Shown piece after piece: positions 1 through 64,000 of a DNA stretch of 64,000 nt; positions within the stretch are counted from its first letter, which is position 1; each line of letters begins with the position of its first letter. Under the pieces are notes generated by a model. That model was not told the origin of the DNA. It did no database searches and saw only the letters and a list, made by a program, of their open reading frames with translations. Made by a program: the position numbers and the translations under genes. This DNA is from Mycolicibacterium chubuense NBB4. Lineage in GTDB: Bacteria; Actinomycetota; Actinomycetes; Mycobacteriales; Mycobacteriaceae. The stretch covers positions 2,170,001 to 2,234,000 of the forward strand of contig NC_018027.1 of assembly GCF_000266905.1 (NCBI RefSeq), given 5' to 3'.

Positions 1-31
1 CGCTGTCGCAATAGTTCTCGAAGAGGGTGCC

Positions 32-847
32 GTGAGTAGTCGCAGCAGCAGACCAGAAGCCTGGCGGTCCTTGGCCCAACGCGGCGTCGACAGCGCCGCG
101 GAGTGGTCGAACCTGCTGGCCGACAAGCTCAACGCCGCCGCCGATCCGCGCGCGAAGCTGCTCCGCAAGCGGCGCTGGGCGTTGCGCCTCGCGGTCTTCT
201 TCACGGTGTCGGCGCTGTTCTGGCTCGCGGTGACCGCGGTGCTGGCGTCGTGGAGCACGCCGGTGTGGGCGTTGTTCATCCCGTCGCCGATCGCGGTCGG
301 CGCCGCTTTCCTGGCCACCCTGGCTTTCCTGCGCTATCGCTGGCTGCGGGGCGAACCCCTGCCGCCGCAGCGCACCGCGTCCGCGCGACGGCTGCCGCCG
401 TGGGGGTCGGCGGCCCGCCAGCCGATGGCCGCGCTGGCTTCCTCCGAGCGGGGCCTGATCTCGCTGCTGGGCGTGATGGAGCGCGGCAGGATGCTGCCTG
501 CCGACGAACTGCGCGACCTGCGGGCGACCGCCGAACAGACCGCGGCGACGATGGCCGCCACGGCCACCGAGGTGGTGTCGATGGAGCGGACGATCAGTTC
601 GGCGCCCCAGTCCCGGTCCCACCTCGCGCCCACCATCGCGGCGTTCGCAACGCAGCTCGACCGCGGTGCCCGCCAGTACAACGACATGGTCTCCGCCGCA
701 GCGCAATTGGTGTCGGCCGCCAACTCCGGGTCGATGTCGAGCTCGCCGATGACGCAGCGGCGGTACCGCGACCAGCTGGCGACGGCGACCGACCGGCTGA
801 CCGGCTGGGCGCAGGCGTTCGACGAGTTGGGCCGGTTGCGGGCCTGA
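32..847 (+). CDS. pspM: PspM-like membrane protein (Rv2743c family)
   Basis: Two adjacent hydrophobic segments (about residues 50-73 and 80-100) follow a basic N-terminus, and the C-terminal half is soluble and predicted helical. Length (271 aa) and arrangement fit the mycobacterial PspM/Rv2743c protein, a membrane partner in the ClgR-PspA envelope-stress response. The GTG start has a GAAGAGGG ribosome site just upstream. In M. tuberculosis the gene follows pspA, which would lie beyond the left window edge. The family assignment comes from overall sequence and from the ephG and Rv2739c-like neighbours, not from a catalytic motif. Confidence 0.75.
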   Translation: MSSRSSRPEAWRSLAQRGVDSAAEWSNLLADKLNAAADPRAKLLRKRRWALRLAVFFTVSALFWLAVTAVLASWSTPVWALFIPSPIAVGAAFLATLAFLRYRWLRGEPLPPQRTASARRLPPWGSAARQPMAALASSERGLISLLGVMERGRMLPADELRDLRATAEQTAATMAATATEVVSMERTISSAPQSRSHLAPTIAAFATQLDRGARQYNDMVSAAAQLVSAANSGSMSSSPMTQRRYRDQLATATDRLTGWAQAFDELGRLRA

Positions 848-850
848 GGC

Positions 851-1309
851 TCAGAACGTCGGGCGCAGGGACGGGAACACCGTCGCGGCGACCGCCCGCA
901 GCGGCGCCTTGACAAGGCAGTCGAAGAGATCGAAGTAGTCGCGCCACAGCGTGATCCGGCCCTCGCGTACCTCGAACGTGCCGCACACCCAGAACTGCAG
1001 CCGCAGCGGTCCGACGATGAGCGCGTCCGTGCGCTCGGTCAGCACCACGGGGCCTTCCGCGGCGATGCGGTGGAACTTCACCGCGAACCCGACCCTGCCC
1101 TCGCCGCTGCGCAGCAGCTTCATGATGCGCGCGCGTCCCCGGATCGAGGGCAGGCCGACGTTCTGCCACAGCAGTTCGGGGGCAGCCAGCGATTCCACGG
1201 TGTCGAAATCCTCGTCGGCCAGCGCGAACAGGAACGACTCCACGGTGCGCGCATTGTCCGCGATCGCCGTAGAGGAGGTCGGCAGCAGCGGATCCTGGGC
1301 ATCAGTCAT
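851..1309 (-). CDS. ephG: Limonene-1,2-epoxide hydrolase family protein EphG
   Basis: A 152-residue protein of the SnoaL/limonene-epoxide hydrolase fold, the length of Rv2740 EphG. This family opens epoxides with a water molecule activated by an Asp-Arg-Asp arrangement, and acidic/Arg residues are present in the C-terminal strands (LWRDYFD near the end). EphG is thought to act on lipid or sterol epoxides. The ATG at 1309 (MTDAQDP) was chosen over an upstream in-frame start because the family begins near there and the extension is low-complexity. It is convergent with pspM (3 bp apart) and divergent from the glycosyltransferase gene. Confidence 0.8.
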   Translation of the reverse strand: MTDAQDPLLPTSSTAIADNARTVESFLFALADEDFDTVESLAAPELLWQNVGLPSIRGRARIMKLLRSGEGRVGFAVKFHRIAAEGPVVLTERTDALIVGPLRLQFWVCGTFEVREGRITLWRDYFDLFDCLVKAPLRAVAATVFPSLRPTF

Positions 1310-1352
1310 ATCGCGTGAGCCTAGTGGCGGACGCTGTGGCAGGGTAGCCCGC

Positions 1353-2525
1353 ATGCGTGTCGCCGTGGTCGCCGGACCGGACCCCGGGCACGCCTTCCCC
1401 GCCATCGCCCTGTGTCAGAAGTTCTCCGCCGCCGGGGACACCCCGACGTTGCTCACCGGCACGCGATGGCTCGAGACGGCCCGCACCGAGCGGCTCGACG
1501 CGGTCGAACTCGACGGGCTGGACCCGACCGCGGTCGACGATGACGCCGATGCCGGCGCCAAGATCCATCAGCGCGCCGCACGGATGGCGGTGCTGAACCG
1601 GCCGCGGATCGCGGAGATGGCCCCCGACCTGGTGGTCTCCGACTCGATCACCGCCTGCGGCGGGCTGGCCGCCGACCTGCTCGGGGTCCCGTGGGTCGAA
1701 CTGAACACCCACCCGCTCTACCGGCCGTCGAAGGGTCTGCCGCCGGTGGGCAGCGGGTTCGCACCGGGCACCGGCCTGCGGGGACGGTTGCGCGACGCGG
1801 CGCTGCGGGCGCTCAGCGCGCGGTCGTGGCGCGCTGGGCTGCGGCAGCGGGCCGAGGCGCGCCAGGCGATCGGGTTGCCGGCCGAGGATCCGGGACCGCT
1901 GCGGCGTCTGATCGCCACGCTGCCCGCGCTGGAGGTTCCGCGCCCGGACTGGCCCGCCGAGGCGGTGGTGGTCGGGCCGCTGCACTTCGAGCCGACGTCC
2001 ACGGTGCTCGAGCTGCCTGCGGGCGACGGCCCCCTCGTGGTGGTGGCCCCGTCGACGGCGACGACGGGCGCGGGCGGACTCGCCGAACTGGCCCTGCAGA
2101 CACTGATTCCCGGCACGGTGCTGCCGCCGGGGGCGCGGGTCGCGGTGTCGCGCCTCGAGAGAGGCGAGGGCGAGGTGCCGCCGTGGGCGGTGGTGGGCCT
2201 CGGGCGGCAGGACGAGCTGCTCGCCCGCGCCGACGTGCTGATCTGCGGCGGTGGTCACGGCACTGTGGCGAAGGCGCTGCTGGCCGGGGTGCCGATGGTG
2301 GTCGTCCCCGGTGGCGGCGACCAGTGGGAGATCGCCAATCGCCTTGTCCGCCAAGGCAGTGCGCGACTCATCCGGCCGCTGACCGCCGAGGCGCTGGCGG
2401 CGGCGACCCGGGAGGTGCTCGAGTCGCCGGGGTATCAGGACGCTGCCCGGCGGGCCGGCGCGACCGTCGCGGACGTCGCCGATCCGGTACGGGTGTGCCA
2501 CGATGCGCTCAGGGCCTGCGCGTAG
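1353..2525 (+). CDS. UDP-glycosyltransferase family protein (Rv2739c-like)
   Basis: A 390-residue GT-B glycosyltransferase of the MGT/UGT type. The N-terminus (MRVAVVAGPDPGHAFPA) has the acceptor-domain Rossmann start with a His. The C-terminal donor half carries CGGGHGTVAKALLAGVPMV followed by GGGDQWEIANR, the nucleotide-sugar binding motif of this family. Its substrate cannot be read from the sequence; glycolipid or natural-product glycosylation is the family norm. It lies 9 bp before the small DUF3046 gene, probably as an operon. The start is the ATG at 1353; an in-frame opening further upstream runs antisense through ephG and is not credible. Confidence 0.82.
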   Translation: MRVAVVAGPDPGHAFPAIALCQKFSAAGDTPTLLTGTRWLETARTERLDAVELDGLDPTAVDDDADAGAKIHQRAARMAVLNRPRIAEMAPDLVVSDSITACGGLAADLLGVPWVELNTHPLYRPSKGLPPVGSGFAPGTGLRGRLRDAALRALSARSWRAGLRQRAEARQAIGLPAEDPGPLRRLIATLPALEVPRPDWPAEAVVVGPLHFEPTSTVLELPAGDGPLVVVAPSTATTGAGGLAELALQTLIPGTVLPPGARVAVSRLERGEGEVPPWAVVGLGRQDELLARADVLICGGGHGTVAKALLAGVPMVVVPGGGDQWEIANRLVRQGSARLIRPLTAEALAAATREVLESPGYQDAARRAGATVADVADPVRVCHDALRACA

Positions 2526-2534
2526 GTTGGGCCT

Positions 2535-2729
2535 GTGCGGTTGACGGAATTCCGCGAGCTGGTGGAGAGTCAGTTCGGCGCGGTACGGGCATCGTCGATG
2601 CTGGTCGATCACGTGCTGACCAGTATGGGCGGCCGCACGGCCGAGCAGGCGATCGAAGACGGTGTCGACCCGCGGGATGTGTGGCGGGCGCTGTGCGCGG
2701 ACTTCGACGTGCCGCGCGACCGATGGTGA
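2535..2729 (+). CDS. DUF3046 family small protein (Rv2738c-like)
   Basis: A 64-residue acidic protein starting with GTG, matching the conserved actinobacterial DUF3046 family that normally sits next to recA-recX. Here it is separated from recA by the inserted hydrogenase block. The pattern includes the family-like core RTAEQAIEDGVDPRDVWRAL. Function is unknown. It is 9 bp downstream of the glycosyltransferase and ends 7 bp from the convergent DUF6390 gene, with no obvious terminator between them. Confidence 0.8.
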   Translation: MRLTEFRELVESQFGAVRASSMLVDHVLTSMGGRTAEQAIEDGVDPRDVWRALCADFDVPRDRW

Positions 2730-2736
2730 GCCCGCT

Positions 2737-3471
2737 CTAAGCTCTCGGCGACTCCGCCGGCCGGTGCCTGGCCGCGTTCACGGCGTGCAGCGTGTGACGC
2801 GTCGCCTCGGCCAGTGCGGTGCGTTCGTCCTCGGTCAGCGTCCCGCACACCCAGCCCCAGTGGGCGCTCACCGTGTCACCGACTGCCGGGGCCCTCGTCA
2901 GCGACGCGCCGTCTCTGCTCCAGCGCACCCGCTCCGGCGCGGGACCACCGAGCGTCAACGTCCCGGCATCGAGGGCCAGCGGTCTCGACACCATCTCGAC
3001 ATGCTCGCCATCGATTGATTCGACTGTGCCCCAACGGATCCGGCAGTTCTGCAGGACACGTAGCGGCGTCCCGGGATCGCGGTCGAGGAAGCGCACCCAC
3101 GGATACACGACGAACACGTGAAAACTGTGATGCGCCAACGTGTGCGCGGGTTCCACCGGCGCGTCCAGCAGGCCCGTCACCTGACCGGCGAACGCCGACC
3201 GCAGCCGCGTCAGCAGCTGACCGGCGTCGACCTCACCGAGGCCGGCACCGCCGACCCAGTAACTGCGCACCACCTCGGGATCGAGGGGGTCGTCGACGCC
3301 GGTCGACTCGGCGATCGCCTGAAGGTACGGCCAGGCTCCGTCGAACTCCCGCGCCACCGAGGCCATCTGCTCGCCGGCGCGCAGCAGCGCCCCCGAGTCC
3401 TCCGGCCCGCAGTAGCCGAGTTCGTTGGGCGGGAACGCGTACTGGGCGAACAGCCGGTGGCCTGCATTCAT
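2737..3471 (-). CDS. DUF6390 family protein, last gene of the hydrogenase operon
   Basis: A 244-residue soluble protein resembling the DUF6390 family found beside [NiFe]-hydrogenase maturation genes in actinobacteria. It contains an HHSFHVF segment and several Cys/Trp residues, but no motif I can assign to a known reaction. Its ATG overlaps the hypE stop by one base (TGATG), so translation is probably coupled to hypE. A TTG one codon earlier is possible but unnecessary. Role is inferred from context only: hydrogenase maturation or assembly. Confidence 0.7.
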   Translation of the reverse strand: MNAGHRLFAQYAFPPNELGYCGPEDSGALLRAGEQMASVAREFDGAWPYLQAIAESTGVDDPLDPEVVRSYWVGGAGLGEVDAGQLLTRLRSAFAGQVTGLLDAPVEPAHTLAHHSFHVFVVYPWVRFLDRDPGTPLRVLQNCRIRWGTVESIDGEHVEMVSRPLALDAGTLTLGGPAPERVRWSRDGASLTRAPAVGDTVSAHWGWVCGTLTEDERTALAEATRHTLHAVNAARHRPAESPRA

Positions 3472-4541
3472 CAACAGATCCGGGGCAGCTGCTCACCGAT
3501 CGGCAGATCCACCACGCGGGTGCCACCCAACGCGGTCTTCGCCACGACCATGCCCGGATGGTCGGCGACGCACGTCCCGATGATCGCCGCGCGCGCACCC
3601 AGCGGGTGGGCGCGCATCGCAGCGAGCACCCGGTCGGCGTCCGCGGCGGGAACGAAGGCGACGAGTTTGCCCTCGTTGGCGACGTAGAGCGGGTCGAGGC
3701 CGAGCATGCTGCACGCGTCGCGCACTTCTGCCGGGATCGGCAGCGCGCGCTCGTCGAGTGTCACGCCGACCCTCGCGGTCTTCGCGATCTCGTTGAGGGT
3801 GGCCGCCATGCCGCCGCGCGTCGGGTCGCGCAGGGTGTGGATGTCGGCGCCGGTCTGGATCATCGCCGCGACCAGGCCGTGCAGCGGGGCGGTGTCGCTG
3901 GCCACCCTGGTGGCGAACTCGAGGCCCTCACGGCAACTCATCACCGCCACCCCGTGCACTCCGATGTCGCCGCTGACGATCACGGCGTCACCCGGCGCCG
4001 CCCGCTGCGGCCGGATGTCGGTGCGCTCGTCGACCAGACCGATGCCCGCGGTGTTGATGTACACCCCGTCGCCGTGGCCGGAATCGACCACCTTGGTGTC
4101 GCCCGTGACCAGCTTGACCCCCGCCGCCATCGCCGCCGTGCCGACCGCCTGGGCGACGCGCGCCAGCTCGTCGAGCGGGGTGCCCTCCTCGAGGATGAAC
4201 GCGGTCGACAGCACCGCCGGGGCGGCGCCCACCATCGCGAGGTCGTTCACGGTCCCGTTGACGGCGAGGTCCCCGATCGTGCCGCCCGGGAACACCATCG
4301 GCTTGACGACGAACGAGTCGGTCGAGAACGCCAGCCGGACACCGCCGAGGTCGACGATCGCGGAGTCACCCATGGCCGCTTCGGCCGCAGGCCCGAACGA
4401 CGGCAGGAACAGGTGCTCGATGAGCTCACCCGACATCGCCCCGCCGCCGCCGTGGCCCATCACGATGTTGGGCGCATCGCGCAGCGGCGCCGGGCAGACC
4501 CACGACTCCATATCGATGGCCGCCTTGGGGGTCTCAGGCAT
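3471..4541 (-). CDS. hypE: Hydrogenase maturation protein HypE (carbamoyl dehydratase)
   Basis: HypE converts the carbamoyl group passed from HypF on its C-terminal cysteine into thiocyanate, giving the cyanide ligands of the [NiFe] site. The 356-residue protein has the glycine-rich start [12 protein letters not shown], the ATP-binding AIR-synthase-like core ([13 protein letters not shown]), and ends exactly in PRIC, the conserved tail carrying the modified cysteine. It overlaps hypD by 8 bp upstream and the DUF6390 gene by 1 bp downstream. All key features are present, so it should be functional. Confidence 0.97.
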
Positions 4542-5634
4542 TGCTCACCTCGAGCCTGCGGTACAGGTAGTACGCCGCGCACGCACCTTCCGACGAAACC
4601 ATGGTCGCGCCAAGCGGATTGCGGGGCGTGCACACGGTCCCGAACGCCGCGCACTCGTGCGGCTTGATCAGCCCCTGCAGCACCTCGCCCGACCGGCACA
4701 CCGCCGATTCCTCGGTGTGGATGTCGGTGACGGCGAACCGGTGTTCGGCGTCGTAGTCGCGGTAGGCGGGCGAGAGCCGCCACCCGCTGCCGGGAATCAC
4801 GCCGATCCCGCGCCACGACCGGTCGGTCACCTCGAACACGTCGGTCAGCATCTGCTTGGCGGCGGGATTCCCGGCCGCCTGCACGGCGCGAGGGTAGGCG
4901 TTCTCCAGCTCGTGACGGCCGGACTCGAGCTGCACGACGGTGCGCCGGATCCCCTCCAGGATGTCGAGGGGTTCGAAACCCGTGACGACGATCGGTATCC
5001 CGTACTTGTCGCACAGCGGCGGATACTCGTCGGTGCCCATCACGCTGCACACATGGCCCGCCGCCAGGAACGCTTGGACCCGGCACGTCGGCGACTCCAT
5101 GATCGCCGAGATCGCCGGCGGCACCAGCACGTGGGAGACCAGCAGCGAGAAATTCTCGATGCCGAGCCGTTTCGCCTGATAGACGGTCATCGCATTGGCC
5201 GGCGCGGTGGTCTCGAAGCCGATGCCGAAGAAGACGACCTCTTTGTCGGGGTTGTCCCGCGCGATCGTCAGCGCATCCAGCGGGGAGTAGACGACCCGGA
5301 CGTCGCCGCCTTCGCTCTTGACGCGGAACAGGTCTTTCTCGCTGCCCGGCACGCGCAGCATGTCGCCGAACGAGCAGAAGATCACGTCCGGGCGGGAAGC
5401 GATCTCGAGAGCCTTGTCGATGACCTCGAGCGGGGTGACGCACACCGGGCAGCCCGGCCCGTGGATCATCTCGATGGTGTCGGGCAGCAGCTGGTCGATG
5501 CCGTGCCGGATGATCGAATGCGTCTGCCCGCCACAGACTTCCATGATCGACCAACGGCGGCTGGTGGCCGCCTTGATCTGCTCGATGAGCCGCAGCGCGA
5601 CGTCGGGATTGCTGAACTCGTCCAGGTACTTCAT
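4534..5634 (-). CDS. hypD: Hydrogenase maturation protein HypD
   Basis: HypD is the iron-sulfur scaffold on which, with HypC, the Fe(CN)2CO group is assembled. The 366-residue protein shows the conserved motifs [25 protein letters not shown] and [10 protein letters not shown], plus the C-terminal 4Fe-4S cysteines (for example [16 protein letters not shown]). The ATG at 5634 overlaps the hypC stop (ATGA), indicating translational coupling. Sequence upstream in the same frame is out-of-frame hypC DNA and was excluded. Confidence 0.97.
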
Positions 5635-5948
5635 GACCGCGCCTCCGCATGTCCGTTCGTGTCGGGGTTGGCCACCCCGGCCTGCCGCGCCGCCGACTCG
5701 AAGCCGTCGGCGAACTCCTCTCGGAGCACGCCGAGATGTTCGAACTCCGCGAGGGTGCGCATCGCCGACTCCTCGTCGAGGCGCTGGATCGCGAACCCGA
5801 CGTGCACGACGACGTACTGACCGACCTCGGCATCCGGAATGTACTGCAGGCACACGTCTTTGCTGACACCGCCGAAGTCGACGACCGACATCAGCGTGCC
5901 GTCGCGCTCCTCGATGCTGATGATCCTCCCCGGTACCGCCAGGCACAT
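5631..5948 (-). CDS. hypC: Hydrogenase maturation chaperone HypC (first copy)
   Basis: A 105-residue HypC/HupF protein beginning MCLAVPG, where Cys2 is the residue that binds iron and contacts the large-subunit precursor. HypC shuttles the Fe(CN)2CO unit from HypD to the hydrogenase large subunit. It is slightly longer than typical (75-90 aa) because of a C-terminal helix. The start was fixed by the Cys2 requirement. It lies 13 bp after hypF and overlaps hypD by 4 bp. A second, divergent copy sits on the other side of hypF. Confidence 0.95.
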
Positions 5949-5961
5949 GGCGTCCTCCCTT

Positions 5962-8229
5962 CTATCCCGCGTTGCCGACGATGAGTTGCCCCAGCGCGAT
6001 GCCGCCGTCGTTGGGCGGCACGTAACGATGGGTGAGCACACCGATGCCGTTGTCGGCAAGCATGCCCCGCGTCAGTCCCAACAGCAGCGCATTCTGGAAC
6101 ACGCCGCCGGACAGCACGACCGGATAACCGCTGTTCTCGATCGCCAACTCGACGATCAGTGCGGCGACGGCGCGGTGGAAGCGCGCCCCGATGACCCCCG
6201 CAGAGACACCCGAGCGCCGGTCGGCGACGACGGCGGCGATCACCGGCGCGGGGTCGATCACCGCGGGGGAGCCGTCGTCGACGCGGAACCGATAGACGCC
6301 GACACCGGGGTCGTCCCCGCGCGACAGTCCCTCGAGTTCGATCGCCGCCTGCGCCTCGTAAGCCACCACCTGCCGCACGCCCGTCAGCGCCGCCACGGCG
6401 TCGAACAGCCTGCCCATGCTCGACGTCGGCACGCAGCCGAGTCCGGTCTCGAGCTGGTGGGCCAGCACGCGTCGTTCATCGGCGGGGCAGGCGAGTACCG
6501 GTGGCAGGTCGGACGCCCAGGACAGCCCGGCCGCCCACAGGTGTGCGAGCGCCATCCGGTACGGGCGCAGCACGCTGGTGTCTCCGCCCGCCAGCGGAAC
6601 GTAGCTCAGCCGGGCCAGCCGGCGGAAGCCCTTGTAGTCGGCGAGCAGCACCTCACCGCCCCAGACGGCGCCGTCGGTTCCGTAACCCGTTCCGTCGAAG
6701 GCGAATCCGAGGACCTTCCCGGTGCCGTCGCAACCGTGTTCGGCCATCACCGCGGCGATGTGGGCGTGGTGGTGCTGCACCGTCCGCACCGGGCGGTCCC
6801 GTGCGTTGCGGTGCGCCCAGCCCGTGGAGCGGTACCGCGGGTGTGCGTCGGCGACCAGGACCTCCGGGTCGACCCCGGTGAGCTCGCTCAGGTGACGTTC
6901 GGCGGAGTCGAAAGCCGACAACGTCGCGAGGTCGTCCATGTCGCCGATGTGCTGGCTCAGCCAGGCGTAGGTGCCGTCGGCCACGGCCATCGTGTTCTTC
7001 AGGTCGCCGCCCACGGCGAGCGTCGGTGGCACCGCGACGGGCAGGGCGATCGGCAGCGGGGCATAGCCGCGGGAACGCCGGATCGGCATGTCGGCGCGCA
7101 TCACCGAGTCGTCGCACGGCACCAGGATCGGCCGGTCGTGGGCCAGCCAGCCGTCGGCCAGGGGCGCCAGCCGAACCAGGGCATCGTCGTCGGTGAAGCA
7201 GATCGGCTCCCCGCCGAGATTGCCCGAGGTCATCACCAGCGTCTGCGGGCCCGGCTCGTCCCCGTCGAGGCCGAACAACAGGGCGTGCAGCGGCGTGTAG
7301 GCGAGCATGACGCCGAGATCGGGATTGTGCGGCGCCACCGAGTCGGCGACCGGAGCGCCGGCGCGCCGGGGCATCAGCACGATCGGCCGCGCCTGCCCGG
7401 TCAGCAGCGCGGCCGACGCGGGGTCCACCTCGACCACGGTCCGTGCGGCGGTCAGGTCGGGCACCATGACCGCGAACGGCTTGTCGCCGCGGCGTTTCCG
7501 GGCTCGCAGCGCAGCGACTGCGTCCGCGTCGCCCGCATCGCAGGCGAGGTGGTAGCCACCGATGCCCTTGACCGCGAGTATCTTGCCGTCGCGCAGCAGT
7601 CGCCTCGCCGCGGCCAGGCCGGCCTCGCCGTCGGCCTGGGCTCCGTTCGAGCTCCGGTAGTGCAGGCGCGGTCCGCAGACGGGGCAGCAGATCGGCTGGG
7701 CGTGGAACCGGCGGTCGGCGGGATCGGCGTACTCGCGAGCGCAGTCGGCGCACATCGCGAAGCGCGCCATCGTGGTGGAGGCGCGGTCGTAGGGCAGCGC
7801 GCCGATGATCGTGAACCGCGGCCCGCAGTTGGTGCAGTTGATGAACGCGTGCCGGTGGCGCCGGTCGCCGGGGTCGCGCAGTTCGGCGGCGCAGTCGGCG
7901 CACATCGCGACGTCGGGCGAGGCCAGTGTGCGGCCGCCGTCGGTGCGGGTGGTGTCGCCGATGGTGAAGCCGGTGCCGCCGGCGAGAGGGACATCTGACG
8001 TCTCGACGGCTTCGACGACTGCCAGTGGCGGAGGGTGGTCGCGCAGCCGGCTCAGGAAGTCGTCGATGTCGGCGGCGGCGCCCTCGACCTCCACGACGGC
8101 ACCCGTGCTGTCGTTGCGCACCGAGCCCGACAACCCGAGCAGCGTCGCCTGGCTGTAGACGAAGGGCCGGAATCCGACACCCTGCACCACGCCGCGCACG
8201 CAGACGCGAATCCGCCGACGCCCGGTCAT
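5962..8229 (-). CDS. hypF: Carbamoyltransferase HypF
   Basis: HypF makes carbamoyl-AMP from carbamoyl phosphate and transfers the carbamoyl group to HypE. The 755-residue protein shows, in order, an acylphosphatase domain (VQGVGFRPFVYSQA, about residues 10-95), paired zinc fingers (CADC, CTNC, CADC and CPVC, about 115-190), a YrdC-like domain (KGIGGYHLACDA, about 200-390), and a Kae1-like C-terminal domain (FDGTGYGTDGAVWGGE and HHAHIAAV metal-binding motifs, with LSGGVFQN near the end). The ATG at 8229 overlaps the second hypC stop (ATGA). Full length for the family. Confidence 0.97.
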   Translation of the reverse strand: MTGRRRIRVCVRGVVQGVGFRPFVYSQATLLGLSGSVRNDSTGAVVEVEGAAADIDDFLSRLRDHPPPLAVVEAVETSDVPLAGGTGFTIGDTTRTDGGRTLASPDVAMCADCAAELRDPGDRRHRHAFINCTNCGPRFTIIGALPYDRASTTMARFAMCADCAREYADPADRRFHAQPICCPVCGPRLHYRSSNGAQADGEAGLAAARRLLRDGKILAVKGIGGYHLACDAGDADAVAALRARKRRGDKPFAVMVPDLTAARTVVEVDPASAALLTGQARPIVLMPRRAGAPVADSVAPHNPDLGVMLAYTPLHALLFGLDGDEPGPQTLVMTSGNLGGEPICFTDDDALVRLAPLADGWLAHDRPILVPCDDSVMRADMPIRRSRGYAPLPIALPVAVPPTLAVGGDLKNTMAVADGTYAWLSQHIGDMDDLATLSAFDSAERHLSELTGVDPEVLVADAHPRYRSTGWAHRNARDRPVRTVQHHHAHIAAVMAEHGCDGTGKVLGFAFDGTGYGTDGAVWGGEVLLADYKGFRRLARLSYVPLAGGDTSVLRPYRMALAHLWAAGLSWASDLPPVLACPADERRVLAHQLETGLGCVPTSSMGRLFDAVAALTGVRQVVAYEAQAAIELEGLSRGDDPGVGVYRFRVDDGSPAVIDPAPVIAAVVADRRSGVSAGVIGARFHRAVAALIVELAIENSGYPVVLSGGVFQNALLLGLTRGMLADNGIGVLTHRYVPPNDGGIALGQLIVGNAG

Positions 8230-8480
8230 CCCGACTCCTCGGCGACCTGACCTCTGCCCAGCAGCTCGAGCCCGGCCAGTGCCGCGTCCGCGCCTGCCCT
8301 GTCCGTCTTCTCGACCACGAAGCCCATGTGGATGATCACCCAGTCCCCGGCGGCGAACGTCTCCTCGGGCAGCATCCCGACGTTCACCCTGCGCTGGTCT
8401 CCAGCGACATCGACGAGGGCGAGTTGGCCGCCGTAGCCGGCCACCATGCCGATGACCTGACCCGGAATCCCCAGACACAT
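8226..8480 (-). CDS. hypC: Second HypC/HupF-type chaperone
   Basis: An 84-residue protein beginning MCLGIPGQV, with the catalytic Cys2 and Pro6 of HypC. It is clearly different from the copy at 5631-5948, including in its C-terminal half. In systems with two HypC-like proteins one copy often acts as a chaperone specific to one large subunit (compare HypC/HybG and HupF/HoxL), so the two may divide labour between HypD delivery and HhyL binding. It is in tight order with the protease (3 bp) and hypF (4 bp overlap). Confidence 0.9.
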   Translation of the reverse strand: MCLGIPGQVIGMVAGYGGQLALVDVAGDQRRVNVGMLPEETFAAGDWVIIHMGFVVEKTDRAGADAALAGLELLGRGQVAEESG

Positions 8481-8483
8481 GAT

Positions 8484-8975
8484 TCAGTCCCTTCCGGCCG
8501 CAGCATGGGCCAGGAGGTCGGCGACGACGCCCTCGAGGGCCCGCACCGCGACCGGGACGGCCGCGGCGACGCGTTCCGACAGGCCCAGTGTCTCTTCGAC
8601 CGTGTCGACCTCGCACCCGACGACCACGGTGCGCGGCGGCGTCCCGCCCAGTGCGGTCAGGCTCGCGAACACCGCCGCCGGATCCATCGCGTGCGCGTCG
8701 AGACCGGCCTTCGCCGAGAGGTTTTCGTGGTCGGCCTCGAACACGTGCACCGAGCCGGGCGCGCCGCGGTCGGGCAGCGCGTCGACGAGAACGAGGGTGG
8801 CGCACTCCTCGAGCAGGTCGTAGGCCAGGTGCATGCCGCCGATGCCGTAATCGGCCACCGCGACGCCGGGTCCGAGGTTGCGGGAGACACGACGGATCAC
8901 CTCGGGTCCGAAGCCGTCATCTCCGAGGAAGATGTTGCCGATTCCGGCGACCAGGATTCGTGACGTGATGGGCAC
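8484..8975 (-). CDS. Hydrogenase maturation endopeptidase (HupD/HybD family)
   Basis: A 163-residue protease that removes the C-terminal tail of the hydrogenase large subunit after nickel insertion. It starts with the family signature GIGNIFLGDDGFGPEV, whose acidic residue is a nickel ligand, and contains DYGIGGMHLAYDLLE and the LVDALPDRG strand. The expected substrate is the 22-residue tail of HhyL (after His576). It lies 3 bp from the second hypC and 11 bp after the small membrane-peptide gene. Confidence 0.93.
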   Translation of the reverse strand: MPITSRILVAGIGNIFLGDDGFGPEVIRRVSRNLGPGVAVADYGIGGMHLAYDLLEECATLVLVDALPDRGAPGSVHVFEADHENLSAKAGLDAHAMDPAAVFASLTALGGTPPRTVVVGCEVDTVEETLGLSERVAAAVPVAVRALEGVVADLLAHAAAGRD

Positions 8976-8986
8976 CTGTCCTCAGG

Positions 8987-9106
8987 TCACATCCGGCGCA
9001 TCTTCAGATAGCGCTGGACATCCGGGATCGACCGCACCCCGATGACCGCGCCCGCGAGAATCGCTGCGGCCACCACGACCACGGCGATCCAACCGACTAC
9101 TTCCAT
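8987..9106 (-). CDS. DUF6893-like 39-residue membrane peptide
   Basis: A tiny gene encoding about 39 residues: a short N-terminus, one hydrophobic helix (VGWIAVVVVAAAILAGAVIG), then a basic tail (RSIPDVQRYLKMRRM). Translation was read directly from the sequence. It overlaps the 3' end of the 450-residue gene by 10 bp and sits 11 bp before the protease gene, so it lies inside the operon with matching orientation and spacing. It resembles the short DUF6893 family. It could anchor the soluble hydrogenase or an accessory protein to the membrane; that role is inference. Confidence 0.72.
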   Translation of the reverse strand: MEVVGWIAVVVVAAAILAGAVIGVRSIPDVQRYLKMRRM

Positions 9107-10449
9107 TTCGCGCTCCTTTCCTCGAGCGGTTCCACTTCGTCGGGTGCGAAGTACAGATAGCGGCCGTACCAGTCGTGCATGTCGGCGGCCGGGTCGTCCT
9201 CGAGGATCACTGCGATGTGCTGAGCCCCGTCGACGTCTTCATGGACCGAGGCCACCTGCGCGATTCGGTCGGCGTAGAACAGATCCTGCGCGTCGGCGCG
9301 CCGGCAGGGATGCAACCGGACGCGGCTGCCGCGGGCGACTCGAGTCCCGTTCACCAGCACCGCGTCGACGTCCGGGCGGACCGCGGTGTCGGCCTGCGGA
9401 TCCCACCAGTCGACGTCGTCGGGAATCTCGGGAATGAGCTGCGATCCGGGTGCTGCATGCGGATTCCGCAACACGCCGTGGAGATCCAGCATGGCCTCGG
9501 GCGACATCGAGTCGCACCGGTCGATGATCCGGGCGGCGAGCGGGTCGGTGGCGCGGGCCTGCGCCTTCTCCTCGTCGGTCATTGTCATCACCCGAAGCGT
9601 CAGGATCTCGTCGATCTCGCAGGCGTCGTAGAGGTCGCCCTGGCTCTGTTCGGCGATCTCAGGGTGGTCGTAGAGGATGATCGGGGAGACCAGCACCAGC
9701 CTGCGGTCGCCGGGTGGGCCCGCGAGCACGGGGAAGCAGCGGTGCTGCCGGCATCGCTGCGCGGCGGCTGCCGCGGGAGAAGGCGGCTCCAGCAGCGAGA
9801 CGAACTCTCCGCCGCCGATCTCCAGCAGCAGATGGGTACCGATCAGGGAGACCGCGATCGCCTCGTCCCTGTCGGACGCCGGTGGGGCCGCGTTGCGCAC
9901 CTCCACGGCGAGCCGCAGCAGTCCGTCGTCCGGTTCGGCGGAGATCGCGAGCGTCCCGTACACCCCGCGGCGCCGGCGCACCAGCCTGCCGCCCTCGACG
10001 CCTTCCACGTCGATCCCGCCGGGCACCGAGATGTCCAGCGCACGCGGCAGTGACGCGACGTCGAGGGGCCCGATCGCGATCTCCCGCTCGACCGCCTCGT
10101 CCCAGCTGACCCACCCATGCTGACCGCTCCGAAGTTCGTCGACGGGTTCGTATCCGCCGCGGCCGTCCTCGCGTTCGACCCCGCGGTGCTGCAGCTGCAG
10201 GAACCGCACGACGCCGGACAGCGTGGGTGCGCCGTGCGGGTCGACGAGCAGCTGCGCGCACATCGCCGCGTTCTCCCCGAGGCCCGAGACCTCGGCGCCC
10301 GAGGGGCCCAGCACCCCGAACTGCCAGCGCGACTGGTTCTTCGACGAGGTCGCGCGGTACGGGTAGAGCAGGTAACCCTCGTAGAGCACGGCGTCGGCGA
10401 CGGCGCGGGCCCGGTCCCATGCGGTGCTCCTCGCGTCCGGGGTGGTCAT
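9097..10449 (-). CDS. Conserved hydrogenase-locus protein of unknown function (450 aa)
   Basis: A 450-residue soluble protein with no signal peptide or membrane segment. I do not recognise a catalytic motif. It has an N-terminal segment typical of this operon class (EGYLLYPYRATSSKNQSRWQFG) and a His/Cys patch (QRCRQHRCFPVLAG, about 235-250). The middle is beta-rich and the C-terminus acidic (LYFAPDEVEPLEE). It overlaps the DUF6084 gene by ATGA and the DUF6893-like peptide gene by 10 bp, so it is firmly part of the hydrogenase operon. Role unknown: assembly, cofactor or electron transfer are all open. Confidence 0.75.
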   Translation of the reverse strand: MTTPDARSTAWDRARAVADAVLYEGYLLYPYRATSSKNQSRWQFGVLGPSGAEVSGLGENAAMCAQLLVDPHGAPTLSGVVRFLQLQHRGVEREDGRGGYEPVDELRSGQHGWVSWDEAVEREIAIGPLDVASLPRALDISVPGGIDVEGVEGGRLVRRRRGVYGTLAISAEPDDGLLRLAVEVRNAAPPASDRDEAIAVSLIGTHLLLEIGGGEFVSLLEPPSPAAAAAQRCRQHRCFPVLAGPPGDRRLVLVSPIILYDHPEIAEQSQGDLYDACEIDEILTLRVMTMTDEEKAQARATDPLAARIIDRCDSMSPEAMLDLHGVLRNPHAAPGSQLIPEIPDDVDWWDPQADTAVRPDVDAVLVNGTRVARGSRVRLHPCRRADAQDLFYADRIAQVASVHEDVDGAQHIAVILEDDPAADMHDWYGRYLYFAPDEVEPLEERSAKWK

Positions 10450-11084
10450 CGCAGCTCCTTCGCCGCGGCCAGCAGCTCACTGATGGCGTCGTCGAAGCCG
10501 AGAAGTCCGCGGGCCGAGCGGTAGGCGGCGAGTGCGTCGACGCACTCGCGGCTCAGCCGCAGCCACGCGGTGCCGGGGTAGTGCGCTGCGATGAGATCGC
10601 GCCAGACCGACACCGGCATGTCGTGGCGCTCCTCGCGGTCCCACGGCACCTGCTCGACACCGAAGCCGTGGGTGCCGCGGACGAAAACCGTTCCGCTGAA
10701 CAGGAACTGCAGCGGCACCGCGCCGTCCCGCAGCGCCAGGAGGTATTTCGCCGCCTTCACCTCGAAGTCGTAGGTGCACTCCAGCGGCAGCGCGACCTCG
10801 GCGGCCCCGGAGAAGCCGGGCACCATGGCCGTCGTGTGCTGCCACAGGAAGGTGTTCTGGGTGGCCGACCACCGTTCGCGCGGCCCGAACAGGTCGAGCA
10901 GTCCGGCCGCCTCGTCGTCGGAGTAGTTGCGCCGCAACGGTTCGATGCGCACCTGGCACCGTAGTGCGATCGCGTGGATCGGCTCGTCGCCGAGCGCGGC
11001 GATGCCGACGCGGGCAGTCAGGACCGGGGTGACCGCGTAGGGCTCGGGTGCCACGTCGAGGACGGCGAAGGTCAGATCGGTCAT
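10446..11084 (-). CDS. DUF6084 family protein of the hydrogenase locus
   Basis: A 212-residue protein beginning MTDLTFAV, like the DUF6084 proteins that accompany group 1h hydrogenases. It is mostly beta-strand with no membrane segment. A segment FGPRERWSATQNTFLWQH is followed by VPWDREERHDMPV. No catalytic residues can be assigned. The start at 11084 overlaps the DUF5947 stop (ATGA), and its stop overlaps the next start (ATGA), so three consecutive unknowns are translationally coupled and probably act together. Confidence 0.75.
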   Translation of the reverse strand: MTDLTFAVLDVAPEPYAVTPVLTARVGIAALGDEPIHAIALRCQVRIEPLRRNYSDDEAAGLLDLFGPRERWSATQNTFLWQHTTAMVPGFSGAAEVALPLECTYDFEVKAAKYLLALRDGAVPLQFLFSGTVFVRGTHGFGVEQVPWDREERHDMPVSVWRDLIAAHYPGTAWLRLSRECVDALAAYRSARGLLGFDDAISELLAAAKELR

Positions 11085-11716
11085 GCCCGCCCCACCGCCC
11101 GGGCGCGCGCGTCGAGCAGCCCGAAGAACTCCTCGAGGTAGTCGCGCACCTCCTGGCCGCCGTCGAATCCGCGCCACAGCATGCGCAACCGGCCGACGAA
11201 CTCGTAGCAGGCGTCGATGGGCAGGAGGTAGGCCTGGGGCGCGCCATCGCGATCCTCGGGCACCCGCACCAGTAGCGCCTCGGTGTCGGCGGCCGGGCTG
11301 TCCACCCGCGGATCGACCGTGCGAACCTCGTCCCACGCCCGCAGATCCAGTTCCGACTCGGTGGCGCCTGCCGGGCCCGGATAGAACGCGACGGTGCGTC
11401 CCAGCGACGAGTTCGAGAAGAAGAACGCCAGGCCGACCGGGATCTGCAGCGCCTCCCACTGGCGGCGGTCCATCGCGAAGTCGGGGAACGCGAGGTAGCG
11501 ATCGGGCACCGCCCGGTAGCGCAGTTCCGCGGCGGTGTCGGTGAACAGCAGATAGCAGCCGCGACAGACACACATCAGTTGCCGGTCTTCGACATTGACC
11601 ACATGCTGGTGCTCGTCGGCGATCGGCTCGGCGCACATCTCGCACAGTTCTCCCTGGGCTCGCGGCGTTCCGCGCCCGGCCCGGATGCGGGCCAGCACGT
11701 CGAACGCCCCGTCCAT
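11081..11716 (-). CDS. DUF5947 family protein with N-terminal zinc-ribbon-like cysteines
   Basis: A 211-residue protein of the hydrogenase-associated DUF5947 type. Near the N-terminus it has CEMC, then MCVCRGC about 20 residues later, a spacing suited to a zinc ribbon or small Fe-S site. The rest is soluble and rich in aromatic residues (LAFFFSNSSLGR). Its ATG overlaps the stop of the NifU/Rieske-like gene by one base (TGATG) and its own stop overlaps DUF6084. Function unknown; a metal-binding assembly factor is an inference. Confidence 0.77.
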   Translation of the reverse strand: MDGAFDVLARIRAGRGTPRAQGELCEMCAEPIADEHQHVVNVEDRQLMCVCRGCYLLFTDTAAELRYRAVPDRYLAFPDFAMDRRQWEALQIPVGLAFFFSNSSLGRTVAFYPGPAGATESELDLRAWDEVRTVDPRVDSPAADTEALLVRVPEDRDGAPQAYLLPIDACYEFVGRLRMLWRGFDGGQEVRDYLEEFFGLLDARARAVGRA

Positions 11717-12603
11717 CAGGCCACCTCCACGGCAGGCGTGACCGCCATCGACAGCACGCCGTCGCGCTCGAGCAGCGGGATCGGCTCCAGGTGTCCGTCG
11801 GCGACGCCGGCGTCGACACCGGCGCCGGCGAGGACCACGTCGTACCCGGCGGCGCAGTGCGGGCACCGCAGCACCGCACCGCTGAGCCGAGCGCCGGCCA
11901 GCGAACCCGAGCAGCCCGGGCACCGGTCGTGGTAGGCGAACACCTCCGCACCGACGCGGCACGCCAGCACCGTCATGCCGGCCACCCGGAAGCCGCCGAC
12001 CTCGGCGTCGCTCAGGCCGGCCAGTTCGGGTACGCCGCACCAGGTCGTCGTGTGCGCGTGCACCCGGCTCAGCAGTGCGTCGGCCGGGATGACCGCTGCT
12101 GGGGAATCCGTCTCGGCGGCAAGCACTTCGATGTCGGAAACCTCCGGCGCGGCCGCGCGGATCGCGTCCTGCACCGCGAGTTCCAGAGTCACCGCCGAGG
12201 ACGGGCAGCTGCGGCAGCTGCCCTGGAAACGCAGACTCACCACGCCGTCGGCGACCCCCAGCAGCGACACGTCACCACCGTGCGAGCCGAGATACGGCCG
12301 CACGCCGTCCAGCGCCGCCGACACCCGCTGCTCGACGGTATGTGGGTGCAGGCCGTGCACCAGCAGCAGGCTGGCCACCAGCCCGTCGGCCGCGAAGTCC
12401 TCGGCCAGTTCCGGGTTCGCGGTCACCGCCGCCCCGAGCATCCGTTCCAGCGCTGCTCCGTAGAGGTCGGTGATCTCGCGCACCAGCTGCTCGGCGCGTT
12501 CCCGCGCGACTGTGCCGCCGGCCGCGGACGCGTCCAGCAGGGTCTGGATCCGGTCGCCTGCCGTGCGCCACCTCTCGTCGTCTCGGGCTGCGGTCGGCGC
12601 CAT
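11716..12603 (-). CDS. NifU-domain / Rieske-like fusion protein of the hydrogenase operon
   Basis: A 295-residue protein. Residues about 85-160 form a NifU C-terminal (Nfu) domain with GSCRSCPSS, C130 and C133 being the usual Fe-S scaffold cysteines. Residues about 175-290 resemble a Rieske fold, but where Rieske proteins have CxH...CxxH this one has RCPGC (C228, C231) and RCPHC (C247, C250). An all-cysteine site of this kind could hold a rubredoxin-type iron, zinc or a plant-type 2Fe-2S cluster. It lies directly after hhyL (3 bp), so cluster delivery to the hydrogenase or electron transfer from it is likely but unproven. Confidence 0.82.
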   Translation of the reverse strand: MAPTAARDDERWRTAGDRIQTLLDASAAGGTVARERAEQLVREITDLYGAALERMLGAAVTANPELAEDFAADGLVASLLLVHGLHPHTVEQRVSAALDGVRPYLGSHGGDVSLLGVADGVVSLRFQGSCRSCPSSAVTLELAVQDAIRAAAPEVSDIEVLAAETDSPAAVIPADALLSRVHAHTTTWCGVPELAGLSDAEVGGFRVAGMTVLACRVGAEVFAYHDRCPGCSGSLAGARLSGAVLRCPHCAAGYDVVLAGAGVDAGVADGHLEPIPLLERDGVLSMAVTPAVEVA

Positions 12604-12606
12604 CCC

Positions 12607-14403
12607 CTAGTCCCCGGTGACCGACTGGGTGGGGGAGTGCAGCAGTTTGAGCTCCTTGCCGCCACCGAGATACATGTGCACACCGCAGGGCAGACACGGG
12701 TCGAAGCTGCGTACCGTGCGCATGACATCGATGCCCTTGAAGTGCTCCCGGTCGTTCTCCTCGAAGATCGGTTGGCCCTGCACCGCATCCTCGTACGGCC
12801 CGGGTGTGCCGTAGCTGTCCCGGGGGTTGGCGTTCCACGGGGTCGGCGGATAGGGATGGTAGTTCGCGATCTTGCCGTCGCGGATCACCATGTGGTGCGA
12901 CAGCACCCCGCGCACCGCCTCGGTGAAACCGCAACCGATTCCCTCGTCGGGCACCTCGAAGGTCTCCCACGTCTTGGTGCGTCCGGCGCGGATCTCGCCC
13001 AGCGCCTTCTCGGCGAAATGCAGGGCGCACGCCGCGGCGTAGGCCTGGAAGTAGGTGCGCGCCCGGTTGCGTTCGAGGGTGTTGCTGCCGTGTTGCGGCA
13101 CCTTCCACTCGAACTCGACAGGACCCTTGAGCGCCGTCTTCGGCAGGTTGATCTGCACGCTGGTGCCGGTCGCTTTGACGTAGCCGATGTCGACGAGGCC
13201 GGCGAGCGCCGTCGACCACAGCCGGGCCAGCGGGCCGCCGCCGGTGTCGAGCGCCAGGTGGTCCTTGCCGTCGAACCAGCGCGGCGACATCACCCAGCTG
13301 TAGTTGCCGTCGAAGTCGCGCTTCTGCGGTTTGGGGTTGGTGTGCTGGTTCCACGGGTGACGCCGATCGATCGGGTTGCCGAGCGGATCGGTCTTGACGA
13401 ACATCTCCTGGTCGGACCAGTCGTCATAGTAGGAGTGGCCCAACAGAATTCGGATGCCGAGGTTGATGTCGACCAGCGAATGCGTGTGCAGCTTGCCGTC
13501 GACGACCACGCCGGGCGTGACGAACATCGCGTCCCCCCAGCGCTCCATGTCCTTGTAGGCGAAGTTGCACACCTCGGGATCCTGGAAGGAGCCCCAGCAG
13601 CCGAGCAGGGTCCGGCGCAGGCCCACCTTCTCGTACCCCGGCAGCGCGTCGTAGAAGAAGTCGAACAGGTCGTCGTGCATCGGGACGACCTTCTTCATGA
13701 ACTCGACGTAGCGCATGAGCCGGGTCATGTAGTCGGTCATCAGCTGAACCGTGGCGGTGGTGCCGATACCGCCCGGGTACAGGGTGGACGGGTGGACGTG
13801 CCGTCCCTCCATGAGGCAGAACATCTCTCGGGTCCACCGACTGACCTGCAGCGCCTCGCGGTAGAACTCGCCGGTGAACGGGTTGAGCGCGCGCATGATG
13901 TCGGCGATCGTGCGGTGACCGTGCATGTCGGCGTGCGGCGCCTCGGTGTTCTCCGCCGTGCGCAGGACACTCGGGTTGGTCTCGGAGACCATCTTCTCGC
14001 AGTAGTCCACGCCGACCAGGTTCTCCTGGAAGATGTTGTGGTCGAACATGTATTCCGCGGCCTCGCCGAGATTGATCAGCCACTCGCCCAGGTGCGGGGG
14101 TTTGACGCCGTAGGCCATGTTCTGGCAGTAACACGAACAGGTGGCGTGGTTGTCGCCGCAGATTCCGCAGATGCGGCTGGTGATGAAATGCGCGTCGCGG
14201 GGGTCCTTGCCTTTCATGAAGATCGAGTAGCCGCGGAAGATCGACGACGTGCTGTGGCACTCGACGACCTCCCGGTTCTCGAAGTCGATCTTGGTGTAGA
14301 TGCCGAGGCTGCCGACGATGCGGGTGATCGGGTCCCAGGCCATCTCCACCAGTTGGCCGGGCTCACGCTTGACTTGGGACGGCTCGGGGATGATCGTTGT
14401 CAT
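12607..14403 (-). CDS. hhyL: Group 1h [NiFe]-hydrogenase large subunit
   Basis: A 598-residue catalytic subunit that splits H2 at the Ni-Fe centre. Both nickel-binding motifs are intact: RICGICGDNHATCS (C79, C82) and DPCLPCGVH (C570, C573). After His576 come 22 residues that the neighbouring endopeptidase should remove. The L1 form RICGICGDNHATCS is typical of the high-affinity, oxygen-tolerant group 1h enzymes (M. smegmatis Hyd2/Hhy). The start MTTIIPEP at 14403 was chosen because upstream sequence in frame is intergenic; it lies 89 bp after hhyS. Cytoplasmic or membrane-associated. Confidence 0.97.
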   Translation of the reverse strand: MTTIIPEPSQVKREPGQLVEMAWDPITRIVGSLGIYTKIDFENREVVECHSTSSIFRGYSIFMKGKDPRDAHFITSRICGICGDNHATCSCYCQNMAYGVKPPHLGEWLINLGEAAEYMFDHNIFQENLVGVDYCEKMVSETNPSVLRTAENTEAPHADMHGHRTIADIMRALNPFTGEFYREALQVSRWTREMFCLMEGRHVHPSTLYPGGIGTTATVQLMTDYMTRLMRYVEFMKKVVPMHDDLFDFFYDALPGYEKVGLRRTLLGCWGSFQDPEVCNFAYKDMERWGDAMFVTPGVVVDGKLHTHSLVDINLGIRILLGHSYYDDWSDQEMFVKTDPLGNPIDRRHPWNQHTNPKPQKRDFDGNYSWVMSPRWFDGKDHLALDTGGGPLARLWSTALAGLVDIGYVKATGTSVQINLPKTALKGPVEFEWKVPQHGSNTLERNRARTYFQAYAAACALHFAEKALGEIRAGRTKTWETFEVPDEGIGCGFTEAVRGVLSHHMVIRDGKIANYHPYPPTPWNANPRDSYGTPGPYEDAVQGQPIFEENDREHFKGIDVMRTVRSFDPCLPCGVHMYLGGGKELKLLHSPTQSVTGD

Positions 14404-14492
14404 CGGAAAATCTCTTCTCTGTGTGACGTCGTGCAGCGCAGGGCATTTCGGCCGCTGAGGCCGCGGTACGAGGACGGGGGAGGGCGCCGCAC

Positions 14493-15548
14493 CTACCAGG
14501 TGCGGGTCGCCCCCGTCTCGAGCCGTGTGCCCGGATGCCGCCATCGGGGCTCTTTGTCGACGGTGCGACCTGTGACGTGGCGCAGGCTGCGGATCACCGA
14601 GCCGTACAGCTGCGAGGCGGTGCTCGACAACTTGCCGCCCGGCGGCTCGTCCATGAACGGCATGAACTTGTCGGGGAACCCCGGCATGGTGCACCCGATG
14701 CAGATGCCACCGACGTTCGGGCACCCGCCGATACCGTTGATCCAGCCCCGCTTCGGGACGTTGCACTTGACCACTGGGCCCCAACAGCCAAGCTTGACAA
14801 TGCATTTCGGGGAGCCGTACTCGGTCGCGAAGTCACCCTGCTCGTAGTAACCCGCGCGGTCGCACCCTTCGTGCACGGTGGCACCGAACAACCAGGTGGG
14901 CCGCAGAGCCTCGTCCAGCGGGATCATCGGCGCCTGGTCGGTCGCCATGTACAGCAGATAGGTGAGCGTCTCGGCCAGGTTGTCGGGCTGGATCGGGCAG
15001 CCCGGTACGCACACGATGGGTATGCCCGCCTTGCTCTTCCAGTCCCATCCGAGGTAGTCGGGGACCCCCATGGCGCCGGTGGGATTTCCGGCCATCGCGT
15101 GGATGCCGCCGTAGGTGGCACAGGTGCCGACCGCGACGACGGCGGTGGCCTTGGGCGTCAGCCGGTCGAGCCATTCACTGGTGGTCATGGGTTGGCCCGT
15201 CGCCGGGTCGTTGCCGAACCCGCACCAGTAGCCAGCCTCCTTGATCTTCTCGTTGGGAATCGACCCTTCGACGACCAGCACGAAGGGATCGATCTCGCCC
15301 CTGTCGGCTCTGAAGAACCACTCGAGGAAATCGTCGGCGCCCCCGCTCGGACCGCATTCGAAGTCGATCAGGGGCCAGTGCACGGCGATCTTGGGCAGGC
15401 CGGGAAGCGCGCCCAGCGCGATCTCCTCGATGCTGGGTTGCGTGGCGGCAGTCAACGCCACGGAATCGCCGTCACAACTCAATCCGGCATTGATCCACAG
15501 GACGTGGATCAGTGCCTCTTCCGCTTTGACTGCTGCCTCACTCGGCAT
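14493..15548 (-). CDS. hhyS: Group 1h [NiFe]-hydrogenase small subunit
   Basis: A 351-residue Fe-S electron-transfer subunit without a Tat signal, so the enzyme is cytoplasmic-facing. The N-terminal proximal-cluster motif reads LSCDGDS: C25 is present but the second cysteine is replaced by D28 (CxxD). Three-Cys/one-Asp ligation of the proximal cluster is known for actinobacterial-type group 1h hydrogenases. Further cluster ligands are visible (GTCATYGG, VPGCPI, HEGCDRAGYYEQG, KLGCWGPVVKCN, GGCPNVGGICIGC). It is followed by hhyL and preceded by 98 bp that may carry its own promoter. Confidence 0.97.
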   Translation of the reverse strand: MPSEAAVKAEEALIHVLWINAGLSCDGDSVALTAATQPSIEEIALGALPGLPKIAVHWPLIDFECGPSGGADDFLEWFFRADRGEIDPFVLVVEGSIPNEKIKEAGYWCGFGNDPATGQPMTTSEWLDRLTPKATAVVAVGTCATYGGIHAMAGNPTGAMGVPDYLGWDWKSKAGIPIVCVPGCPIQPDNLAETLTYLLYMATDQAPMIPLDEALRPTWLFGATVHEGCDRAGYYEQGDFATEYGSPKCIVKLGCWGPVVKCNVPKRGWINGIGGCPNVGGICIGCTMPGFPDKFMPFMDEPPGGKLSSTASQLYGSVIRSLRHVTGRTVDKEPRWRHPGTRLETGATRTW

Positions 15549-15631
15549 GTGTCACAGCTTTCCGGGGCCGGGGTACAACCCCTGCGCCGCAGGAGTCGAC
15601 CTTCGGCCCACTTGCGCGGTGCTAGTTTCTG

Positions 15632-15660
15632 GGTTTACTCCCGGTGTTATGTCTTGTCAA
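15632..15660 (-). promoter_or_regulatory. Possible hhySL promoter
   Basis: Reading leftward, TTGACA (15660-15655, inside the last codons of hypB) is followed after 17 bases by TAAACC (15637-15632). This -35/-10 pair with ideal spacing lies 84 bp before the hhyS start. It could let the structural genes be expressed apart from hypAB. The -35 match is perfect but the -10 is weak. Confidence 0.35.
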
Positions 15661-16411
15661 CGGAGGTTTGGGACATAGTTTCGGCACGGTCGGCGATCCA
15701 GTCGTACCAGGCGGACATGCCCTCGCCCGTCGTCGCCGACACCGGCAGGATCGTCACTGCCGGGTTCAGCGATCGGGCATGCGCACAGCACATCTCGAGA
15801 TCGAAGTCGACATACGGCAGCAGATCGGTCTTGTTGACGACGACGAGGCCGGCGGCGGCGAACATGTGCGGGTATTTCAGCGGCTTGTCCGCCCCTTCGG
15901 TCACCGACACCACCACGACTTTGCTGTTCTCGCCGAGGTCGAACAGCGCGGGACAGACCAGGTTGCCCACGTTCTCGATGAACAGCAGCGTGCCGCGGGC
16001 AGGGTCGAGGCGGTGCAGCGCCCGGTGGACCATGTCCGCGTCGAGGTGGCAGCCGGCGCCGGTGTTGACCTGCACTGCTGCCGCACCCGCGGCGCGGATG
16101 CGCTCGGCGTCGATGAGCGTCTCCTGGTCGCCCTCGATGACGGCCACCGCACGATCCAGGGACAGCTCCCGGATCGTGCGTTCGAGCAGCGTGGTCTTGC
16201 CCGCGCCCGGCGAACTCGTGAGGTTCAGCGCGAGGATCCCGCATTCGGTCAGCCAGCGCCGGTTCTCATCGGCCTGCGCGTCGTTGCGGGCGAGCACCTT
16301 GTGCTCCAGAGCGACGGTCTCGGTGTGCGGGTGATCGTGGTCGTGAGCGTGGGGATGGCCCGGCAGCGTGACGACGGCGCCGTCGTCGCCGCAGCCGCAC
16401 GTTGCGCACAT
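15647..16411 (-). CDS. hypB: Nickel-inserting GTPase HypB
   Basis: HypB is the GTPase that, with HypA, inserts nickel into the large subunit. The 254-residue protein has the N-terminal MCATCGCG metal site (Cys2, Cys5, Cys7), a histidine-rich stretch (GHPHAHDHDHPHTE, about residues 18-31) for nickel storage, the P-loop SSPGAGKTT and the NKTDLLPY guanine-specificity motif. It begins one base after the hypA stop. Its last codons overlap the proposed hhyS promoter. Confidence 0.97.
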   Translation of the reverse strand: MCATCGCGDDGAVVTLPGHPHAHDHDHPHTETVALEHKVLARNDAQADENRRWLTECGILALNLTSSPGAGKTTLLERTIRELSLDRAVAVIEGDQETLIDAERIRAAGAAAVQVNTGAGCHLDADMVHRALHRLDPARGTLLFIENVGNLVCPALFDLGENSKVVVVSVTEGADKPLKYPHMFAAAGLVVVNKTDLLPYVDFDLEMCCAHARSLNPAVTILPVSATTGEGMSAWYDWIADRAETMSQTSVDKT

Positions 16412-16412
16412 A

Positions 16413-16742
16413 TCAGCTCACCTCCATGGACAGAATCTTCAGCTCCCGCCCGGCGAGGACCTCGACATCGGCACTCCCGCACGGGCACAACAAGATCAGG
16501 TCGGCCATCTCGAACGCGGCGCCGCAACTTCGGCAGTGCGCCGCCCCGGGGGTCACCGCGATGTCGAGGTGGGCGCCGTCGGCGACGGTGCCCTCGGTGG
16601 CCAGGTCGAAGCAGAACTCCATCGATTCGGGCACGACCGCGCACAGTGCACCGATTTCGAGTTTCACGCTGTGCACGCGGCGACCCGCGGCGTGTTCGCA
16701 CACCGCATCGACGACACTTTGCGTCAGCGCCATTTCGTGCAC
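16413..16742 (-). CDS. hypA: Nickel metallochaperone HypA
   Basis: A 109-residue HypA. The GTG at 16742 gives MHEMALTQSVV, placing the nickel-binding His2 correctly, so it was preferred over the ATG three codons later. The zinc site has CRSC (C70, C73) and then a C-P-C pair (C86, C88) rather than the more usual CxxC; the shorter spacing is a small oddity. HypA delivers nickel with HypB. The hydrolase gene upstream is 62 bp away. Confidence 0.95.
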   Translation of the reverse strand: MHEMALTQSVVDAVCEHAAGRRVHSVKLEIGALCAVVPESMEFCFDLATEGTVADGAHLDIAVTPGAAHCRSCGAAFEMADLILLCPCGSADVEVLAGRELKILSMEVS

Positions 16743-16804
16743 AACCGCCCCCTGAGGGTCACCGCCCACGATAGGCCCGCCGGACGCGACCCGTCCAGGC
16801 CAGG

Positions 16805-17698
16805 TCAGATGCTCGAGTCGGCGAACACGCGCTGCAGGAATGCCAGTTGGTCGGCCTTGACCTGCGGGTCGTTGTAGATGTCGAAATGTCCGTACGGGTA
16901 GCGCCGCAGTTCGCCGCGCGGGGCACGGTGCGCTGCCTTGATGGTCGGCCCGGGCGGAGTGACGGCGTCGTTCTCGCACACGCAGACCAGCAACGGCATG
17001 GCCAACCGCGAGGTCTTGGCCCCCGGTCGGTAGGACGCCAGGCGCAGGGAGACACGTGCGCTGAACTCGTTGCGCCACAACGAATTCTCTCCGACGATGG
17101 CCTCGAAACCGGGTTTGGCGTCGGGCGACGTCATGGCCGCGACGGTGCCGGGCTCACCGACGGCGGGCATCAGCAGCGGCGGGCGGCCGCGCCAGGCGCC
17201 GACCTGATCCCGCACGGCGGCGGCGATCGCCTTCGGGATCAGCGGGAGAGGTTCGGCCATCAGCGTCGCGACGCCGTCGGTGAAGGGCGCCTGGGAGATG
17301 ACCGCCGCGATGCGCGGATCGCCGGCGGCGACGGCCAGGACGTGACCGCCGCTGAACGACGAGCCCCACACAACGATCCGGTCGGGGTCGACGCCGTCGA
17401 GACGGCGGGCCCACGCCACGACGGTGTGATAGTCCGCGTGCTGCATGCCGATGTCGAGCAGCTGGCGGGGCCGGCCGGTCGAGGCGCCGAAGTTCCGGTA
17501 GTCGAACACCACCACGACGTAGCCGGCTGCGCAGAAGGCCTCGGCGTACGCGGGCAGTCCGTCGTCGCGGGTGGCGGTGAAGCCGTGGGCCATCACGATG
17601 CACGGGCGGGTCCGAAGGGGGGTGGCGTCCGGCCGGTAGAGGTACGCGGCGATCTGGTCCTGTCCGGCCGGAATCCGGACATCCTCTCGGGTCGTCAT
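16805..17698 (-). CDS. Alpha/beta hydrolase (dienelactone-hydrolase-like), first gene before hypA
   Basis: A 297-residue alpha/beta hydrolase with an oxyanion motif [20 protein letters not shown], nucleophile elbow GSSFSGG, a candidate Asp in [10 protein letters not shown] and the catalytic His in YPYGHFDIY. The substrate is unknown. It is 62 bp ahead of hypA on the same strand and divergent from recA, so its promoter shares the 149-bp region holding the recA LexA box. The ATG at 17698 was chosen; a TTG two codons upstream is possible. Whether it belongs to the hydrogenase operon or merely adjoins it is unclear. Confidence 0.82.
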
Positions 17699-17733
17699 GG
17701 TCAAAACGTAGACGGTCGGCGTGTCCGCTTGAA

Positions 17734-17749
17734 TCGAACAGGTGTTCGT
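17734..17749. promoter_or_regulatory. LexA-binding SOS box upstream of recA
   Basis: TCGAACAGGTGTTCGT contains the mycobacterial SOS core GAAC-N4-GTTC with both half-sites perfect, 99 bp before the recA start. It also lies 35 bp upstream of the divergent alpha/beta hydrolase start, so LexA could touch both genes. Confidence 0.9.
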
Positions 17750-17772
17750 CTACTGTGGGTGACGTCGAAGAC

Positions 17773-17795
17773 TTGTCGGTGCCCTGGCTTAGCGT
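17773..17795 (+). promoter_or_regulatory. LexA-independent (PafBC-type, RecA-NDp) recA promoter
   Basis: TTGTCGGTG, eight bases, then TAGCGT matches the RecA-independent DNA-damage promoter of mycobacteria (TTGTCRSTG-N8-TAGNGT), recognised with the PafBC activator. It lies 53 bp before the recA start codon. Nearly the same element occurs before chiZ at 38753-38775. Confidence 0.88.
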
Positions 17796-17847
17796 CACGG
17801 CCAACCGACCGAGAACCGGTCAACAACGACTACCCGAGAGGTACATC

Positions 17848-18894
17848 ATGGCGCAACAGGCCCCCGATCGCGAGAAAGCCCTGGAACTGGCGCTCGCGCA
17901 GATCGACAAGAATTTCGGCAAGGGTTCGGTGATGCGGCTCGGCGAGGAGGTGCGCCAGCCGATCTCGGTGATCCCCACCGGGTCGATCGCCCTCGACGTC
18001 GCCCTCGGCATAGGCGGGCTGCCCCGCGGCCGCGTCATCGAGATCTACGGCCCGGAATCCTCCGGTAAGACCACCGTGGCGCTGCACGCGGTCGCCAATG
18101 CCCAGGCCGCGGGCGGTATCGCGGCGTTCATCGACGCCGAGCACGCCCTGGATCCCGAGTACGCCAAGAAGCTCGGCGTGGACACCGACGCGTTGCTGGT
18201 GTCCCAGCCCGACACCGGGGAGCAGGCCCTCGAGATCGCCGACATGCTGATCCGTTCGGGTGCGCTGGACATCCTGGTCATCGACTCGGTGGCCGCACTG
18301 GTGCCCCGCGCGGAGATCGAAGGCGAGATGGGGGACAGCCACGTCGGTCTGCAGGCCCGCCTGATGAGCCAGGCGCTGCGCAAGATGACCGGTGCGCTGA
18401 ACAACTCCGGGACCACGGCGATCTTCATCAACCAGCTCCGCGAGAAGATCGGTGTGATGTTCGGGAGTCCCGAAACGACCACGGGCGGAAAGGCTTTGAA
18501 GTTCTACTCGTCAGTCCGCATGGATGTGCGCCGGATCGAGACCCTCAAGGACGGCACCGACGCGGTGGGCAACCGCACCAGGGTCAAGATCGTCAAGAAC
18601 AAGGTGTCCCCGCCGTTCAAGCAGGCCGAGTTCGACATCCTCTACGGCAAGGGCATCAGCAAGGAGGGCTCGCTGATCGACATGGGTGTCGAGCACGGCT
18701 TCATCCGCAAGTCCGGCTCCTGGTTCACCTACGAGGGTGAGCAGCTGGGTCAGGGCAAGGAGAACGCCCGCAACTTCCTGCTTCAGAACATCGACGTGGC
18801 CAACGAGATCGAGAAGAAGATCAAGGAAAAGCTCGGTATCGGCGCCGTGGTGACGGATGACGATGACGTCCTTCCCGCTCCCGTCGACTTCTAG
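17848..18894 (+). CDS. recA: Recombinase RecA
   Basis: A 348-residue RecA that pairs homologous strands and triggers LexA self-cleavage. Walker [10 protein letters not shown], the LVIDSVAAL strand, DNA-binding loop 1 ([14 protein letters not shown]) and the [20 protein letters not shown] region (loop 2) are all intact. There is no intein, unlike M. tuberculosis and M. leprae. Start [11 protein letters not shown] at 17848 with GAGAGG upstream. An upstream in-frame opening to 17755 contains the promoter and was rejected. recX overlaps its end. Confidence 0.99.
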
Positions 18895-19420
18895 TTCGGC
18901 CGAGTCGCCGGACGAGCCCGCCAAGCGTGCGGAGCAGGCGCGGGCCGTGTGCCTTCGCCTGCTCACCGCGCGGGCGCGAACACGTGCCGAGCTCGAAGGT
19001 CAGCTCGCCAAGCGGGGCTATCCGGACGACGTCAGCGTCGCGGTACTCGACCGGCTGGCGGAGGTGGGTCTGGTCGACGATGCCGACTTCGCCGAGCAGT
19101 GGGTGCGATCACGCCGGGTCAACGCCGGCAAAGGCAGGCGCGCGTTGGCTTCCGAGTTGCGCAACAAGGGTGTCGACAACGAGGTGATCACCGCGGCGCT
19201 GGCCGACATCGACGCGGGTGCCGAGAGGGTCCGGGCCGAGCAGCTCGTCCGGGACAAGCTGCGGCGCGAGAAGCTCGGCGACCCCGGGGACCGGGATGCG
19301 GAGAACAAGGTGACGCGGCGGCTGGTCGGGATGCTGGCGCGGCGAGGCTACAGCCAGACCCTGGCCGTCGACGTCGTCACCACCGAACTCGCGAACGAAA
19401 GAGCGCGCCGGCAGGTGTAG
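18863..19420 (+). CDS. recX: Regulatory protein RecX
   Basis: A 185-residue RecX made of three-helix repeats ([21 protein letters not shown], then [13 protein letters not shown]). RecX binds RecA and limits filament growth. The ATG at 18863 overlaps the last 32 bases of recA, the usual mycobacterial arrangement ensuring co-translation; an ATG two codons earlier (18857) is equally in frame. Its 3' end overlaps by 44 bp the convergent small membrane-protein gene. Confidence 0.95.
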
Positions 19421-19661
19421 GTGATCTCAGGTCGGCGGCCAGGGTCCGCGTGACGACCTGGCGCACCGCGATCAGTGCGCCCGCCGCTGCGATCGTTTCC
19501 CACGAGACGTCTGCGCTCAAGCGCAGAAGTCCTGCGGCGGTGAACAATTCGAGCATCACGCGCAGCGCCACGAGCGGTCGCCGGAACACGATCACCGATC
19601 CCGCGCCGAGCACGATGCCGGCGGCGGCGAAGCCCCAGGCGGCGCCGACGACGAGATTCAC
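19377..19661 (-). CDS. Small hydrophobic membrane protein, unknown function
   Basis: A 94-residue protein with about two hydrophobic segments ([24 protein letters not shown] and [14 protein letters not shown]) and basic ends. The GTG start overlaps the stop of the DUF1622 gene (GTGA), so the pair is probably translated together. Its last 44 bases lie antisense inside recX. No family recognised beyond its coupling to DUF1622. Confidence 0.6.
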
Positions 19662-20071
19662 GACGCCTGCCGCGGGTCGGGCGCACCCCGGGCGGGCTTC
19701 AGGAGCTCCACCTCGCGTTGCTCCTGAGCGATCTCGCGGTTGAGGAAGTAGTTCAGCAGCGTGCGGATGGCCGCGATCGCCGCCAGCTTGCCGATCTCGG
19801 TGAACGACGGTGAGATCGCGGTCCGCAGCACGTCGGCGGCGAGCTGGAACTCCAGGCCCAGCACCAGGAATCGGGCCAGCGACAGCCGCACCGACGAGAA
19901 CTGGTTGATGTTGCGGCGGCCCAGCGCGACCGCGAACTTCACGATCGCGACGACCGCGCCGATCATGATGACGATCGCGCCGCACGCCTCGATGAGCCGC
20001 ACCATCAGGTCGACCATCTCGCGCAGCGCCGACTCCGGCAGTAGGTCCAGCGCGTAGAGCCGCTCGGTCAT
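19658..20071 (-). CDS. DUF1622 family membrane protein
   Basis: A 137-residue protein with two clear hydrophobic helices (LIEACGAIVIMIGAVVAIVKFAVAL, and RFLVLGLEFQLAADVLRTAI) and a charged tail. This resembles DUF1622, small membrane proteins of unknown role often placed by transporters. It is 30 bp downstream of gluD on the same strand, and may be read through from the glutamate transporter operon. Confidence 0.75.
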   Translation of the reverse strand: MTERLYALDLLPESALREMVDLMVRLIEACGAIVIMIGAVVAIVKFAVALGRRNINQFSSVRLSLARFLVLGLEFQLAADVLRTAISPSFTEIGKLAAIAAIRTLLNYFLNREIAQEQREVELLKPARGAPDPRQAS

Positions 20072-20101
20072 CTCATCCTCTCGCGACGCACTCGGTGACG
20101 G

Positions 20102-20992
20102 TCACACGACCTTCGCGCCGGGAGCCCCCTCCTGCTCGACTGCGTCGGCCTCCAGCGGAGCCGGCGCGCGGCGGGACCTGCGCAGCCGCCTCTCGAGCCA
20201 GGTCGCAAACCAGGACAGTGTGAAGTTGACGCTGATCATCAGGATCGCGATGACGATGAGGGCCGGTATGTAATTGCCGTACGACGAACCGACGACCGTG
20301 CCCTGGCGGACCATCTCGACGAAGGTGATCTGGTAGCCGATCGCGGTGTCCTTGAGCACCACCACCAACTGTGAGATCAGCACCGGCAGCATCGACGTGA
20401 CGGCCTGGGGGAGCAGGACGATCCTCATCGTCTGGCCCCAGGTCAGCCCGAGCGCGGAGGAGGCCTCGGCCTGCCCCCGGGGAAGCGCGTGCACGCCGGC
20501 CCGCACGATCTCGGCGATCACCGCGCCGTTGTAGAGGGTCAGTCCGGTGATCACCCCGGCCAGTGCCAGGTGCTTGGACGGGAAGACGTCGTAGTTCGCA
20601 TAGAGGAAGTACGCGAACAGCATCATGATCAGGACCGGCACTGCGCGGAAGAACTCCACGAACACCGAGGCGACCCAGCGGATCCCGGCATGGGTCGACA
20701 GCCGGCCCACGCCCAGCACGAAGCCGAGTGCGAGCGCCAGCACGATCGACGCCGCGGCCGCCGTCAACGTGCCCTGCACCCCGGGAAGGACGTAGGTCTT
20801 CCACAGGTTCGCCGTCAGGAACGGTTCCCACTTCGCCGCGGTCAACTGGCCCTTGGCCTGCAACCGGGTGATCACCACCCACCCGATCACCACGACGACG
20901 AACACGGTGACCGCGGTGATCAGCCCGTTGCGCACCCGGGCGCGCGGGCCGGGCGCGTCGAACAGAACCGAGGACCCGGCGTGTGCACTCAC
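20102..20992 (-). CDS. gluD: Glutamate-type ABC transporter permease GluD
   Basis: A 296-residue inner-membrane permease of the polar amino-acid ABC family. It contains the EAA loop (AEIVRAGVHALPRGQAEASSALGLT) that contacts the ATPase, and about five to six membrane helices after a charged N-terminus. The GTG start (MSAHAGSS) overlaps the gluC stop (GTGA). Operon order gluA-gluB-gluC-gluD matches the Corynebacterium glutamate uptake system; substrate specificity is inferred from that order. Confidence 0.88.
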   Translation of the reverse strand: MSAHAGSSVLFDAPGPRARVRNGLITAVTVFVVVVIGWVVITRLQAKGQLTAAKWEPFLTANLWKTYVLPGVQGTLTAAAASIVLALALGFVLGVGRLSTHAGIRWVASVFVEFFRAVPVLIMMLFAYFLYANYDVFPSKHLALAGVITGLTLYNGAVIAEIVRAGVHALPRGQAEASSALGLTWGQTMRIVLLPQAVTSMLPVLISQLVVVLKDTAIGYQITFVEMVRQGTVVGSSYGNYIPALIVIAILMISVNFTLSWFATWLERRLRRSRRAPAPLEADAVEQEGAPGAKVV

Positions 20993-21669
20993 CGGGCCAC
21001 CGCCATCCGCTTGCCCAGCCACCCGAACAGCAATCCCAGCGGCAGGGTGAGGATCACGAATCCGAGCGCGAAGATCGAGCCGACCACCATCACCGCGGCC
21101 GTGTTCTCGATCATCTCCTTCATCAGCAGCGCCGCTTCGGCCACTCCGATCGCCGAGGCGATCGTGGTGTTCTTGGTCAGGGCGATCAGGACCGAGCCCA
21201 ACGGGATGATCACCGCGCGAAACGCCTGCGGCAACAGGACGATCCGGAGGTTCTGTCCGAATGTCAGGCCCAGCGACCGGGCGGCCTCGGCCTGCCCCAG
21301 CGGCACCGTGTTGACCCCCGAACGGACCGTCTCACACACGAAAGACGCGGTGTAGACCGTCAATCCGAGCACCGCCAGCCGGAAGCTGGTGTCGGCGATG
21401 AACGTCGGCGACTGCTTGCTGGCCAACGTGATGCCCAGAGTCTGCGCCAGCCCGAACGAGCAGAACAACAGGATCAGTGTCAGGGGAGTGTTGCGCACGA
21501 CGTTGACGTACGTCGTCCCGATCCAGTTGAGCACCGGCACCGGCGCCAGCCGCATCGCGGCCAGCACCGTGCCGAGCACGAGCGCACCGATCGCCGAGAA
21601 GACCGTCAGCTGGATCGTCGTCCAGAAGGCGGCGAAGATCTCGTGCTGGTACTGGCTGAAAATCTCCAC
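20989..21669 (-). CDS. gluC: Glutamate-type ABC transporter permease GluC
   Basis: A 226-residue permease paired with GluD. It has about five helices and the EAA motif (CETVRSGVNTVPLGQAEAARSLGLT). It is 20 bp after gluB and overlaps gluD by 4 bp. Confidence 0.9.
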   Translation of the reverse strand: MEIFSQYQHEIFAAFWTTIQLTVFSAIGALVLGTVLAAMRLAPVPVLNWIGTTYVNVVRNTPLTLILLFCSFGLAQTLGITLASKQSPTFIADTSFRLAVLGLTVYTASFVCETVRSGVNTVPLGQAEAARSLGLTFGQNLRIVLLPQAFRAVIIPLGSVLIALTKNTTIASAIGVAEAALLMKEMIENTAAVMVVGSIFALGFVILTLPLGLLFGWLGKRMAVAR

Positions 21670-21689
21670 TGAGCGCTGGTCCTACCCGC

Positions 21690-22514
21690 TCACTTGTCGA
21701 GCGGGGGCGGTGTAGGCGCGGTGATACCGGCCGGTCCGAGGTTCTTGTCGAACGCCTGCTTCCAGGCGCCGCTGTCCTCCATCTTCTTCAGCGCATTGTT
21801 GATCTTGGTCTGCAGTTCGGTGTCGTCCTTCTTCAGGCCGATGCCGTACCGCTCCTCGGAGAACGGCTTGCCCACGATCTTGAACGTGCCCGGGCTCTGT
21901 GCGGCGTAGCCGGCGAGGATGACCTCGTCGGTGGTGACGGCGTCCACCGCGCGGTTCTTCAGCGCCTCGACGCACGCCGAATAGGTGTCGTACTGCTGCA
22001 ACTGCACCTTCGGGTATTCGTCCTTGATCTTCTGCGCGGGCGTGGACCCCGACACCGAGCACAGGATCTTGTTGTTCTCCAGCGACGCCGCGCCGGTGAT
22101 GTCGTTGCTGTCCGAACGGACCAGCAGGCTCTGGCCGGTGATCAGGTACGGCCCGGCGAAGGACACCTTCTCCTTGCGCGCATCGGTGATCGAATAGGTC
22201 GCGGCGATGAACTTGACCTGACCGTTCTGGATCAGCGTCTCGCGCTGCGCGGACGGCGATTCCTTCCATTCGATCTTGTCGGGGGCGTAGCCCAGCTCCT
22301 TGGCGACGTAGGTGGCCACGTCGACGTCGAAGCCGCTCATCGTGCCGTCGGGGTTCTTCATCCCGAGCCCGGGCTGGTCGAACTTGGTGCCGATGACGAT
22401 CGTGTCACCGCCACCTCCGCCTCCGCCGCCGCCGCAGGCCGTCGCGGCGAACGGCAGCGCGGCGGCCAGGGCGAGTGCGGCGACGACGCGCTTGGACACG
22501 GACCTCGATGACAT
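21690..22514 (-). CDS. gluB: Glutamate-binding lipoprotein GluB
   Basis: A 274-residue extracellular solute-binding protein of the SBP_bac_3 family. The lipoprotein signal ends AATACGGG, so Cys27 should be lipidated. The cysteine is followed by a run of nine glycines coded by a GGC/GGT-rich simple tract. The ligand-binding core shows [15 protein letters not shown] and [22 protein letters not shown]. It captures acidic or polar amino acids for GluCD. 20 bp from both gluA and gluC. Confidence 0.92.
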
Positions 22515-22534
22515 GACGTGATTCCTTTCGCGTG

Positions 22535-23296
22535 TCAGTGGTGCAGGATCTTGCCGAGAAAGTCCTTGGCCCGGTCCGACCGGGGGTTCTCGAAGAACTG
22601 CGCGGGTTCGGCGTCCTCCAGGATCGCGCCGTCGGCCATGAACACCACACGGTTGGCGGCCCGGCGCGCGAAACCCATCTCGTGGGTGACCACGAGCATC
22701 GTCATCCCGTCGGCGGCCAATGAGGACATCACCGAGAGCACTTCGTTGATCATCTCCGGGTCGAGCGCGCTGGTCGGCTCGTCGAAGAGCATCACCTTGG
22801 GATTCATCGCCAGTGAGCGCGCGATCGCGACGCGCTGCTGCTGCCCCCCGGACAGCTGCGCGGGGTACTTGTCGGCCTGGTTGGCCACCCCGACCCGTTC
22901 GAGGAGGCTCATCGCCTTCTCGCGGGCCTGCGCCTTCGACATCTTGCGGACCTTCATCGGCGCCAGTGTCACGTTCTCGACAATTGTCTTGTGCGCGAAC
23001 AGGTTGAACGACTGGAACACCATTCCGACGTCGGACCGCAGCGCCGCGAGCTTGCGCCCCTCCTGCGGCAGCACCTCGCCGTCGACGGCGATCGTGCCCG
23101 AGTCGATGGTCTCGAGGCGATTGATGGTGCGGCACAGCGTGGACTTGCCCGACCCGGACGGCCCCAGCACGACGACGACCTGGCCCCTGCCGACGTCGAG
23201 GTCGATGTCCTTGAGAACGTGGAGCGCTCCGAAGTGCTTGTTGACCGCCTTCATCGAGATCATCGGCACGTCAGGGGACTCCCTGGGGCTCTCCAT
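22535..23296 (-). CDS. gluA: Glutamate ABC transporter ATPase GluA
   Basis: An ATP-binding subunit (253 aa) with Walker [11 protein letters not shown]-loop FQSFNLFAH, signature LSGGQQQR, Walker [12 protein letters not shown] and the switch His in THEMGF. It powers amino-acid uptake through GluCD. Start is set at the ATG 23296 (MESPRESP); the ATG at 23263 (MISMKAV) is closer to the usual family start and equally plausible. Divergent from miaB with 94 bp between. Confidence 0.93.
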
Positions 23297-23390
23297 GGGT
23301 GCTGACCTTACCCAGCGAACGCCCAGCATGCCCGCAACTCGGCGATCCGCCCGTGACGGGGGCCCCGTTCCCGGCCCGTACCATGGTCGG

Positions 23391-24935
23391 GTGACTTCCA
23401 CGGTGACGCAGCAGGCGAGCGCAGCCGCGCCCGGGCCCGCTGATCCGCGGACCGCGCGCACCTACCAGGTGCGCACCTACGGATGCCAGATGAACGTGCA
23501 CGATTCCGAGCGGCTGGCCGGACTCCTCGACGAGGCGGGTTACCAGCGCGCGGCCGACGGCGCCGATGCCGACGTCGTGGTGTTCAACACCTGCGCGGTG
23601 CGGGAGAACGCCGACAACAAGCTCTACGGCAACCTCAGCCACCTGGCGCCCCGCAAGCAGGCCGATCCGAACATGCAGATCGCCGTCGGCGGCTGTCTGG
23701 CGCAGAAGGACCGCGACTCGGTGCTGAGCAAGGCGCCGTGGGTCGACGTCGTGTTCGGTACCCACAACATCGGCTCGCTTCCCGCCCTGCTCGATCGGGC
23801 CAGGCACAACCGGGCCGCCGAGGTCGAGATCGCCGAGGCCCTGCAGGAATTCCCGTCAGCACTGCCCGCGAGCCGCGAATCCGCTTACGCGGCCTGGGTT
23901 TCGATCTCGGTCGGCTGCAACAACACCTGCACGTTCTGCATCGTCCCGTCGCTGCGTGGCAAAGAGGTCGACCGCCGCCCCGCCGATGTGCTCGCCGAGG
24001 TGCGGTCCCTGGTGGACCAGGGAGTCCTCGAGATCACGCTGCTGGGCCAGAACGTCAATGCCTACGGGGTCTCGTTCGTCGACCCTCAGCAGCCCAGGGA
24101 CCGCGGCGCGTTCGCGAAGCTGCTGCGTGCCTGCGGCCGCATCGACGGTCTGGAGCGGGTGCGGTTCACCTCGCCGCACCCTGCCGAGTTCACCGACGAC
24201 GTGATCGAGGCGATGGCCGAGACACCGAACGTGTGCCCGACGCTGCACATGCCGCTGCAGTCGGGTTCGGACCGGATGCTGCGCGCGATGCGACGCTCCT
24301 ACCGGGCCGAGCGCTACCTGGCGATCATCGAGCGAGTGCGCGCCGCGATCCCGCACGCCGCGATCACCACCGACCTGATCGTCGGGTTTCCCGGCGAGAC
24401 GGAGGAGGATTTCCAGGCCACCCTCGATGTCGTCGCCGCCGCCCGGTTCTCCAGCGCCTTCACCTTCCAGTACTCCAAGCGGCCCGGCACCCCGGCCGCC
24501 GACCTGCCCGATCAGGTTTCCAAAGCCGTTGTCTCCGAGCGCTATCAGCGGTTGATCGATCTTCAGGAGCGAATCTCACTGGAGGAGAACACGGCTCAGA
24601 TCGGCCGGACGGTCGAGCTTCTGGTGGCCACCGGCGAGGGGCGCAAGGACGCCGCCACCGCCCGTATGTCGGGCCGTGCCCGCGACGGCCGACTGGTGCA
24701 CTTCGCGCCGGGGCCGCACGCCGGGGAGGTCAGGCCGGGCGACGTCGTCGTCACGACCGTCACCGGCGCCGCGCCGCACCATCTGATCGCCGACGGTGCC
24801 CTGCTCACCCACCGCCGCACCCGCGCCGGCGACGCCCACGCCGCCGGGCGCAAGCCGCGCACCGGCGTCGGGCTCGGCATGCCGGGCGTGGGCGCCCCTC
24901 CGCAGACGGCGTTGACGACCGGATGCGCCCGATGA
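23391..24935 (+). CDS. miaB: tRNA methylthiotransferase MiaB
   Basis: A 514-residue radical-SAM enzyme that adds methylthio to isopentenyladenosine-37 of tRNA. It has an N-terminal cluster domain ([24 protein letters not shown]), the radical-SAM motif CNNTCTFC, and a C-terminal TRAM domain. The GTG start (MTSTVTQQ) lies in the short gap before the conserved YQVRTYGC. Acts after MiaA, which is encoded 4 kb downstream. The proline/arginine-rich tail extends past TRAM by about 40 residues. The next gene overlaps its stop (ATGA). Confidence 0.97.
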
Positions 24936-25570
24936 GCACAGGGCGAGGCGGCGGCAGCGGCGACTTCGACGACTTCAAGGGTGAGCTGGAAGCCGCGGAG
25001 CGGCGCGTCGCCCGCGAGATCGACCCCGGTCCGCGGGCGCTGGTCCTCGCGATCCTGGTGTTCGCGCTGCTGATCACGCTGGTGTTGCCGCACACCGGCG
25101 GCGCGAGGGGCCTCGACGTGCTGGTCGGCTCCGACGCCGCGCTGCACAACGGCGTCGCGCTGCCGTCGCGCGTGTTCACCTGGCTCTCCCTGGTTTTCGG
25201 TGTCGGCTTCTCGATCCTCGCGCTGGTCACCCGGCGCTGGGCACTCGCCTGGATCGCGCTGGCGGGCTCCACCGTGGCGTCGTTCGTCGGACTGCTGGCG
25301 GTGTGGTCACGCCAGACCGTCGCCGGCTCCTACCCGGGGCCCGGGATCGGCCTGCTGATCGCGTGGTTCTCGGTCATTCTGCTGACCTACCACTGGGCGC
25401 GGGTCGTCGCCGCCAGGACCGCGCTGCAACTGGCGACCGAGGAGCACCGCCGCCGGATCATCGCCGACCGTGAGGGCAAGAGTGTGCTCGACGAGTTCGG
25501 CGACGACGCCGACGACGGCGGGCCGTCGGGCCGTCGAAAGCCTGACGACGGCGGGCCGTCGAAAGCCTGA
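24932..25570 (+). CDS. Conserved membrane protein (Rv2732c-like)
   Basis: A 212-residue protein with four hydrophobic helices (about residues 35-55, 78-98, 105-125 and 140-160) and a charged tail. It matches the position and layout of Rv2732c, next to miaB in mycobacteria. The ATG overlaps the miaB stop. Function is unknown. The 3' end carries a near-tandem 25-bp duplication that repeats DDGGPS and shifts where translation ends. Confidence 0.78.
25511..25568. repeat. Imperfect 25-bp tandem duplication at the gene end
   Basis: The unit GACGACGGCGGGCCGTCG...AAAGCCT occurs twice (25511-25543 with an extra 8 bases, and 25544-25568). Each copy holds the hairpin CGACGG-CGGG-CCGTCG (25514-25529 and 25547-25562). 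In the second copy AAAGCCTGA gives the stop codon; in the first the 8-base insertion puts that TGA out of frame. Confidence 0.85.
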
Positions 25571-25579
25571 CGCCGGCGG

Positions 25580-26968
25580 CTAGCGTTTCCGCCCGAGCGC
25601 GTCTGCGGCCGCCTCGGCCCACTGCCGCCACTGCTCGGCGCTGGCCCGGGCCTGCTCGGCGTCCTTGGTCCGGCCGGCGGCTTCGGCCTTCTCCGCCTGG
25701 CGTTCGTACTGCTCGACGCGGGCCCGGAACTGGTCGGCGCGTGCCTGCGCCTCGGGGTCGACGCCGCCGGTTGGAGCATCGCGGATCTTCTTCTCCACCG
25801 CGCGCAGCCGCCGCTCCAGTTCCGACGCGCGCTCCCGCGGGACCTTGCCGATCGCGTCCCACTTGTCGCCGATCGTGCGCAGAGCGGCGCGCGCCGCCTC
25901 CAGGTCCGTGGTGTCGAGCTTCTCGGCCTCGGCCAGGAGCGCCTCCTTGGCCTGCGCGTTGGCCTTGAACTCGGCGTCACGCTCGGCGGTGACCGCGTTG
26001 CGGGCCGAGAAGAACTTGTCCTGAGCGGCCTTGAACCGCTGCCAGAGCGCGTCGTCGACGTCCTTGGCGGCACGGCCGGCGGCCTTCCACTCGCCCAGCA
26101 ACTCGCGGAACGTCGCCGAGGTGGCGCCCCAGTCCGTGGAGTCGCTGAGTTCCTCGGCGCGCACGCACAGCGCCTCCTTGGCCTGTTTGGCCCCGGCACG
26201 CTCGCGGTCGAGCTCTGCGAAATGCGACCCCCGCCGTCGGTTGAACGTCTCGCGGGCCGCCGAATAGCGCTTCCACAGGGCATCGTCGGTCTTGCGGTCC
26301 AGCCCTGTGATCGTCTTCCACTCGTCGAGGATGGCGCGCAACCGGTCCCCGGCAGACTTCCACTGCGTGGAGTTGGCGGCGATGTCCTCGGCTTCGGCGG
26401 CCAGCGCCTCCTTGCGTGCGGTCTGCGCGGCGCGCGCCTCCTCCCGCTTGGCCTTCTCTTCCTGTGTGGCGCTGGCGGCCTGATCGGCGATGGCGGCGAG
26501 GCGGGTGGCCAGGGAGTCGACGTCGCCGAGCACGTGGGCCTCGGGCAGGCTCTCGGCGAGCGTCGAGGCCGCCGAACGGATCTTGCGGGCGTCTCCGGCG
26601 CCGGAGGCGAGCCGCCGCTCGAGCAGCACCACCTCGGTGTGCAGGTCGTCGAAGCGGCGCCCGAAGTGCTCATATGCCGCGTCGGCGTCGCCGGCCTGCC
26701 AGGAGCCGATGCTGCGTTCACCCGAGGACGTGATCAGCCAGACGGTGCCGTCGGGGTCGACGCGCCCGAAGCGGCGCGGGTCGTTCACCGGTACGGCGGC
26801 GACGGCCGCCTTGGCGGGCGGGGCGGGCCGGGGCACCGGCCGCGCTGGCCCCGGCTTCGGCCTGGCGGCAGAGGGTTTGGGACGTGGGGCTGAGGTGACT
26901 GTGTCCTGCGCGGGGTCCGATTCGCGTTGGTCGGCGTCGTGGGATCCGCCCGGTTCGGTGATCGTCAT
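25580..26968 (-). CDS. DUF349 domain protein (Rv2731-like)
   Basis: A 462-residue, mostly helical coiled protein with repeated DUF349 units (segments such as [37 protein letters not shown] and [15 protein letters not shown], spaced about 75 residues). The N-terminal 60 residues are Pro/Ala-rich and probably disordered. DUF349 is a conserved actinobacterial family of unknown biochemical role. Convergent with the preceding gene (9 bp). Confidence 0.82.
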
Positions 26969-27142
26969 ATCCGTTACCTCGTGTCCTGCGCGCGTGCCCG
27001 CGCACCTGCCGCGCAGCGCGGCGCCTCGTGAGCTGTTCGACCGCTATTCAAACAGGTTGTCCGGTGTTGCGCCCACGCCTTGGGAATGGCCGGTCTCTAG
27101 GCTCGGTGCGAATGTCCCCGGAAGGTCTGCAGGAGGCCACCG

Positions 27143-28018
27143 TTGGCCAAGGCCGATCTCGCCGCGCTGCTCGCTGTGGCCGCCGCCTTCTTCATCGCCA
27201 TCGGCGACGTCATCCATCAGCGCACCGCTCACGAGGTGACCGACGAGCCGGTCGGTCACCTCGCTCTGTTCGTCAGGCTGCTGCGGGACGGCCGATGGTG
27301 GCTGGGCAGCGGTGTCGCCGCCGTCGGATTCGCGCTGCAGGCCGCCGCGCTGGGACTGGGGTCTGTGCTGCTGGTGCAGGCGCTGCTGGTCACCTCGCTG
27401 CTGTTCGCGTTGCCGATCAGCGCCCGGCTGTCGGGCCGGCGGGTCACCCGGTGGCAGTGGCTGTGGGCGGCGCTGCTCGCCGCGGCGGTGGCGGTGATCG
27501 TGACCGTCGGGAACCCGACGGCCGGAGCGTCCCGTGGCTCGCTGAACACCTGGCTCGTGGTGGTGGGTGTCCTGGGGACGGGGCTGGCGCTGTGCCTGAT
27601 CGGGGCGCGGATGTGGTCGGGGCCGGTCAGCGCGGTGTTGCTGGGCGTGGTCTCGGGTGCGCTGTGGGGGGTGTTCGCGGTGCTGACCAAGGCCGTCGTG
27701 GACCGCCTCGACGTGACGAGCGTGGCCGGTGTGATCGAACTGCTGCGCACGCCGGAGCTCTACGCCTGGGCGCTGGTGGCCCTCGCGGGCACCGCGATGC
27801 AGCAGGCGTCGTTCCGGGCGGGGTCGCTGACCGCGTCCCTGCCGACGATGACCGTCGCCGAGCCGCTGGTCGGCTCCATCCTCGGCATCGCCGTCCTCGG
27901 GGAGACCCTGCGGCCTGGGGAGGCGGGCTGGTTCCTGCTGGTGGTGGCCGTCGCGGTGATGATCGCGGCGACCGCGGCACTGGCGCGCGGCGAAGCAGCC
28001 GTCCGGCAACCGGGGTGA
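27143..28018 (+). CDS. DMT-family transporter (Rv2729c-like)
   Basis: A 291-residue integral membrane protein with about nine to ten helices and a drug/metabolite-transporter (EamA-like) layout, including two internal halves ending near AEPLVGSILGIAVLGE. It begins with TTG preceded by a strong AGGAGG. Substrate unknown. Starts the + strand run that continues into miaA and dapF. Confidence 0.8.
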   Translation: MAKADLAALLAVAAAFFIAIGDVIHQRTAHEVTDEPVGHLALFVRLLRDGRWWLGSGVAAVGFALQAAALGLGSVLLVQALLVTSLLFALPISARLSGRRVTRWQWLWAALLAAAVAVIVTVGNPTAGASRGSLNTWLVVVGVLGTGLALCLIGARMWSGPVSAVLLGVVSGALWGVFAVLTKAVVDRLDVTSVAGVIELLRTPELYAWALVALAGTAMQQASFRAGSLTASLPTMTVAEPLVGSILGIAVLGETLRPGEAGWFLLVVAVAVMIAATAALARGEAAVRQPG

Positions 28019-28046
28019 TCGCGGGTGTCCGGTTAGTTTGGATGAC

Positions 28047-28736
28047 GTGCTGAGCGCTATCGCGATCGTCCCTTCGGCGCCTGTCATGGTTCCCGAGCTC
28101 GCCGGGGCCGCGGCCGCCGAAACCGCCGACCTTCGCGAGGCTGCCGTCACCGCAGCTGCCGCCCTGCCGCCGCGGTGGCTCGCGGTCGGTGTCTCCGAGA
28201 CCGACGGCGCCAGCGGGCCGGCATCACTGGGCACCTTTGCCGGCTACGGTGTCGACCTGCGGGTCGGGTTGTCCGACGCCGCGCTCCACGGCGACCCGGT
28301 GCGGCTGCCGCTGTGCGCGCTCATCACCGCCTGGCTGCGGGGGATCGCACAGCCGCAGGCGACCGCCGAGGTCCGCTCCGTCCGCCGCGACCACGCGCCG
28401 GACACCGCCGTGTCCCTGGGACGCTCACTGCGCCGCGAGGCCGACGCCCTCGACGACCCCGTCGGCGTCCTCGTCGTCGCCGACGGCGCCCACACGCTGA
28501 CGCCGCCCGCGCCCGGCGGCTACGACCCCGACTCGGTCCCCGTGCAGACGGCGCTCGACGACGCCCTCGCCACCGGGGACGGCGCCGCGCTGACCCGTCT
28601 GCCCGACGGCATCGTCGGCCGGGTCGCCTATCAGCTGCTGGCCGGGCTGACCGAGCCAGCGCCGCGCTCGGCCAAGGAGCTGTATCGCGGGGCGCCCTAC
28701 GGCGTCGGGTACTTCGTCGGTGTCTGGACGCCGTGA
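28047..28736 (+). CDS. Conserved protein, class III dioxygenase subunit B-like (Rv2728c-like)
   Basis: A 229-residue soluble protein beginning with [13 protein letters not shown], the pattern of Rv2728c-type proteins related to extradiol dioxygenase/LigB folds. I see no complete iron site, so enzyme activity is doubtful. The GTG at 28047 was chosen over the TTG at 28038 because it puts the conserved hydrophobic strand at the N-terminus. Its stop overlaps the miaA start (GTGA). Confidence 0.72.
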
Positions 28737-29662
28737 CGCCGCGGCCCCTGGCGATCGTCGGGCCGACCGGCACCGGCAAATCGGCTCTCGCACTGGCCGT
28801 GGCCGACAGGTTGCGCGATGAGCTGCCCGTCGAGGTCGTCAACGCCGACGCGATGCAGCTCTACCGGGGCATGGACATCGGCACCGCCAAGTTGAGCGTC
28901 GCCGAACGCCACGGTGTCGCGCATCACCAACTCGACGTCCTCGACGTCACCGAGACCGCCACCGTCGCGCGCTACCAGCAGGCCGCCGCAGCCGACGTCG
29001 AGGCGATCGCGTCGCGGGGGGCACTGCCGATCATCGTGGGCGGGTCGATGCTCTACGTCCAGTCGCTGCTCGACGAGTGGTCGTTCCCGGCCACCGATCC
29101 GGCCGTCCGCGCCAAGTGGGAGCACCGTCTCGCCGAGGTCGGGGTGGCGGCGCTGCACGGCGAACTGGCCGAGGTCGACGCGGCGGCGGCCGCGTCGATC
29201 CTGCCCACCGATGGGCGCCGCATCGTGCGCGCGCTCGAGGTGGTGGAGCTGACCGGCCGGCCGTTCGCGGCGTCGGCGCCGACGATCAGCGCGCCGCGCT
29301 GGAACACCGCGATCATCGGGGTGGACTGGGACACACCGCTTCTCGACGAGCGGCTGGCGCAGCGGACCGACAAGATGTTCGCCGACGGGCTGGTCGGCGA
29401 GGTGGTGTCGCTGCTCGGCCGCGGACTGCGCGACGGCGTCACCGCGATGCGGGCGCTCGGCTACGCCCAGGTGATCGCCGATCTGGACGCCGGCGGCGAC
29501 GGTGCCGCGGCGAGGGAACCGACGTTCGTCGGGACCCGCCGCTACGTCCGCCGGCAGCGGTCCTGGTTCCGGCGCGACCATCGCATCACCTGGCTCGACG
29601 GCGCCGACGAAACGGCAGCGAACGTCGACGCAGTCCTGCGCATCTGGCGGGACGTATCCTGA
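28733..29662 (+). CDS. miaA: tRNA dimethylallyltransferase MiaA
   Basis: A 309-residue enzyme that attaches dimethylallyl to A37 of tRNAs, the substrate for MiaB. It has the P-loop [10 protein letters not shown], the [17 protein letters not shown] motif and the [18 protein letters not shown] region. Start GTG overlaps the upstream stop. dapF begins 4 bp after its stop. Confidence 0.97.
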
Positions 29663-29666
29663 CCAG

Positions 29667-30584
29667 GTGAAGTTCGCCAAGGGACACGGCACGCAGAACG
29701 ACTTCGTGCTGCTGCCCGACCTGTCCGCCGACCTGGTGCTCGCGCCGGGAGCGGTCGCTGCGCTGTGCGACCGCAGACAGGGCCTGGGCGCCGACGGTGT
29801 ACTGCGCGTGACCACCGCGGGTGCCGCGCAGGCCGCCGGGGTGTTCGAGCGGCTTCCCGAAGGCGTCACCGCCGACGACTGGTACATGGACTACCGCAAC
29901 GCCGACGGTTCGATTGCGCAGATGTGCGGCAACGGCGTGCGGGTGTTCGCGCACTACCTGCGCGCCAGCGGGCTGGAGACCCGCGACGAGTTCGTCGTCG
30001 GGTCGCTGGCCGGCGCCCGCCCCGTCGTCCTGCAGGCCGTCGACGCGGTGACCGCGGACGTCACCGTGGAGATGGGCAAGGCCAACGTCACGGGTACCGG
30101 CACCGCGACGGTCGGGGGACGCACGGTCACCGGCCTGGCGGTCGACGTCGGCAATCCGCATCTGGCCTGCGTCGATGCGAGCCTGACCGGCGACGGGCTG
30201 GCGCTGCTCGATGTCGGTGCGCCCGTACAGTTCGACGCCGCGCAGTTCCCCGACGGGGTCAACGTCGAGGTGCTCACCGCGCCTGTGGACGAAGCCGTGT
30301 CGATGCGGGTGCACGAGCGGGGAGTGGGGGAGACGCGCTCCTGTGGCACCGGGACGGTGGCCGCGGCCGTGGCCGCGCTGGCCCATCAGCAGCGCTCGAC
30401 CGGGACGCTGCGCGTCCGCGTTCCCGGCGGCGAGGTCGTCGTCACGGTCACCGACGCCACCAGCTTCCTGCGCGGCCCGTCGGTGCTGGTCGCGCGGGGT
30501 GAGCTCGCCGACGAGTGGTGGGCGGCCCAGTCGTCCGGAATTGCCGGGCCGGCCGGTGCGTTAATTGGGGTGCATGAAAAGTGA
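29667..30584 (+). CDS. dapF: Diaminopimelate epimerase DapF
   Basis: A 305-residue racemase that converts LL- to meso-diaminopimelate for lysine and peptidoglycan. Both active-site cysteines are in place: [11 protein letters not shown] and [10 protein letters not shown]. The N-terminal [11 protein letters not shown] is the family signature. The GTG start (MKFAKGHG) is 4 bp after miaA. Its end overlaps the start region of hflX. Confidence 0.97.
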
Positions 30585-32022
30585 TCTGCGTGCGAATCTT
30601 GATTCGCCTATGACCTATCCCGAATTCCTCAACGAGAACCCGAGCGCGGGTGAGCTGGCCCTCGAGGACCGGACCGCGCTGCGGCGCGTCGCCGGGCTGT
30701 CGACCGAGCTGACCGACGTCTCCGAGGTCGAATACCGCCAGCTGCGCCTCGAGCGCGTGGTGCTGGTCGGTGTCTGGACCGAAGGCAGCGCCGCCGACGC
30801 CGACGCCAGCCTGGCCGAACTGGCCGCGCTGGCCGAGACCGCCGGCTCCGAAGTGCTCGAAGGCGTGATCCAGCGCCGCGACAAGCCGGACCCGGCCACC
30901 TACATCGGTTCGGGCAAGGCCGCCGAGTTGCGTGAGGTCGTCCTGGCCACCGGCGCCGACACCGTGATCTGCGACGGCGAACTGAGCCCTGCGCAGCTGA
31001 ATGCACTGGAGAAGGTCGTCAAGGTCAAGGTCATCGACCGGACCGCGCTGATCCTCGACATCTTCGCCCAGCACGCCACCAGCCGGGAAGGCAAGGCGCA
31101 GGTGTCGCTGGCCCAGATGGAGTACATGCTGCCGCGGCTGCGCGGCTGGGGCGAGTCGATGTCCCGGCAGGCCGGCGGTCGGGCCGGCGGCGCCGGCGGC
31201 GGCGTGGGTACCCGCGGACCGGGTGAGACGAAGATCGAGACGGACCGCCGCCGCATCCGGGAACGGATGGCCAAGCTGCGCCGCGACATCAAGGACATGA
31301 AGAAGATCCGCGACACGCAGCGCAGCGGCCGCCGGCGCAGCGAAGTCCCGTCGGTCGCGATCGTCGGCTACACCAACGCCGGCAAGTCGAGTCTGCTCAA
31401 CGCGCTCACCGGCGCCGGCGTGCTGGTCGAGAACGCACTGTTCGCCACCCTCGAACCCACCACCCGCCGAGGGCAATTCGACGACGGCCGGCCGTTCGTG
31501 CTCACCGACACCGTCGGGTTCGTCCGGCACCTGCCCACCCAGCTCGTCGAAGCCTTCCGGTCCACGCTGGAGGAGGTCGTCGACGCCGACCTGCTGGTGC
31601 ACGTCGTCGACGGCTCCGACGTCAACCCCCTGGCGCAGATCAACGCCGTCCGTCAGGTGATCAACGACGTGGTCGCCGAATACGGCGTCACCGCGCCGCC
31701 GGAACTGCTGGTGGTCAACAAGACCGACGCGGCCAGCGGGCTGATGCTGGCCCAGCTGCGGCGGCCGCTGCCCGATGCGGTGTTTGTCTCGGCGCGCACC
31801 GGTGACGGACTGGACCGGCTGCGCAGCCGGATGGCCGAACTGGTCGTCCCGACCGACGCAACGGTCGACGTGACGATTCCCTACGAGCGCGGCGACCTCG
31901 TGGCGCGCCTGCACTCCGACGGCCGCGTGGACGCCACCGAGCACACCGAGCGGGGCACCCGGATCAAGGCGCGGGTGCCGGTCGCGCTGGCGGCGGGGCT
32001 GAGCGAGTTCGCGACGTACTGA
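30574..32022 (+). CDS. hflX: Ribosome-associated GTPase HflX
   Basis: A 482-residue GTPase that splits stalled ribosomes. N-terminal HflX domain with the segment [12 protein letters not shown], a Gly-rich linker ([26 protein letters not shown]), then the G domain with [23 protein letters not shown] and NKTD. Start given at the ATG 30574; the ATG at 30610 (MTYPEF) is an alternative that lacks a clear ribosome site. The 3' end overlaps the convergent molybdopterin gene by 59 bp. Confidence 0.93.
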
Positions 32023-34300
32023 CCATTTCCGGCGGCCGGTGCGCGCGTACCGCAGGCGGCGTGCCCGTGTACTTCTCGATCTCCACCAGCGCGTGCGCGC
32101 CGCTGCAGCCGTGCGCCAGCGACGAGGTCCCGATGTCGTCGGTGAGCACGTTCGGGTTGCCGTGCAGACACAGGGAGTCGACGTCGGCGGGATCGGCCGG
32201 ATCGAACCAGGCCCCCGTCGACAACTGCACCACCTGCGGACGCACCCGGTCGTCGAGTACCACCCCGGCCAGGCAGGCGCCGCGGTCGTTGAACACCCGC
32301 ACCACGTCGCCGTCGCCCAGGCCGCGTGTGCGGGCGTCTGCCGGATTCACCCGAATCGGTTCCCGGCCACTGACTTTCGACTTCTGGCTGGCAGCGCCGC
32401 CGTCGAGTTGGCTGTGCAGCCGCGAAGCGGGCTGATTGGCCAGCAGGTGCAGCGGGTAGCGCCGTGCGCGCGGGCCGCCGAGCCATTCCGTCGGTTCGAA
32501 CCAGCGCGGGTGCCCGGCACAGTCCTCGTAGCCGAACGCGTCGATGTCGGCGCAGAAGATCTCGATCAGGCCGCTGCGGGTGCCGAGTCGGTGCCGCACC
32601 GGATCGGCCCGGAAGTCGGCGAACAGCGTCAACCCGTCCTCGACGGGAAGCCGGGTCCCGCCCGCCTGCCAGAACTCGTCGAACGTCGGGACATCGAAAT
32701 CGAGGGTCTGCGCCCAGGTTTCGTAGAGATGGCCGAGCCACTGCCAGGATGTGCGGCCTTCGGTGAACGCGTCGCCGACGCCGAGTCGGCGCGACAGCGC
32801 CGCGAAGGTGTCGTAGTCGTCGCGGGAGGAAGCGTGGGGCTCGACCAGCTTCGGCATCGCCATCAGGACGGGATCGTTGCGCGAGCCGGAGAAGTCGTCG
32901 CGCTCGGCGAACGTCGTCGACGGCACGACGATGTCGGCGTGCTTGGACATCGGAGTCCAGTAGGGGTCGTGGACCACGACGGTGTCCGGCCGGCTCAGCG
33001 CCCGGCGCAACCTCGGGATGTTCTGGTGATGGTGGAACGGGTTGCCGCCGGCCCAGTACACCAGCCTGATGTCGGGATAGGTGAGCCGAAGGCCGTTGTA
33101 GTCGAACGGTTCTCCGGGCCGAAGCAGCATGTCGCTCACCGCCGCGACCGGGATGAACGACGTCACCGGGTTGAGGCCCTGCGGCAGCCTGGGCAGGGTG
33201 CAGCGCAGCGGAGGCAGTCCCGGTTCGTTCATCGAGCCGTAACCGTGCCCGAATCCGCCTCCGGGAAGGCCGATCTGGCCCAGCATCGCCGCGAGCGTCA
33301 CCCCCATCCAGGGCGTCTGCTCGCCGTAGCGGGTGCGTTGCAGTGACCAGCTGACGGTGACGATCGTGCGGCCGTCGGCCATCCGCCGCGCCAGCGCGGT
33401 GAGGTCCTCGGCGGCCAACCCGCAGATCGGCGCCGCCCACTGCGGGGACTTGGGCACCCCGTCGTCGCGACCGAGCAGATAGCGTTCGAACCGGTCGTAT
33501 CCCGTGCAGTGGGTGGCCAGGAACTCTCGGTCGGCCAGCGACTCGGTGGCCAGCACGTGGGCGAGCGCCAGCATGATCGCCACGTCCGTGCCCGGCACCG
33601 GTGCGAACCACTCGCACGGTCCGTCGACGTCGTCGCGCAGCGGGGAGAACGACACGATGCGGCCGCCGCGGTCGCGGAACCGGTTCAGGGCGTTCCGCGC
33701 CGGGTGGGCGGTGGTGCCGCCGTGGTTGACGCCGGTGTTCTTCAGCGCCACGCCGCCGAAACACACGATCAGATCGGTGTGTTCGACGATGACGTCCCAC
33801 TGCGTCGAGCGCTTGAACAGATCATCGTGGGTGCCCACCACCCGCGGCATGATCACGCCGGTGGCGCCCAGGCTGTAGGAATGCCGCGAGAAGGTATAGC
33901 CACCAAGGCAATTGAGGAATCGATGCACCTGGCTCTGTGCGTGGTGGAAACGGCCGGCGCTGGCCCAGCCGTAGGAGCCGCCGTAGATCGCCTCGTTGCC
34001 GTGGGTGTCGATGACCCGCCGCAGCTCGGTGGCCAGCAGGTCGGTGAGCTCGTCCCAGCTGACCGCGACGAACGGATCGGCGCCGCGCCGCGTGCTCGGT
34101 GCGGGACCGTCGTCGAGCCAGCCGCGGCGCACCGCGGGCGTCGTGACCCGGGAGACGTGCCGGACCGAACCGGGCAGATTGCCCAGCGCGGCGCTGGGAT
34201 CGGCGTCGCCTTCGAGCGGTGTCACCGACGCGAGATCGCCGGATTCGACTGTGGCGGTGAAAGCTCCCCAATGCGTCAAGCTGCTCGAAGCCGGCCACAC
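31964..34300 (-). CDS. Molybdopterin oxidoreductase, biotin/DMSO sulfoxide reductase type
   Basis: A protein of about 778 residues in the DMSO reductase family, beginning with the hallmark SSLTHWGAFTA and containing the Mo-ligand serine region SYSLGATGVIMPRVVG, WAGGNPFHHHQN and the C-terminal HLLANQPASRLHSQLD. There is no Tat signal, pointing to a cytoplasmic BisC-like reductase of biotin or methionine sulfoxide. Start GTG at 34300 has GGAG nearby; a GTG at 34321 is possible. The C-terminus runs 59 bp antisense into hflX with a Pro/Ala-rich tail. Divergent from fadE20. Confidence 0.86.
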   Translation of the reverse strand: MWPASSSLTHWGAFTATVESGDLASVTPLEGDADPSAALGNLPGSVRHVSRVTTPAVRRGWLDDGPAPSTRRGADPFVAVSWDELTDLLATELRRVIDTHGNEAIYGGSYGWASAGRFHHAQSQVHRFLNCLGGYTFSRHSYSLGATGVIMPRVVGTHDDLFKRSTQWDVIVEHTDLIVCFGGVALKNTGVNHGGTTAHPARNALNRFRDRGGRIVSFSPLRDDVDGPCEWFAPVPGTDVAIMLALAHVLATESLADREFLATHCTGYDRFERYLLGRDDGVPKSPQWAAPICGLAAEDLTALARRMADGRTIVTVSWSLQRTRYGEQTPWMGVTLAAMLGQIGLPGGGFGHGYGSMNEPGLPPLRCTLPRLPQGLNPVTSFIPVAAVSDMLLRPGEPFDYNGLRLTYPDIRLVYWAGGNPFHHHQNIPRLRRALSRPDTVVVHDPYWTPMSKHADIVVPSTTFAERDDFSGSRNDPVLMAMPKLVEPHASSRDDYDTFAALSRRLGVGDAFTEGRTSWQWLGHLYETWAQTLDFDVPTFDEFWQAGGTRLPVEDGLTLFADFRADPVRHRLGTRSGLIEIFCADIDAFGYEDCAGHPRWFEPTEWLGGPRARRYPLHLLANQPASRLHSQLDGGAASQKSKVSGREPIRVNPADARTRGLGDGDVVRVFNDRGACLAGVVLDDRVRPQVVQLSTGAWFDPADPADVDSLCLHGNPNVLTDDIGTSSLAHGCSGAHALVEIEKYTGTPPAVRAHRPPEMVSTSRTRSAPPPARPAPAP

Positions 34301-34345
34301 CGCTCCGAGTCTAGGTGGCACCGGGAGGCAGGCCCGACGCCTCGA

Positions 34346-34365
34346 CCAACCATCCGGTTGGATGG
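34346..34365. promoter_or_regulatory. Overlapping palindromes between the sulfoxide reductase gene and fadE20
   Basis: CCAACC-ATCC-GGTTGG (34346-34361) and CCATCC-GGTT-GGATGG (34350-34365) share their central bases, giving two perfect 6-4-6 inverted repeats in one 20-bp stretch. They sit between two divergent starts, as expected for a repressor operator. No regulator can be named. Confidence 0.5.
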
Positions 34366-34430
34366 GGTACCTTGGCGGTCACAGTGATCTCATTCACCCC
34401 TTCGCCTACCCACCCTCGGAAGGACGCTCC

Positions 34431-35603
34431 ATGGGCTCGGAAGCCAAGTCGGTCATCGCCTACCAACGCACGCTCTTCGAACCCGAGCACGAGATGTTCC
34501 GCGAGTCCTTCCGCACCTTCCTCGACCGGCACGTCGCGCCGCACCACGAGCAGTGGGAGAAGGACAAGCTGGTCGACCGCGATATCTGGCTCGAGGCGGG
34601 CAAGCAGGGCTTCCTCGGTATGGCGGTGCCGGAGGAGTTCGGAGGCGGCGGCGTCGACGACTTCCGTTACAACACGATCATCACCGAGGAGATCACCGCC
34701 GGCCGCTACAGCGGTCTCGGGTTCAGCCTGCACAACGACGTCGTGGCGCCGTACCTGATCCGGCTCGCCACCGAGGAGCAGAAGCAGCGCTGGCTGCCGA
34801 AGTTCTGCAGCGGTGAACTGATCAGCGCGATCGCGATGACCGAGCCCGGCACCGGCAGCGACCTGCAGGGCATCAAGACCCGCGCCGTCAAGGACGGCGA
34901 CCACTACGTCCTCAACGGCGCCAAGACGTTCATCACCAACGGCATCCACTCCGATCTGGTGATCGTCGTCGCGCAGACCGATCCCGACAAGGGCGCGCTG
35001 GGCTTCTCGCTGCTGGTCGTCGAGCGCGGCATGGAGGGCTTCGAGCGCGGTCGCAAGCTCGACAAGGTCGGCCTGGACGCCCAGGACACCGCGGAGCTGT
35101 CGTTCACCGATGTCAAGGTGCCGGCGGAGAACCTGCTCGGTGAGGAAGGGCAGGGCTTCATCTATCTGATGCAGAACCTGCCGCAGGAACGCATCAGCAT
35201 CGCGATCATGGCGGCCGCGGCGATGGAAGCCGTGCTGGCCGAGACCCTCGACTACGCCAAAGAGCGCAAGGCGTTCGGCAAGCCGATCGGTAGCCAGCAG
35301 AACAGCCGCTTCCTGCTGGCCGAGCTGTCCACCGAGGCCACCGTGGTCCGGATGATGGTCGACGAGTTCATCAAGCTGCACCTGGACGAGAAGCTCACCG
35401 TCGAGCAGGCCGCGATGGCGAAGTGGTATTCGACCGAGAAGCAGGTGCACCTCATCGACCGCTGCCTGCAGCTGCACGGCGGCTACGGCTACATGCGGGA
35501 GTACACCGTCGCCAGGGCCTACCTCGATGCGCGCGTCCAGACGATCTACGGCGGAACCACCGAGATCATGAAGGAGATCATCGGGCGCAGCCTGGGGGTT
35601 TAG
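34431..35603 (+). CDS. fadE20: Acyl-CoA dehydrogenase FadE20
   Basis: A 390-residue flavoprotein that introduces the double bond in acyl-CoA beta-oxidation. It shows AMTEPGTGSDLQGIKT (FAD/substrate loop), the C-terminal LHGGYGYMREYTVARAYLDARVQTIYGGTTEIMKEII with the catalytic Glu, and FVER-type strands. The ATG at 34431 has GGAAGG 8 bp upstream. Equivalent of Rv2724c by position. Likely regulated by whatever binds the palindromes upstream. Confidence 0.94.
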   Translation: MGSEAKSVIAYQRTLFEPEHEMFRESFRTFLDRHVAPHHEQWEKDKLVDRDIWLEAGKQGFLGMAVPEEFGGGGVDDFRYNTIITEEITAGRYSGLGFSLHNDVVAPYLIRLATEEQKQRWLPKFCSGELISAIAMTEPGTGSDLQGIKTRAVKDGDHYVLNGAKTFITNGIHSDLVIVVAQTDPDKGALGFSLLVVERGMEGFERGRKLDKVGLDAQDTAELSFTDVKVPAENLLGEEGQGFIYLMQNLPQERISIAIMAAAAMEAVLAETLDYAKERKAFGKPIGSQQNSRFLLAELSTEATVVRMMVDEFIKLHLDEKLTVEQAAMAKWYSTEKQVHLIDRCLQLHGGYGYMREYTVARAYLDARVQTIYGGTTEIMKEIIGRSLGV

Positions 35604-35777
35604 CACCGGCCGGTCGGCATCGCTCGGACGGTGGGCGTCCGCGTTCAATCTTCCCGGGAACCGGCGAGGGTCCTTGGTAATCGCCGTCCACTGACGCAGA
35701 GTGAACGGACGCGGTAATTTTCGCAGAACTCTCCGACAGGACGCCGGGGAGCCAGTCGCAGACCGCGGGGAGGATGA

Positions 35778-37919
35778 ATGAGCCGGCAGCCGCTGTTGCG
35801 CCTACGAACGGTCGGTCGCCTGACGATCGGGCTGCTGGGGGTCGCCACGACGCTCCTGTTCGCCCCGTCCGCCGCCGCGCAGCCCGATGTCGATGCCAAC
35901 GACGCGATCACCGCCGCCTGGCAGGCCAGCGGCGGTGACGCCGGTCCCTGGGGCCCCAAGTCGGGAGACGTCTACCAGGTCGGTCCCGGGTTCGCGCAGA
36001 ACTTCGCCTCGGGCAAGGCCTTCTTCACCCCGGCCACCGGAGCCCATCTGATGCAGGGCGCCATCCTGGACAAGTACGAGTCGCTCGGTGGTCCCGCGGA
36101 CAGCGATCTGGGCTTTCCCACCATCGACGAGGGCCCGGGCCGAGCCCCCGACAGTCGCAACACGACCTTCAGCGCCCCGGACAACCCGGTGATCTTCTGG
36201 ACTGCCGACACCGGCGCGCGCGTGGTGCGCGGACCGGTCAACGCGGCGTGGGACCGGCTGGGTGGCTCCTCCGGGGTGCTGGGGGTGCCCGCGGAGGACG
36301 AGACCTACGACGGACCGGTGGTGAGCCAGAAGTTCACCGGCGGTGAGATCTCCTACGACTCACGCGCCAAGAAGTTCACCACGCAGCCGCCGGAACTGGC
36401 CGGCCAGCTGGCGGACCTGCAGATTGCCGACGATCCGGTCTCGGCGATCAACGCCGCGCGGCGGGCGGCGGGGGGCCCGCTCGGGCCGTTGGGCGCCGCC
36501 GACGGTGAACCGTACAAGATCGGCGACAAGGGCTACGGGCAGAACTTCGTCAACGGCAAGATCTTCTACAGCCCCGACACCGGCGCGAACGTCGTCACCG
36601 GTCAGGTGCTGGCCAAGTACGAGAGCGTCGGGGGACCGCAGGGCGACCTGGGTTTTCCCATCACCGGTGAGGTCGACGGCGGCTTGGCGCCGTCGAGTCG
36701 GATGAGCGCGTTCGCAGCGGCCGACAAGCCGGTGATCTTCTGGACGCCCGACTACGGTGCGGTGATCGTGCGGGGCGCCATGCATGCGGCGTGGGAGAAG
36801 CTCGGCGGGGCCACCGGCGCGCTGGGTGCGCCGGTGTCCGATCAGACGCAGAACGGCAACACGATCAACCAGAAGTTCGGCGGCGGCTCCGTCTCGTACG
36901 ACACGGCGACCAAGAAGTTCAGTACCGAGCCGGGCAATCTCGCGGCTCAGCTCGCGGGCCTGGAGGTACCGGGGCCTCAGGCGCCGGCGGCGACACCGCA
37001 GGCCTCCGACCGCGGCAAAGAGACCACCGGCGCCCACTGGACCTGGTGGTGGCTGCTGGCGATCATCCCGGTCCTGCTGCTGCTGGGCGTCGTGGCCTTC
37101 GCCGTCGCACGCAACCGGCGCCATCGCGGTGGGGGGGACCTGTTCGGGCCGCCCGCAGGCCTGGCGCCGAGAGACGGCCGAGAATACGAGCCCGCACTGG
37201 CGGGTGGGCCGCCGGCAGGACACGAGGGCCGGGAAGACGCGATGTTCGGCGACCGCTATGCCCGTGAGGGCCTCGGTTCGTTGGCGTCGACGGCGCCACC
37301 GGCTGCCGCTGACGAGGCCGGGTCCGGTCCGCTGAACTTCTGGGGATCGTCTGCCGGCGGTGCGGGAGCCGAACCGCATACCGAGGAGGCGGCAGCGGGC
37401 GGCGACCTCGAAGACGAGAACCCCGACGCCGTGGACACCGCGCCGACACGCATACCGACAGCGTCCGAGGTGGCGGCCGAGCCGATCGCCGAACCGGAGT
37501 TCGTCGAACCCCTGCCCGTCGAAGCGGAGTCAGTCGAACCTGAGCCGGTCGAGTCCGAGCCGGTCGAAGCGGAGCCGACTGAAGCGGAGTCGACTGAACC
37601 CCGCCTTGGGGCCGTCGAGTCCGACCGGGAGCCGTTCCTGCCGCCCGCTGCGGCGTTCGTCGCCGCCGGAAGGGATGCCATGACGGACACGGGCCGCCAC
37701 GCCCGCATCGACGTCGACGAACCCGCGCCCGAGGCGACTGCCCTGCACATGCCGCTCGATGATCGTGGTCAGATGCCCGAGGGATACCCGATCAAGGCGG
37801 ACACCCGATCGGGTCTGTATTGGGCGCCGGACAGCGCCGACTACGCCGAAGCCCCCGTCGAGATCTGGTTCGCCAGCGAAGAGATGGCTCGCACGAACGG
37901 GTTCGTCCGCGGCGAGTAG
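35778..37919 (+). CDS. LGFP-repeat surface protein with transmembrane segment and C-terminal sunset-type domain (Rv2721c-like)
   Basis: A 713-residue exported protein. Signal peptide (about 1-35, cleaved near SAAAQPD); residues about 40-400 hold repeats of the LGFP type (SDLGFPTIDE, GDLGFPITGE; KYESLGGP, KYESVGGP), which bind cell-wall material. A transmembrane helix (about 420-440, LLAIIPVLLLLGVVAFAVA) is followed by an acidic Glu/Pro/Val repeat and a C-terminal segment YPIKADTRSGLYWAPDSADY...EIWFASEEMARTNGF like the sunset domain of ArfC-type proteins. So the repeats face outside and the tail inside. ATG with GGGGAGG upstream. Confidence 0.85.
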   Translation: MSRQPLLRLRTVGRLTIGLLGVATTLLFAPSAAAQPDVDANDAITAAWQASGGDAGPWGPKSGDVYQVGPGFAQNFASGKAFFTPATGAHLMQGAILDKYESLGGPADSDLGFPTIDEGPGRAPDSRNTTFSAPDNPVIFWTADTGARVVRGPVNAAWDRLGGSSGVLGVPAEDETYDGPVVSQKFTGGEISYDSRAKKFTTQPPELAGQLADLQIADDPVSAINAARRAAGGPLGPLGAADGEPYKIGDKGYGQNFVNGKIFYSPDTGANVVTGQVLAKYESVGGPQGDLGFPITGEVDGGLAPSSRMSAFAAADKPVIFWTPDYGAVIVRGAMHAAWEKLGGATGALGAPVSDQTQNGNTINQKFGGGSVSYDTATKKFSTEPGNLAAQLAGLEVPGPQAPAATPQASDRGKETTGAHWTWWWLLAIIPVLLLLGVVAFAVARNRRHRGGGDLFGPPAGLAPRDGREYEPALAGGPPAGHEGREDAMFGDRYAREGLGSLASTAPPAAADEAGSGPLNFWGSSAGGAGAEPHTEEAAAGGDLEDENPDAVDTAPTRIPTASEVAAEPIAEPEFVEPLPVEAESVEPEPVESEPVEAEPTEAESTEPRLGAVESDREPFLPPAAAFVAAGRDAMTDTGRHARIDVDEPAPEATALHMPLDDRGQMPEGYPIKADTRSGLYWAPDSADYAEAPVEIWFASEEMARTNGFVRGE

Positions 37920-37933
37920 CCCTCGCCGGCCCG

Positions 37934-38650
37934 TCAGATCTTGCGAATCACGGTCACGACCTTGCCGAGCACGGCTGCGTCATTGCCGGGGATCGGGTCG
38001 AAGGCCGGATTGTGGGGCATCAGCCAGACCTGACCGCGCGTGCGCTTGAACGTCTTGACGGTGGCCTCTCCGTCGATCATCGCAGCCACGATGTCGCCGT
38101 TGTCGGCGACGTTCTGCTGCCTGACCACCACCCAGTCACCGTCGCAGATCGCCGCGTCGACCATCGAGTCGCCCACGACTTTGAGCAGGAACAGCGAGCC
38201 CTCTCCGACGAGTTCGCGCGGCAGCGGGAAGACGTCCTCGACGGCTTCCTCGGCCAGGATCGGCCCACCGGCGGCGATCCGCCCGAGCACCGGCACGAAC
38301 GTGGGTTCGGGCAGCGTGTCCGATCCGGCGACGTCCGTGGTGGGCGCGGCCGGTGCGGCGTCGTCGATGCCGCGCACGTCGACAGCCCGGGGCCGGTTGG
38401 GGTCACGCCGTAGGTAGCCTTTGCGCTCCAACGTGCGCAGTTGATGGGCGACCGACGAGGTCGATGTCAGCCCGACCGCGTCGCCGATCTCCCGGATGCT
38501 GGGTGGATACCCGCGGGTGGTCACGGATGTGCGGATGACCTCGAGGATGGTCCGCTGACGTTCGGTCAGAGCGGTCCCGCGCTCGCGGCGCGCGCCGGAG
38601 TCGCCTGCGTGGTCCGAGCCGGCCGTGCTGTCGCTGCTGTCATCGCTCAT
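37934..38650 (-). CDS. lexA: SOS repressor LexA
   Basis: A 238-residue LexA. Winged-helix N-domain ([26 protein letters not shown]) follows an acidic mycobacterial extension. The self-cleavage site RIAAGG, catalytic Ser in GDSMVDA and Lys in ATVKTFKR are all present. The ATG at 38650 (MSDDSSDS) was chosen; the ORF upstream spans its own SOS box. Convergent with the LGFP gene; divergent from chiZ. Confidence 0.97.
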
Positions 38651-38682
38651 ACGCCCGAATGTAACCCAACCCCACGACGAGT

Positions 38683-38698
38683 TCAAACATGTGTTCGA
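38683..38698. promoter_or_regulatory. SOS box at lexA
   Basis: TCAAACATGTGTTCGA differs from TCGAAC-N4-GTTCGA by one base (AAAC for GAAC). It lies 33 bp before the lexA start, so LexA should repress its own gene. Confidence 0.8.
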
Positions 38699-38752
38699 GG
38701 CGTGTCGCCGCCGCCTCCGCCGTGATCGTGGCGGTTTTGCGGCTCGACCGAC

Positions 38753-38775
38753 TTGTCGGTGCCCTGCATTAGCGT
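38753..38775 (+). promoter_or_regulatory. PafBC-type damage promoter before chiZ
   Basis: TTGTCGGTG-N8-TAGCGT, directed toward chiZ. The 17 bases GACTTGTCGGTGCCCTG are identical to the recA promoter at 17771 onward, including part of the spacer. Confidence 0.85.
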
Positions 38776-38785
38776 TCGCAACAGT

Positions 38786-38801
38786 TCGATCACGTGTTCT
38801 A
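38786..38801. promoter_or_regulatory. Degenerate SOS box 1 before chiZ
   Basis: TCGATCACGTGTTCTA: right half-site GTTC perfect, left half GATC with one change from GAAC. Lies just downstream of the chiZ promoter. Confidence 0.55.
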
Positions 38802-38805
38802 TTCA

Positions 38806-38821
38806 TCGAACGCATGATCGA
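38806..38821. promoter_or_regulatory. Degenerate SOS box 2 before chiZ
   Basis: TCGAACGCATGATCGA: left half GAAC perfect, right half GATC with one change from GTTC. It is 20 bp (about two helical turns) from box 1, in opposite defect, so two LexA dimers could bind side by side. Confidence 0.5.
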
Positions 38822-38870
38822 CTACAGTTCGAACACACGAGCGAACGGCGCCGGACGGAAAGGCAGCATC

Positions 38871-39350
38871 ATGACAGTTCTTCACACTCGCGAAACCTGG
38901 GACGAGTTCGCATGCGAGCCTCGGCATGAGGTCCCTCGCGCCGCGGCCCGGCAGATTCCCGCCCGTGCCGTGACGCGTCGGCCGGGTCGGTCCCGGCCCG
39001 ACGGTGCGCCGATGCGCTATCGCGGCACGGGAGTGCTGGTGTCGCGCGCCTCGCATCGCCGGCGCCCGATCACTCCCGCGACCACGGTGGTGCTGGCGCT
39101 GATCGCCGCGGGGATCACGGTGTGGCTCGGCCTGGTCGCCCAGGCCGGCGGGGTGGTCGGCCGCCAGGCCGAGATCCCCGGCCGCCTCGCGGTCGTCCAG
39201 GTGCAGACCGGCGAGTCGCTGCAACAGGTCGCCCAGCGCGTCGCGCCCGACGCTCCGGTCGCCGACGTCGTCCAGCGCATCCGCGAGCTCAACGAGCTGA
39301 AGTCGGCCACGCTGGACGCCGGTCAGACGCTCCTCGCGCCGGTCGGCTGA
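38871..39350 (+). CDS. chiZ: DNA-damage-induced cell-division regulator ChiZ (LysM protein)
   Basis: A 159-residue protein with one membrane helix (about 68-92) and a C-terminal LysM-like domain ([27 protein letters not shown]). It corresponds to Rv2719c/ChiZ, which is induced by DNA damage, binds the septum and slows division. ATG preceded by GGAAAGG. An in-frame upstream opening overlaps lexA's start region and was discarded. Promoter and SOS boxes upstream fit damage control. Confidence 0.88.
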
Positions 39351-39514
39351 GCGGTCGACGGCGCGAACTCCGGTCACCCTGTCGCGCAGGCACACTGATG
39401 ATCCCACTGGTCGGGTCCATGTCAATCGGTCCGGCGCTCGGCCGTCCCCGAAGCGCGCAGGTACGCTCGAAGTCGTTCGAAGCGGTTGTCTGTCGGTGCG
39501 GCGAAGGAGCGGTG

Positions 39515-39979
39515 ATGCACTGTCCTTTCTGCCGTCACCCGGATTCCCGGGTGGTCGACTCCCGGGAGACCGATGAGGGTCAGGCCATCCGCCGGCGCAG
39601 GTCGTGCCCCGAGTGCGGGCGGCGGTTCACCACCGTCGAGACGGCGGTGCTCGCAGTGGTCAAGCGCAGCGGTGTGACCGAGCCCTTCAGCCGGGAGAAG
39701 GTCGTCACGGGAGTGCGCCGAGCCTGCCAGGGCCGGCAGGTGGACGACGATGCGCTCAATCTGCTGGCGCAGAAGGTCGAGGACGCGGTGCGGGCGACGG
39801 GCTCGCCGGAGGTGCCCAGCCACGAGGTCGGCCTCGCGATCCTCGGTCCGCTGCGCGACCTCGACGAGGTGGCCTACCTCCGGTTCGCCTCCGTGTACCG
39901 CTCATTCTCGTCTGCCGAGGACTTCGAGCGCGAGATCGAGGCGCTGCGGGCGCATCGCGAAGTGACGACGCAAGGCTGA
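39515..39979 (+). CDS. nrdR: Transcriptional repressor NrdR
   Basis: A 154-residue zinc-ribbon (CPFC...CPEC) plus ATP-cone protein that represses ribonucleotide reductase genes when dATP is high. The ribbon [20 protein letters not shown] is canonical. AAGGAG precedes the ATG at 39515. Position after chiZ agrees with the Rv2718c neighbourhood. Confidence 0.97.
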
Positions 39980-39984
39980 ACGGC

Positions 39985-40671
39985 TCAGTCGATCTGACGC
40001 AGCCCGTCGTCGACGACCCGTCCTGCCACCCGAACCCAACCGTCGGGGCTCCACGTTGTCTCGATGACCGATCCGGCACCCTGCACGATGGTGAGGTCGC
40101 TGCTGAGGTGTTCGGTGATGCGCACCGCCGCCGCGCCGGTGGCCTCGTCCTCTCGGATCCCGAGGTGCGGGGCGAACATCCGCGACCGGATCCGGCCCGC
40201 GTCCTTGTCGAGCCACGTCCACAGGTAGTGCTCGACGTCGTCGGTGTAGTCGTCGGGGTCGGCCGCCGCGAGCTCGTCGACGGACGCCAGCTCGGAGAAC
40301 GAGAAGTCCGGCGCCCACTCCGCTCGCGCGCTCACCGAAGTCAACTCATCGGTGTAGCCGACTTGCACGACACCCGCGGGAACCTGCAGCGTCTTGATCG
40401 GTGTGCCACGATCCTTCAGCCACCAGGATGCCCCCACGGTCGGGTGCCCGGCGAAAGGCAGCTCGGTGGTGGGGGTATGGATGCGGGCGTGCGCGGTGTG
40501 CGCCCCTTCTTCTGGGACGGTGACGAAAATCGTTTCGCTGTAACCCAATTGGGTGGCGATGCGCTGACGGTCCGCCGGGCTCACGGCGGAAGAGTCCACG
40601 ACGCCCAGAGGGTTGCCGTGCCTGCCCTCCCGGTCGGTGAAAACGCGCAACACTGTCACGTCGATGGCCAT
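39985..40671 (-). CDS. PhzF family isomerase
   Basis: A 228-residue PhzF-like protein with GNPLGVV near the N-terminus and [10 protein letters not shown], the motif around the active-site region of this fold. It is shorter than typical PhzF (about 280). Substrate unknown. Matches Rv2716 by position. Convergent with nrdR (5 bp). Confidence 0.82.
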
Positions 40672-40703
40672 GCGCCGATGCTACGTCGTCGGCCGCCGAC
40701 GGG

Positions 40704-41726
40704 TCAGGTGGCGCTGCGTTCGTCGGCGCCCATCGCGTCGAGCACCGCGACGCGCGTGTCCACGGGTCCCGAGATGGCACCTTCGCGGATGCCCGCGCGC
40801 AGCAGTCCGCGAAGGTAGTCCTGGTCGTAGACAGCGGGTTCGGTCGAATCGATGAACTTCTCCACCACCTCGACGAAGCGGTCCGGGTCGTCGTGGAACG
40901 GGAAATGGCCCGAACCGTCGAAGACCTCCAATCGCGAACCCGGCATCGCGGCGTGGGCCATCCGGGCGTGGCTGATCGGGATCACCGAATCGCCGCTACC
41001 CCAGATCAATTGGACCGGGACGGATTGCGTCAGATAACAGCGATCGAGCATCGTGACGACCTGACCGCGCCAATCCACCACGGCTCGAAGCGTCCGGGCG
41101 AAGGCCGAGGATGCGGTGGGCTCCGGCAGGTCGGCGAGAATGCGCAGCACGTCGGGAATGTCACGGCCCATGCCGGTGGAACCGAACAGCGACCCGCCGA
41201 GCCTGCCGAGGGCCTGCAGTGCCGGCAGTACCAGCGGCAGACGCAGCAGCGCCAGTGCCTCACTGCCCATCGGCAGGGACGCCACCCGCAGCGCGATGTT
41301 GACGTCCTTGGTCACTCCGCCGGCGCCGACCAGGATCAGTCGCTCGACGAGTTGGGGGAACTGGTAGGCGAATTGCATCGCCACCCCGCCGCCGAGGGAG
41401 TGGCCGACCACGGTGACCGTGTCGATGCCCAGAACGCTGAGCAGATCGCGCATGCCGTTCGCGTAGGCGGCGACGGAGTAGTCCGCGCGGGGCTTGTCGG
41501 ACCTGCCGTGACCCAGCAGATCGGGCGCGATCACGGTGAAGCGCTGCGCCAGCGTGGTCTGCACGGTGCTCCACGTCGTGGAGTTGTCGCCGATCCCGTG
41601 GATCAGCAGGATCGCCGGTCCCGAGCCCGCCACCCGGTACGCCCGGCGATATCCGTGGATGGTGCGGTACTCCAGCGTCGGGGTGAGTTCCCGCACGGGG
41701 CGCAGGTTCGGCTTGCGTTCGGTCAT
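40704..41726 (-). CDS. Alpha/beta hydrolase (Rv2715-like)
   Basis: A 340-residue hydrolase with LLIHGIGDNSTTW, nucleophile elbow GHSLGGG, and a His in SGHFPFHDDPD. Substrate unknown. Located between the PhzF and PAC2 genes, as in other mycobacteria. Confidence 0.87.
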   Translation of the reverse strand: MTERKPNLRPVRELTPTLEYRTIHGYRRAYRVAGSGPAILLIHGIGDNSTTWSTVQTTLAQRFTVIAPDLLGHGRSDKPRADYSVAAYANGMRDLLSVLGIDTVTVVGHSLGGGVAMQFAYQFPQLVERLILVGAGGVTKDVNIALRVASLPMGSEALALLRLPLVLPALQALGRLGGSLFGSTGMGRDIPDVLRILADLPEPTASSAFARTLRAVVDWRGQVVTMLDRCYLTQSVPVQLIWGSGDSVIPISHARMAHAAMPGSRLEVFDGSGHFPFHDDPDRFVEVVEKFIDSTEPAVYDQDYLRGLLRAGIREGAISGPVDTRVAVLDAMGADERSAT

Positions 41727-41803
41727 CGCTCGAACTCACGTGTCGCGGTCATATCGCCCAATTCGTCGTCGGGACGGATGGCAGCCCGGAGGTCCGGGAA
41801 CGG

Positions 41804-42787
41804 CTAGCCGGCCTCCCCGGGATCCTCCTTGTCCTTCCGGTATTCGCCGGCCTGCTGGGCGAGGAACCGTTCGAACTCGGCCCCGAGTTCCTCACCGCTG
41901 GGCAGCTCTTCATCGCGCGCCAGCAGGGACCGGTTCTCCTGAGCGGCAACGAAAGCATCGTACTGTCGCTCCAACGCCTCCACCACCTGAGCGACCTCGG
42001 GACTCGCCGTCACCTGCTCGTTGACCTTGTCGTGAACCTCGGCCGCCGAACGGGTCAGGTCCGCCGTCGGGATCTGCAGCGAACCGGTTCTGGCGACCTC
42101 GGACAGCAGCGTCTCCGCGGCGGCGGGGTAGTCGGTCTGTGCCAGGTAGTGCGGCACGTGCACGGTGAACCCGACGACTTCATGACCGTGCTGGGCCATC
42201 CGGAACTCCAGGAGGTTCGACGCGCTTCCGGGCACCTGAACCTCGCCGATCCACGGCTGGTGATCGGCGATGAGCTCCTTGTCGTTGGAGTGCGCGGTCA
42301 ATGTGATCGGTCGCGTGTGGGGGACCGCCATGGGGATGGAGCCCAGCCCGATCACGCGGCGCACACCGAGCCGCTCCGACAGCAGCCGGACCGCGGTGAC
42401 GAAGCGCTCCCAGCGCAGGTCCGGCTCCAAACCGGCCAGCAGCAGAAACGGTGTCCCGACGCTGTCGTGCAGCGCGTAGAGATTCAGCTGGGGCTCGTCG
42501 TAGTGGGTGAAGTGGTCGGTCTTGAACGTCATCAACGGTCGCCGGGACCGGTAGTCGAGCAGTTCGTCGATCGCGAACGAGGCGACCAACTCCGTGTCGA
42601 GGGTGTTCTTGAGGTGCTGGGCCGCCAGCCGGATCACCCGGCCGGCATCGGAGAACCCTTCGAGCGCGTGGATCAGCACTGGCCCGCGCCCGTCGGGGGA
42701 GGACAGCTGGGGCGCGGGGAACTCGAGTTCGTACATGCCGGTCTGCTCCGGTTGATACCGCTGGCCGGGGTCTGAACTGTCAGTCAT
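41804..42787 (-). CDS. PAC2 family protein (proteasome assembly chaperone-like, Rv2714)
   Basis: A 327-residue protein of the PAC2 fold (HALEGFSDAGRVIRLAAQHLKNTL; GLGSIPMAVPHTRPI). Known actinobacterial members are structural homologues of proteasome assembly chaperones, but their role is unsettled. ATG at 42787 chosen. The C-terminal 60 residues are acidic and helical. Confidence 0.85.
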   Translation of the reverse strand: MTDSSDPGQRYQPEQTGMYELEFPAPQLSSPDGRGPVLIHALEGFSDAGRVIRLAAQHLKNTLDTELVASFAIDELLDYRSRRPLMTFKTDHFTHYDEPQLNLYALHDSVGTPFLLLAGLEPDLRWERFVTAVRLLSERLGVRRVIGLGSIPMAVPHTRPITLTAHSNDKELIADHQPWIGEVQVPGSASNLLEFRMAQHGHEVVGFTVHVPHYLAQTDYPAAAETLLSEVARTGSLQIPTADLTRSAAEVHDKVNEQVTASPEVAQVVEALERQYDAFVAAQENRSLLARDEELPSGEELGAEFERFLAQQAGEYRKDKEDPGEAG

Positions 42788-43000
42788 GTGTCTTGCCTCC
42801 TCGCCGGGGTCGTCGCAAGAGTCGTGTCGACCTGACCGTGAACACCAAGTGTCTCGCACGTACGGATCGGTGCCACGCCTGCGGTCGAAGCGTCACCCAC
42901 TTGGTGGAACGCTCCCACGTCGGTGCCACATTCCGCAGGGGTGAGCTGGCATCTACCCTTCTGACGCGCGATGGAAACGCGCCGTGGGGCAGGATTAGCC

Positions 43001-43801
43001 ATGCGCGTGTCCGTGGCTGCCCGGCTGGCGATGGTCGTGATCGCGGCGGCGGTCCCGCTATCCTGCGGTTCGCCTGCCGTGGTGGCCGTGCCTGCCACCT
43101 CCGCACCGGCATCTCCGACGGCGATGCCGGCGGCGCACCCGGTGGCCCCCGACCGGCGGGTGGGCGCGGTGTTCCTGGGTGGGGGAGCGCTGCACGTGTG
43201 CAGCGGGTCCGTGCTGGACGCGGGTTCGAAGGACCTGATGCTGACCGCCGCGCACTGCCTCGACGGTGGTGCCGACGCCACGTTCGTCCCCGGCTTCGCC
43301 GACGGGTCCGACGCCACGGAGGGCTGGCACGTCGACGCGGTGTACCTCGACCCGCGGTGGGTGCAGGAACAGGACCCGGCAGCCGATTTCGCGGTCGCGC
43401 GCGTGAGCCGCGCCGACGGTGCCAGCCTGGAGGGAACCGCCGGCGGCGGGCTGACGCCCGGCCCGGCTCCCCGCCCGGGGACCGAGGTGACCGTCATCGG
43501 ATACGGTGCGGGCACCGGCGGGCCGGCCTCCTGCCGGGCGCCGGCGACCGCGTCGCCGTACGGCTTCCCCGAGGTGCATTGCGACGGTCTGGTGGCCGGG
43601 TTCTCCGGGGCTCCGTGGATCAACGGGTCCACGGTCGCAGGGGTGGTCGGCGGCCTCCACGGCGGCGGCTGCGCCGACGCGGTGTCGTATTCACCGCCGT
43701 TCGACGGCGCCGTCGACGCGCTGGTGGCCCGCGCCGAGGCCGGCGGCCCCGGAGACGAGGTGCCGGCGGCGCCGGACGACGGTTGTGACCCGACGGCGTG
43801 A
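43001..43801 (+). CDS. Secreted trypsin-like serine protease
   Basis: A 266-residue exported protease. Signal peptide about 1-30 with LSCG close to the cleavage site, though the residues before the cysteine only partly match a lipobox. The catalytic triad is visible: His in LTAAHCLDG, Asp in AADFAVARV, Ser in GFSGAPWI. Four further cysteines suggest disulfides (HVCSG/AAHC; SCRA and HCDG). ATG at 43001 with GGCAGGA upstream. It lies where M. tuberculosis, as I recall, has sthA. Substrate unknown. Confidence 0.82.
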   Translation: MRVSVAARLAMVVIAAAVPLSCGSPAVVAVPATSAPASPTAMPAAHPVAPDRRVGAVFLGGGALHVCSGSVLDAGSKDLMLTAAHCLDGGADATFVPGFADGSDATEGWHVDAVYLDPRWVQEQDPAADFAVARVSRADGASLEGTAGGGLTPGPAPRPGTEVTVIGYGAGTGGPASCRAPATASPYGFPEVHCDGLVAGFSGAPWINGSTVAGVVGGLHGGGCADAVSYSPPFDGAVDALVARAEAGGPGDEVPAAPDDGCDPTA

Positions 43802-43931
43802 CCGGTGCCGGAACCGAACGAGTGCGCGCAGCCGGCCCGGATTCATCCCCAATCGCGGTTTCATCCCCAGTTCGGCGCCGGCGGACCGTCGACGGCCCTT
43901 CGACGTCGGCGGCTGTTGCCAGGTTGGCGGT

Positions 43932-44978
43932 ATGGCCACATCAACTCGCCCCGAATCCCCGCTCGACCGCCCCGGTGCCCTCATCGCGGCGATACCCGCC
44001 GTCCTCGGCTTCGTGCCGGAAAAATCGCTGGTGCTCGTCACCGCCGCTGACGGCGAGATGGGTGCTGTCTTGCGTGCCGATCTCGACGGCAGGCTCGACG
44101 AGTCGCTGTCCTGCCTCGCCGAGTTGGCGGCGTCCTCCGGAGCGGAGACGGCGATCGCGGTGATCGTCGACGCGGAGGGGGCGGGCTGCCGGGTGTGCGC
44201 CGAGGAACGCCGCGACCTGGTGGGATGGCTGGCCACCGAGCTGGCAAGCCAGGGTGTGGAACTGACCTCCTCACACGTCGTCGCGGAGGTGGCCGCGGGC
44301 GCCGGCTGGTACTGCGGGGACGGTTGCGGGCGCACGGGCGTCGTCGACGATCCCGCCGCGTCGCCCATCGCGGTGGCCGCCGTGCTGGACGGCAGACGGC
44401 TCTACGATCGCCGCTCCGAACTCGTCGACGTCGTGGCGCCCGCCGACGAGGCGCACAGTGCAGCGCTCAAGCACCTGATCGAACAGTCCGCGGTGATCAC
44501 CGAGCGCACCGACGCCATCGCGCGCGCCGACATCGAGCACGCACTGGCGTGCGCCGAACGGCTCGAAGGTGGCCGTCCGCTGACCGACGATCAGACCGCG
44601 CGGCTGGCACTGGCGCTGTCCGACGGCCGGGTCCGCGACACGTTGTATGCGTTGGCCGTCGGCGATCACGCCGGCGCGGCCGAGGCGCTATGGGCCGACC
44701 TGTCCCGGCGTCTGCCGGAGCCTTGGCGCGTCGAAGCGCTTGTCCTGCTTGCTTTTTCGGCCTATGCGCGGGGAGACGGCCCGCTTGCCGGTATCTCGCT
44801 CGACGCCGCGCTCAGGTGCCGGTCGGACCACAAGATGGCGGGCATGCTCGACCAGGCGCTGCGGTCGGGCCTTCGCCCCGAGCGCATCCGCGAACTGGCG
44901 CGCACCGGTTATCGGCTGGCCGGCCAGCTCGGCGTGCAGCTGCCGCCGCGCCGGTCGTTCGGGCAGCGAGCGGGGTGA
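43932..44978 (+). CDS. DUF4192 family protein (Rv2712c-like)
   Basis: A 348-residue soluble protein of the actinobacterial DUF4192 family (start region PGALIAAIPAVLGFVPEKSLVLVT). Two cysteine pairs, CRVC (about 84-87) and WYCGDGCG (about 127-133), are notable and could bind a metal. Function unknown. Convergent with ideR (6 bp). Confidence 0.8.
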   Translation: MATSTRPESPLDRPGALIAAIPAVLGFVPEKSLVLVTAADGEMGAVLRADLDGRLDESLSCLAELAASSGAETAIAVIVDAEGAGCRVCAEERRDLVGWLATELASQGVELTSSHVVAEVAAGAGWYCGDGCGRTGVVDDPAASPIAVAAVLDGRRLYDRRSELVDVVAPADEAHSAALKHLIEQSAVITERTDAIARADIEHALACAERLEGGRPLTDDQTARLALALSDGRVRDTLYALAVGDHAGAAEALWADLSRRLPEPWRVEALVLLAFSAYARGDGPLAGISLDAALRCRSDHKMAGMLDQALRSGLRPERIRELARTGYRLAGQLGVQLPPRRSFGQRAG

Positions 44979-44984
44979 TGCGGG

Positions 44985-45677
44985 TCAGACCTTCTCGACC
45001 TTGACGGCGTGGGCCATCTCGTGGGGGAGCTCCACCTGCTCGTGGCCGGGGATGACGATCATGACGCCGCCGTGGTCGTTGACCTCCACGGTCACGCGTG
45101 CGTTGGGCACCACGCCGGCGTCCTTGAGGCGGGCGATCAGATCGACGTCGCCCTGCACGTGCTCGGTGAGCTGCCGCACGACCACCGCGACCGGCATGCC
45201 GGCGGGCAGCTCGGTCAGCCGCACCAGGTTGGCGGTCTCGTCGGTCAGGTCGTCACCGACTCCCAGCTCGGAAAGGCCGGGGATCGGGTTGCCGAACGGT
45301 GAGGTGGTCGGATTGTCGAGCACCTGCACGAGCCGGCGTTCGACGTCCTCGCTCATCACGTGCTCCCAGCGGCAGGCCTCGGCATGCACCTCTTCCCACG
45401 GCAGCCCGATCACATCGACCAGCAACCGCTCGGCCAGGCGATGCTTGCGCATTACGGCCACGGCCAGCGAACGTCCCTTGTCGGTCAGCTCGAGGTGGCG
45501 GTCACCGGCGACGTGCAGGAGGCCGTCGCGCTCCATCCGGGAGACGGTCTGGCTGACGGTGGGCCCACTCTGCTCGAGACGCTCTGCGATCCGTGCGCGC
45601 AACGGGATGACGCCCTCTTCTTCGAGGTCGTAAATGGTTCGCAGATACATCTCGGTGGTATCGACAAGATCGTTCAT
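44985..45677 (-). CDS. ideR: Iron-dependent regulator IdeR
   Basis: A 230-residue DtxR-family repressor. N-terminal winged helix (LRARIAERLEQSGPTVSQTVSRMERDGL), a dimerisation domain with the metal ligands Met10 and the CRWEH cluster (C102, E105, H106), and a C-terminal SH3-like domain. Activated by ferrous iron, it represses siderophore and induces storage genes. Separated from sigB by a strong terminator. ATG at 45677. Confidence 0.97.
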   Translation of the reverse strand: MNDLVDTTEMYLRTIYDLEEEGVIPLRARIAERLEQSGPTVSQTVSRMERDGLLHVAGDRHLELTDKGRSLAVAVMRKHRLAERLLVDVIGLPWEEVHAEACRWEHVMSEDVERRLVQVLDNPTTSPFGNPIPGLSELGVGDDLTDETANLVRLTELPAGMPVAVVVRQLTEHVQGDVDLIARLKDAGVVPNARVTVEVNDHGGVMIVIPGHEQVELPHEMAHAVKVEKV

Positions 45678-45699
45678 TCCACACCCTCCGTCGGACGCG

Positions 45700-45705
45700 A
45701 GTCTA
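45700..45705 (-). promoter_or_regulatory. Possible ideR -10 box
   Basis: TAGACT on the minus strand, 22 bp upstream of the ideR start, fits the mycobacterial -10 pattern TANNNT. No convincing -35 accompanies it. Confidence 0.3.
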
Positions 45706-45761
45706 CCGGTCGACCCCCGTGAACAGCGCTGCTTCCTGCGGCGACACCGGCCAGACCGGAT

Positions 45762-45809
45762 GCGCACAGCAGAAGGCCCGCCGGGCATTCCGGCGGGCCT
45801 TCTGTGCGC
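45762..45809. terminator. Intrinsic terminator after sigB
   Basis: A perfect 14-bp inverted repeat (45771-45784 with 45790-45803, loop GCATT) extended by GCGCAC/GTGCGC with a 3-base bulge. It starts 6 bp past the sigB stop. No U tract, as usual in mycobacteria. It should separate sigB from ideR. Confidence 0.85.
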
Positions 45810-45815
45810 TGTTGC

Positions 45816-46775
45816 TCAGCTGGCGTACGAGCGGAGGCGGTCGGCGCGCTCACCATTTCGGAGCTTCGCCATCACCTCGCGCTCGATCTGGCGCACGCGT
45901 TCACGGGAAAGCCCGAACAGCTTACCGATCTGATCGAGGGTGCGCGGCTGTCCGTCGTCGAGGCCGAAGCGCAAACGGATCACCTGCTGCTCGCGCTCGT
46001 CGAGGGTGGCGAGCACGTAACGGATGTCGGTGTGCAGCAATTCGGAGATGACGGCGTTCTCCGCCGACATCGCTTCCGCGTCTTCGATGAAGTCGCCCAG
46101 CGGGGCCTCCTCGTCGCTGCCCACGGGCATGTCCAAGCTCACCGGATCGCGGCTGTGCTCGAGCAGGTCGGTGATCTTCTCGACCGGGATGCCGGACTCG
46201 GCGGCGAGCTCCTCATCGGTGGCCTCGCGGCCCAGGTTCTGGTGCATTTCCCGCTTGATGCGGGCCAGCTTGTTGACCTGCTCGACGAGGTGCACGGGGA
46301 GCCGGATGGTGCGGCTCTGATCGGCCATGCCGCGGGTGATCGCCTGCCGGATCCACCACGTCGCGTAGGTGGAGAACTTGAAGCCCTTGCTGTAGTCGAA
46401 CTTCTCCATCGCGCGGATCAGCCCGAGGTTGCCCTCCTGGATCAGGTCGAGCAGCGGCATGCCGCGGCCGGTGTAACGCTTGGCCAGCGACACCACCAGG
46501 CGCAGGTTCGCCTCCAGCAGGTGGCGCCGGGCAGCCTCCCCGTCGCGCACCACGGCCGCGAGATCGCGTTTGCGGTTGTCGCCCAACCGCTTCCGCGTCT
46601 GAAGCAGATGCCGCGCGTAGAGTCCCGCCTCGATGCGCTTGGCCAGTTCGACCTCATCGGCTGCGTTGAGCAGCGCCGTCTTACCAATGCCGTTGAGGTA
46701 GACCCGCACCAAGTCGGCGGCCGGGCTCTGAGCGTCCAGGTCTTGGTCTACGCGGCTGGTGGTGGCATTTGCCAT
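45816..46775 (-). CDS. sigB: RNA polymerase sigma factor SigB
   Basis: A 319-residue group-2 sigma factor, the general stress sigma. Region 1.2 ([15 protein letters not shown]), 2.3-2.4 ([22 protein letters not shown]), region 3, and 4.2 HTH ([19 protein letters not shown]) are intact. The ATG at 46775 has AGGAGG 5 bp upstream; an ATG 10 codons earlier lacks one. It lacks the long acidic N-terminus of SigA. Confidence 0.97.
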
Positions 46776-46812
46776 GACGGCCTCCTGATCGGGTGGAACT
46801 TTCATGAGCTAC

Positions 46813-46839
46813 AACGCCCTGAGCCCGCAAAGAGTTCCC
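46813..46839 (-). promoter_or_regulatory. SigE/SigH-type promoter of sigB
   Basis: On the minus strand GGGAAC (46839-46834) is followed after 17 bases by CGTT (46816-46813), the ECF-sigma pattern known for the sigB promoter in mycobacteria. It lies about 38 bp ahead of the chosen start. Confidence 0.72.
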
Positions 46840-46940
46840 ACCCTGGCGAGGGTTCACACCTTCTGATCTGCGGTTATCGGAGGTCGACCTGAGAATGTGC
46901 TGAGAAATGAGCGCTACGACGCTCAGCTCGGAACATTGCC

Positions 46941-47330
46941 TCAGTGCTCGTCTTCGCCGGGTTGCGGCGCGCTTCCGATAGCCGGCCGTTCCGCTGTGGG
47001 GAACAGCGGGATGCGCCGGGCGTTCTGGTAGCGCCGCGGTTCCTCAGCACGTCGGGGCGGCCGGTCGTTGGCGATCAGCACGGCCATCCACGGCAGCGGA
47101 ATCGACACCACGAGAATCGCCAGCGAGATGAGCCCGTTGTGCCAGATGCCGTAGGCCGCCGCCGCGAGGATGAGCGCAGGGATGCGAAAGGACATCAGCG
47201 TGAGGTACTTGCGGACACGCTGACGGTGCTGTTCCTCGTAGGCGGGGGCGGCCCGGGTGATCAAGACGGGACGGCCTTCGTCGTCGAAACTCAGCTCCTG
47301 GCCTTGTTTCATACCTCCACTGTTCCACAT
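46941..47330 (-). CDS. DUF3099 family membrane protein (Rv2709-like)
   Basis: A 129-residue protein with two hydrophobic helices (about 47-64 and 68-88) and charged ends. The core LITRAAPAYEEQHRQRVRKYL matches DUF3099. Start at 47330 taken; ATG at 47312 (MKQGQELSF) is also possible but its GGAGG is only one base away. Function unknown. Confidence 0.75.
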   Translation of the reverse strand: MWNSGGMKQGQELSFDDEGRPVLITRAAPAYEEQHRQRVRKYLTLMSFRIPALILAAAAYGIWHNGLISLAILVVSIPLPWMAVLIANDRPPRRAEEPRRYQNARRIPLFPTAERPAIGSAPQPGEDEH

Positions 47331-47389
47331 CCGGGGCGAGCTGTGCCCGCTGCGTTTCTTACCGATCTGTTGCCAGGCAGAATGGGCTC

Positions 47390-47626
47390 ATGCAAACGGA
47401 CACCATCGAACGCACCGACGCCGACGAACGCGTCGACGACGGGACCGACAGCGACACTCCCAAGTACTTCCACTACGTCAAGAAGGACAAGATCGCCGAG
47501 AGCGCGGTCATGGGCACCCACGTCGTCGCGCTGTGCGGTGAGGTGTTCCCGGTGACCCGCTCGGCGAAGCCGGGTTCGCCGGTGTGCCCGGACTGCAAGC
47601 GGATCTACGAGCAGCTCAAGAAGTAG
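47390..47626 (+). CDS. DUF3039 family protein
   Basis: A 78-residue protein with a zinc-ribbon-like pattern: a histidine-containing front (YFHYVKKDKI), ALCGEVF, then VCPDCKRIY. This is the conserved actinobacterial DUF3039 family (Rv2708c). Function unknown. Its end overlaps the convergent YihY gene by 11 bp. Confidence 0.82.
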   Translation: MQTDTIERTDADERVDDGTDSDTPKYFHYVKKDKIAESAVMGTHVVALCGEVFPVTRSAKPGSPVCPDCKRIYEQLKK

Positions 47627-48659
47627 CGTCGCCCCTGGCCGCGGGCGTCGGCGGCTCGGGCACGGCAACGGTGTCCGCTGCGGCCCGGGTGTCGCCGTCG
47701 GCCTGCGGCTCGCCGCTGCCCACCGCCTTGGCTTCCAGCCAGCCGCGGAAGCGTTTGGCGTGGGTGACCGGGGCCGGCCACTCCTCCTGGATCGCGGCGT
47801 TGAGTTCCGCGCCGATCATGATAGCGAAGCCGAGGAAGAAGGCGAAGAGCAGGAACGCGATCGGCGTGGCCAGCGCGCCATAGGTGTAGCCGGTGCTGGT
47901 GATCCAGGTCAGGTACAGGCGCAGGCCCCAGGTGGCGATCAGGAACACGACCGTGGCCAGCACCGACCCGAACAGCAGCCGGTGCGACGGCAGCGGCTTG
48001 GGCAGCGAGACCCGGTAGAGGATGTTCACCGCCACCGTCAGACCGAGGAACAGCACCGGGTAGTAGCCGAACCGCAGCACGTTGTCCCAGCTGTCCGGGA
48101 TGAACTCGGCGACCTTGCGCGGCCCCAGTGCCAGAAACGGCGCCGTCACGATCGCCCCGACGAGCATCACGACATAGAGGCCGAGCGCGTAGAACCGTTG
48201 GCGCACCGGGTGGCGCAGCGGCGTCTGATCGTGCGCCTCGGTGATCGAGTCCACGAACGCGGAGATCGCCGACGACCCGGCCCACAGGGAGATGACGAAA
48301 CCGATGGACACCACCTCGCCGCGGGCGCCCAGGACGATGTCGCGCACCGTCGGCTCGATGATCTCGTTGACGACGTTGGGCGAGAAGAACCGGCCCGCCG
48401 TGCTGATCAGTTGTTCCTGGATGGTCGGCAGAGTGTCGGGCCCGAACAACGGAGCGATGAACGCCAGGCTGCCGAGCATTCCCAGCAGCAGGGGAGGAAG
48501 CGACAGCGCGCACCAGAAAGCCGCCTGAGCCGACTCCGAAAAGATCGAGTCGTCCCAACTCTTTGCGAGGGTTCGAACGGCCATGTGCCGGACGTGATGG
48601 CGCGACGGTTGCGGCCTCCTGGGCGGCCTCTCGGCCGGCCGTGCTGACTGGTCACTCAT
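47616..48659 (-). CDS. YihY/BrkB family inner-membrane protein
   Basis: A 347-residue protein with about six helices of the YihY/virulence factor BrkB family (SAQAAFWCALSLPPLLLGMLG; SAISAFVDSITEAHDQ; FLGFAIMIGAELNA). Role uncertain: permease or envelope protein. Matches Rv2707. Extra basic N-terminus and Glu/Pro-rich tail. Confidence 0.82.
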   Translation of the reverse strand: MSDQSARPAERPPRRPQPSRHHVRHMAVRTLAKSWDDSIFSESAQAAFWCALSLPPLLLGMLGSLAFIAPLFGPDTLPTIQEQLISTAGRFFSPNVVNEIIEPTVRDIVLGARGEVVSIGFVISLWAGSSAISAFVDSITEAHDQTPLRHPVRQRFYALGLYVVMLVGAIVTAPFLALGPRKVAEFIPDSWDNVLRFGYYPVLFLGLTVAVNILYRVSLPKPLPSHRLLFGSVLATVVFLIATWGLRLYLTWITSTGYTYGALATPIAFLLFAFFLGFAIMIGAELNAAIQEEWPAPVTHAKRFRGWLEAKAVGSGEPQADGDTRAAADTVAVPEPPTPAARGDATS

Positions 48660-48686
48660 GGCCAGACCAGCATGGCCGATTTGCCC

Positions 48687-48878
48687 CTAGGGCTCCAGCG
48701 GACTCACTTCGAGCACCGCGGCCAGTTCGACCAGCTTCGCCTCGTGCTCGTTGGCGTGATGCTGGCAGAACAACAACTCGGCGCCCGACGGCAGCGTGGC
48801 TCGCACCCGGGCCGCGGCACCGCAACGGTCGCAGCGGTCAGCCTTGGTCAGTTCGGGACGGGTGAGCGTTGCGGTCAT
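48687..48878 (-). CDS. Small zinc-ribbon-like protein (DUF7455 type)
   Basis: A 63-residue protein with CDRCG and then LFCQHHANEHE, a compact Cys4/His metal site. Similar small proteins lie near sigA/sigB in mycobacteria. Function unknown. Confidence 0.7.
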   Translation of the reverse strand: MTATLTRPELTKADRCDRCGAAARVRATLPSGAELLFCQHHANEHEAKLVELAAVLEVSPLEP

Positions 48879-49010
48879 GGCACCTCCATGGGGTGTAGCG
48901 ACTTGGATCTACTGTGTCAGACGCTTGGGGTTTCGGCCTTGTTCCCCGGGGCTTCACGAGTGTGTCGTGTCTCACGAGGTGCCATGTTGCGGGGCTGGAA
49001 AGCTGGCGGT

Positions 49011-49373
49011 ATGTGTGATGCGCCCGACAGCAGCGAGCTCGTCCATCTGTGCACTGCCCAGGAATGGGAACTCGCGCAGCGCTGTGGAGCGCGCCGGCCC
49101 GAGTCCCTGGGGTCGGTGGGATTCGTCCATCTGTCGAGCCCGGCGCAGGTTCATCTGCCTGCCAACCGGCTCTACGCCGGTCGCACAGACCTGATGCTGC
49201 TCCGCATCGACGTTGCACGGCTCGCCTCTCCCGTTCGCTGGGAACCTGGAGTTCCCGCCGACCCTGATGGCATGGTGTTCCCACATTTGTATGGAGAGTT
49301 GCCTACCTCAGCTGTGATCCGCGTCACTCCCTACCGCCCCGGCCCCGACGGACGCTTCGCGCCGCCGACGTGA
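49011..49373 (+). CDS. DUF952 family protein
   Basis: A 120-residue protein of the DUF952 family, with LVHLCTAQEW, GFVHLSSPAQV and MVFPHLYGEL, histidines conserved in the family and likely at its active site. It resembles ADP-ribosyl-like folds, but activity is unproven. Start ATG at 49011; earlier ATG at 48984 possible. Confidence 0.78.
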   Translation: MCDAPDSSELVHLCTAQEWELAQRCGARRPESLGSVGFVHLSSPAQVHLPANRLYAGRTDLMLLRIDVARLASPVRWEPGVPADPDGMVFPHLYGELPTSAVIRVTPYRPGPDGRFAPPT

Positions 49374-49377
49374 GCAT

Positions 49378-49746
49378 TCACTCCGCGACATAAGCGTCGA
49401 CCTCGATCTCCACGACGAGCTCCGGAGAGATCAGCGCCGACACCTCGACCATGGTGGCCACCGGCCGGATCGCCCCGAACACCTCGGCGTGGACGGCCCC
49501 GATCTCCCGCCAGGACGAGATATCGGTGACGAACATGCGGGTGCGCACGACGTCGGCCAGTGTGGCCTGCACCTCCTGGAGTGCGATCTCGATCCGGCGC
49601 AACACTTCTCGCGTCTGTTCGGCGGCGTCGCCGCCGGGCGCGGTCGTGCCGGCGACCACGACGTGTGCGCCGGTGCGGACCGCCCGCGAATAGCCCACCG
49701 CCGTCTCGAACTCCGATCCGGACGAGACGTTGACGCGCCGGCTCAT
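49378..49746 (-). CDS. RidA family protein (Rv2704)
   Basis: A 122-residue RidA/YjgF-type protein, which usually hydrolyses reactive enamines/imines formed by PLP enzymes. The arginine-bearing motif VVRTRMFVTD and the C-terminal VEIEVDAYV are present. ATG at 49746. Confidence 0.85.
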   Translation of the reverse strand: MSRRVNVSSGSEFETAVGYSRAVRTGAHVVVAGTTAPGGDAAEQTREVLRRIEIALQEVQATLADVVRTRMFVTDISSWREIGAVHAEVFGAIRPVATMVEVSALISPELVVEIEVDAYVAE

Positions 49747-49830
49747 GCGCCCGCCCGCGCGGGTGCGGCGCCGGTGCGCGGTGGCGACGAACGGCCCTGG
49801 GCGGAAAAGTGACTCAATACACTGCCTTTC

Positions 49831-50613
49831 GTGGGCATACTCTTTGGCTTCGCACCGTGGATCGTCTACTGGATTCTCGTCGGTAATGTGCCGTTTTCCG
49901 CGGCAGTGCTGGTGGCGTTCGTCGTGGCCGTCGCGACCTTCGTCGTCGCACGCATCAAGGGCTCGCCGGGCCGCACGCTGGAGATCGGCGCGGTGGCGAC
50001 CTTTCTCATCCTCGGCGTGCTCACCCTCACCGTGAGCCAGACGTTCCTCGAGCAGTGGATGCAACCCCTGAGCAACGCGGGCATCTTCCTGGTCGCGCTG
50101 ACCAGCGCACTGGTGGGAAGGCCCTTCGTGCGTGAGTTCGCCGAGGCCGGCCAACCCAAGGAGGTGATCGAAAGTGACGTCTTCGCCCGGATCACCTCGG
50201 TGCTGACGTGGATCTGGATCGCGGCCTTCGGCGGGATGACGTTGTCGTCGGCGATTCCCCCGCTCGTGCAGGGCGACGCGACCATCCTCGACACCCGCAC
50301 ACCGCTGTCGTTCGTCTGTTACTGGGTGGTGCCGTTCTCGCTGCTGGGTGTCGCCGCTCTGCTGACCCGGGTGCTGCCCGACCGCATGGTGCCGCCCGAG
50401 GAGGAGATCGTCCGCAAGACCACATTCGTCGCGTTCGCCGAGGCCGAGATCGATCAGCTGATCTATCTGGCCACCGAACACGCCAACCGCGAAGTGGGCG
50501 CGGGTAAGGAGGCCTACGACATCCGGATCGGCAGCAAAGGGGTGCCCCTGGTGGGGGACGAGACCCGCGAGTCGTGGCCGTCGACCTACAAGGTGCGCGG
50601 CCGCAAGCCCTGA
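49831..50613 (+). CDS. Conserved integral membrane protein
   Basis: A 260-residue protein with about five to six hydrophobic helices in the first 175 residues and a soluble tail (EEEIVRKTTFVAFAEAEIDQLIYLATEHAN). GTG start. I do not recognise a function. Confidence 0.68.
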   Translation: MGILFGFAPWIVYWILVGNVPFSAAVLVAFVVAVATFVVARIKGSPGRTLEIGAVATFLILGVLTLTVSQTFLEQWMQPLSNAGIFLVALTSALVGRPFVREFAEAGQPKEVIESDVFARITSVLTWIWIAAFGGMTLSSAIPPLVQGDATILDTRTPLSFVCYWVVPFSLLGVAALLTRVLPDRMVPPEEEIVRKTTFVAFAEAEIDQLIYLATEHANREVGAGKEAYDIRIGSKGVPLVGDETRESWPSTYKVRGRKP

Positions 50614-50626
50614 GGCCGAAGGCCAA

Positions 50627-50658
50627 TTGACAGAGCCGCTGATTTGCCGTGTTAGATT
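50627..50658 (+). promoter_or_regulatory. Possible promoter of the PGRS-like gene
   Basis: TTGACA (50627-50632) is followed after 20 bases by TAGATT (50653-50658), 37 bp before the start. The spacing is longer than ideal. Confidence 0.35.
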
Positions 50659-50695
50659 CCAGCGAATCCATGACACGAGCAGAGGGGGGCTGCAC

Positions 50696-52372
50696 ATGGC
50701 ACACCGCCATGGCGCGACGGACGGCATATCGGGCACGAATGTCTCATGGTGCGGGTGGCGGTCAGCCCGGCAGTGGCTCGTCGCGGGGGCCGGTGGCGCC
50801 GCCCTGATCGGGGTGGGAATCGTCCTGAGTGTCCAGCCGGACACGTCTGCTCCCGTGGAGCGCGCCGTGCGGCTGGCTTCTTTCGACCACCTTTTCGTTC
50901 CCGAACCGGCTGGTGCCGAACAGCTTTGGTGGTTCGGGTCGGCCGGGTCGGTCGATCGCAACCGGGTCGTCCCGCCCGGCGCCGCCATCGATACGCCGTC
51001 TGCGCCGCGGCCGATGATCGGACCCGGCGGCTGGCTCGTCGGCGACGGCGCGGATGCCGCGGCCGACTGTGTCGGCGCGGCCTGCAACGGCGAGCGCGGC
51101 GGCCTGCTCTACGGCGACGGCGGCGACGGCGCACGCGGCGGCAACGGTGGCAATGGCGGATTCTTTGGCGGCAACGGCGGTCGCGGGGGTGATGGCGCCG
51201 TACCGGGGCAGGACGGCGGGGCCGGCGGCAACGTCGGCGCCTTCGCGCGGACCGGCGATGGAGGAGACGGCGGAAACGGTGCCGACGGCGCCTACGGCAT
51301 CGGCGGAGGCAACGGGGGCGCCGGCGGATCGGCCGGACGCCTGTACGGCAACGGTGGCTCCGGGGGCGACGGCGGAGCCGGCGGCAGCGGTGCGGACGGC
51401 GTCAACCCGGCCGCCGCCGGGGCAGCCGCGACCGGCATTCCCGACTATCGGGGCAGCACGGGTAAGCCGTTCTCCCACGCCGTCGTCGGCGTGACGGTCA
51501 CCGGCGGGGCGGGGGGCCGCGGCGCCGACGGCGCGTCGCGGACGAACCAGTCCGGTGGGCGGGGCGGCACCGGGCAGGGCGCCACGGGCGTGCTGGCCGG
51601 CCCGCACGACTTCGTCGTCAGCGGGTCCGGGGGCGACGGCGGCGACGGTGCGGGCGGCGGCGTCGGTGGCGACGGCGGCAGCGCCGGCTTGGCTCAGGAG
51701 AAATCACCGCGAGCCGCGGCGTTCGGTGGGATCGGCGGAACCGGCGGAACCGGCGGGATCGGCGCGCGCGGTGGCAACGGTGGTGACGGTGGAGCCGTCG
51801 ACGTCGGCCAGACCCTGGGCTTCGGCGGGCCGGGCGGCGCGGGTGGCACGGGCGGGACCGGCGCGGCGGGCGCGCTCGGCACCACGGGCGGGGACGGCGG
51901 AGCGGGAGGACGGGCCGGGCGGCTCACCGGCACCGGGGGAGCGGGCGGCAGCGGCGGTGCCGGCGGCCGCGGCGGAGACGGCGCCGTCGGTGGTGACGGC
52001 GGCACGGGCGGCGACGGCGGTGCCGACGTATCCGATCCGGGCAGCGGCCCGGTGCAGGCCGGCGTGGGCGGTCACGGAGGCGCCGGGGGAACCGGAGGCG
52101 CGGGCGGAGACGGCGGAGCCGGCGGCAGCGGCGGCCGGGCCGGCGCGGGCAGCGAGACGGGTCCGGCCGGCGCCGACGGCAGCGACGGCGAAACGGGCGG
52201 CGGCGGCACCGGCGGAGCCGGCGGGCGCGGCGGCCGCGGCGGATCTGCCGGCGACGGTACGGCGGGCTCGGCAGGGTCGGCAGGCACGTCCGGCCACGGA
52301 CCCACCGGGACGAAGGGCGGAGCAGGCGGTGCGGGCGGTACCGGCGGCGCCGGCGGTGGCCCCGACCGCTGA
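50696..52372 (+). CDS. PGRS-like glycine-rich surface protein without a PE domain
   Basis: A 558-residue protein with an N-terminal hydrophobic segment (WLVAGAGGAALIGVGIVLSV, about 25-45), a 90-residue linker ending PRPMIGPGGWLVGDG, then about 420 residues of GGX triplets (GGAGG, GGNGG, GGDGG) as in mycobacterial PGRS proteins. There is no PE domain; the first 60 residues do not contain a PE helix pair. GGX motifs form a stacked polyproline-II type surface in related proteins. ATG with AGGGGGG upstream. Secretion by the hydrophobic segment is inferred. Confidence 0.8.
   Translation: MAHRHGATDGISGTNVSWCGWRSARQWLVAGAGGAALIGVGIVLSVQPDTSAPVERAVRLASFDHLFVPEPAGAEQLWWFGSAGSVDRNRVVPPGAAIDTPSAPRPMIGPGGWLVGDGADAAADCVGAACNGERGGLLYGDGGDGARGGNGGNGGFFGGNGGRGGDGAVPGQDGGAGGNVGAFARTGDGGDGGNGADGAYGIGGGNGGAGGSAGRLYGNGGSGGDGGAGGSGADGVNPAAAGAAATGIPDYRGSTGKPFSHAVVGVTVTGGAGGRGADGASRTNQSGGRGGTGQGATGVLAGPHDFVVSGSGGDGGDGAGGGVGGDGGSAGLAQEKSPRAAAFGGIGGTGGTGGIGARGGNGGDGGAVDVGQTLGFGGPGGAGGTGGTGAAGALGTTGGDGGAGGRAGRLTGTGGAGGSGGAGGRGGDGAVGGDGGTGGDGGADVSDPGSGPVQAGVGGHGGAGGTGGAGGDGGAGGSGGRAGAGSETGPAGADGSDGETGGGGTGGAGGRGGRGGSAGDGTAGSAGSAGTSGHGPTGTKGGAGGAGGTGGAGGGPDR
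51097..52369 (+). repeat. GGX-coding low-complexity tract
   Basis: Near-uninterrupted repeats of GGCGGNGGC-type codons encoding Gly-Gly-X. Interrupted by non-GGX stretches at about 51420-51500 and 51690-51720. Prone to slippage and recombination. Confidence 0.85.
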
Positions 52373-52381
52373 CCGTCCCGG

Positions 52382-52407
52382 GCCTTCGCCGGTCAGTCGG
52401 CGAAGGC
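52382..52407. terminator. Bidirectional hairpin between PGRS-like gene and methyltransferase
   Basis: GCCTTCGCCG - GTCAGT - CGGCGAAGGC, a perfect 10-bp stem with a 6-base loop, overlapping the stop codon of the leftward methyltransferase. It can act for both converging genes. Confidence 0.7.
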
Positions 52408-53499
52408 TTCGATCACCGACACCGGGCTGACGGTCGGGATCACCCGATTCAACCGGAAGCCCGCTCGGGCGAGCAGATCGGCGTACTGCGCGCGAGTGCG
52501 TTCCTTGCCGCGCAGCATGAGCAGCATCTCCAGGTCGAGCATGTGCCCGATGAAGGACGTCGCCCGTTCGGGCAGCACCATTTCCAGCAGGATCAGCCTG
52601 CCCGGCCGGTCGCCCGCATCGGCGATGGCGGTGCGGATGTTGCGCAGGATCGTCAGCGCGTCGTCGTCGTTCCAGTCGTGGATGATGTTCTTCATCACGT
52701 AGACGTCGCCACCGTCGGGGACCGACTCCAGGAACGACCCGCCTTCCACCGTGCAGCGTTGCGCCACCCCGGCTGCCGAGAGCAGCGGTCCCGCGCCCGC
52801 GACGACCGTCGGCAGGTCGAACAGCACGCCCCTGGCGGCGGGCTCGCTGCGCAGGATGGTCGCCAGCACCGCGCCGTGTCCGCCGCCCACGTCGACCACC
52901 AGCCGCGCGCCGGTGAAGTCGTAGCTGTTCAGCGCCACCTCGTTGGACAGTCCGCTGGCCGCCGTCATCGCGTTGTTGAACGCCTCGGCGAGGTCGGCGT
53001 CGGTCTCGAGGTATTCGAAGAACGGCATGCCGCGCAGCTTGTCGGAGGCGGGCAGGCCGGTCTGCACCGAATAGAGCAGTTCCCCCCAATCGGCCCAGCG
53101 CGCCGGGTGGCCGATGAACAACACCATGTCGCGCATCGAGCCGGGGACGTCGCTGCGCAGGGCTTCACCGGCTGCGGTCAGCACGAAGGTGCCGTCGCGG
53201 CGTTCGCGCAGCACCCCGCGGCTGGCCATCGCGCGCATCAGCCGGTGCAGGGCGTCCGGGTCTGCTCCGAGCTGCGTGGCCAGGTCGGCGGCACAGGCCG
53301 GCGCTTTGGCGATCCGGTCGGCGATGCCGAGCTTGGCGGCGACGTAGAGAACCTGAGTGGTCCACGCGCCGGTGGCCAGCTCCAGCAGCGCGACGTTGCC
53401 CGGAACCGAGGACCGGTGCAGCGAGGCCAGGCCGGCGCGTACGCGGTCGATCGCACGGATCAGCCGAACCGGCGGAGCCTTCTTCTGTTGTGGGGACAC
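52393..53499 (-). CDS. SAM-dependent O-methyltransferase
   Basis: A 368-residue enzyme of the plant-like O-methyltransferase family: N-terminal dimerisation winged helix (about 30-110), SAM motif VDVGGGHGAVLATIL (about 200), and the catalytic His in MKNIIHDWNDDDAL. The substrate is unknown, probably a phenolic or quinone compound. It lies 3 bp from sigA, in the same direction. Confidence 0.87.
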   Translation of the reverse strand: MSPQQKKAPPVRLIRAIDRVRAGLASLHRSSVPGNVALLELATGAWTTQVLYVAAKLGIADRIAKAPACAADLATQLGADPDALHRLMRAMASRGVLRERRDGTFVLTAAGEALRSDVPGSMRDMVLFIGHPARWADWGELLYSVQTGLPASDKLRGMPFFEYLETDADLAEAFNNAMTAASGLSNEVALNSYDFTGARLVVDVGGGHGAVLATILRSEPAARGVLFDLPTVVAGAGPLLSAAGVAQRCTVEGGSFLESVPDGGDVYVMKNIIHDWNDDDALTILRNIRTAIADAGDRPGRLILLEMVLPERATSFIGHMLDLEMLLMLRGKERTRAQYADLLARAGFRLNRVIPTVSPVSVIEAFAD

Positions 53500-53502
53500 G
53501 GA

Positions 53503-54993
53503 CTAATCGAGGTAATCCCGCAGAACCTGGGAACGGCTGGGATGGCGCAGTTTCGACATCGTCTTGCTCTCGATCTGCCGGATGCGCTCACGGGTGACGC
53601 CGTAGACCTGACCGATCTCGTCGAGCGTGCGCGGCTGTCCGTCGGTCAGGCCGAACCGCAGCCGCACCACGCCGGCTTCGCGCTCGGACAGTGTCTCGAG
53701 CACCGACTGCAGCTGATCCTGCAGGAGCGTGAAGCTCACCGCATCGACGGCCACGACGGCCTCGGAGTCCTCGATGAAGTCGCCGAGTTGGCTGTCGCCC
53801 TCGTCGCCGATGGTCTGGTCCAGTGAGATGGGCTCACGCGCGTACTGCTGGATCTCCAGCACCTTCTCCGGCGTGATGTCCATCTCCTTGGCGAGCTCCT
53901 CGGGCGTGGGCTCGCGGCCCAGGTCCTGCAGCAGCTCACGCTGGATGCGGCCGAGCTTGTTGATGACCTCGACCATGTGCACCGGGATGCGGATCGTGCG
54001 GGCCTGGTCGGCCATCGCGCGGGTGATGGCCTGCCGGATCCACCACGTCGCGTACGTCGAGAACTTGTAGCCCTTGGTGTAGTCGAACTTCTCCACCGCG
54101 CGGATCAGACCCAGGTTGCCCTCCTGGATCAGGTCCAGGAACGCCATGCCGCGGCCGGTGTAGCGCTTGGCCAGCGACACCACCAGACGCAGGTTCGCCT
54201 CCAGCAGGTGGTTTTTCGCCTTGTCTCCGTCGCGGCAGATCCACAACATGTCCCGCCGCTGTGCGGCGGGCAGCTTCTCGCCCTTCTCGGCCAGCTCGGC
54301 CATCAGCTGAGTGGCGTAGAGGCCGGCCTCGATCCGCTTGGCGAGCTCGACCTCCTCCTCGGCGTTGAGCAGCGCGACCTTGCCGATCTGCTTGAGGTAC
54401 GCGCGAACCGAGTCGGCCGAGGCCGTCAGCTCCGCGTCCTTGCGGGCCTGCCGCAGAGCCTCGGACTCTTCCTCGTCCCAGACGAAGTCGCCGGACGCCT
54501 TGTCCTTCTCGGACGGCTCGGGGAGGCCGTCGGAGTCGTCCTCGGCCTTGTCGACGGCCTTCTTGGCGACCTTGGGCGCGGCCCCGTCGGCGCCTTCGGC
54601 GGCGTCGTCGGCCTCGCCGTCCTCGTCCTCGGTGTCGTCGCCGGCATCGTCGTCGACGTCGATGTCGTCGAGTTCGATATCGGTGTCCTCGACCTCGAGG
54701 TCCTCACCGGGCTCGGACTCGAGTTCGTCGTTGCTGTCGAGATCGTCGCCCGCCAGGCCCTCGGTCACCTCGGGGTCGGCGGCACCGCCCTTCTTCGCGC
54801 GGCCGCGGGCGGCCGGTGCGTCGGCGGATTTCGCGGCACGCGCCTTGGTGGCCTTCGCCGGGGCGCTCTTGGCGGCCTTCTTCGCGGGCGCCGAGCCGTT
54901 GGCGGTCTTCGCTGAGGCCTTCTTGGCGGGCGTCTTGGTGGCGGTGCGCTTCACCGGCTCATCGGTTGCCGGGCCTGCCTTTGTCGCTGCCAC
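53503..54993 (-). CDS. sigA: Principal sigma factor SigA
   Basis: A 496-residue housekeeping sigma factor. It has a Lys/Ala-rich then acidic N-terminus typical of mycobacterial SigA, region 1.2 ([20 protein letters not shown]), 2.3-2.4 ([22 protein letters not shown]) and 4.2 HTH ([19 protein letters not shown]). The GTG at 54993 (MAATKAG) with GAAAGGG is the accepted type of start. Confidence 0.97.
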
Positions 54994-55086
54994 GTACACC
55001 CTTTCGATCGTGCGGTTTCGGCGCGCACTGAGGCGCGGCCGAAAGTGTCGGCTATGTCGAATGTCGGCGGCGATCTCACTCTGTGG

Positions 55087-55100
55087 ATCCCAGCTGGGAT
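55087..55100. promoter_or_regulatory. 14-bp palindrome upstream of sigA
   Basis: ATCCCAGCTGGGAT is a perfect palindrome 94 bp before the sigA start, within the likely 5' leader. Could be an operator or an RNA stem. The region 54994-55211 otherwise shows a plausible -10 TACAAT (minus strand, 55142-55137) and no other feature. Confidence 0.4.
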
Positions 55101-55211
55101 TCTGCGCCTCTACGCGGTGGGCGGCCGCCGAGGACCATTGTAACGACAGTGCACGCCGGTAGAGCGCCCAGCGGCGAATTCGACACCCCGGCGCGCCGGT
55201 TCCCGCCGAGG

Positions 55212-56024
55212 TTACTTCCCGGTAGCTGTGACGTCGAAGTCGGCGGCCATCGCCGCGCCGACGATGCCCGCGGTGTTCTGCAGCGCCGCTGCCACCACCG
55301 GGGTGCGGTTGGTCAGCAGCGGGATCCATTTGTCGGCTTTACGGCTGATGCCGCCACCGGCGATGAACAGATCGGGCCAGATCGCGTTCTCGACGGCGAC
55401 GAGTACCTTCGTGACCTCCTGGGTCCATCGCTCGTAGCTCCAGCCCTTGCGCTCCTTGACCGAGCTGGCCGCCCGGTGTTCGGCTTCCTTGCCGCCCACC
55501 TCGAGGTGCCCGAATTCGGTGTTGGGCAGAAGCACGCCGTTGTGGATCACCGCGGAACCGATGCCGGTGCCGAAGGTCAGCAGCACGATGACGCCGGAAT
55601 TGTCCCGGCCGGCGCCGAATCGCTCCTCGGCGATTCCGGCCGCGTCGGCGTCGTTGAGCACCGTCACGCGCTGCCCGCCGAGCGCACCGGAGATGACGTC
55701 GCGGGCGTTGGCGCCGATCCAGCCCTTGTCCACGTTGGCGGCAGTGCGCACGATGCCGTTGGTCACCACACCCGGATAGGTCACCCCGAGCGGGCCCTGC
55801 CAGCCGAAGTGCGCGACGACCTGCGCGATCGTCGCGGCGACCGCCTCGGGAGTGGCCGGCTGCGGCGTGAGGAGTTTGAACCGGTCACCGATCAACGCGC
55901 CGGTGTCGAGGTCGACGATGCCGCCCTTGACGCCGCTGCCGCCCACGTCGATGCCGAAGCCGCGGCGCTGTCCTCCGGCCGGCGCGGGAGACTCGGACGA
56001 CTCGGCTGACTCCGGGGCGGTCAT
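55212..56024 (-). CDS. ppgK: Polyphosphate glucokinase PpgK
   Basis: A 270-residue ROK-type kinase using polyphosphate or ATP to phosphorylate glucose. It shows [25 protein letters not shown] and [18 protein letters not shown] at 56024 (MTAPES) chosen over the upstream one. Likely expressed with sigA as in M. tuberculosis. Confidence 0.94.
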
Positions 56025-56191
56025 GCAAGCTCCTCTGCGCAGGTGGGCGGCGGTGGATGCCCGGTGGGACGGCTCGGTGCGCGCCGACCGGCCGTGGGCG
56101 CTGAACACACTATCGGCTCGCCAATTCCGATGTGTGCCAGTCGCGCATCCCCGGTAGCGCGCGGGCCGCGGCGATGTGCTGCGATGAACCG

Positions 56192-57061
56192 GTGACCGAG
56201 ATCGACACCGATCCCGCGCTGCTTCGCGCGGTGGCCGAACAGTTGGCGTCAGAGGCTGCCTCGTTCGTCCGGCAGCGCCGGACCGAGGTCTTCGGCGGCG
56301 CGGATCCGCAGCCTGCGGTGTCCGGCGTCCCTCCGGAGGCGGACGCGGTGCGATCGAAGACGACGCCGACCGACCCCGTCACCATCGTCGACACCGAGAC
56401 CGAGCGGCTGCTGCGTGATCGCCTCGCCGTGCTGCGGCCCGGCGAGGCGATTCTCGGGGAGGAGGAAGGCGGGCGGGCGAACGGAGCCGAGGGTCAGCTC
56501 ACCTGGGTGCTCGACCCCATCGACGGCACGGTGAACTTCCTCTACGGGATCGAGGCGTACGCCGTTTCGGTCGGCGTACAGCGCGATGGCGTGTCGGTGG
56601 CCGGCGCCGTCGCCGATGTGGCCGCCGACGCCGTGTACTCCGCGGCACGCGGCCACGGCGCGACGGTGCGCCGCGGCGGGATGGTCAGCGAGCTGCACTG
56701 CAGTGCCGCCACGGAGCTGTCGATGGCCCTGGTCGGCACCGGTTTCGCCTACGAGAGTGATCGGCGCCGGCGGCAGGGGGAGGTCGTGGCCCGGCTGGTG
56801 CCCGAAGTGCGCGATCTCCGCCGCATCGGGTCGTGCTCACTCGATCTGTGCATGGTGGCCGCGGGACGGCTCGACGCCTACTTCGAGGACGGCGTGCAGC
56901 TGTGGGACTGGGCGGCGGCGGCGCTGATCGCCGCCGAGGCCGGTGCGGTCGTGCGCACACCGGCATCGACCGGCGGCGCGGGGTTGATCGTGGCGGCGGC
57001 GGGCGGGATCAGCGCCGCGTTCGACGAGGCTCTGATCCGCAGCGGGGCCATGCAGTCCTAG
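56192..57061 (+). CDS. suhB: Inositol monophosphatase SuhB
   Basis: A 289-residue metal-dependent phosphatase, part of inositol supply for phosphatidylinositol and mycothiol. Metal motifs GEEEGG, DPIDGTVNF and WDWAAAALIAAEAG are present. GTG at 56192 (MTEIDTDPALL) aligns with the usual family start better than the upstream ATG at 56132. Confidence 0.92.
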   Translation: MTEIDTDPALLRAVAEQLASEAASFVRQRRTEVFGGADPQPAVSGVPPEADAVRSKTTPTDPVTIVDTETERLLRDRLAVLRPGEAILGEEEGGRANGAEGQLTWVLDPIDGTVNFLYGIEAYAVSVGVQRDGVSVAGAVADVAADAVYSAARGHGATVRRGGMVSELHCSAATELSMALVGTGFAYESDRRRRQGEVVARLVPEVRDLRRIGSCSLDLCMVAAGRLDAYFEDGVQLWDWAAAALIAAEAGAVVRTPASTGGAGLIVAAAGGISAAFDEALIRSGAMQS

Positions 57062-57086
57062 CGCGCAGTCGCCGATCGCCCCGAGA

Positions 57087-57743
57087 TCAGCAGGTTCCGT
57101 TGTGGATCTTCGTCAGCAGCGACGAATCGGCGGGCTGCGTCGCGTCGGGCATCAGGCTGGAGAGCACGGCGTCGATGTCCTCGCTGTGGGTGAGCTCGGA
57201 GAAGTCGGTGCCGATGGCCAGGTCGACGGTGTCGTCGGTGCGCTGGTCCTGGAACAGTTCGGTGCAGGGCGCCACCAGCCACACCGTCGCCGCGGCGGCG
57301 CGCCCGGCCGGACCGAAGCGGATCTGGCCCTGACACTGCAGACGGGTCGTGGTGTAGACGGGATCGTTGGCCGCCTGCGGATCGGCGAAGCCGAGGTCCC
57401 GCAGCTCCCCGGCCACCTCGCCGGCCTGGCCGCCCTGTCCGCTGGCGTTGAGCACGCGGACCTTGGCGTCGGCCAGCTTGGCCGGCGTCACGTCGATCAT
57501 CGTGGAGCGGGTGACCTGCTGTCCGAGGTCGGGGCGCGGAGCGTTGGGGTCGGCGGGCGCCGGTGGCGGGTTGCACACCGCCGCCTCGTGCACGTCCGGC
57601 GGGCGCGACAGCGCAATCATCCAGACCAGGAGAGCCACCACGGCCAGTACCGCGAACAACACGATTCCCGGCAGGTAATGGCGTCGGCGAAACGGTCGTC
57701 CGTGTTTGTCGAACGCCGTGCCCTCGGTGATTTGCGCGACCAC
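57087..57743 (-). CDS. cei: Envelope integrity protein Cei
   Basis: A 218-residue protein with a short cytoplasmic N-terminus (MVAQITEGTAFDKHGRPFRRR), a membrane helix (about 25-45), then an extracellular LytR C-terminal-like domain (KVRVLNASGQGGQAGEVAGEL). Its cysteines (CNPPP, QCQG, PCTEL) may form disulfides. Rv2700 homologue required for envelope integrity. GTG at 57743. Confidence 0.9.
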   Translation of the reverse strand: MVAQITEGTAFDKHGRPFRRRHYLPGIVLFAVLAVVALLVWMIALSRPPDVHEAAVCNPPPAPADPNAPRPDLGQQVTRSTMIDVTPAKLADAKVRVLNASGQGGQAGEVAGELRDLGFADPQAANDPVYTTTRLQCQGQIRFGPAGRAAAATVWLVAPCTELFQDQRTDDTVDLAIGTDFSELTHSEDIDAVLSSLMPDATQPADSSLLTKIHNGTC

Positions 57744-57808
57744 GCACAGCACTCTAGGGCCAGTCGGTGCCGCGCCTCCCACCAGCGCCGACACCGCAGG
57801 GCGATTTA

Positions 57809-57824
57809 TGTGACGCAAATCACA
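57809..57824. promoter_or_regulatory. CRP (cAMP receptor protein) binding site
   Basis: TGTGA-CGCAAA-TCACA matches the mycobacterial CRP/Rv3676 consensus TGTGA-N6-TCACA exactly. It lies 97 bp before the DUF4193 gene and 65 bp before the divergent cei start. Confidence 0.88.
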
Positions 57825-57920
57825 GTAGAAGCGGTGGCATTACGGGCACGAATCGTTTGGCGGATGCGTTCGACGCTGGTACAAAGCAACGCTGCAACGA
57901 GCTTCACGGAGGGGACAGGC

Positions 57921-58223
57921 ATGGCCACCGATTACGACGCCCCACGGCGCACTGAGACCGACGACGTATCCGAGGATTCACTCGAGGAACTCAAGGCACG
58001 CCGGAACGAAGCTCAGTCGGCGGTAGTCGACGTCGACGAATCCGAATCCGCCGAGTCCTTCGAGCTTCCCGGGGCCGATCTGTCGGGCGAGGAGCTGTCG
58101 GTGCGGGTGATTCCGAAGCAGGCCGACGAGTTCACGTGCTCGAGCTGTTTCCTGGTTCACCACCGCAGCCGCCTCGCCAGTGAGAAGAACGGCGTGATGA
58201 TCTGCTCCGACTGCGCCGCCTGA
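57921..58223 (+). CDS. DUF4193 family protein (Rv2699c)
   Basis: A 100-residue acidic protein ending in a zinc-ribbon-like CSSC...CSDC pair (about 78-98). Conserved in actinobacteria as DUF4193; function unknown. Downstream of a CRP site, so cAMP control is likely. ATG with GGAGGGG upstream. Confidence 0.87.
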   Translation: MATDYDAPRRTETDDVSEDSLEELKARRNEAQSAVVDVDESESAESFELPGADLSGEELSVRVIPKQADEFTCSSCFLVHHRSRLASEKNGVMICSDCAA

Positions 58224-58254
58224 CCGGGCGGCCCGGCCGGGCAGCCCGGACGGT

Positions 58255-58731
58255 CTACGTCTTCAGCGCGGCCAGCACCTTGTCGGGGTGTCTGGCGCTG
58301 ATCAACCAGTACGGCGTCGGATCGTCGGGGTCGTCGAGTACCAGCAGGACCATGGGGCCGACCCACGCCCTGTGGACGACGTAGGCGGCGGGGTCGAGCT
58401 GGCGGCCCAGCGCCGCCGTCTTCGCCGAGCGCGGAACCGCCGCAGCGCGGGCGATGACCGACGCCGGCAGGTGAGCGTCGGCGATCCAGACCTCGGTGTC
58501 GCGCTCGCCGGCGACGACGCGCAACTCGTATCGTCCCAACCACGCGAGCACGACGACGGCGACGGGCAGCAGGACCGCGTAGGGCACCCAGTCGGGCAGC
58601 GATCGGACGCCCATGTTGAGCTCGACCGAGATCAGCGCCGCGAGCCCCAGGCCGGGCAGCCACCACCACCAGGGCACCCAGAGCCGCTCGCGGTAGCGAA
58701 CGGATTGCGTCGTGGCGCGCGTGTCGGACAC
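58255..58731 (-). CDS. DUF3093 family membrane protein (Rv2698-like)
   Basis: A 158-residue protein with two hydrophobic helices (about 22-40 and 47-64) and a soluble tail ending [16 protein letters not shown]. Conserved DUF3093 with a family-like [12 protein letters not shown] start. GTG at 58731. Divergent from dut (25 bp). Confidence 0.83.
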
Positions 58732-58756
58732 GAGCCCAAGGGTAATCTCTGACGTC

Positions 58757-59221
58757 GTGTCCACCTCTCTGGCGGTCGTGCGCCTGGATCGCGATCTGCC
58801 GCTGCCCACGCGCGCTCACGACGGCGATGCAGGGGTCGACCTGTTCAGCGCACGAGATGTCGAGCTGGCTCCGGGGGAGCGCGCTCTGGTGCCGACGGGT
58901 ATCGCGGTGGCGATCCCCTACGGCATGGTGGGGCTCATTCACCCGCGCTCGGGACTCGCTGCCCGCGTTGGCCTTTCGATCGTCAACAGTCCCGGCACGA
59001 TCGACGCAGGCTATCGCGGTGAGATCAAGGTGGCACTGATCAATCTGGACCCCGCCACGCCGATCACCGTGCGGCGGGGCGATCGCATCGCCCAGCTGCT
59101 GGTGCAACGCGTGGAGCTGCCCGAGCTGGTCGAGGTGAGCTCCTTCGACGAGGCCGGGCTGGCCGAGACCACCCGCGGGGCGGGCGGCCACGGCTCCTCG
59201 GGTGGGCATGCCAGCCTGTGA
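58757..59221 (+). CDS. dut: dUTP diphosphatase (Dut)
   Basis: A 154-residue trimeric dUTPase. All motifs are present: [37 protein letters not shown] and the C-terminal [10 protein letters not shown]. It keeps uracil out of DNA and yields dUMP. GTG at 58757. Confidence 0.97.
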
Positions 59222-59273
59222 GATCGGCTGGAGAAAGTAGGCTTCGAATAGACACCGAAATGGCGGCGAGAAC

Positions 59274-60050
59274 ATGGCACTGAGACGGCACCGCAACGAC
59301 AGCACCGAGACCCCCGCCCGCGACGACGTGGTCACGCCGGGGGCCGACGACGAGCTCGAGGGTCCCTTCGACATCGAGGACTTCGACGACCCGTCGGTCG
59401 CCGAGCTGGCCCGCCTGGATCTGGGGTCCGTGCTGATCCCGATCCCCGAAGCCGGGCAGGTGCAGGTCGAGATCAACGAGACGGGTGCGCCGAGCGCGAT
59501 CTGGGTGGTGACGCAGAACGGTCGCTTCACCATCGCCGCCTACGCCGCGCCGAAGTCCGCCGGCCTGTGGCGCGAGGTGGCCTCCGAGCTCGCCGATTCA
59601 CTGCGCAAGGACGTGCCGAAGGTCGGCATCGAGGACGGTCCCTGGGGACGCGAGGTCGTCGGGTCTGCGGGCGAAGGTTCGACGGGGGTGCGGTTCATCG
59701 GCGTGGACGGGTACCGCTGGATGATCCGGTGCGTGGTCAACGGGCCGTTCGAGCGCATCGGCGAGCTGGCTCACGAGGCGCGAAACGCCTTGGCCGACAC
59801 CGTGGTTCGCCGGGGCGACACGCCTCTGCCGGTGCGCACCCCGCTGCCGGTGGCGCTCCCCGAGGAGATGGCCGCCCAGCTGCGGGCCACCACCGAGCAG
59901 GCCGTCGCCGCTCAGCAGGCGGATGCGGAGCAGGCACTGGCCGCCCAGCAGCCGCCTCCGCAGGAACAGCAGCCACCGGCGACGCCCGCGGCCCGTCAGG
60001 GCACGATGGGGTCGGCGATGCAGCAGCTGCGCACCATCACCGGCGGTTAG
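59274..60050 (+). CDS. DUF3710 family protein (Rv2696c-like)
   Basis: A 258-residue protein with an acidic start (GPFDIEDFDDPSVAELARLDLGSVLIPIP) and a Gln/Pro-rich tail. Conserved core RFIGVDGYRWMIRCVVNGPF. Function unknown. Overlaps the convergent hydrolase by 14 bp. Confidence 0.8.
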   Translation: MALRRHRNDSTETPARDDVVTPGADDELEGPFDIEDFDDPSVAELARLDLGSVLIPIPEAGQVQVEINETGAPSAIWVVTQNGRFTIAAYAAPKSAGLWREVASELADSLRKDVPKVGIEDGPWGREVVGSAGEGSTGVRFIGVDGYRWMIRCVVNGPFERIGELAHEARNALADTVVRRGDTPLPVRTPLPVALPEEMAAQLRATTEQAVAAQQADAEQALAAQQPPPQEQQPPATPAARQGTMGSAMQQLRTITGG

Positions 60051-60756
60051 CCGGGTCGTCGGCATCCCGCAGCGCGGCCAGGCACTCGCGACCCAGCACG
60101 GCCGGGTCGGCCCCGATCTGCTCGAGTGCCACCGTCCGCAGCGACGCCCTCGGTGCCGCCGACACCCACTCGAGGCCGACCTCCAGCGGGTGCACGAGAT
60201 CGTCGGTGGCCGACACCACACCCATCGGCACTCCCAGCCCCTCCAGTTGCCCGCTCGACGGGGCCACATATCGGGCCGCCTCGTCCATCGCCTCGGGCAG
60301 CGACGGCCACTGTCCGAGCCACGACCGGGTCAGTTCGTCGGCCAGCCACTTCGGACTCGACGCCTGCATCTGGGCGGTGGCCGAGATCAGCCCGTCGCGC
60401 CGGAGCACCTCCGCCGAATAGCGTGCGGCGTGCGCGGCCGGCGCGGTGTCGGGGTCACCGGTCCAGGCGGGCAGCGCAGCGAGCACCGCGACCACCTCCG
60501 CCGGATGTGTCAAAGCCCACTCGACCGCCACCGCAGCGCCGATGGACACACCGCCCACCGCGATCGGACCGCAACGGGCGGCCTCGTCGAGATCGTCGCG
60601 GTACCCGGCGACGAGGCGGTGCGGCTGCGGCTTCGGCGTCACCACCACCGCGCCGACGTCGTGCAACGGCGGCCCGAACGCGCGGTAGACGAAGTCGTCG
60701 TCGGACCCCGTGCCGGCCAGCAGCACGGTTGTGACGTCCCGCAGATTGACCGTCAT
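60037..60756 (-). CDS. Alpha/beta hydrolase-like protein (Rv2695)
   Basis: A 239-residue protein with GGVSIGAAVAVEWA, a likely nucleophile elbow, and an Asp/His pair less clear. Substrate unknown. ATG at 60756. Confidence 0.75.
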   Translation of the reverse strand: MTVNLRDVTTVLLAGTGSDDDFVYRAFGPPLHDVGAVVVTPKPQPHRLVAGYRDDLDEAARCGPIAVGGVSIGAAVAVEWALTHPAEVVAVLAALPAWTGDPDTAPAAHAARYSAEVLRRDGLISATAQMQASSPKWLADELTRSWLGQWPSLPEAMDEAARYVAPSSGQLEGLGVPMGVVSATDDLVHPLEVGLEWVSAAPRASLRTVALEQIGADPAVLGRECLAALRDADDPANRR

Positions 60757-60901
60757 ACCCACGATCGTGCCTGGCTTTCGGAGGTCCGCCGAAGCGACCT
60801 GCCCCGACACGGGCCCGTCGTTAGCTTCTCGGAACCAACAGGTCTAGCGTGGCGTTGGTTGGGTACTCCATAACAGGAATTACGGAAGTTCAGGAGAAGC
60901 C

Positions 60902-61273
60902 ATGGCCACGGCCGAGGGTTACTTGCGACGGCTCACCCGTCGGTTGACCGAGGACCCAGAACAACTCGACGTCGAGGAACTCAGCGACGAGGCCGCCAGC
61001 ACCGGCGCGCAGAGGGCGATTGACTGCCAGCGTGGCCAAGAGGTGACCATGATCGGCACTCTGCGCAGCGTGGAGTGCAACGGTAAGAGCTGCGCAGGCG
61101 GCGTGAAGGCCGAACTTTTCGACGGCACCGACTCGGTGATGCTGGTGTGGCTCGGCCAGCGCCGCATCCCCGGGATCGAGTCCGGCCGCACACTCAAGGT
61201 GCACGGTCGCGTCGGCAAGCTGGACAGCGGCGCCAAGGCGATCTACAACCCGCACTACGAGATTCAGAAGTGA
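60902..61273 (+). CDS. OB-fold nucleic-acid-binding-like protein (Rv2694c)
   Basis: A 123-residue protein with OB-fold strands (MIGTLRSVECN, VKAELFDGTDSVMLVWLG, LKVHGRVGKL). Probably binds nucleic acid or protein. Stop overlaps the DUF3159 start (GTGA), so co-translated. Confidence 0.83.
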   Translation: MATAEGYLRRLTRRLTEDPEQLDVEELSDEAASTGAQRAIDCQRGQEVTMIGTLRSVECNGKSCAGGVKAELFDGTDSVMLVWLGQRRIPGIESGRTLKVHGRVGKLDSGAKAIYNPHYEIQK

Positions 61274-62007
61274 GCGATCCCGGCACCGAACCGGGCGAGC
61301 AGAAATCTCAGCGGCCTCAGACGACGCGAAGCGCGGCCGTTCTCGAGCAGATGGGTGGCTTCAGCGGGCTGATCTACTCGTCGCTGCCCGTCGTCGTGTT
61401 CGTCCCGGTCTCCTCCCTGGCGGGCCTGCTGCCCGCGATCGGCGCCGCACTCGGGGTGGCCACGCTGATCCTGATCTGGCGGTTGATCCGCAGAGAGACC
61501 GCGCAGCCGGCGATCTCCGGCTTCATCGGCGTCGGCATCAGCGCGCTGATCGCCTACCTGGTCGGCGCGTCCAAGGGCTATTTCCTGCTCGGCATCTGGA
61601 TGTCGCTGCTGTGGGCCGTGGTGTTCACGGTCTCCGTCGTCATCCGGCGGCCCGTCGTCGGTTACATCTGGGGCTGGGTGAGCAACCAGGAGCGCGGTGA
61701 GCGGGACGCGTGGCGCCGGATCCGCCGGGCGGTGCTCGCCTTCGACGCCGCCACCATGGTCTGGGTCGCGGTGTTCGCGTCCCGGTTCCTCGTGCAGCAG
61801 CACCTCTACGACGCCGACCAGACCGGCTGGCTGGGGGTGGCCCGGATCGCGATGGGGTGGCCGCTGACGGCCGTGGCCGCGCTGGTGACCTACATGGCGA
61901 TCAAGGCGGCGCAACGCGCGGTGCGCGAGCGCGACCCCGACGCTGTCGGCGGAGACGATGCAGCCGACGCGGGCTCCGTGACGGAGCCGAACCAGCCGCG
62001 GAACTGA
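61270..62007 (+). CDS. DUF3159 family membrane protein (Rv2693c)
   Basis: A 245-residue protein with about five to six helices (LPVVVFVPVSSLAGLLPAIGAALGV; GFIGVGISALIAYLVG). Conserved actinobacterial membrane family of unknown function. GTG start overlaps the upstream stop. Confidence 0.82.
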   Translation: MSDPGTEPGEQKSQRPQTTRSAAVLEQMGGFSGLIYSSLPVVVFVPVSSLAGLLPAIGAALGVATLILIWRLIRRETAQPAISGFIGVGISALIAYLVGASKGYFLLGIWMSLLWAVVFTVSVVIRRPVVGYIWGWVSNQERGERDAWRRIRRAVLAFDAATMVWVAVFASRFLVQQHLYDADQTGWLGVARIAMGWPLTAVAALVTYMAIKAAQRAVRERDPDAVGGDDAADAGSVTEPNQPRN

Positions 62008-62015
62008 GGCGGCGC

Positions 62016-62681
62016 TCAGCGCGGCTGCGGGTGCAGCAGCAGTTCCCGCAGCTGCTCCTCCACCTCGGCGACCGCCACGAAGAGCAGCTCGTCGCCGCCT
62101 TCGAGCGGTTCGTCCCGTTCCGGCACGATGACCCGCGGCCCGCGCAGGATCGTCACCAGCGTCGCATCGCGCGGCAGCTCGAGCCGCTTGACGGGCTTGC
62201 CGCCCCACGGTGTGTCGTCGGGCAGCGTGATCTCGACCAGGTTCGCCTGGCCCTTGCGGAACTCCATCAGCCGCACCAGGTCTCCGACGGAGACCGCCTC
62301 CTCGACCAGCGAGGCGAGCATGCGCGGCGTGGACACCGCGACGTCGACCCCCCAGGACTCGTCGAAGAGCCACTCGTTGCGCGGATCGTTGACGCGCGCC
62401 ACCACCCGCGGGACCGCGAACTCGGTCTTGGACAGCAGGCTGAGCACCACGTTGGCCTTGTCGTCGCCGGTCGCGGCGATCACCACGTCGAACTCCTCGA
62501 GCTTCACCGACTCCAGCAAGCTGAGCTCGCACGCATCGCCCAGGCGCCAGTGCGCCGCCGGGATCGCGTCGACGTCGATGTGGTCGGGGTTGCGCTCCAG
62601 CAGTGTGACGTCGTGGACGTCGACGAGCTCGCGGGCGATGGACCGGCCGACGGCGCCCGCGCCGGCAATGGCGACTCTCAC
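62016..62681 (-). CDS. Potassium uptake protein TrkA/CeoC-type (Rv2692)
   Basis: A 221-residue RCK regulatory protein with a Rossmann start VAIAGAGAVGRSIA, the NAD-binding GD...ADK region and a C-terminal TrkA-C domain. It gates K+ uptake. GTG at 62681. It is 29 bp after the companion gene. Confidence 0.92.
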   Translation of the reverse strand: MRVAIAGAGAVGRSIARELVDVHDVTLLERNPDHIDVDAIPAAHWRLGDACELSLLESVKLEEFDVVIAATGDDKANVVLSLLSKTEFAVPRVVARVNDPRNEWLFDESWGVDVAVSTPRMLASLVEEAVSVGDLVRLMEFRKGQANLVEITLPDDTPWGGKPVKRLELPRDATLVTILRGPRVIVPERDEPLEGGDELLFVAVAEVEEQLRELLLHPQPR

Positions 62682-62710
62682 TGAACTGCTCCTCGCGTCC
62701 GCGCCACGTC

Positions 62711-63382
62711 TCAGGCCTCCGGTTCCTCGCTGGGCGGCAGCGCCGCGATCGCCAGCGCCTCGGCGATGTGCCCGGAGATGGCCGCCAGGTAAACCTGGTC
62801 GCCGGCCTGGATGACCGTCCTCGCGTCGGGCAGCAGTCCGGCGCCGAACCGGATCATGAACGACACCCGCCCCGACGTGGCACTCTCCAGCTCGGTGAGC
62901 CGGCGGCCCACCCAGTCCTCGTGCAGGGCCAGTTCGGCGACGCCGACATTGCCGGTCGGGTCGCGCCACTTCGTGGTCTCGGTTTCGCGGGTGAGCACGT
63001 TCAGCAGCCGGTCGGTGGTCCAGGGCACCGTCGCGACGGTGGGGATGCCGAGCCGTTCGTAGACGGCCGCGCGCTTGGCGTCGTAGATTCGCGCGACCAC
63101 GCGCTGCACGCCGAACGTCTCCCGTGCCACCCGCGCGGAGATGATGTTGGAGTTGTCACCGGACGAGACGGCCGCGAACGCCGAGGCCTTCTCGATGCCG
63201 GCACGGATCAGCACGTCCCGGTCGAATCCCATGCCCAGCACCCGCTCGCCCGGGAACTCGGGGGAGAGCCGGTGAAACGCCGTGCCGTCGCGGTCGATCA
63301 CAGCGACGTCGTGGCCGATCCTGGCCAGGCTGTCCGACAGGGATGCGCCCACCCGGCCGCATCCCATCACCACTACGCGCAC
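62711..63382 (-). CDS. Potassium uptake protein TrkA/CeoB-type (Rv2691)
   Basis: A 223-residue RCK protein with GCGRVGASLS, followed by an AIDRD acidic residue that contacts NAD, and TrkA-C. The pair mirrors Rv2691-Rv2692. GTG start at 63382 (MRVVVMGCG). No K+ channel gene is seen within the window. Confidence 0.92.
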   Translation of the reverse strand: MRVVVMGCGRVGASLSDSLARIGHDVAVIDRDGTAFHRLSPEFPGERVLGMGFDRDVLIRAGIEKASAFAAVSSGDNSNIISARVARETFGVQRVVARIYDAKRAAVYERLGIPTVATVPWTTDRLLNVLTRETETTKWRDPTGNVGVAELALHEDWVGRRLTELESATSGRVSFMIRFGAGLLPDARTVIQAGDQVYLAAISGHIAEALAIAALPPSEEPEA

Positions 63383-63522
63383 TGACGGTCCTTCCCGGCC
63401 GGAGCCAGACGTGGCACTTTCTCGTACAGAACTGCTGCTCTATACCCCGCGCACTGAGGAACGCTACCGCTTTGCGGTGGCTTCTCGTCGGCGACGCCCT
63501 CGCAGGCTTACTCTTGGCACTC

Positions 63523-64000
63523 GTGTCCAAGCTTTCGACCGTCACACGACGACTGGTGCTGGGCCGGCCCTTCCGCAGCGACAAGCTGTCGCACACCCTG
63601 CTGCCCAAGCGGATAGCGCTGCCGGTCTTCGCCTCCGATGCGCTGTCTTCGGTGGCCTATGCGCCGGAGGAGATCTTCCTGGTGCTGTCGGTGGCCGGTC
63701 TGTCGGCCTATTCGCTGACGCCGTGGATCGGCCTGGCGGTGGCCGGCGTCATGCTCATCGTGATCGCCAGCTACCGGCAGAACGTGCACGCCTATCCCTC
63801 CGGTGGCGGCGACTACGAAGTGGTGACCACCAACCTCGGCCCGACGGCGGGTCTCACCGTCGCGAGCGCGCTGCTGGTCGACTACGTGCTCACGGTCGCG
63901 GTGTCGATGTCCTCGGCGATGTCGAACATCGGCTCGGCGGTGCCGTTCGTCGACCACCACAAGGTGTGGTTCGCGGTCGCGGCGATCCTGATCCTGGCGT
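63523..64000 (+). CDS. APC-family amino acid permease, 5' part (Rv2690c-like)
   Basis: About 159 codons are present before the window ends. GTG start gives MSKLSTVTRRLVLGRPFRSDKL, then the conserved RIALPVFASDALSSVAYAPEEI helix and SGGGDYEVV. About four membrane helices are included. The rest continues beyond the right edge. Confidence 0.85.
   Translation, partial: MSKLSTVTRRLVLGRPFRSDKLSHTLLPKRIALPVFASDALSSVAYAPEEIFLVLSVAGLSAYSLTPWIGLAVAGVMLIVIASYRQNVHAYPSGGGDYEVVTTNLGPTAGLTVASALLVDYVLTVAVSMSSAMSNIGSAVPFVDHHKVWFAVAAILILA

Follow-up and report, generated by a model that had tools for sequence, protein, structure and literature searches.

A conserved gene block of group 1h hydrogenase loci, encoding DUF5947, DUF6084, a 450-residue protein and a candidate membrane-anchor peptide

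The window, a stretch of 64 000 nucleotides from Mycolicibacterium chubuense NBB4 (contig NC_018027.1, positions 2 170 001 to 2 234 000), carries a hydrogenase operon on its minus strand. It runs from a hypB-like gene through hhyS, hhyL and hhyE to the genes for DUF5947, DUF6084, a 450-residue protein and a DUF6893 peptide, and continues with a HycI-type protease gene, hypC, hypF and more hyp genes (Table 1). A first-pass annotation of this DNA had described four overlapping genes between the structural and the maturation genes, and this description is exact in its coordinates and overlaps: the hhyE stop codon and the ATG of the DUF5947 gene have one base in common (TGATG), ATGA overlaps join the DUF5947 gene to the DUF6084 gene and the latter to the 450-residue gene, and the 450-residue and DUF6893 genes overlap by 10 bp. 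The HypB-like gene occupies the same place in four other loci (L082, L083, L090 and L121).

Table 1. Hydrogenase genes in the window
Feature	Coordinates	Strand	Profile evidence
HypF carbamoyltransferase	5962..8250	minus	TIGR00143, 718 bits
HypC chaperone	8226..8480	minus	PF01455, TIGR00074 over cut-off
HycI-type hydrogenase maturation protease	8484..8975	minus	PF01750, TIGR00072 over cut-off
DUF6893 peptide, 39 aa, predicted single-pass membrane peptide, C-terminal PDVQRYLKMRRM	8987..9106	minus	PF21833, 52 bits vs cut-off 24.6
450-aa protein; N-terminal, probably DrmA-like beta domain, helical linker, C-terminal SH3-like barrel	9097..10449	minus	
DUF6084 protein, 212 aa	10446..11084	minus	PF19562, 317 bits vs cut-off 25
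DUF5947 protein, 211 aa	11081..11716	minus	PF19372, 243 bits vs cut-off 25
HhyE, NifU-like domain and two C-terminal CxxC motifs	11716..12603	minus	Pfam NifU
HhyL, group 1h large subunit	12607..14403	minus	PF00374 on longer ORF 12607-14805
HhyS, group 1h small subunit	14493..15548	minus	PF01058/PF14720
HypB-like GTPase	15647..16411	minus	PF02492

The structural subunits belong with a known enzyme. HhyL of the window is 77% identical to the copy on plasmid pHG1, and in a quick tree it falls in the clade of Cupriavidus necator HofG, on one side of a branch with a support of 100. Its only PDB match at E<=1e-50 is HofG of entry 5AA5 (1075 bits), and HhyS matches HofK of the same entry (545 bits); no other close PDB match of either subunit was found.

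We compared 114 loci, namely the window, 28 actinobacterial stretches, five plasmid stretches and 80 loci from named genomes (L124-L203), the last being the best 80 of 569 relatives of the 450-residue family. These 80 loci come from Pseudomonadota, Verrucomicrobiota, Chloroflexota, Acidobacteriota, Planctomycetota, Vulcanimicrobiota (Eremiobacterota), Dormibacterota-type bins and Actinomycetota; as they were picked through the 450-residue family, the frequency of group 1h loci lacking that gene is not measurable from them. The 114 include near-duplicates (L104 and L168), and HhyL is identical in L092 and L186. The genes hhyL and hhyE and those for DUF5947, DUF6084 and the 450-residue protein all lie on one strand in 94 of the 114 loci, and in 92 of these 94 they follow each other in that order without interruption. 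The remaining two are from Verrucomicrobiota, in which the unit of the DUF5947, DUF6084, 450-residue and hycI genes has been relocated in front of hhyS. The DUF5947, DUF6084 and 450-residue genes form an unbroken run in 105/114 loci, and the 450-residue gene is followed by hycI, either at once or after the peptide gene, in 104/114. In the 80 named loci each absent gene coincides with a contig end, except the DUF6084 gene of Minicystis (L176); this gene is also absent from three loci of streptomycete relatives (L096, L097 and L122), in which the 450-residue gene precedes hhyS instead of hycI. In Solihabitans (L162), the DUF5947, DUF6084 and peptide genes stay behind hhyS-hhyL-hhyE, and the 450-residue gene heads an operon on the opposite strand with hycI and hyp genes. 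The exceptions thus shift whole pieces of the block or miss one gene, and the scattering of the genes over other genomic places, which the first-pass annotation had named as grounds for giving up its claim, was not found.

A survey seeded with HhyL covered 296 genomes of Actinomycetota at a match threshold of 1e-60. HhyL matches were found in 40 genomes, 27 of which have a copy with at least 65% identity to HhyL of the window (manual tally); over all 296 genomes, the DUF6084 and 450-residue genes are each present in 27 and the DUF5947 gene in 26. Among the 27 genomes with the closer HhyL, the 450-residue gene was found in 24 (missing from G042 and G103 at contig ends, and a fragment in G184), the DUF5947 gene in 25 (missing from G042, where no contig end lies between the neighbouring genes, and from G184) and the DUF6084 gene in 24 (missing from G184 and, as real absences, from G128 and G171). 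None of these three genes was found in 12 of the 13 genomes that have only a more distant HhyL; the exception, G216, has the DUF6084 and 450-residue genes. Two genomes, G189 and G290, contain block genes and no HhyL match, and in G189, G216 and G290 alike the contig that carries the block genes runs out within 1 kb of them. In the quick tree, all 89 HhyL sequences of block loci fall on one side of the branch with a support of 100, and the other side holds 13 HhyL sequences, which carry a long-branch warning, from 12 sampled loci of distant HhyL in which the block is absent. The order is thus kept across phyla, and a module dedicated to group 1h is strongly supported: the block is a real, deeply conserved cassette that tracks one HhyL clade, group 1h.

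Tight coupling, on which the first-pass annotation had laid weight, is a trait of the family above chance. Junctions were counted in all loci but L102 and L103 (112 of 114) by a rule that favours starts at -4 or -1 where these are available, and pairs with no candidate start were removed (four at hhyE/DUF5947 and two at DUF6084/450 residues). Counted in this way, ATGA or TGATG junctions make up 71/98 at hhyE/DUF5947, 49/105 at DUF5947/DUF6084 (39 more overlap otherwise), 97/105 at DUF6084/450 residues and 79/97 at 450 residues/hycI. By the same rule, the five control pairs gave 3/86 at hhyS/hhyL, 3/53 at hypF/hypC, 11/54 at hypC/hypD, 21/68 at hypD/hypE and 43/94 at hhyL/hhyE. From this comparison, coupling peaks in the block and extends into hhyE and hycI, but is not unique to the block.

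The DUF5947 gene nearly always adjoins hhyE, a gene on which H2 uptake by M. smegmatis depends (PMC6883350, accessible text) and whose product in the window matches a Rieske profile below the cut-off. Seven residues of the DUF5947 family are invariant in the alignment (C25, C28, H36, H38, C49, C51 and C54) and perhaps form a zinc-finger-like site. DUF5947 was also considered as a rubredoxin or Rieske protein; at E<=0.1 it matched only PF19372 and, weakly and below the cut-off, PF24461, and neither of those family profiles. From gene order we infer that the DUF5947 protein is the equivalent of PHG067 and MSMEG_2717. The accessible text of PMC6883350 names the downstream hypothetical proteins as possible electron acceptors, especially MSMEG_2717, which is related to PHG067. 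The block might serve electron transfer, with DUF5947 binding a redox cluster and itself being the acceptor after HhyE, a role that the literature has proposed for PHG067; the invariant Cys/His set and the position next to hhyE are consistent with this proposal, which we nevertheless regard as improbable. For DUF6084, no PDB match at E<=1 was found with a sequence profile.

The 450-residue protein matches no family of Pfam or of NCBIfam at E<=0.1. The DrmA HMM matches 31 of 59 members of its family at E<=1 (best 1.8e-8; the window member is not among them), and in nine relatives the matches are confined to positions 123-351 of the 1018 of the profile. Foldseek and VIA-align returned the DISARM helicase DrmA (PDB 7s9w/7s9v) as the top structural matches. 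The N-terminal beta domain of the family is therefore probably related to one domain of this anti-phage helicase. The likeness is limited to the beta domain: the 450-residue protein has no RecA helicase domains, ends in an SH3-like barrel, and superposes poorly overall (TM 0.25 by query length). As a candidate DrmA-type helicase it was rejected, the tandem RecA domains of such enzymes being absent from this protein of 450 residues that has no Pfam family. The barrel resembles the SH3-like subunits PetP and PsaE, but this fold is common (KOW, Tudor and BAH domains also match) and carries no functional inference. In several loci the protein is split into two ORFs, for example of 335 and 107 residues in G216; in L144, L145 and L149 the two differ in reading frame.

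The DUF6893 peptide is mostly 32-39 residues long, and behind one predicted membrane helix its end is strongly conserved as (D/E)-x-x-R-Y-x5-M-COOH. Counted from the stop in 104 copies, Y(-7) is present in 100%, R(-8) in 97% and M(-1) in 99%, figures that are partly selected, since the seeds of the profile were chosen by the C-terminal motif. A plain count of D/E(-11), R(-8), Y(-7) and M(-1) gave 103 hits among 42 070 ORF tails, against 0.05 expected in shuffled tails, and 98 of the 103 are matches of the peptide profile. Over the last 14 codons, similarity between copies is highest at the second codon position (0.74) and lowest at the third (0.48), a pattern as in coding DNA. A 19-residue hydropathy of at least 1.6 is attained in 97/104 copies, and the last 12 residues have a mean net charge of +2.7. 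In the window, this hydropathy was reached by no other hydrogenase protein tested (maxima of 1.02 for HhyL and 1.30 for HhyS, by hydropathy scan only). In other loci it was reached by HhyS in 5/92, HhyE in 7/108, DUF5947 in 2/110, DUF6084 in 6/109, HycI in 11/106 and the 450-residue family in 17/136 segments.

The peptide profile matched in 95 of the 114 loci and in none of the 12 non-1h loci. Eight of the 19 loci with no match are cut short by the end of their contig (L092, L100-L103, L159, L186 and L191). Three others (L096, L097 and L122) have a divergent peptide directly after DUF5947, in which the Y is replaced by another residue and the C-terminus is extended, L156 and L174 have a longer peptide with two copies of the motif, and weak matches lie after hycI in L165 and 2.8 kb further on in L163; in L084, L098, L099 and L195 none was seen in the profile search of the loci. 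The peptide gene is usually nearest the protease gene rather than the structural genes, with 93/104 copies lying no more than 1 kb behind hycI. It is not behind hycI in the mycobacterial loci and in L162, and two of the 104 matches lie away from both hycI and the 450-residue gene, in L162 (behind DUF6084) and as a second copy in L089. The peptide has no entry in the four plasmid gene tables consulted (pHG1, M. parvus, M. intracellulare and S. fungicidicus), which may be incomplete, and we found no account of it in the literature searched.

The positions near hycI bear on the reading that the block serves maturation only. All four products would then be assembly factors specific to group 1h, functionally equivalent to the Hox maturation proteins and released once the enzyme is complete, and the peptide would keep the protease, or an intermediate of maturation, at the membrane. 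That the 450-residue gene leads so often into hycI and that most peptide copies lie just behind it fit this reading. So does the PDB, in which a group 1h enzyme is solved as HofG and HofK (5AA5) but no significant relative was found of the DUF5947, DUF6084 and 450-residue proteins or of the pHG1 peptide. The placement of the peptide in the mycobacterial loci and L162 does not fit, however, and the reading would not explain how the mature enzyme associates with the membrane; we consider this reading rather unlikely, although the least so of the alternatives. The PDB result also touches the earlier claim of an assembly or electron-transfer complex, in which the dedicated module stands but a stable complex finds no support in the PDB.

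DUF6893 also occurs elsewhere. There are 31 matches in 26 of the 296 Actinomycetota genomes, some away from any intact hydrogenase locus; by gene names read from ORFs, one (L212) lies between hypF and hypD, and those of L211 and L214 have a response-regulator ORF and a long ORF rich in Ala and Pro nearby. Such copies would suit a small regulator or quality-control peptide that is not an anchor, with Hhy attaching through HhyE or a respiratory complex, and so would Methylacidiphilum, in which membrane association is reported with no homologues of the hypothetical proteins (PMC7174314, accessible part). The peptide is, however, present in most group 1h loci, and its C-terminal motif is conserved beyond the needs of a bare membrane helix, and we think this role unlikely, somewhat more so than one in maturation only. 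These alternatives overlap in part, and their probabilities need not add up to one.

To the reading that the block is a group-1h-specific cassette for assembly and membrane docking of the high-affinity hydrogenase Hhy we give about an even chance. In this model HhyS and HhyL would themselves lack a membrane segment, and the DUF6893 peptide would place one helix in the membrane with its basic, strongly conserved C-terminal tail facing the cytoplasm. The tail would dock the hydrogenase, or its partner HhyE, so that electrons reach quinone. DUF5947 would be an adaptor that binds metal and faces HhyE, DUF6084 its dispensable partner, and the 450-residue protein, with its DrmA-like beta domain and SH3-like barrel, a scaffold that helps to pass the large subunit to the protease HycI. 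The conserved order, the restriction to the 1h clade among the loci sampled and the conserved sequence features argue for the cassette. The grouping within it finds support in L162, which keeps the DUF5947, DUF6084 and peptide genes with the structural genes and the 450-residue gene with hycI, and is opposed by the three streptomycete-relative loci with that gene in front of hhyS.

We propose that the DUF6893 peptide, a good candidate for this role, anchors group 1h hydrogenases in the membrane. More specifically, it may be the missing anchor, with a tail that fits into the cytoplasmic enzyme and is required to oxidize H2 at atmospheric affinity, while the cassette re-uses a DrmA-related beta domain as an assembly scaffold; this fuller version we hold tentatively, at somewhat less than an even chance. 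The presence of the peptide, its tail motif, its hydropathy and its basic tail speak for the anchor, as does the published view that the Hyd-1h subunits have no helix or signal and that membrane association is important for high affinity (PMC7174314, accessible part). How group 1h hydrogenase interacts with the membrane is described as still to be elucidated (PMC13332983, accessible part). According to the part of PMC7174314 available, the Methylacidiphilum enzyme is membrane-associated and loses affinity upon isolation, and its operon has two other hypothetical membrane proteins. Against the anchor stand the reported lack in that organism of the homologous hypothetical proteins and of hhyE (PMC6688271, accessible part, for hhyE), and the C. 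necator enzyme, which is described as cytoplasmic and of low affinity (PMC7174314, accessible part), yet its locus encodes the DUF6893 peptide. The usual position nearest the protease gene, the four loci in which none was seen, the block and structural proteins elsewhere that pass the hydropathy threshold and the DUF6893 copies away from intact hydrogenase loci also argue against it.

Group 1h hydrogenases contribute to the uptake of atmospheric H2 by soils. A tiny, conserved and deletable peptide makes the question of their membrane contact directly testable, and the DUF5947, DUF6084 and 450-residue genes are concrete targets for the heterologous production of oxygen-insensitive hydrogenases. 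Two proposals are new here, that the peptide anchors the enzyme and that the 450-residue protein has a DrmA-like domain next to its SH3-like barrel; new as well is the set of seven invariant Cys/His residues in DUF5947.

The first-pass annotation had called its complex not yet described, which applies to function; the neighbours themselves are already known as conserved hypothetical proteins of the operon (PMC6776052, PMC6883350 and PMC13332983, accessible parts). In Thermomicrobium roseum the conserved hypothetical genes hhaABC lie in the operon and are up-regulated with hhyLS (PMC6776052), and the Rhodococcus cluster is described with 'four hypothetical proteins' (PMC13332983). Compared with the hofKG operon of C. 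necator pHG1, the genes and their order are the same, the peptide being unlisted there. In the hhy region of M. smegmatis (MSMEG_2722-2718 and downstream genes) and in hhyLS-hhaABC of T. roseum, the accessible descriptions treat the downstream genes as hypothetical. DUF6893 was also considered as an anchor of the type of HucM (about 190 residues, N-terminal scaffold, C-terminal coiled-coil tube) and rejected as such, having 39 residues and one hydrophobic stretch. HucM of the group 2a hydrogenase Huc is a scaffold of 188 residues for an oligomer and forms a coiled-coil tube (PMC10017518, accessible part), whereas DUF6893 has one predicted helix; the proposed role of the two is nevertheless alike, in that each would tie a high-affinity hydrogenase to the membrane.

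The longer DUF6893 peptides encoded in two Eremiobacterota loci carry the conserved Arg-Tyr (RY) motif of the C-terminal tail twice, and in both the second copy forms the extreme C-terminus. This arrangement suggests that the docking part of the peptide would be the tail and not the helix. The family is not confined to hydrogenase operons: each of the copies in L211 and L214 adjoins a long Ala/Pro-rich open reading frame (ORF), with a response-regulator ORF nearby, and that of L214 lies around 5 kb from hhyS. This neighbourhood is a second context of the DUF6893 family.

Features in the window and in related loci (L-numbers)
Feature	Locus	Position	Strand	Remarks
DUF6390 gene	window	2737-3474	-	PF19927, 301 bits
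Second HypC-like ORF	window	5706-5948	-	adjoins hypD
Longer peptide, RY motif twice	L156	11912-12049		Eremiobacterota
Longer peptide, RY motif twice	L174	5187-5324		Eremiobacterota
DUF6893 peptide	L211	~2158-2250		not within hydrogenase operon
DUF6893 peptide	L214	~5044-5136		not within hydrogenase operon

The hyp cluster of the window ends with DUF6390, which is also present in several related hhy loci and is an additional hydrogenase-linked protein of undefined function. Two hypC-type ORFs occur in the window, one beside hypD and the other, hypC, at 8226-8480.

A complete hhy block is located on a Mycobacterium intracellulare plasmid (L121, 4018-18618), where NADH-quinone oxidoreductase genes A-G begin 0.7 kb past hypC. 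In the actinobacterial group 1h locus L102 (genome G042, 9391-10824), hhyE is followed by DUF6084 at a spacing of only 0.28 kb and DUF5947 is absent, owing to what may be gene loss or an assembly fault. A hydrogenase relic was observed in a congeneric mycobacterium that has no HhyL match (L209, 3900-9060); by names assigned from reading the ORFs, its order is hypA-like, hypB-like, shortened hhyS, peptide, protease and hypF, and the stretch from hhyL through the 450-residue gene is absent.

The HhyL proteins of 12 further loci (L107-L118) form a separate clade, with 35-44% identity to the Cupriavidus necator copy, and none of these 12 loci contains DUF5947, DUF6084, the 450-residue gene or DUF6893. 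This clade has a gene layout of its own: in 11 of the 12 loci hhyS and hhyL are separated by 0.26-1.9 kb, 8 of the 12 carry two hycI-like genes, and an hhyE-like gene is present in most.
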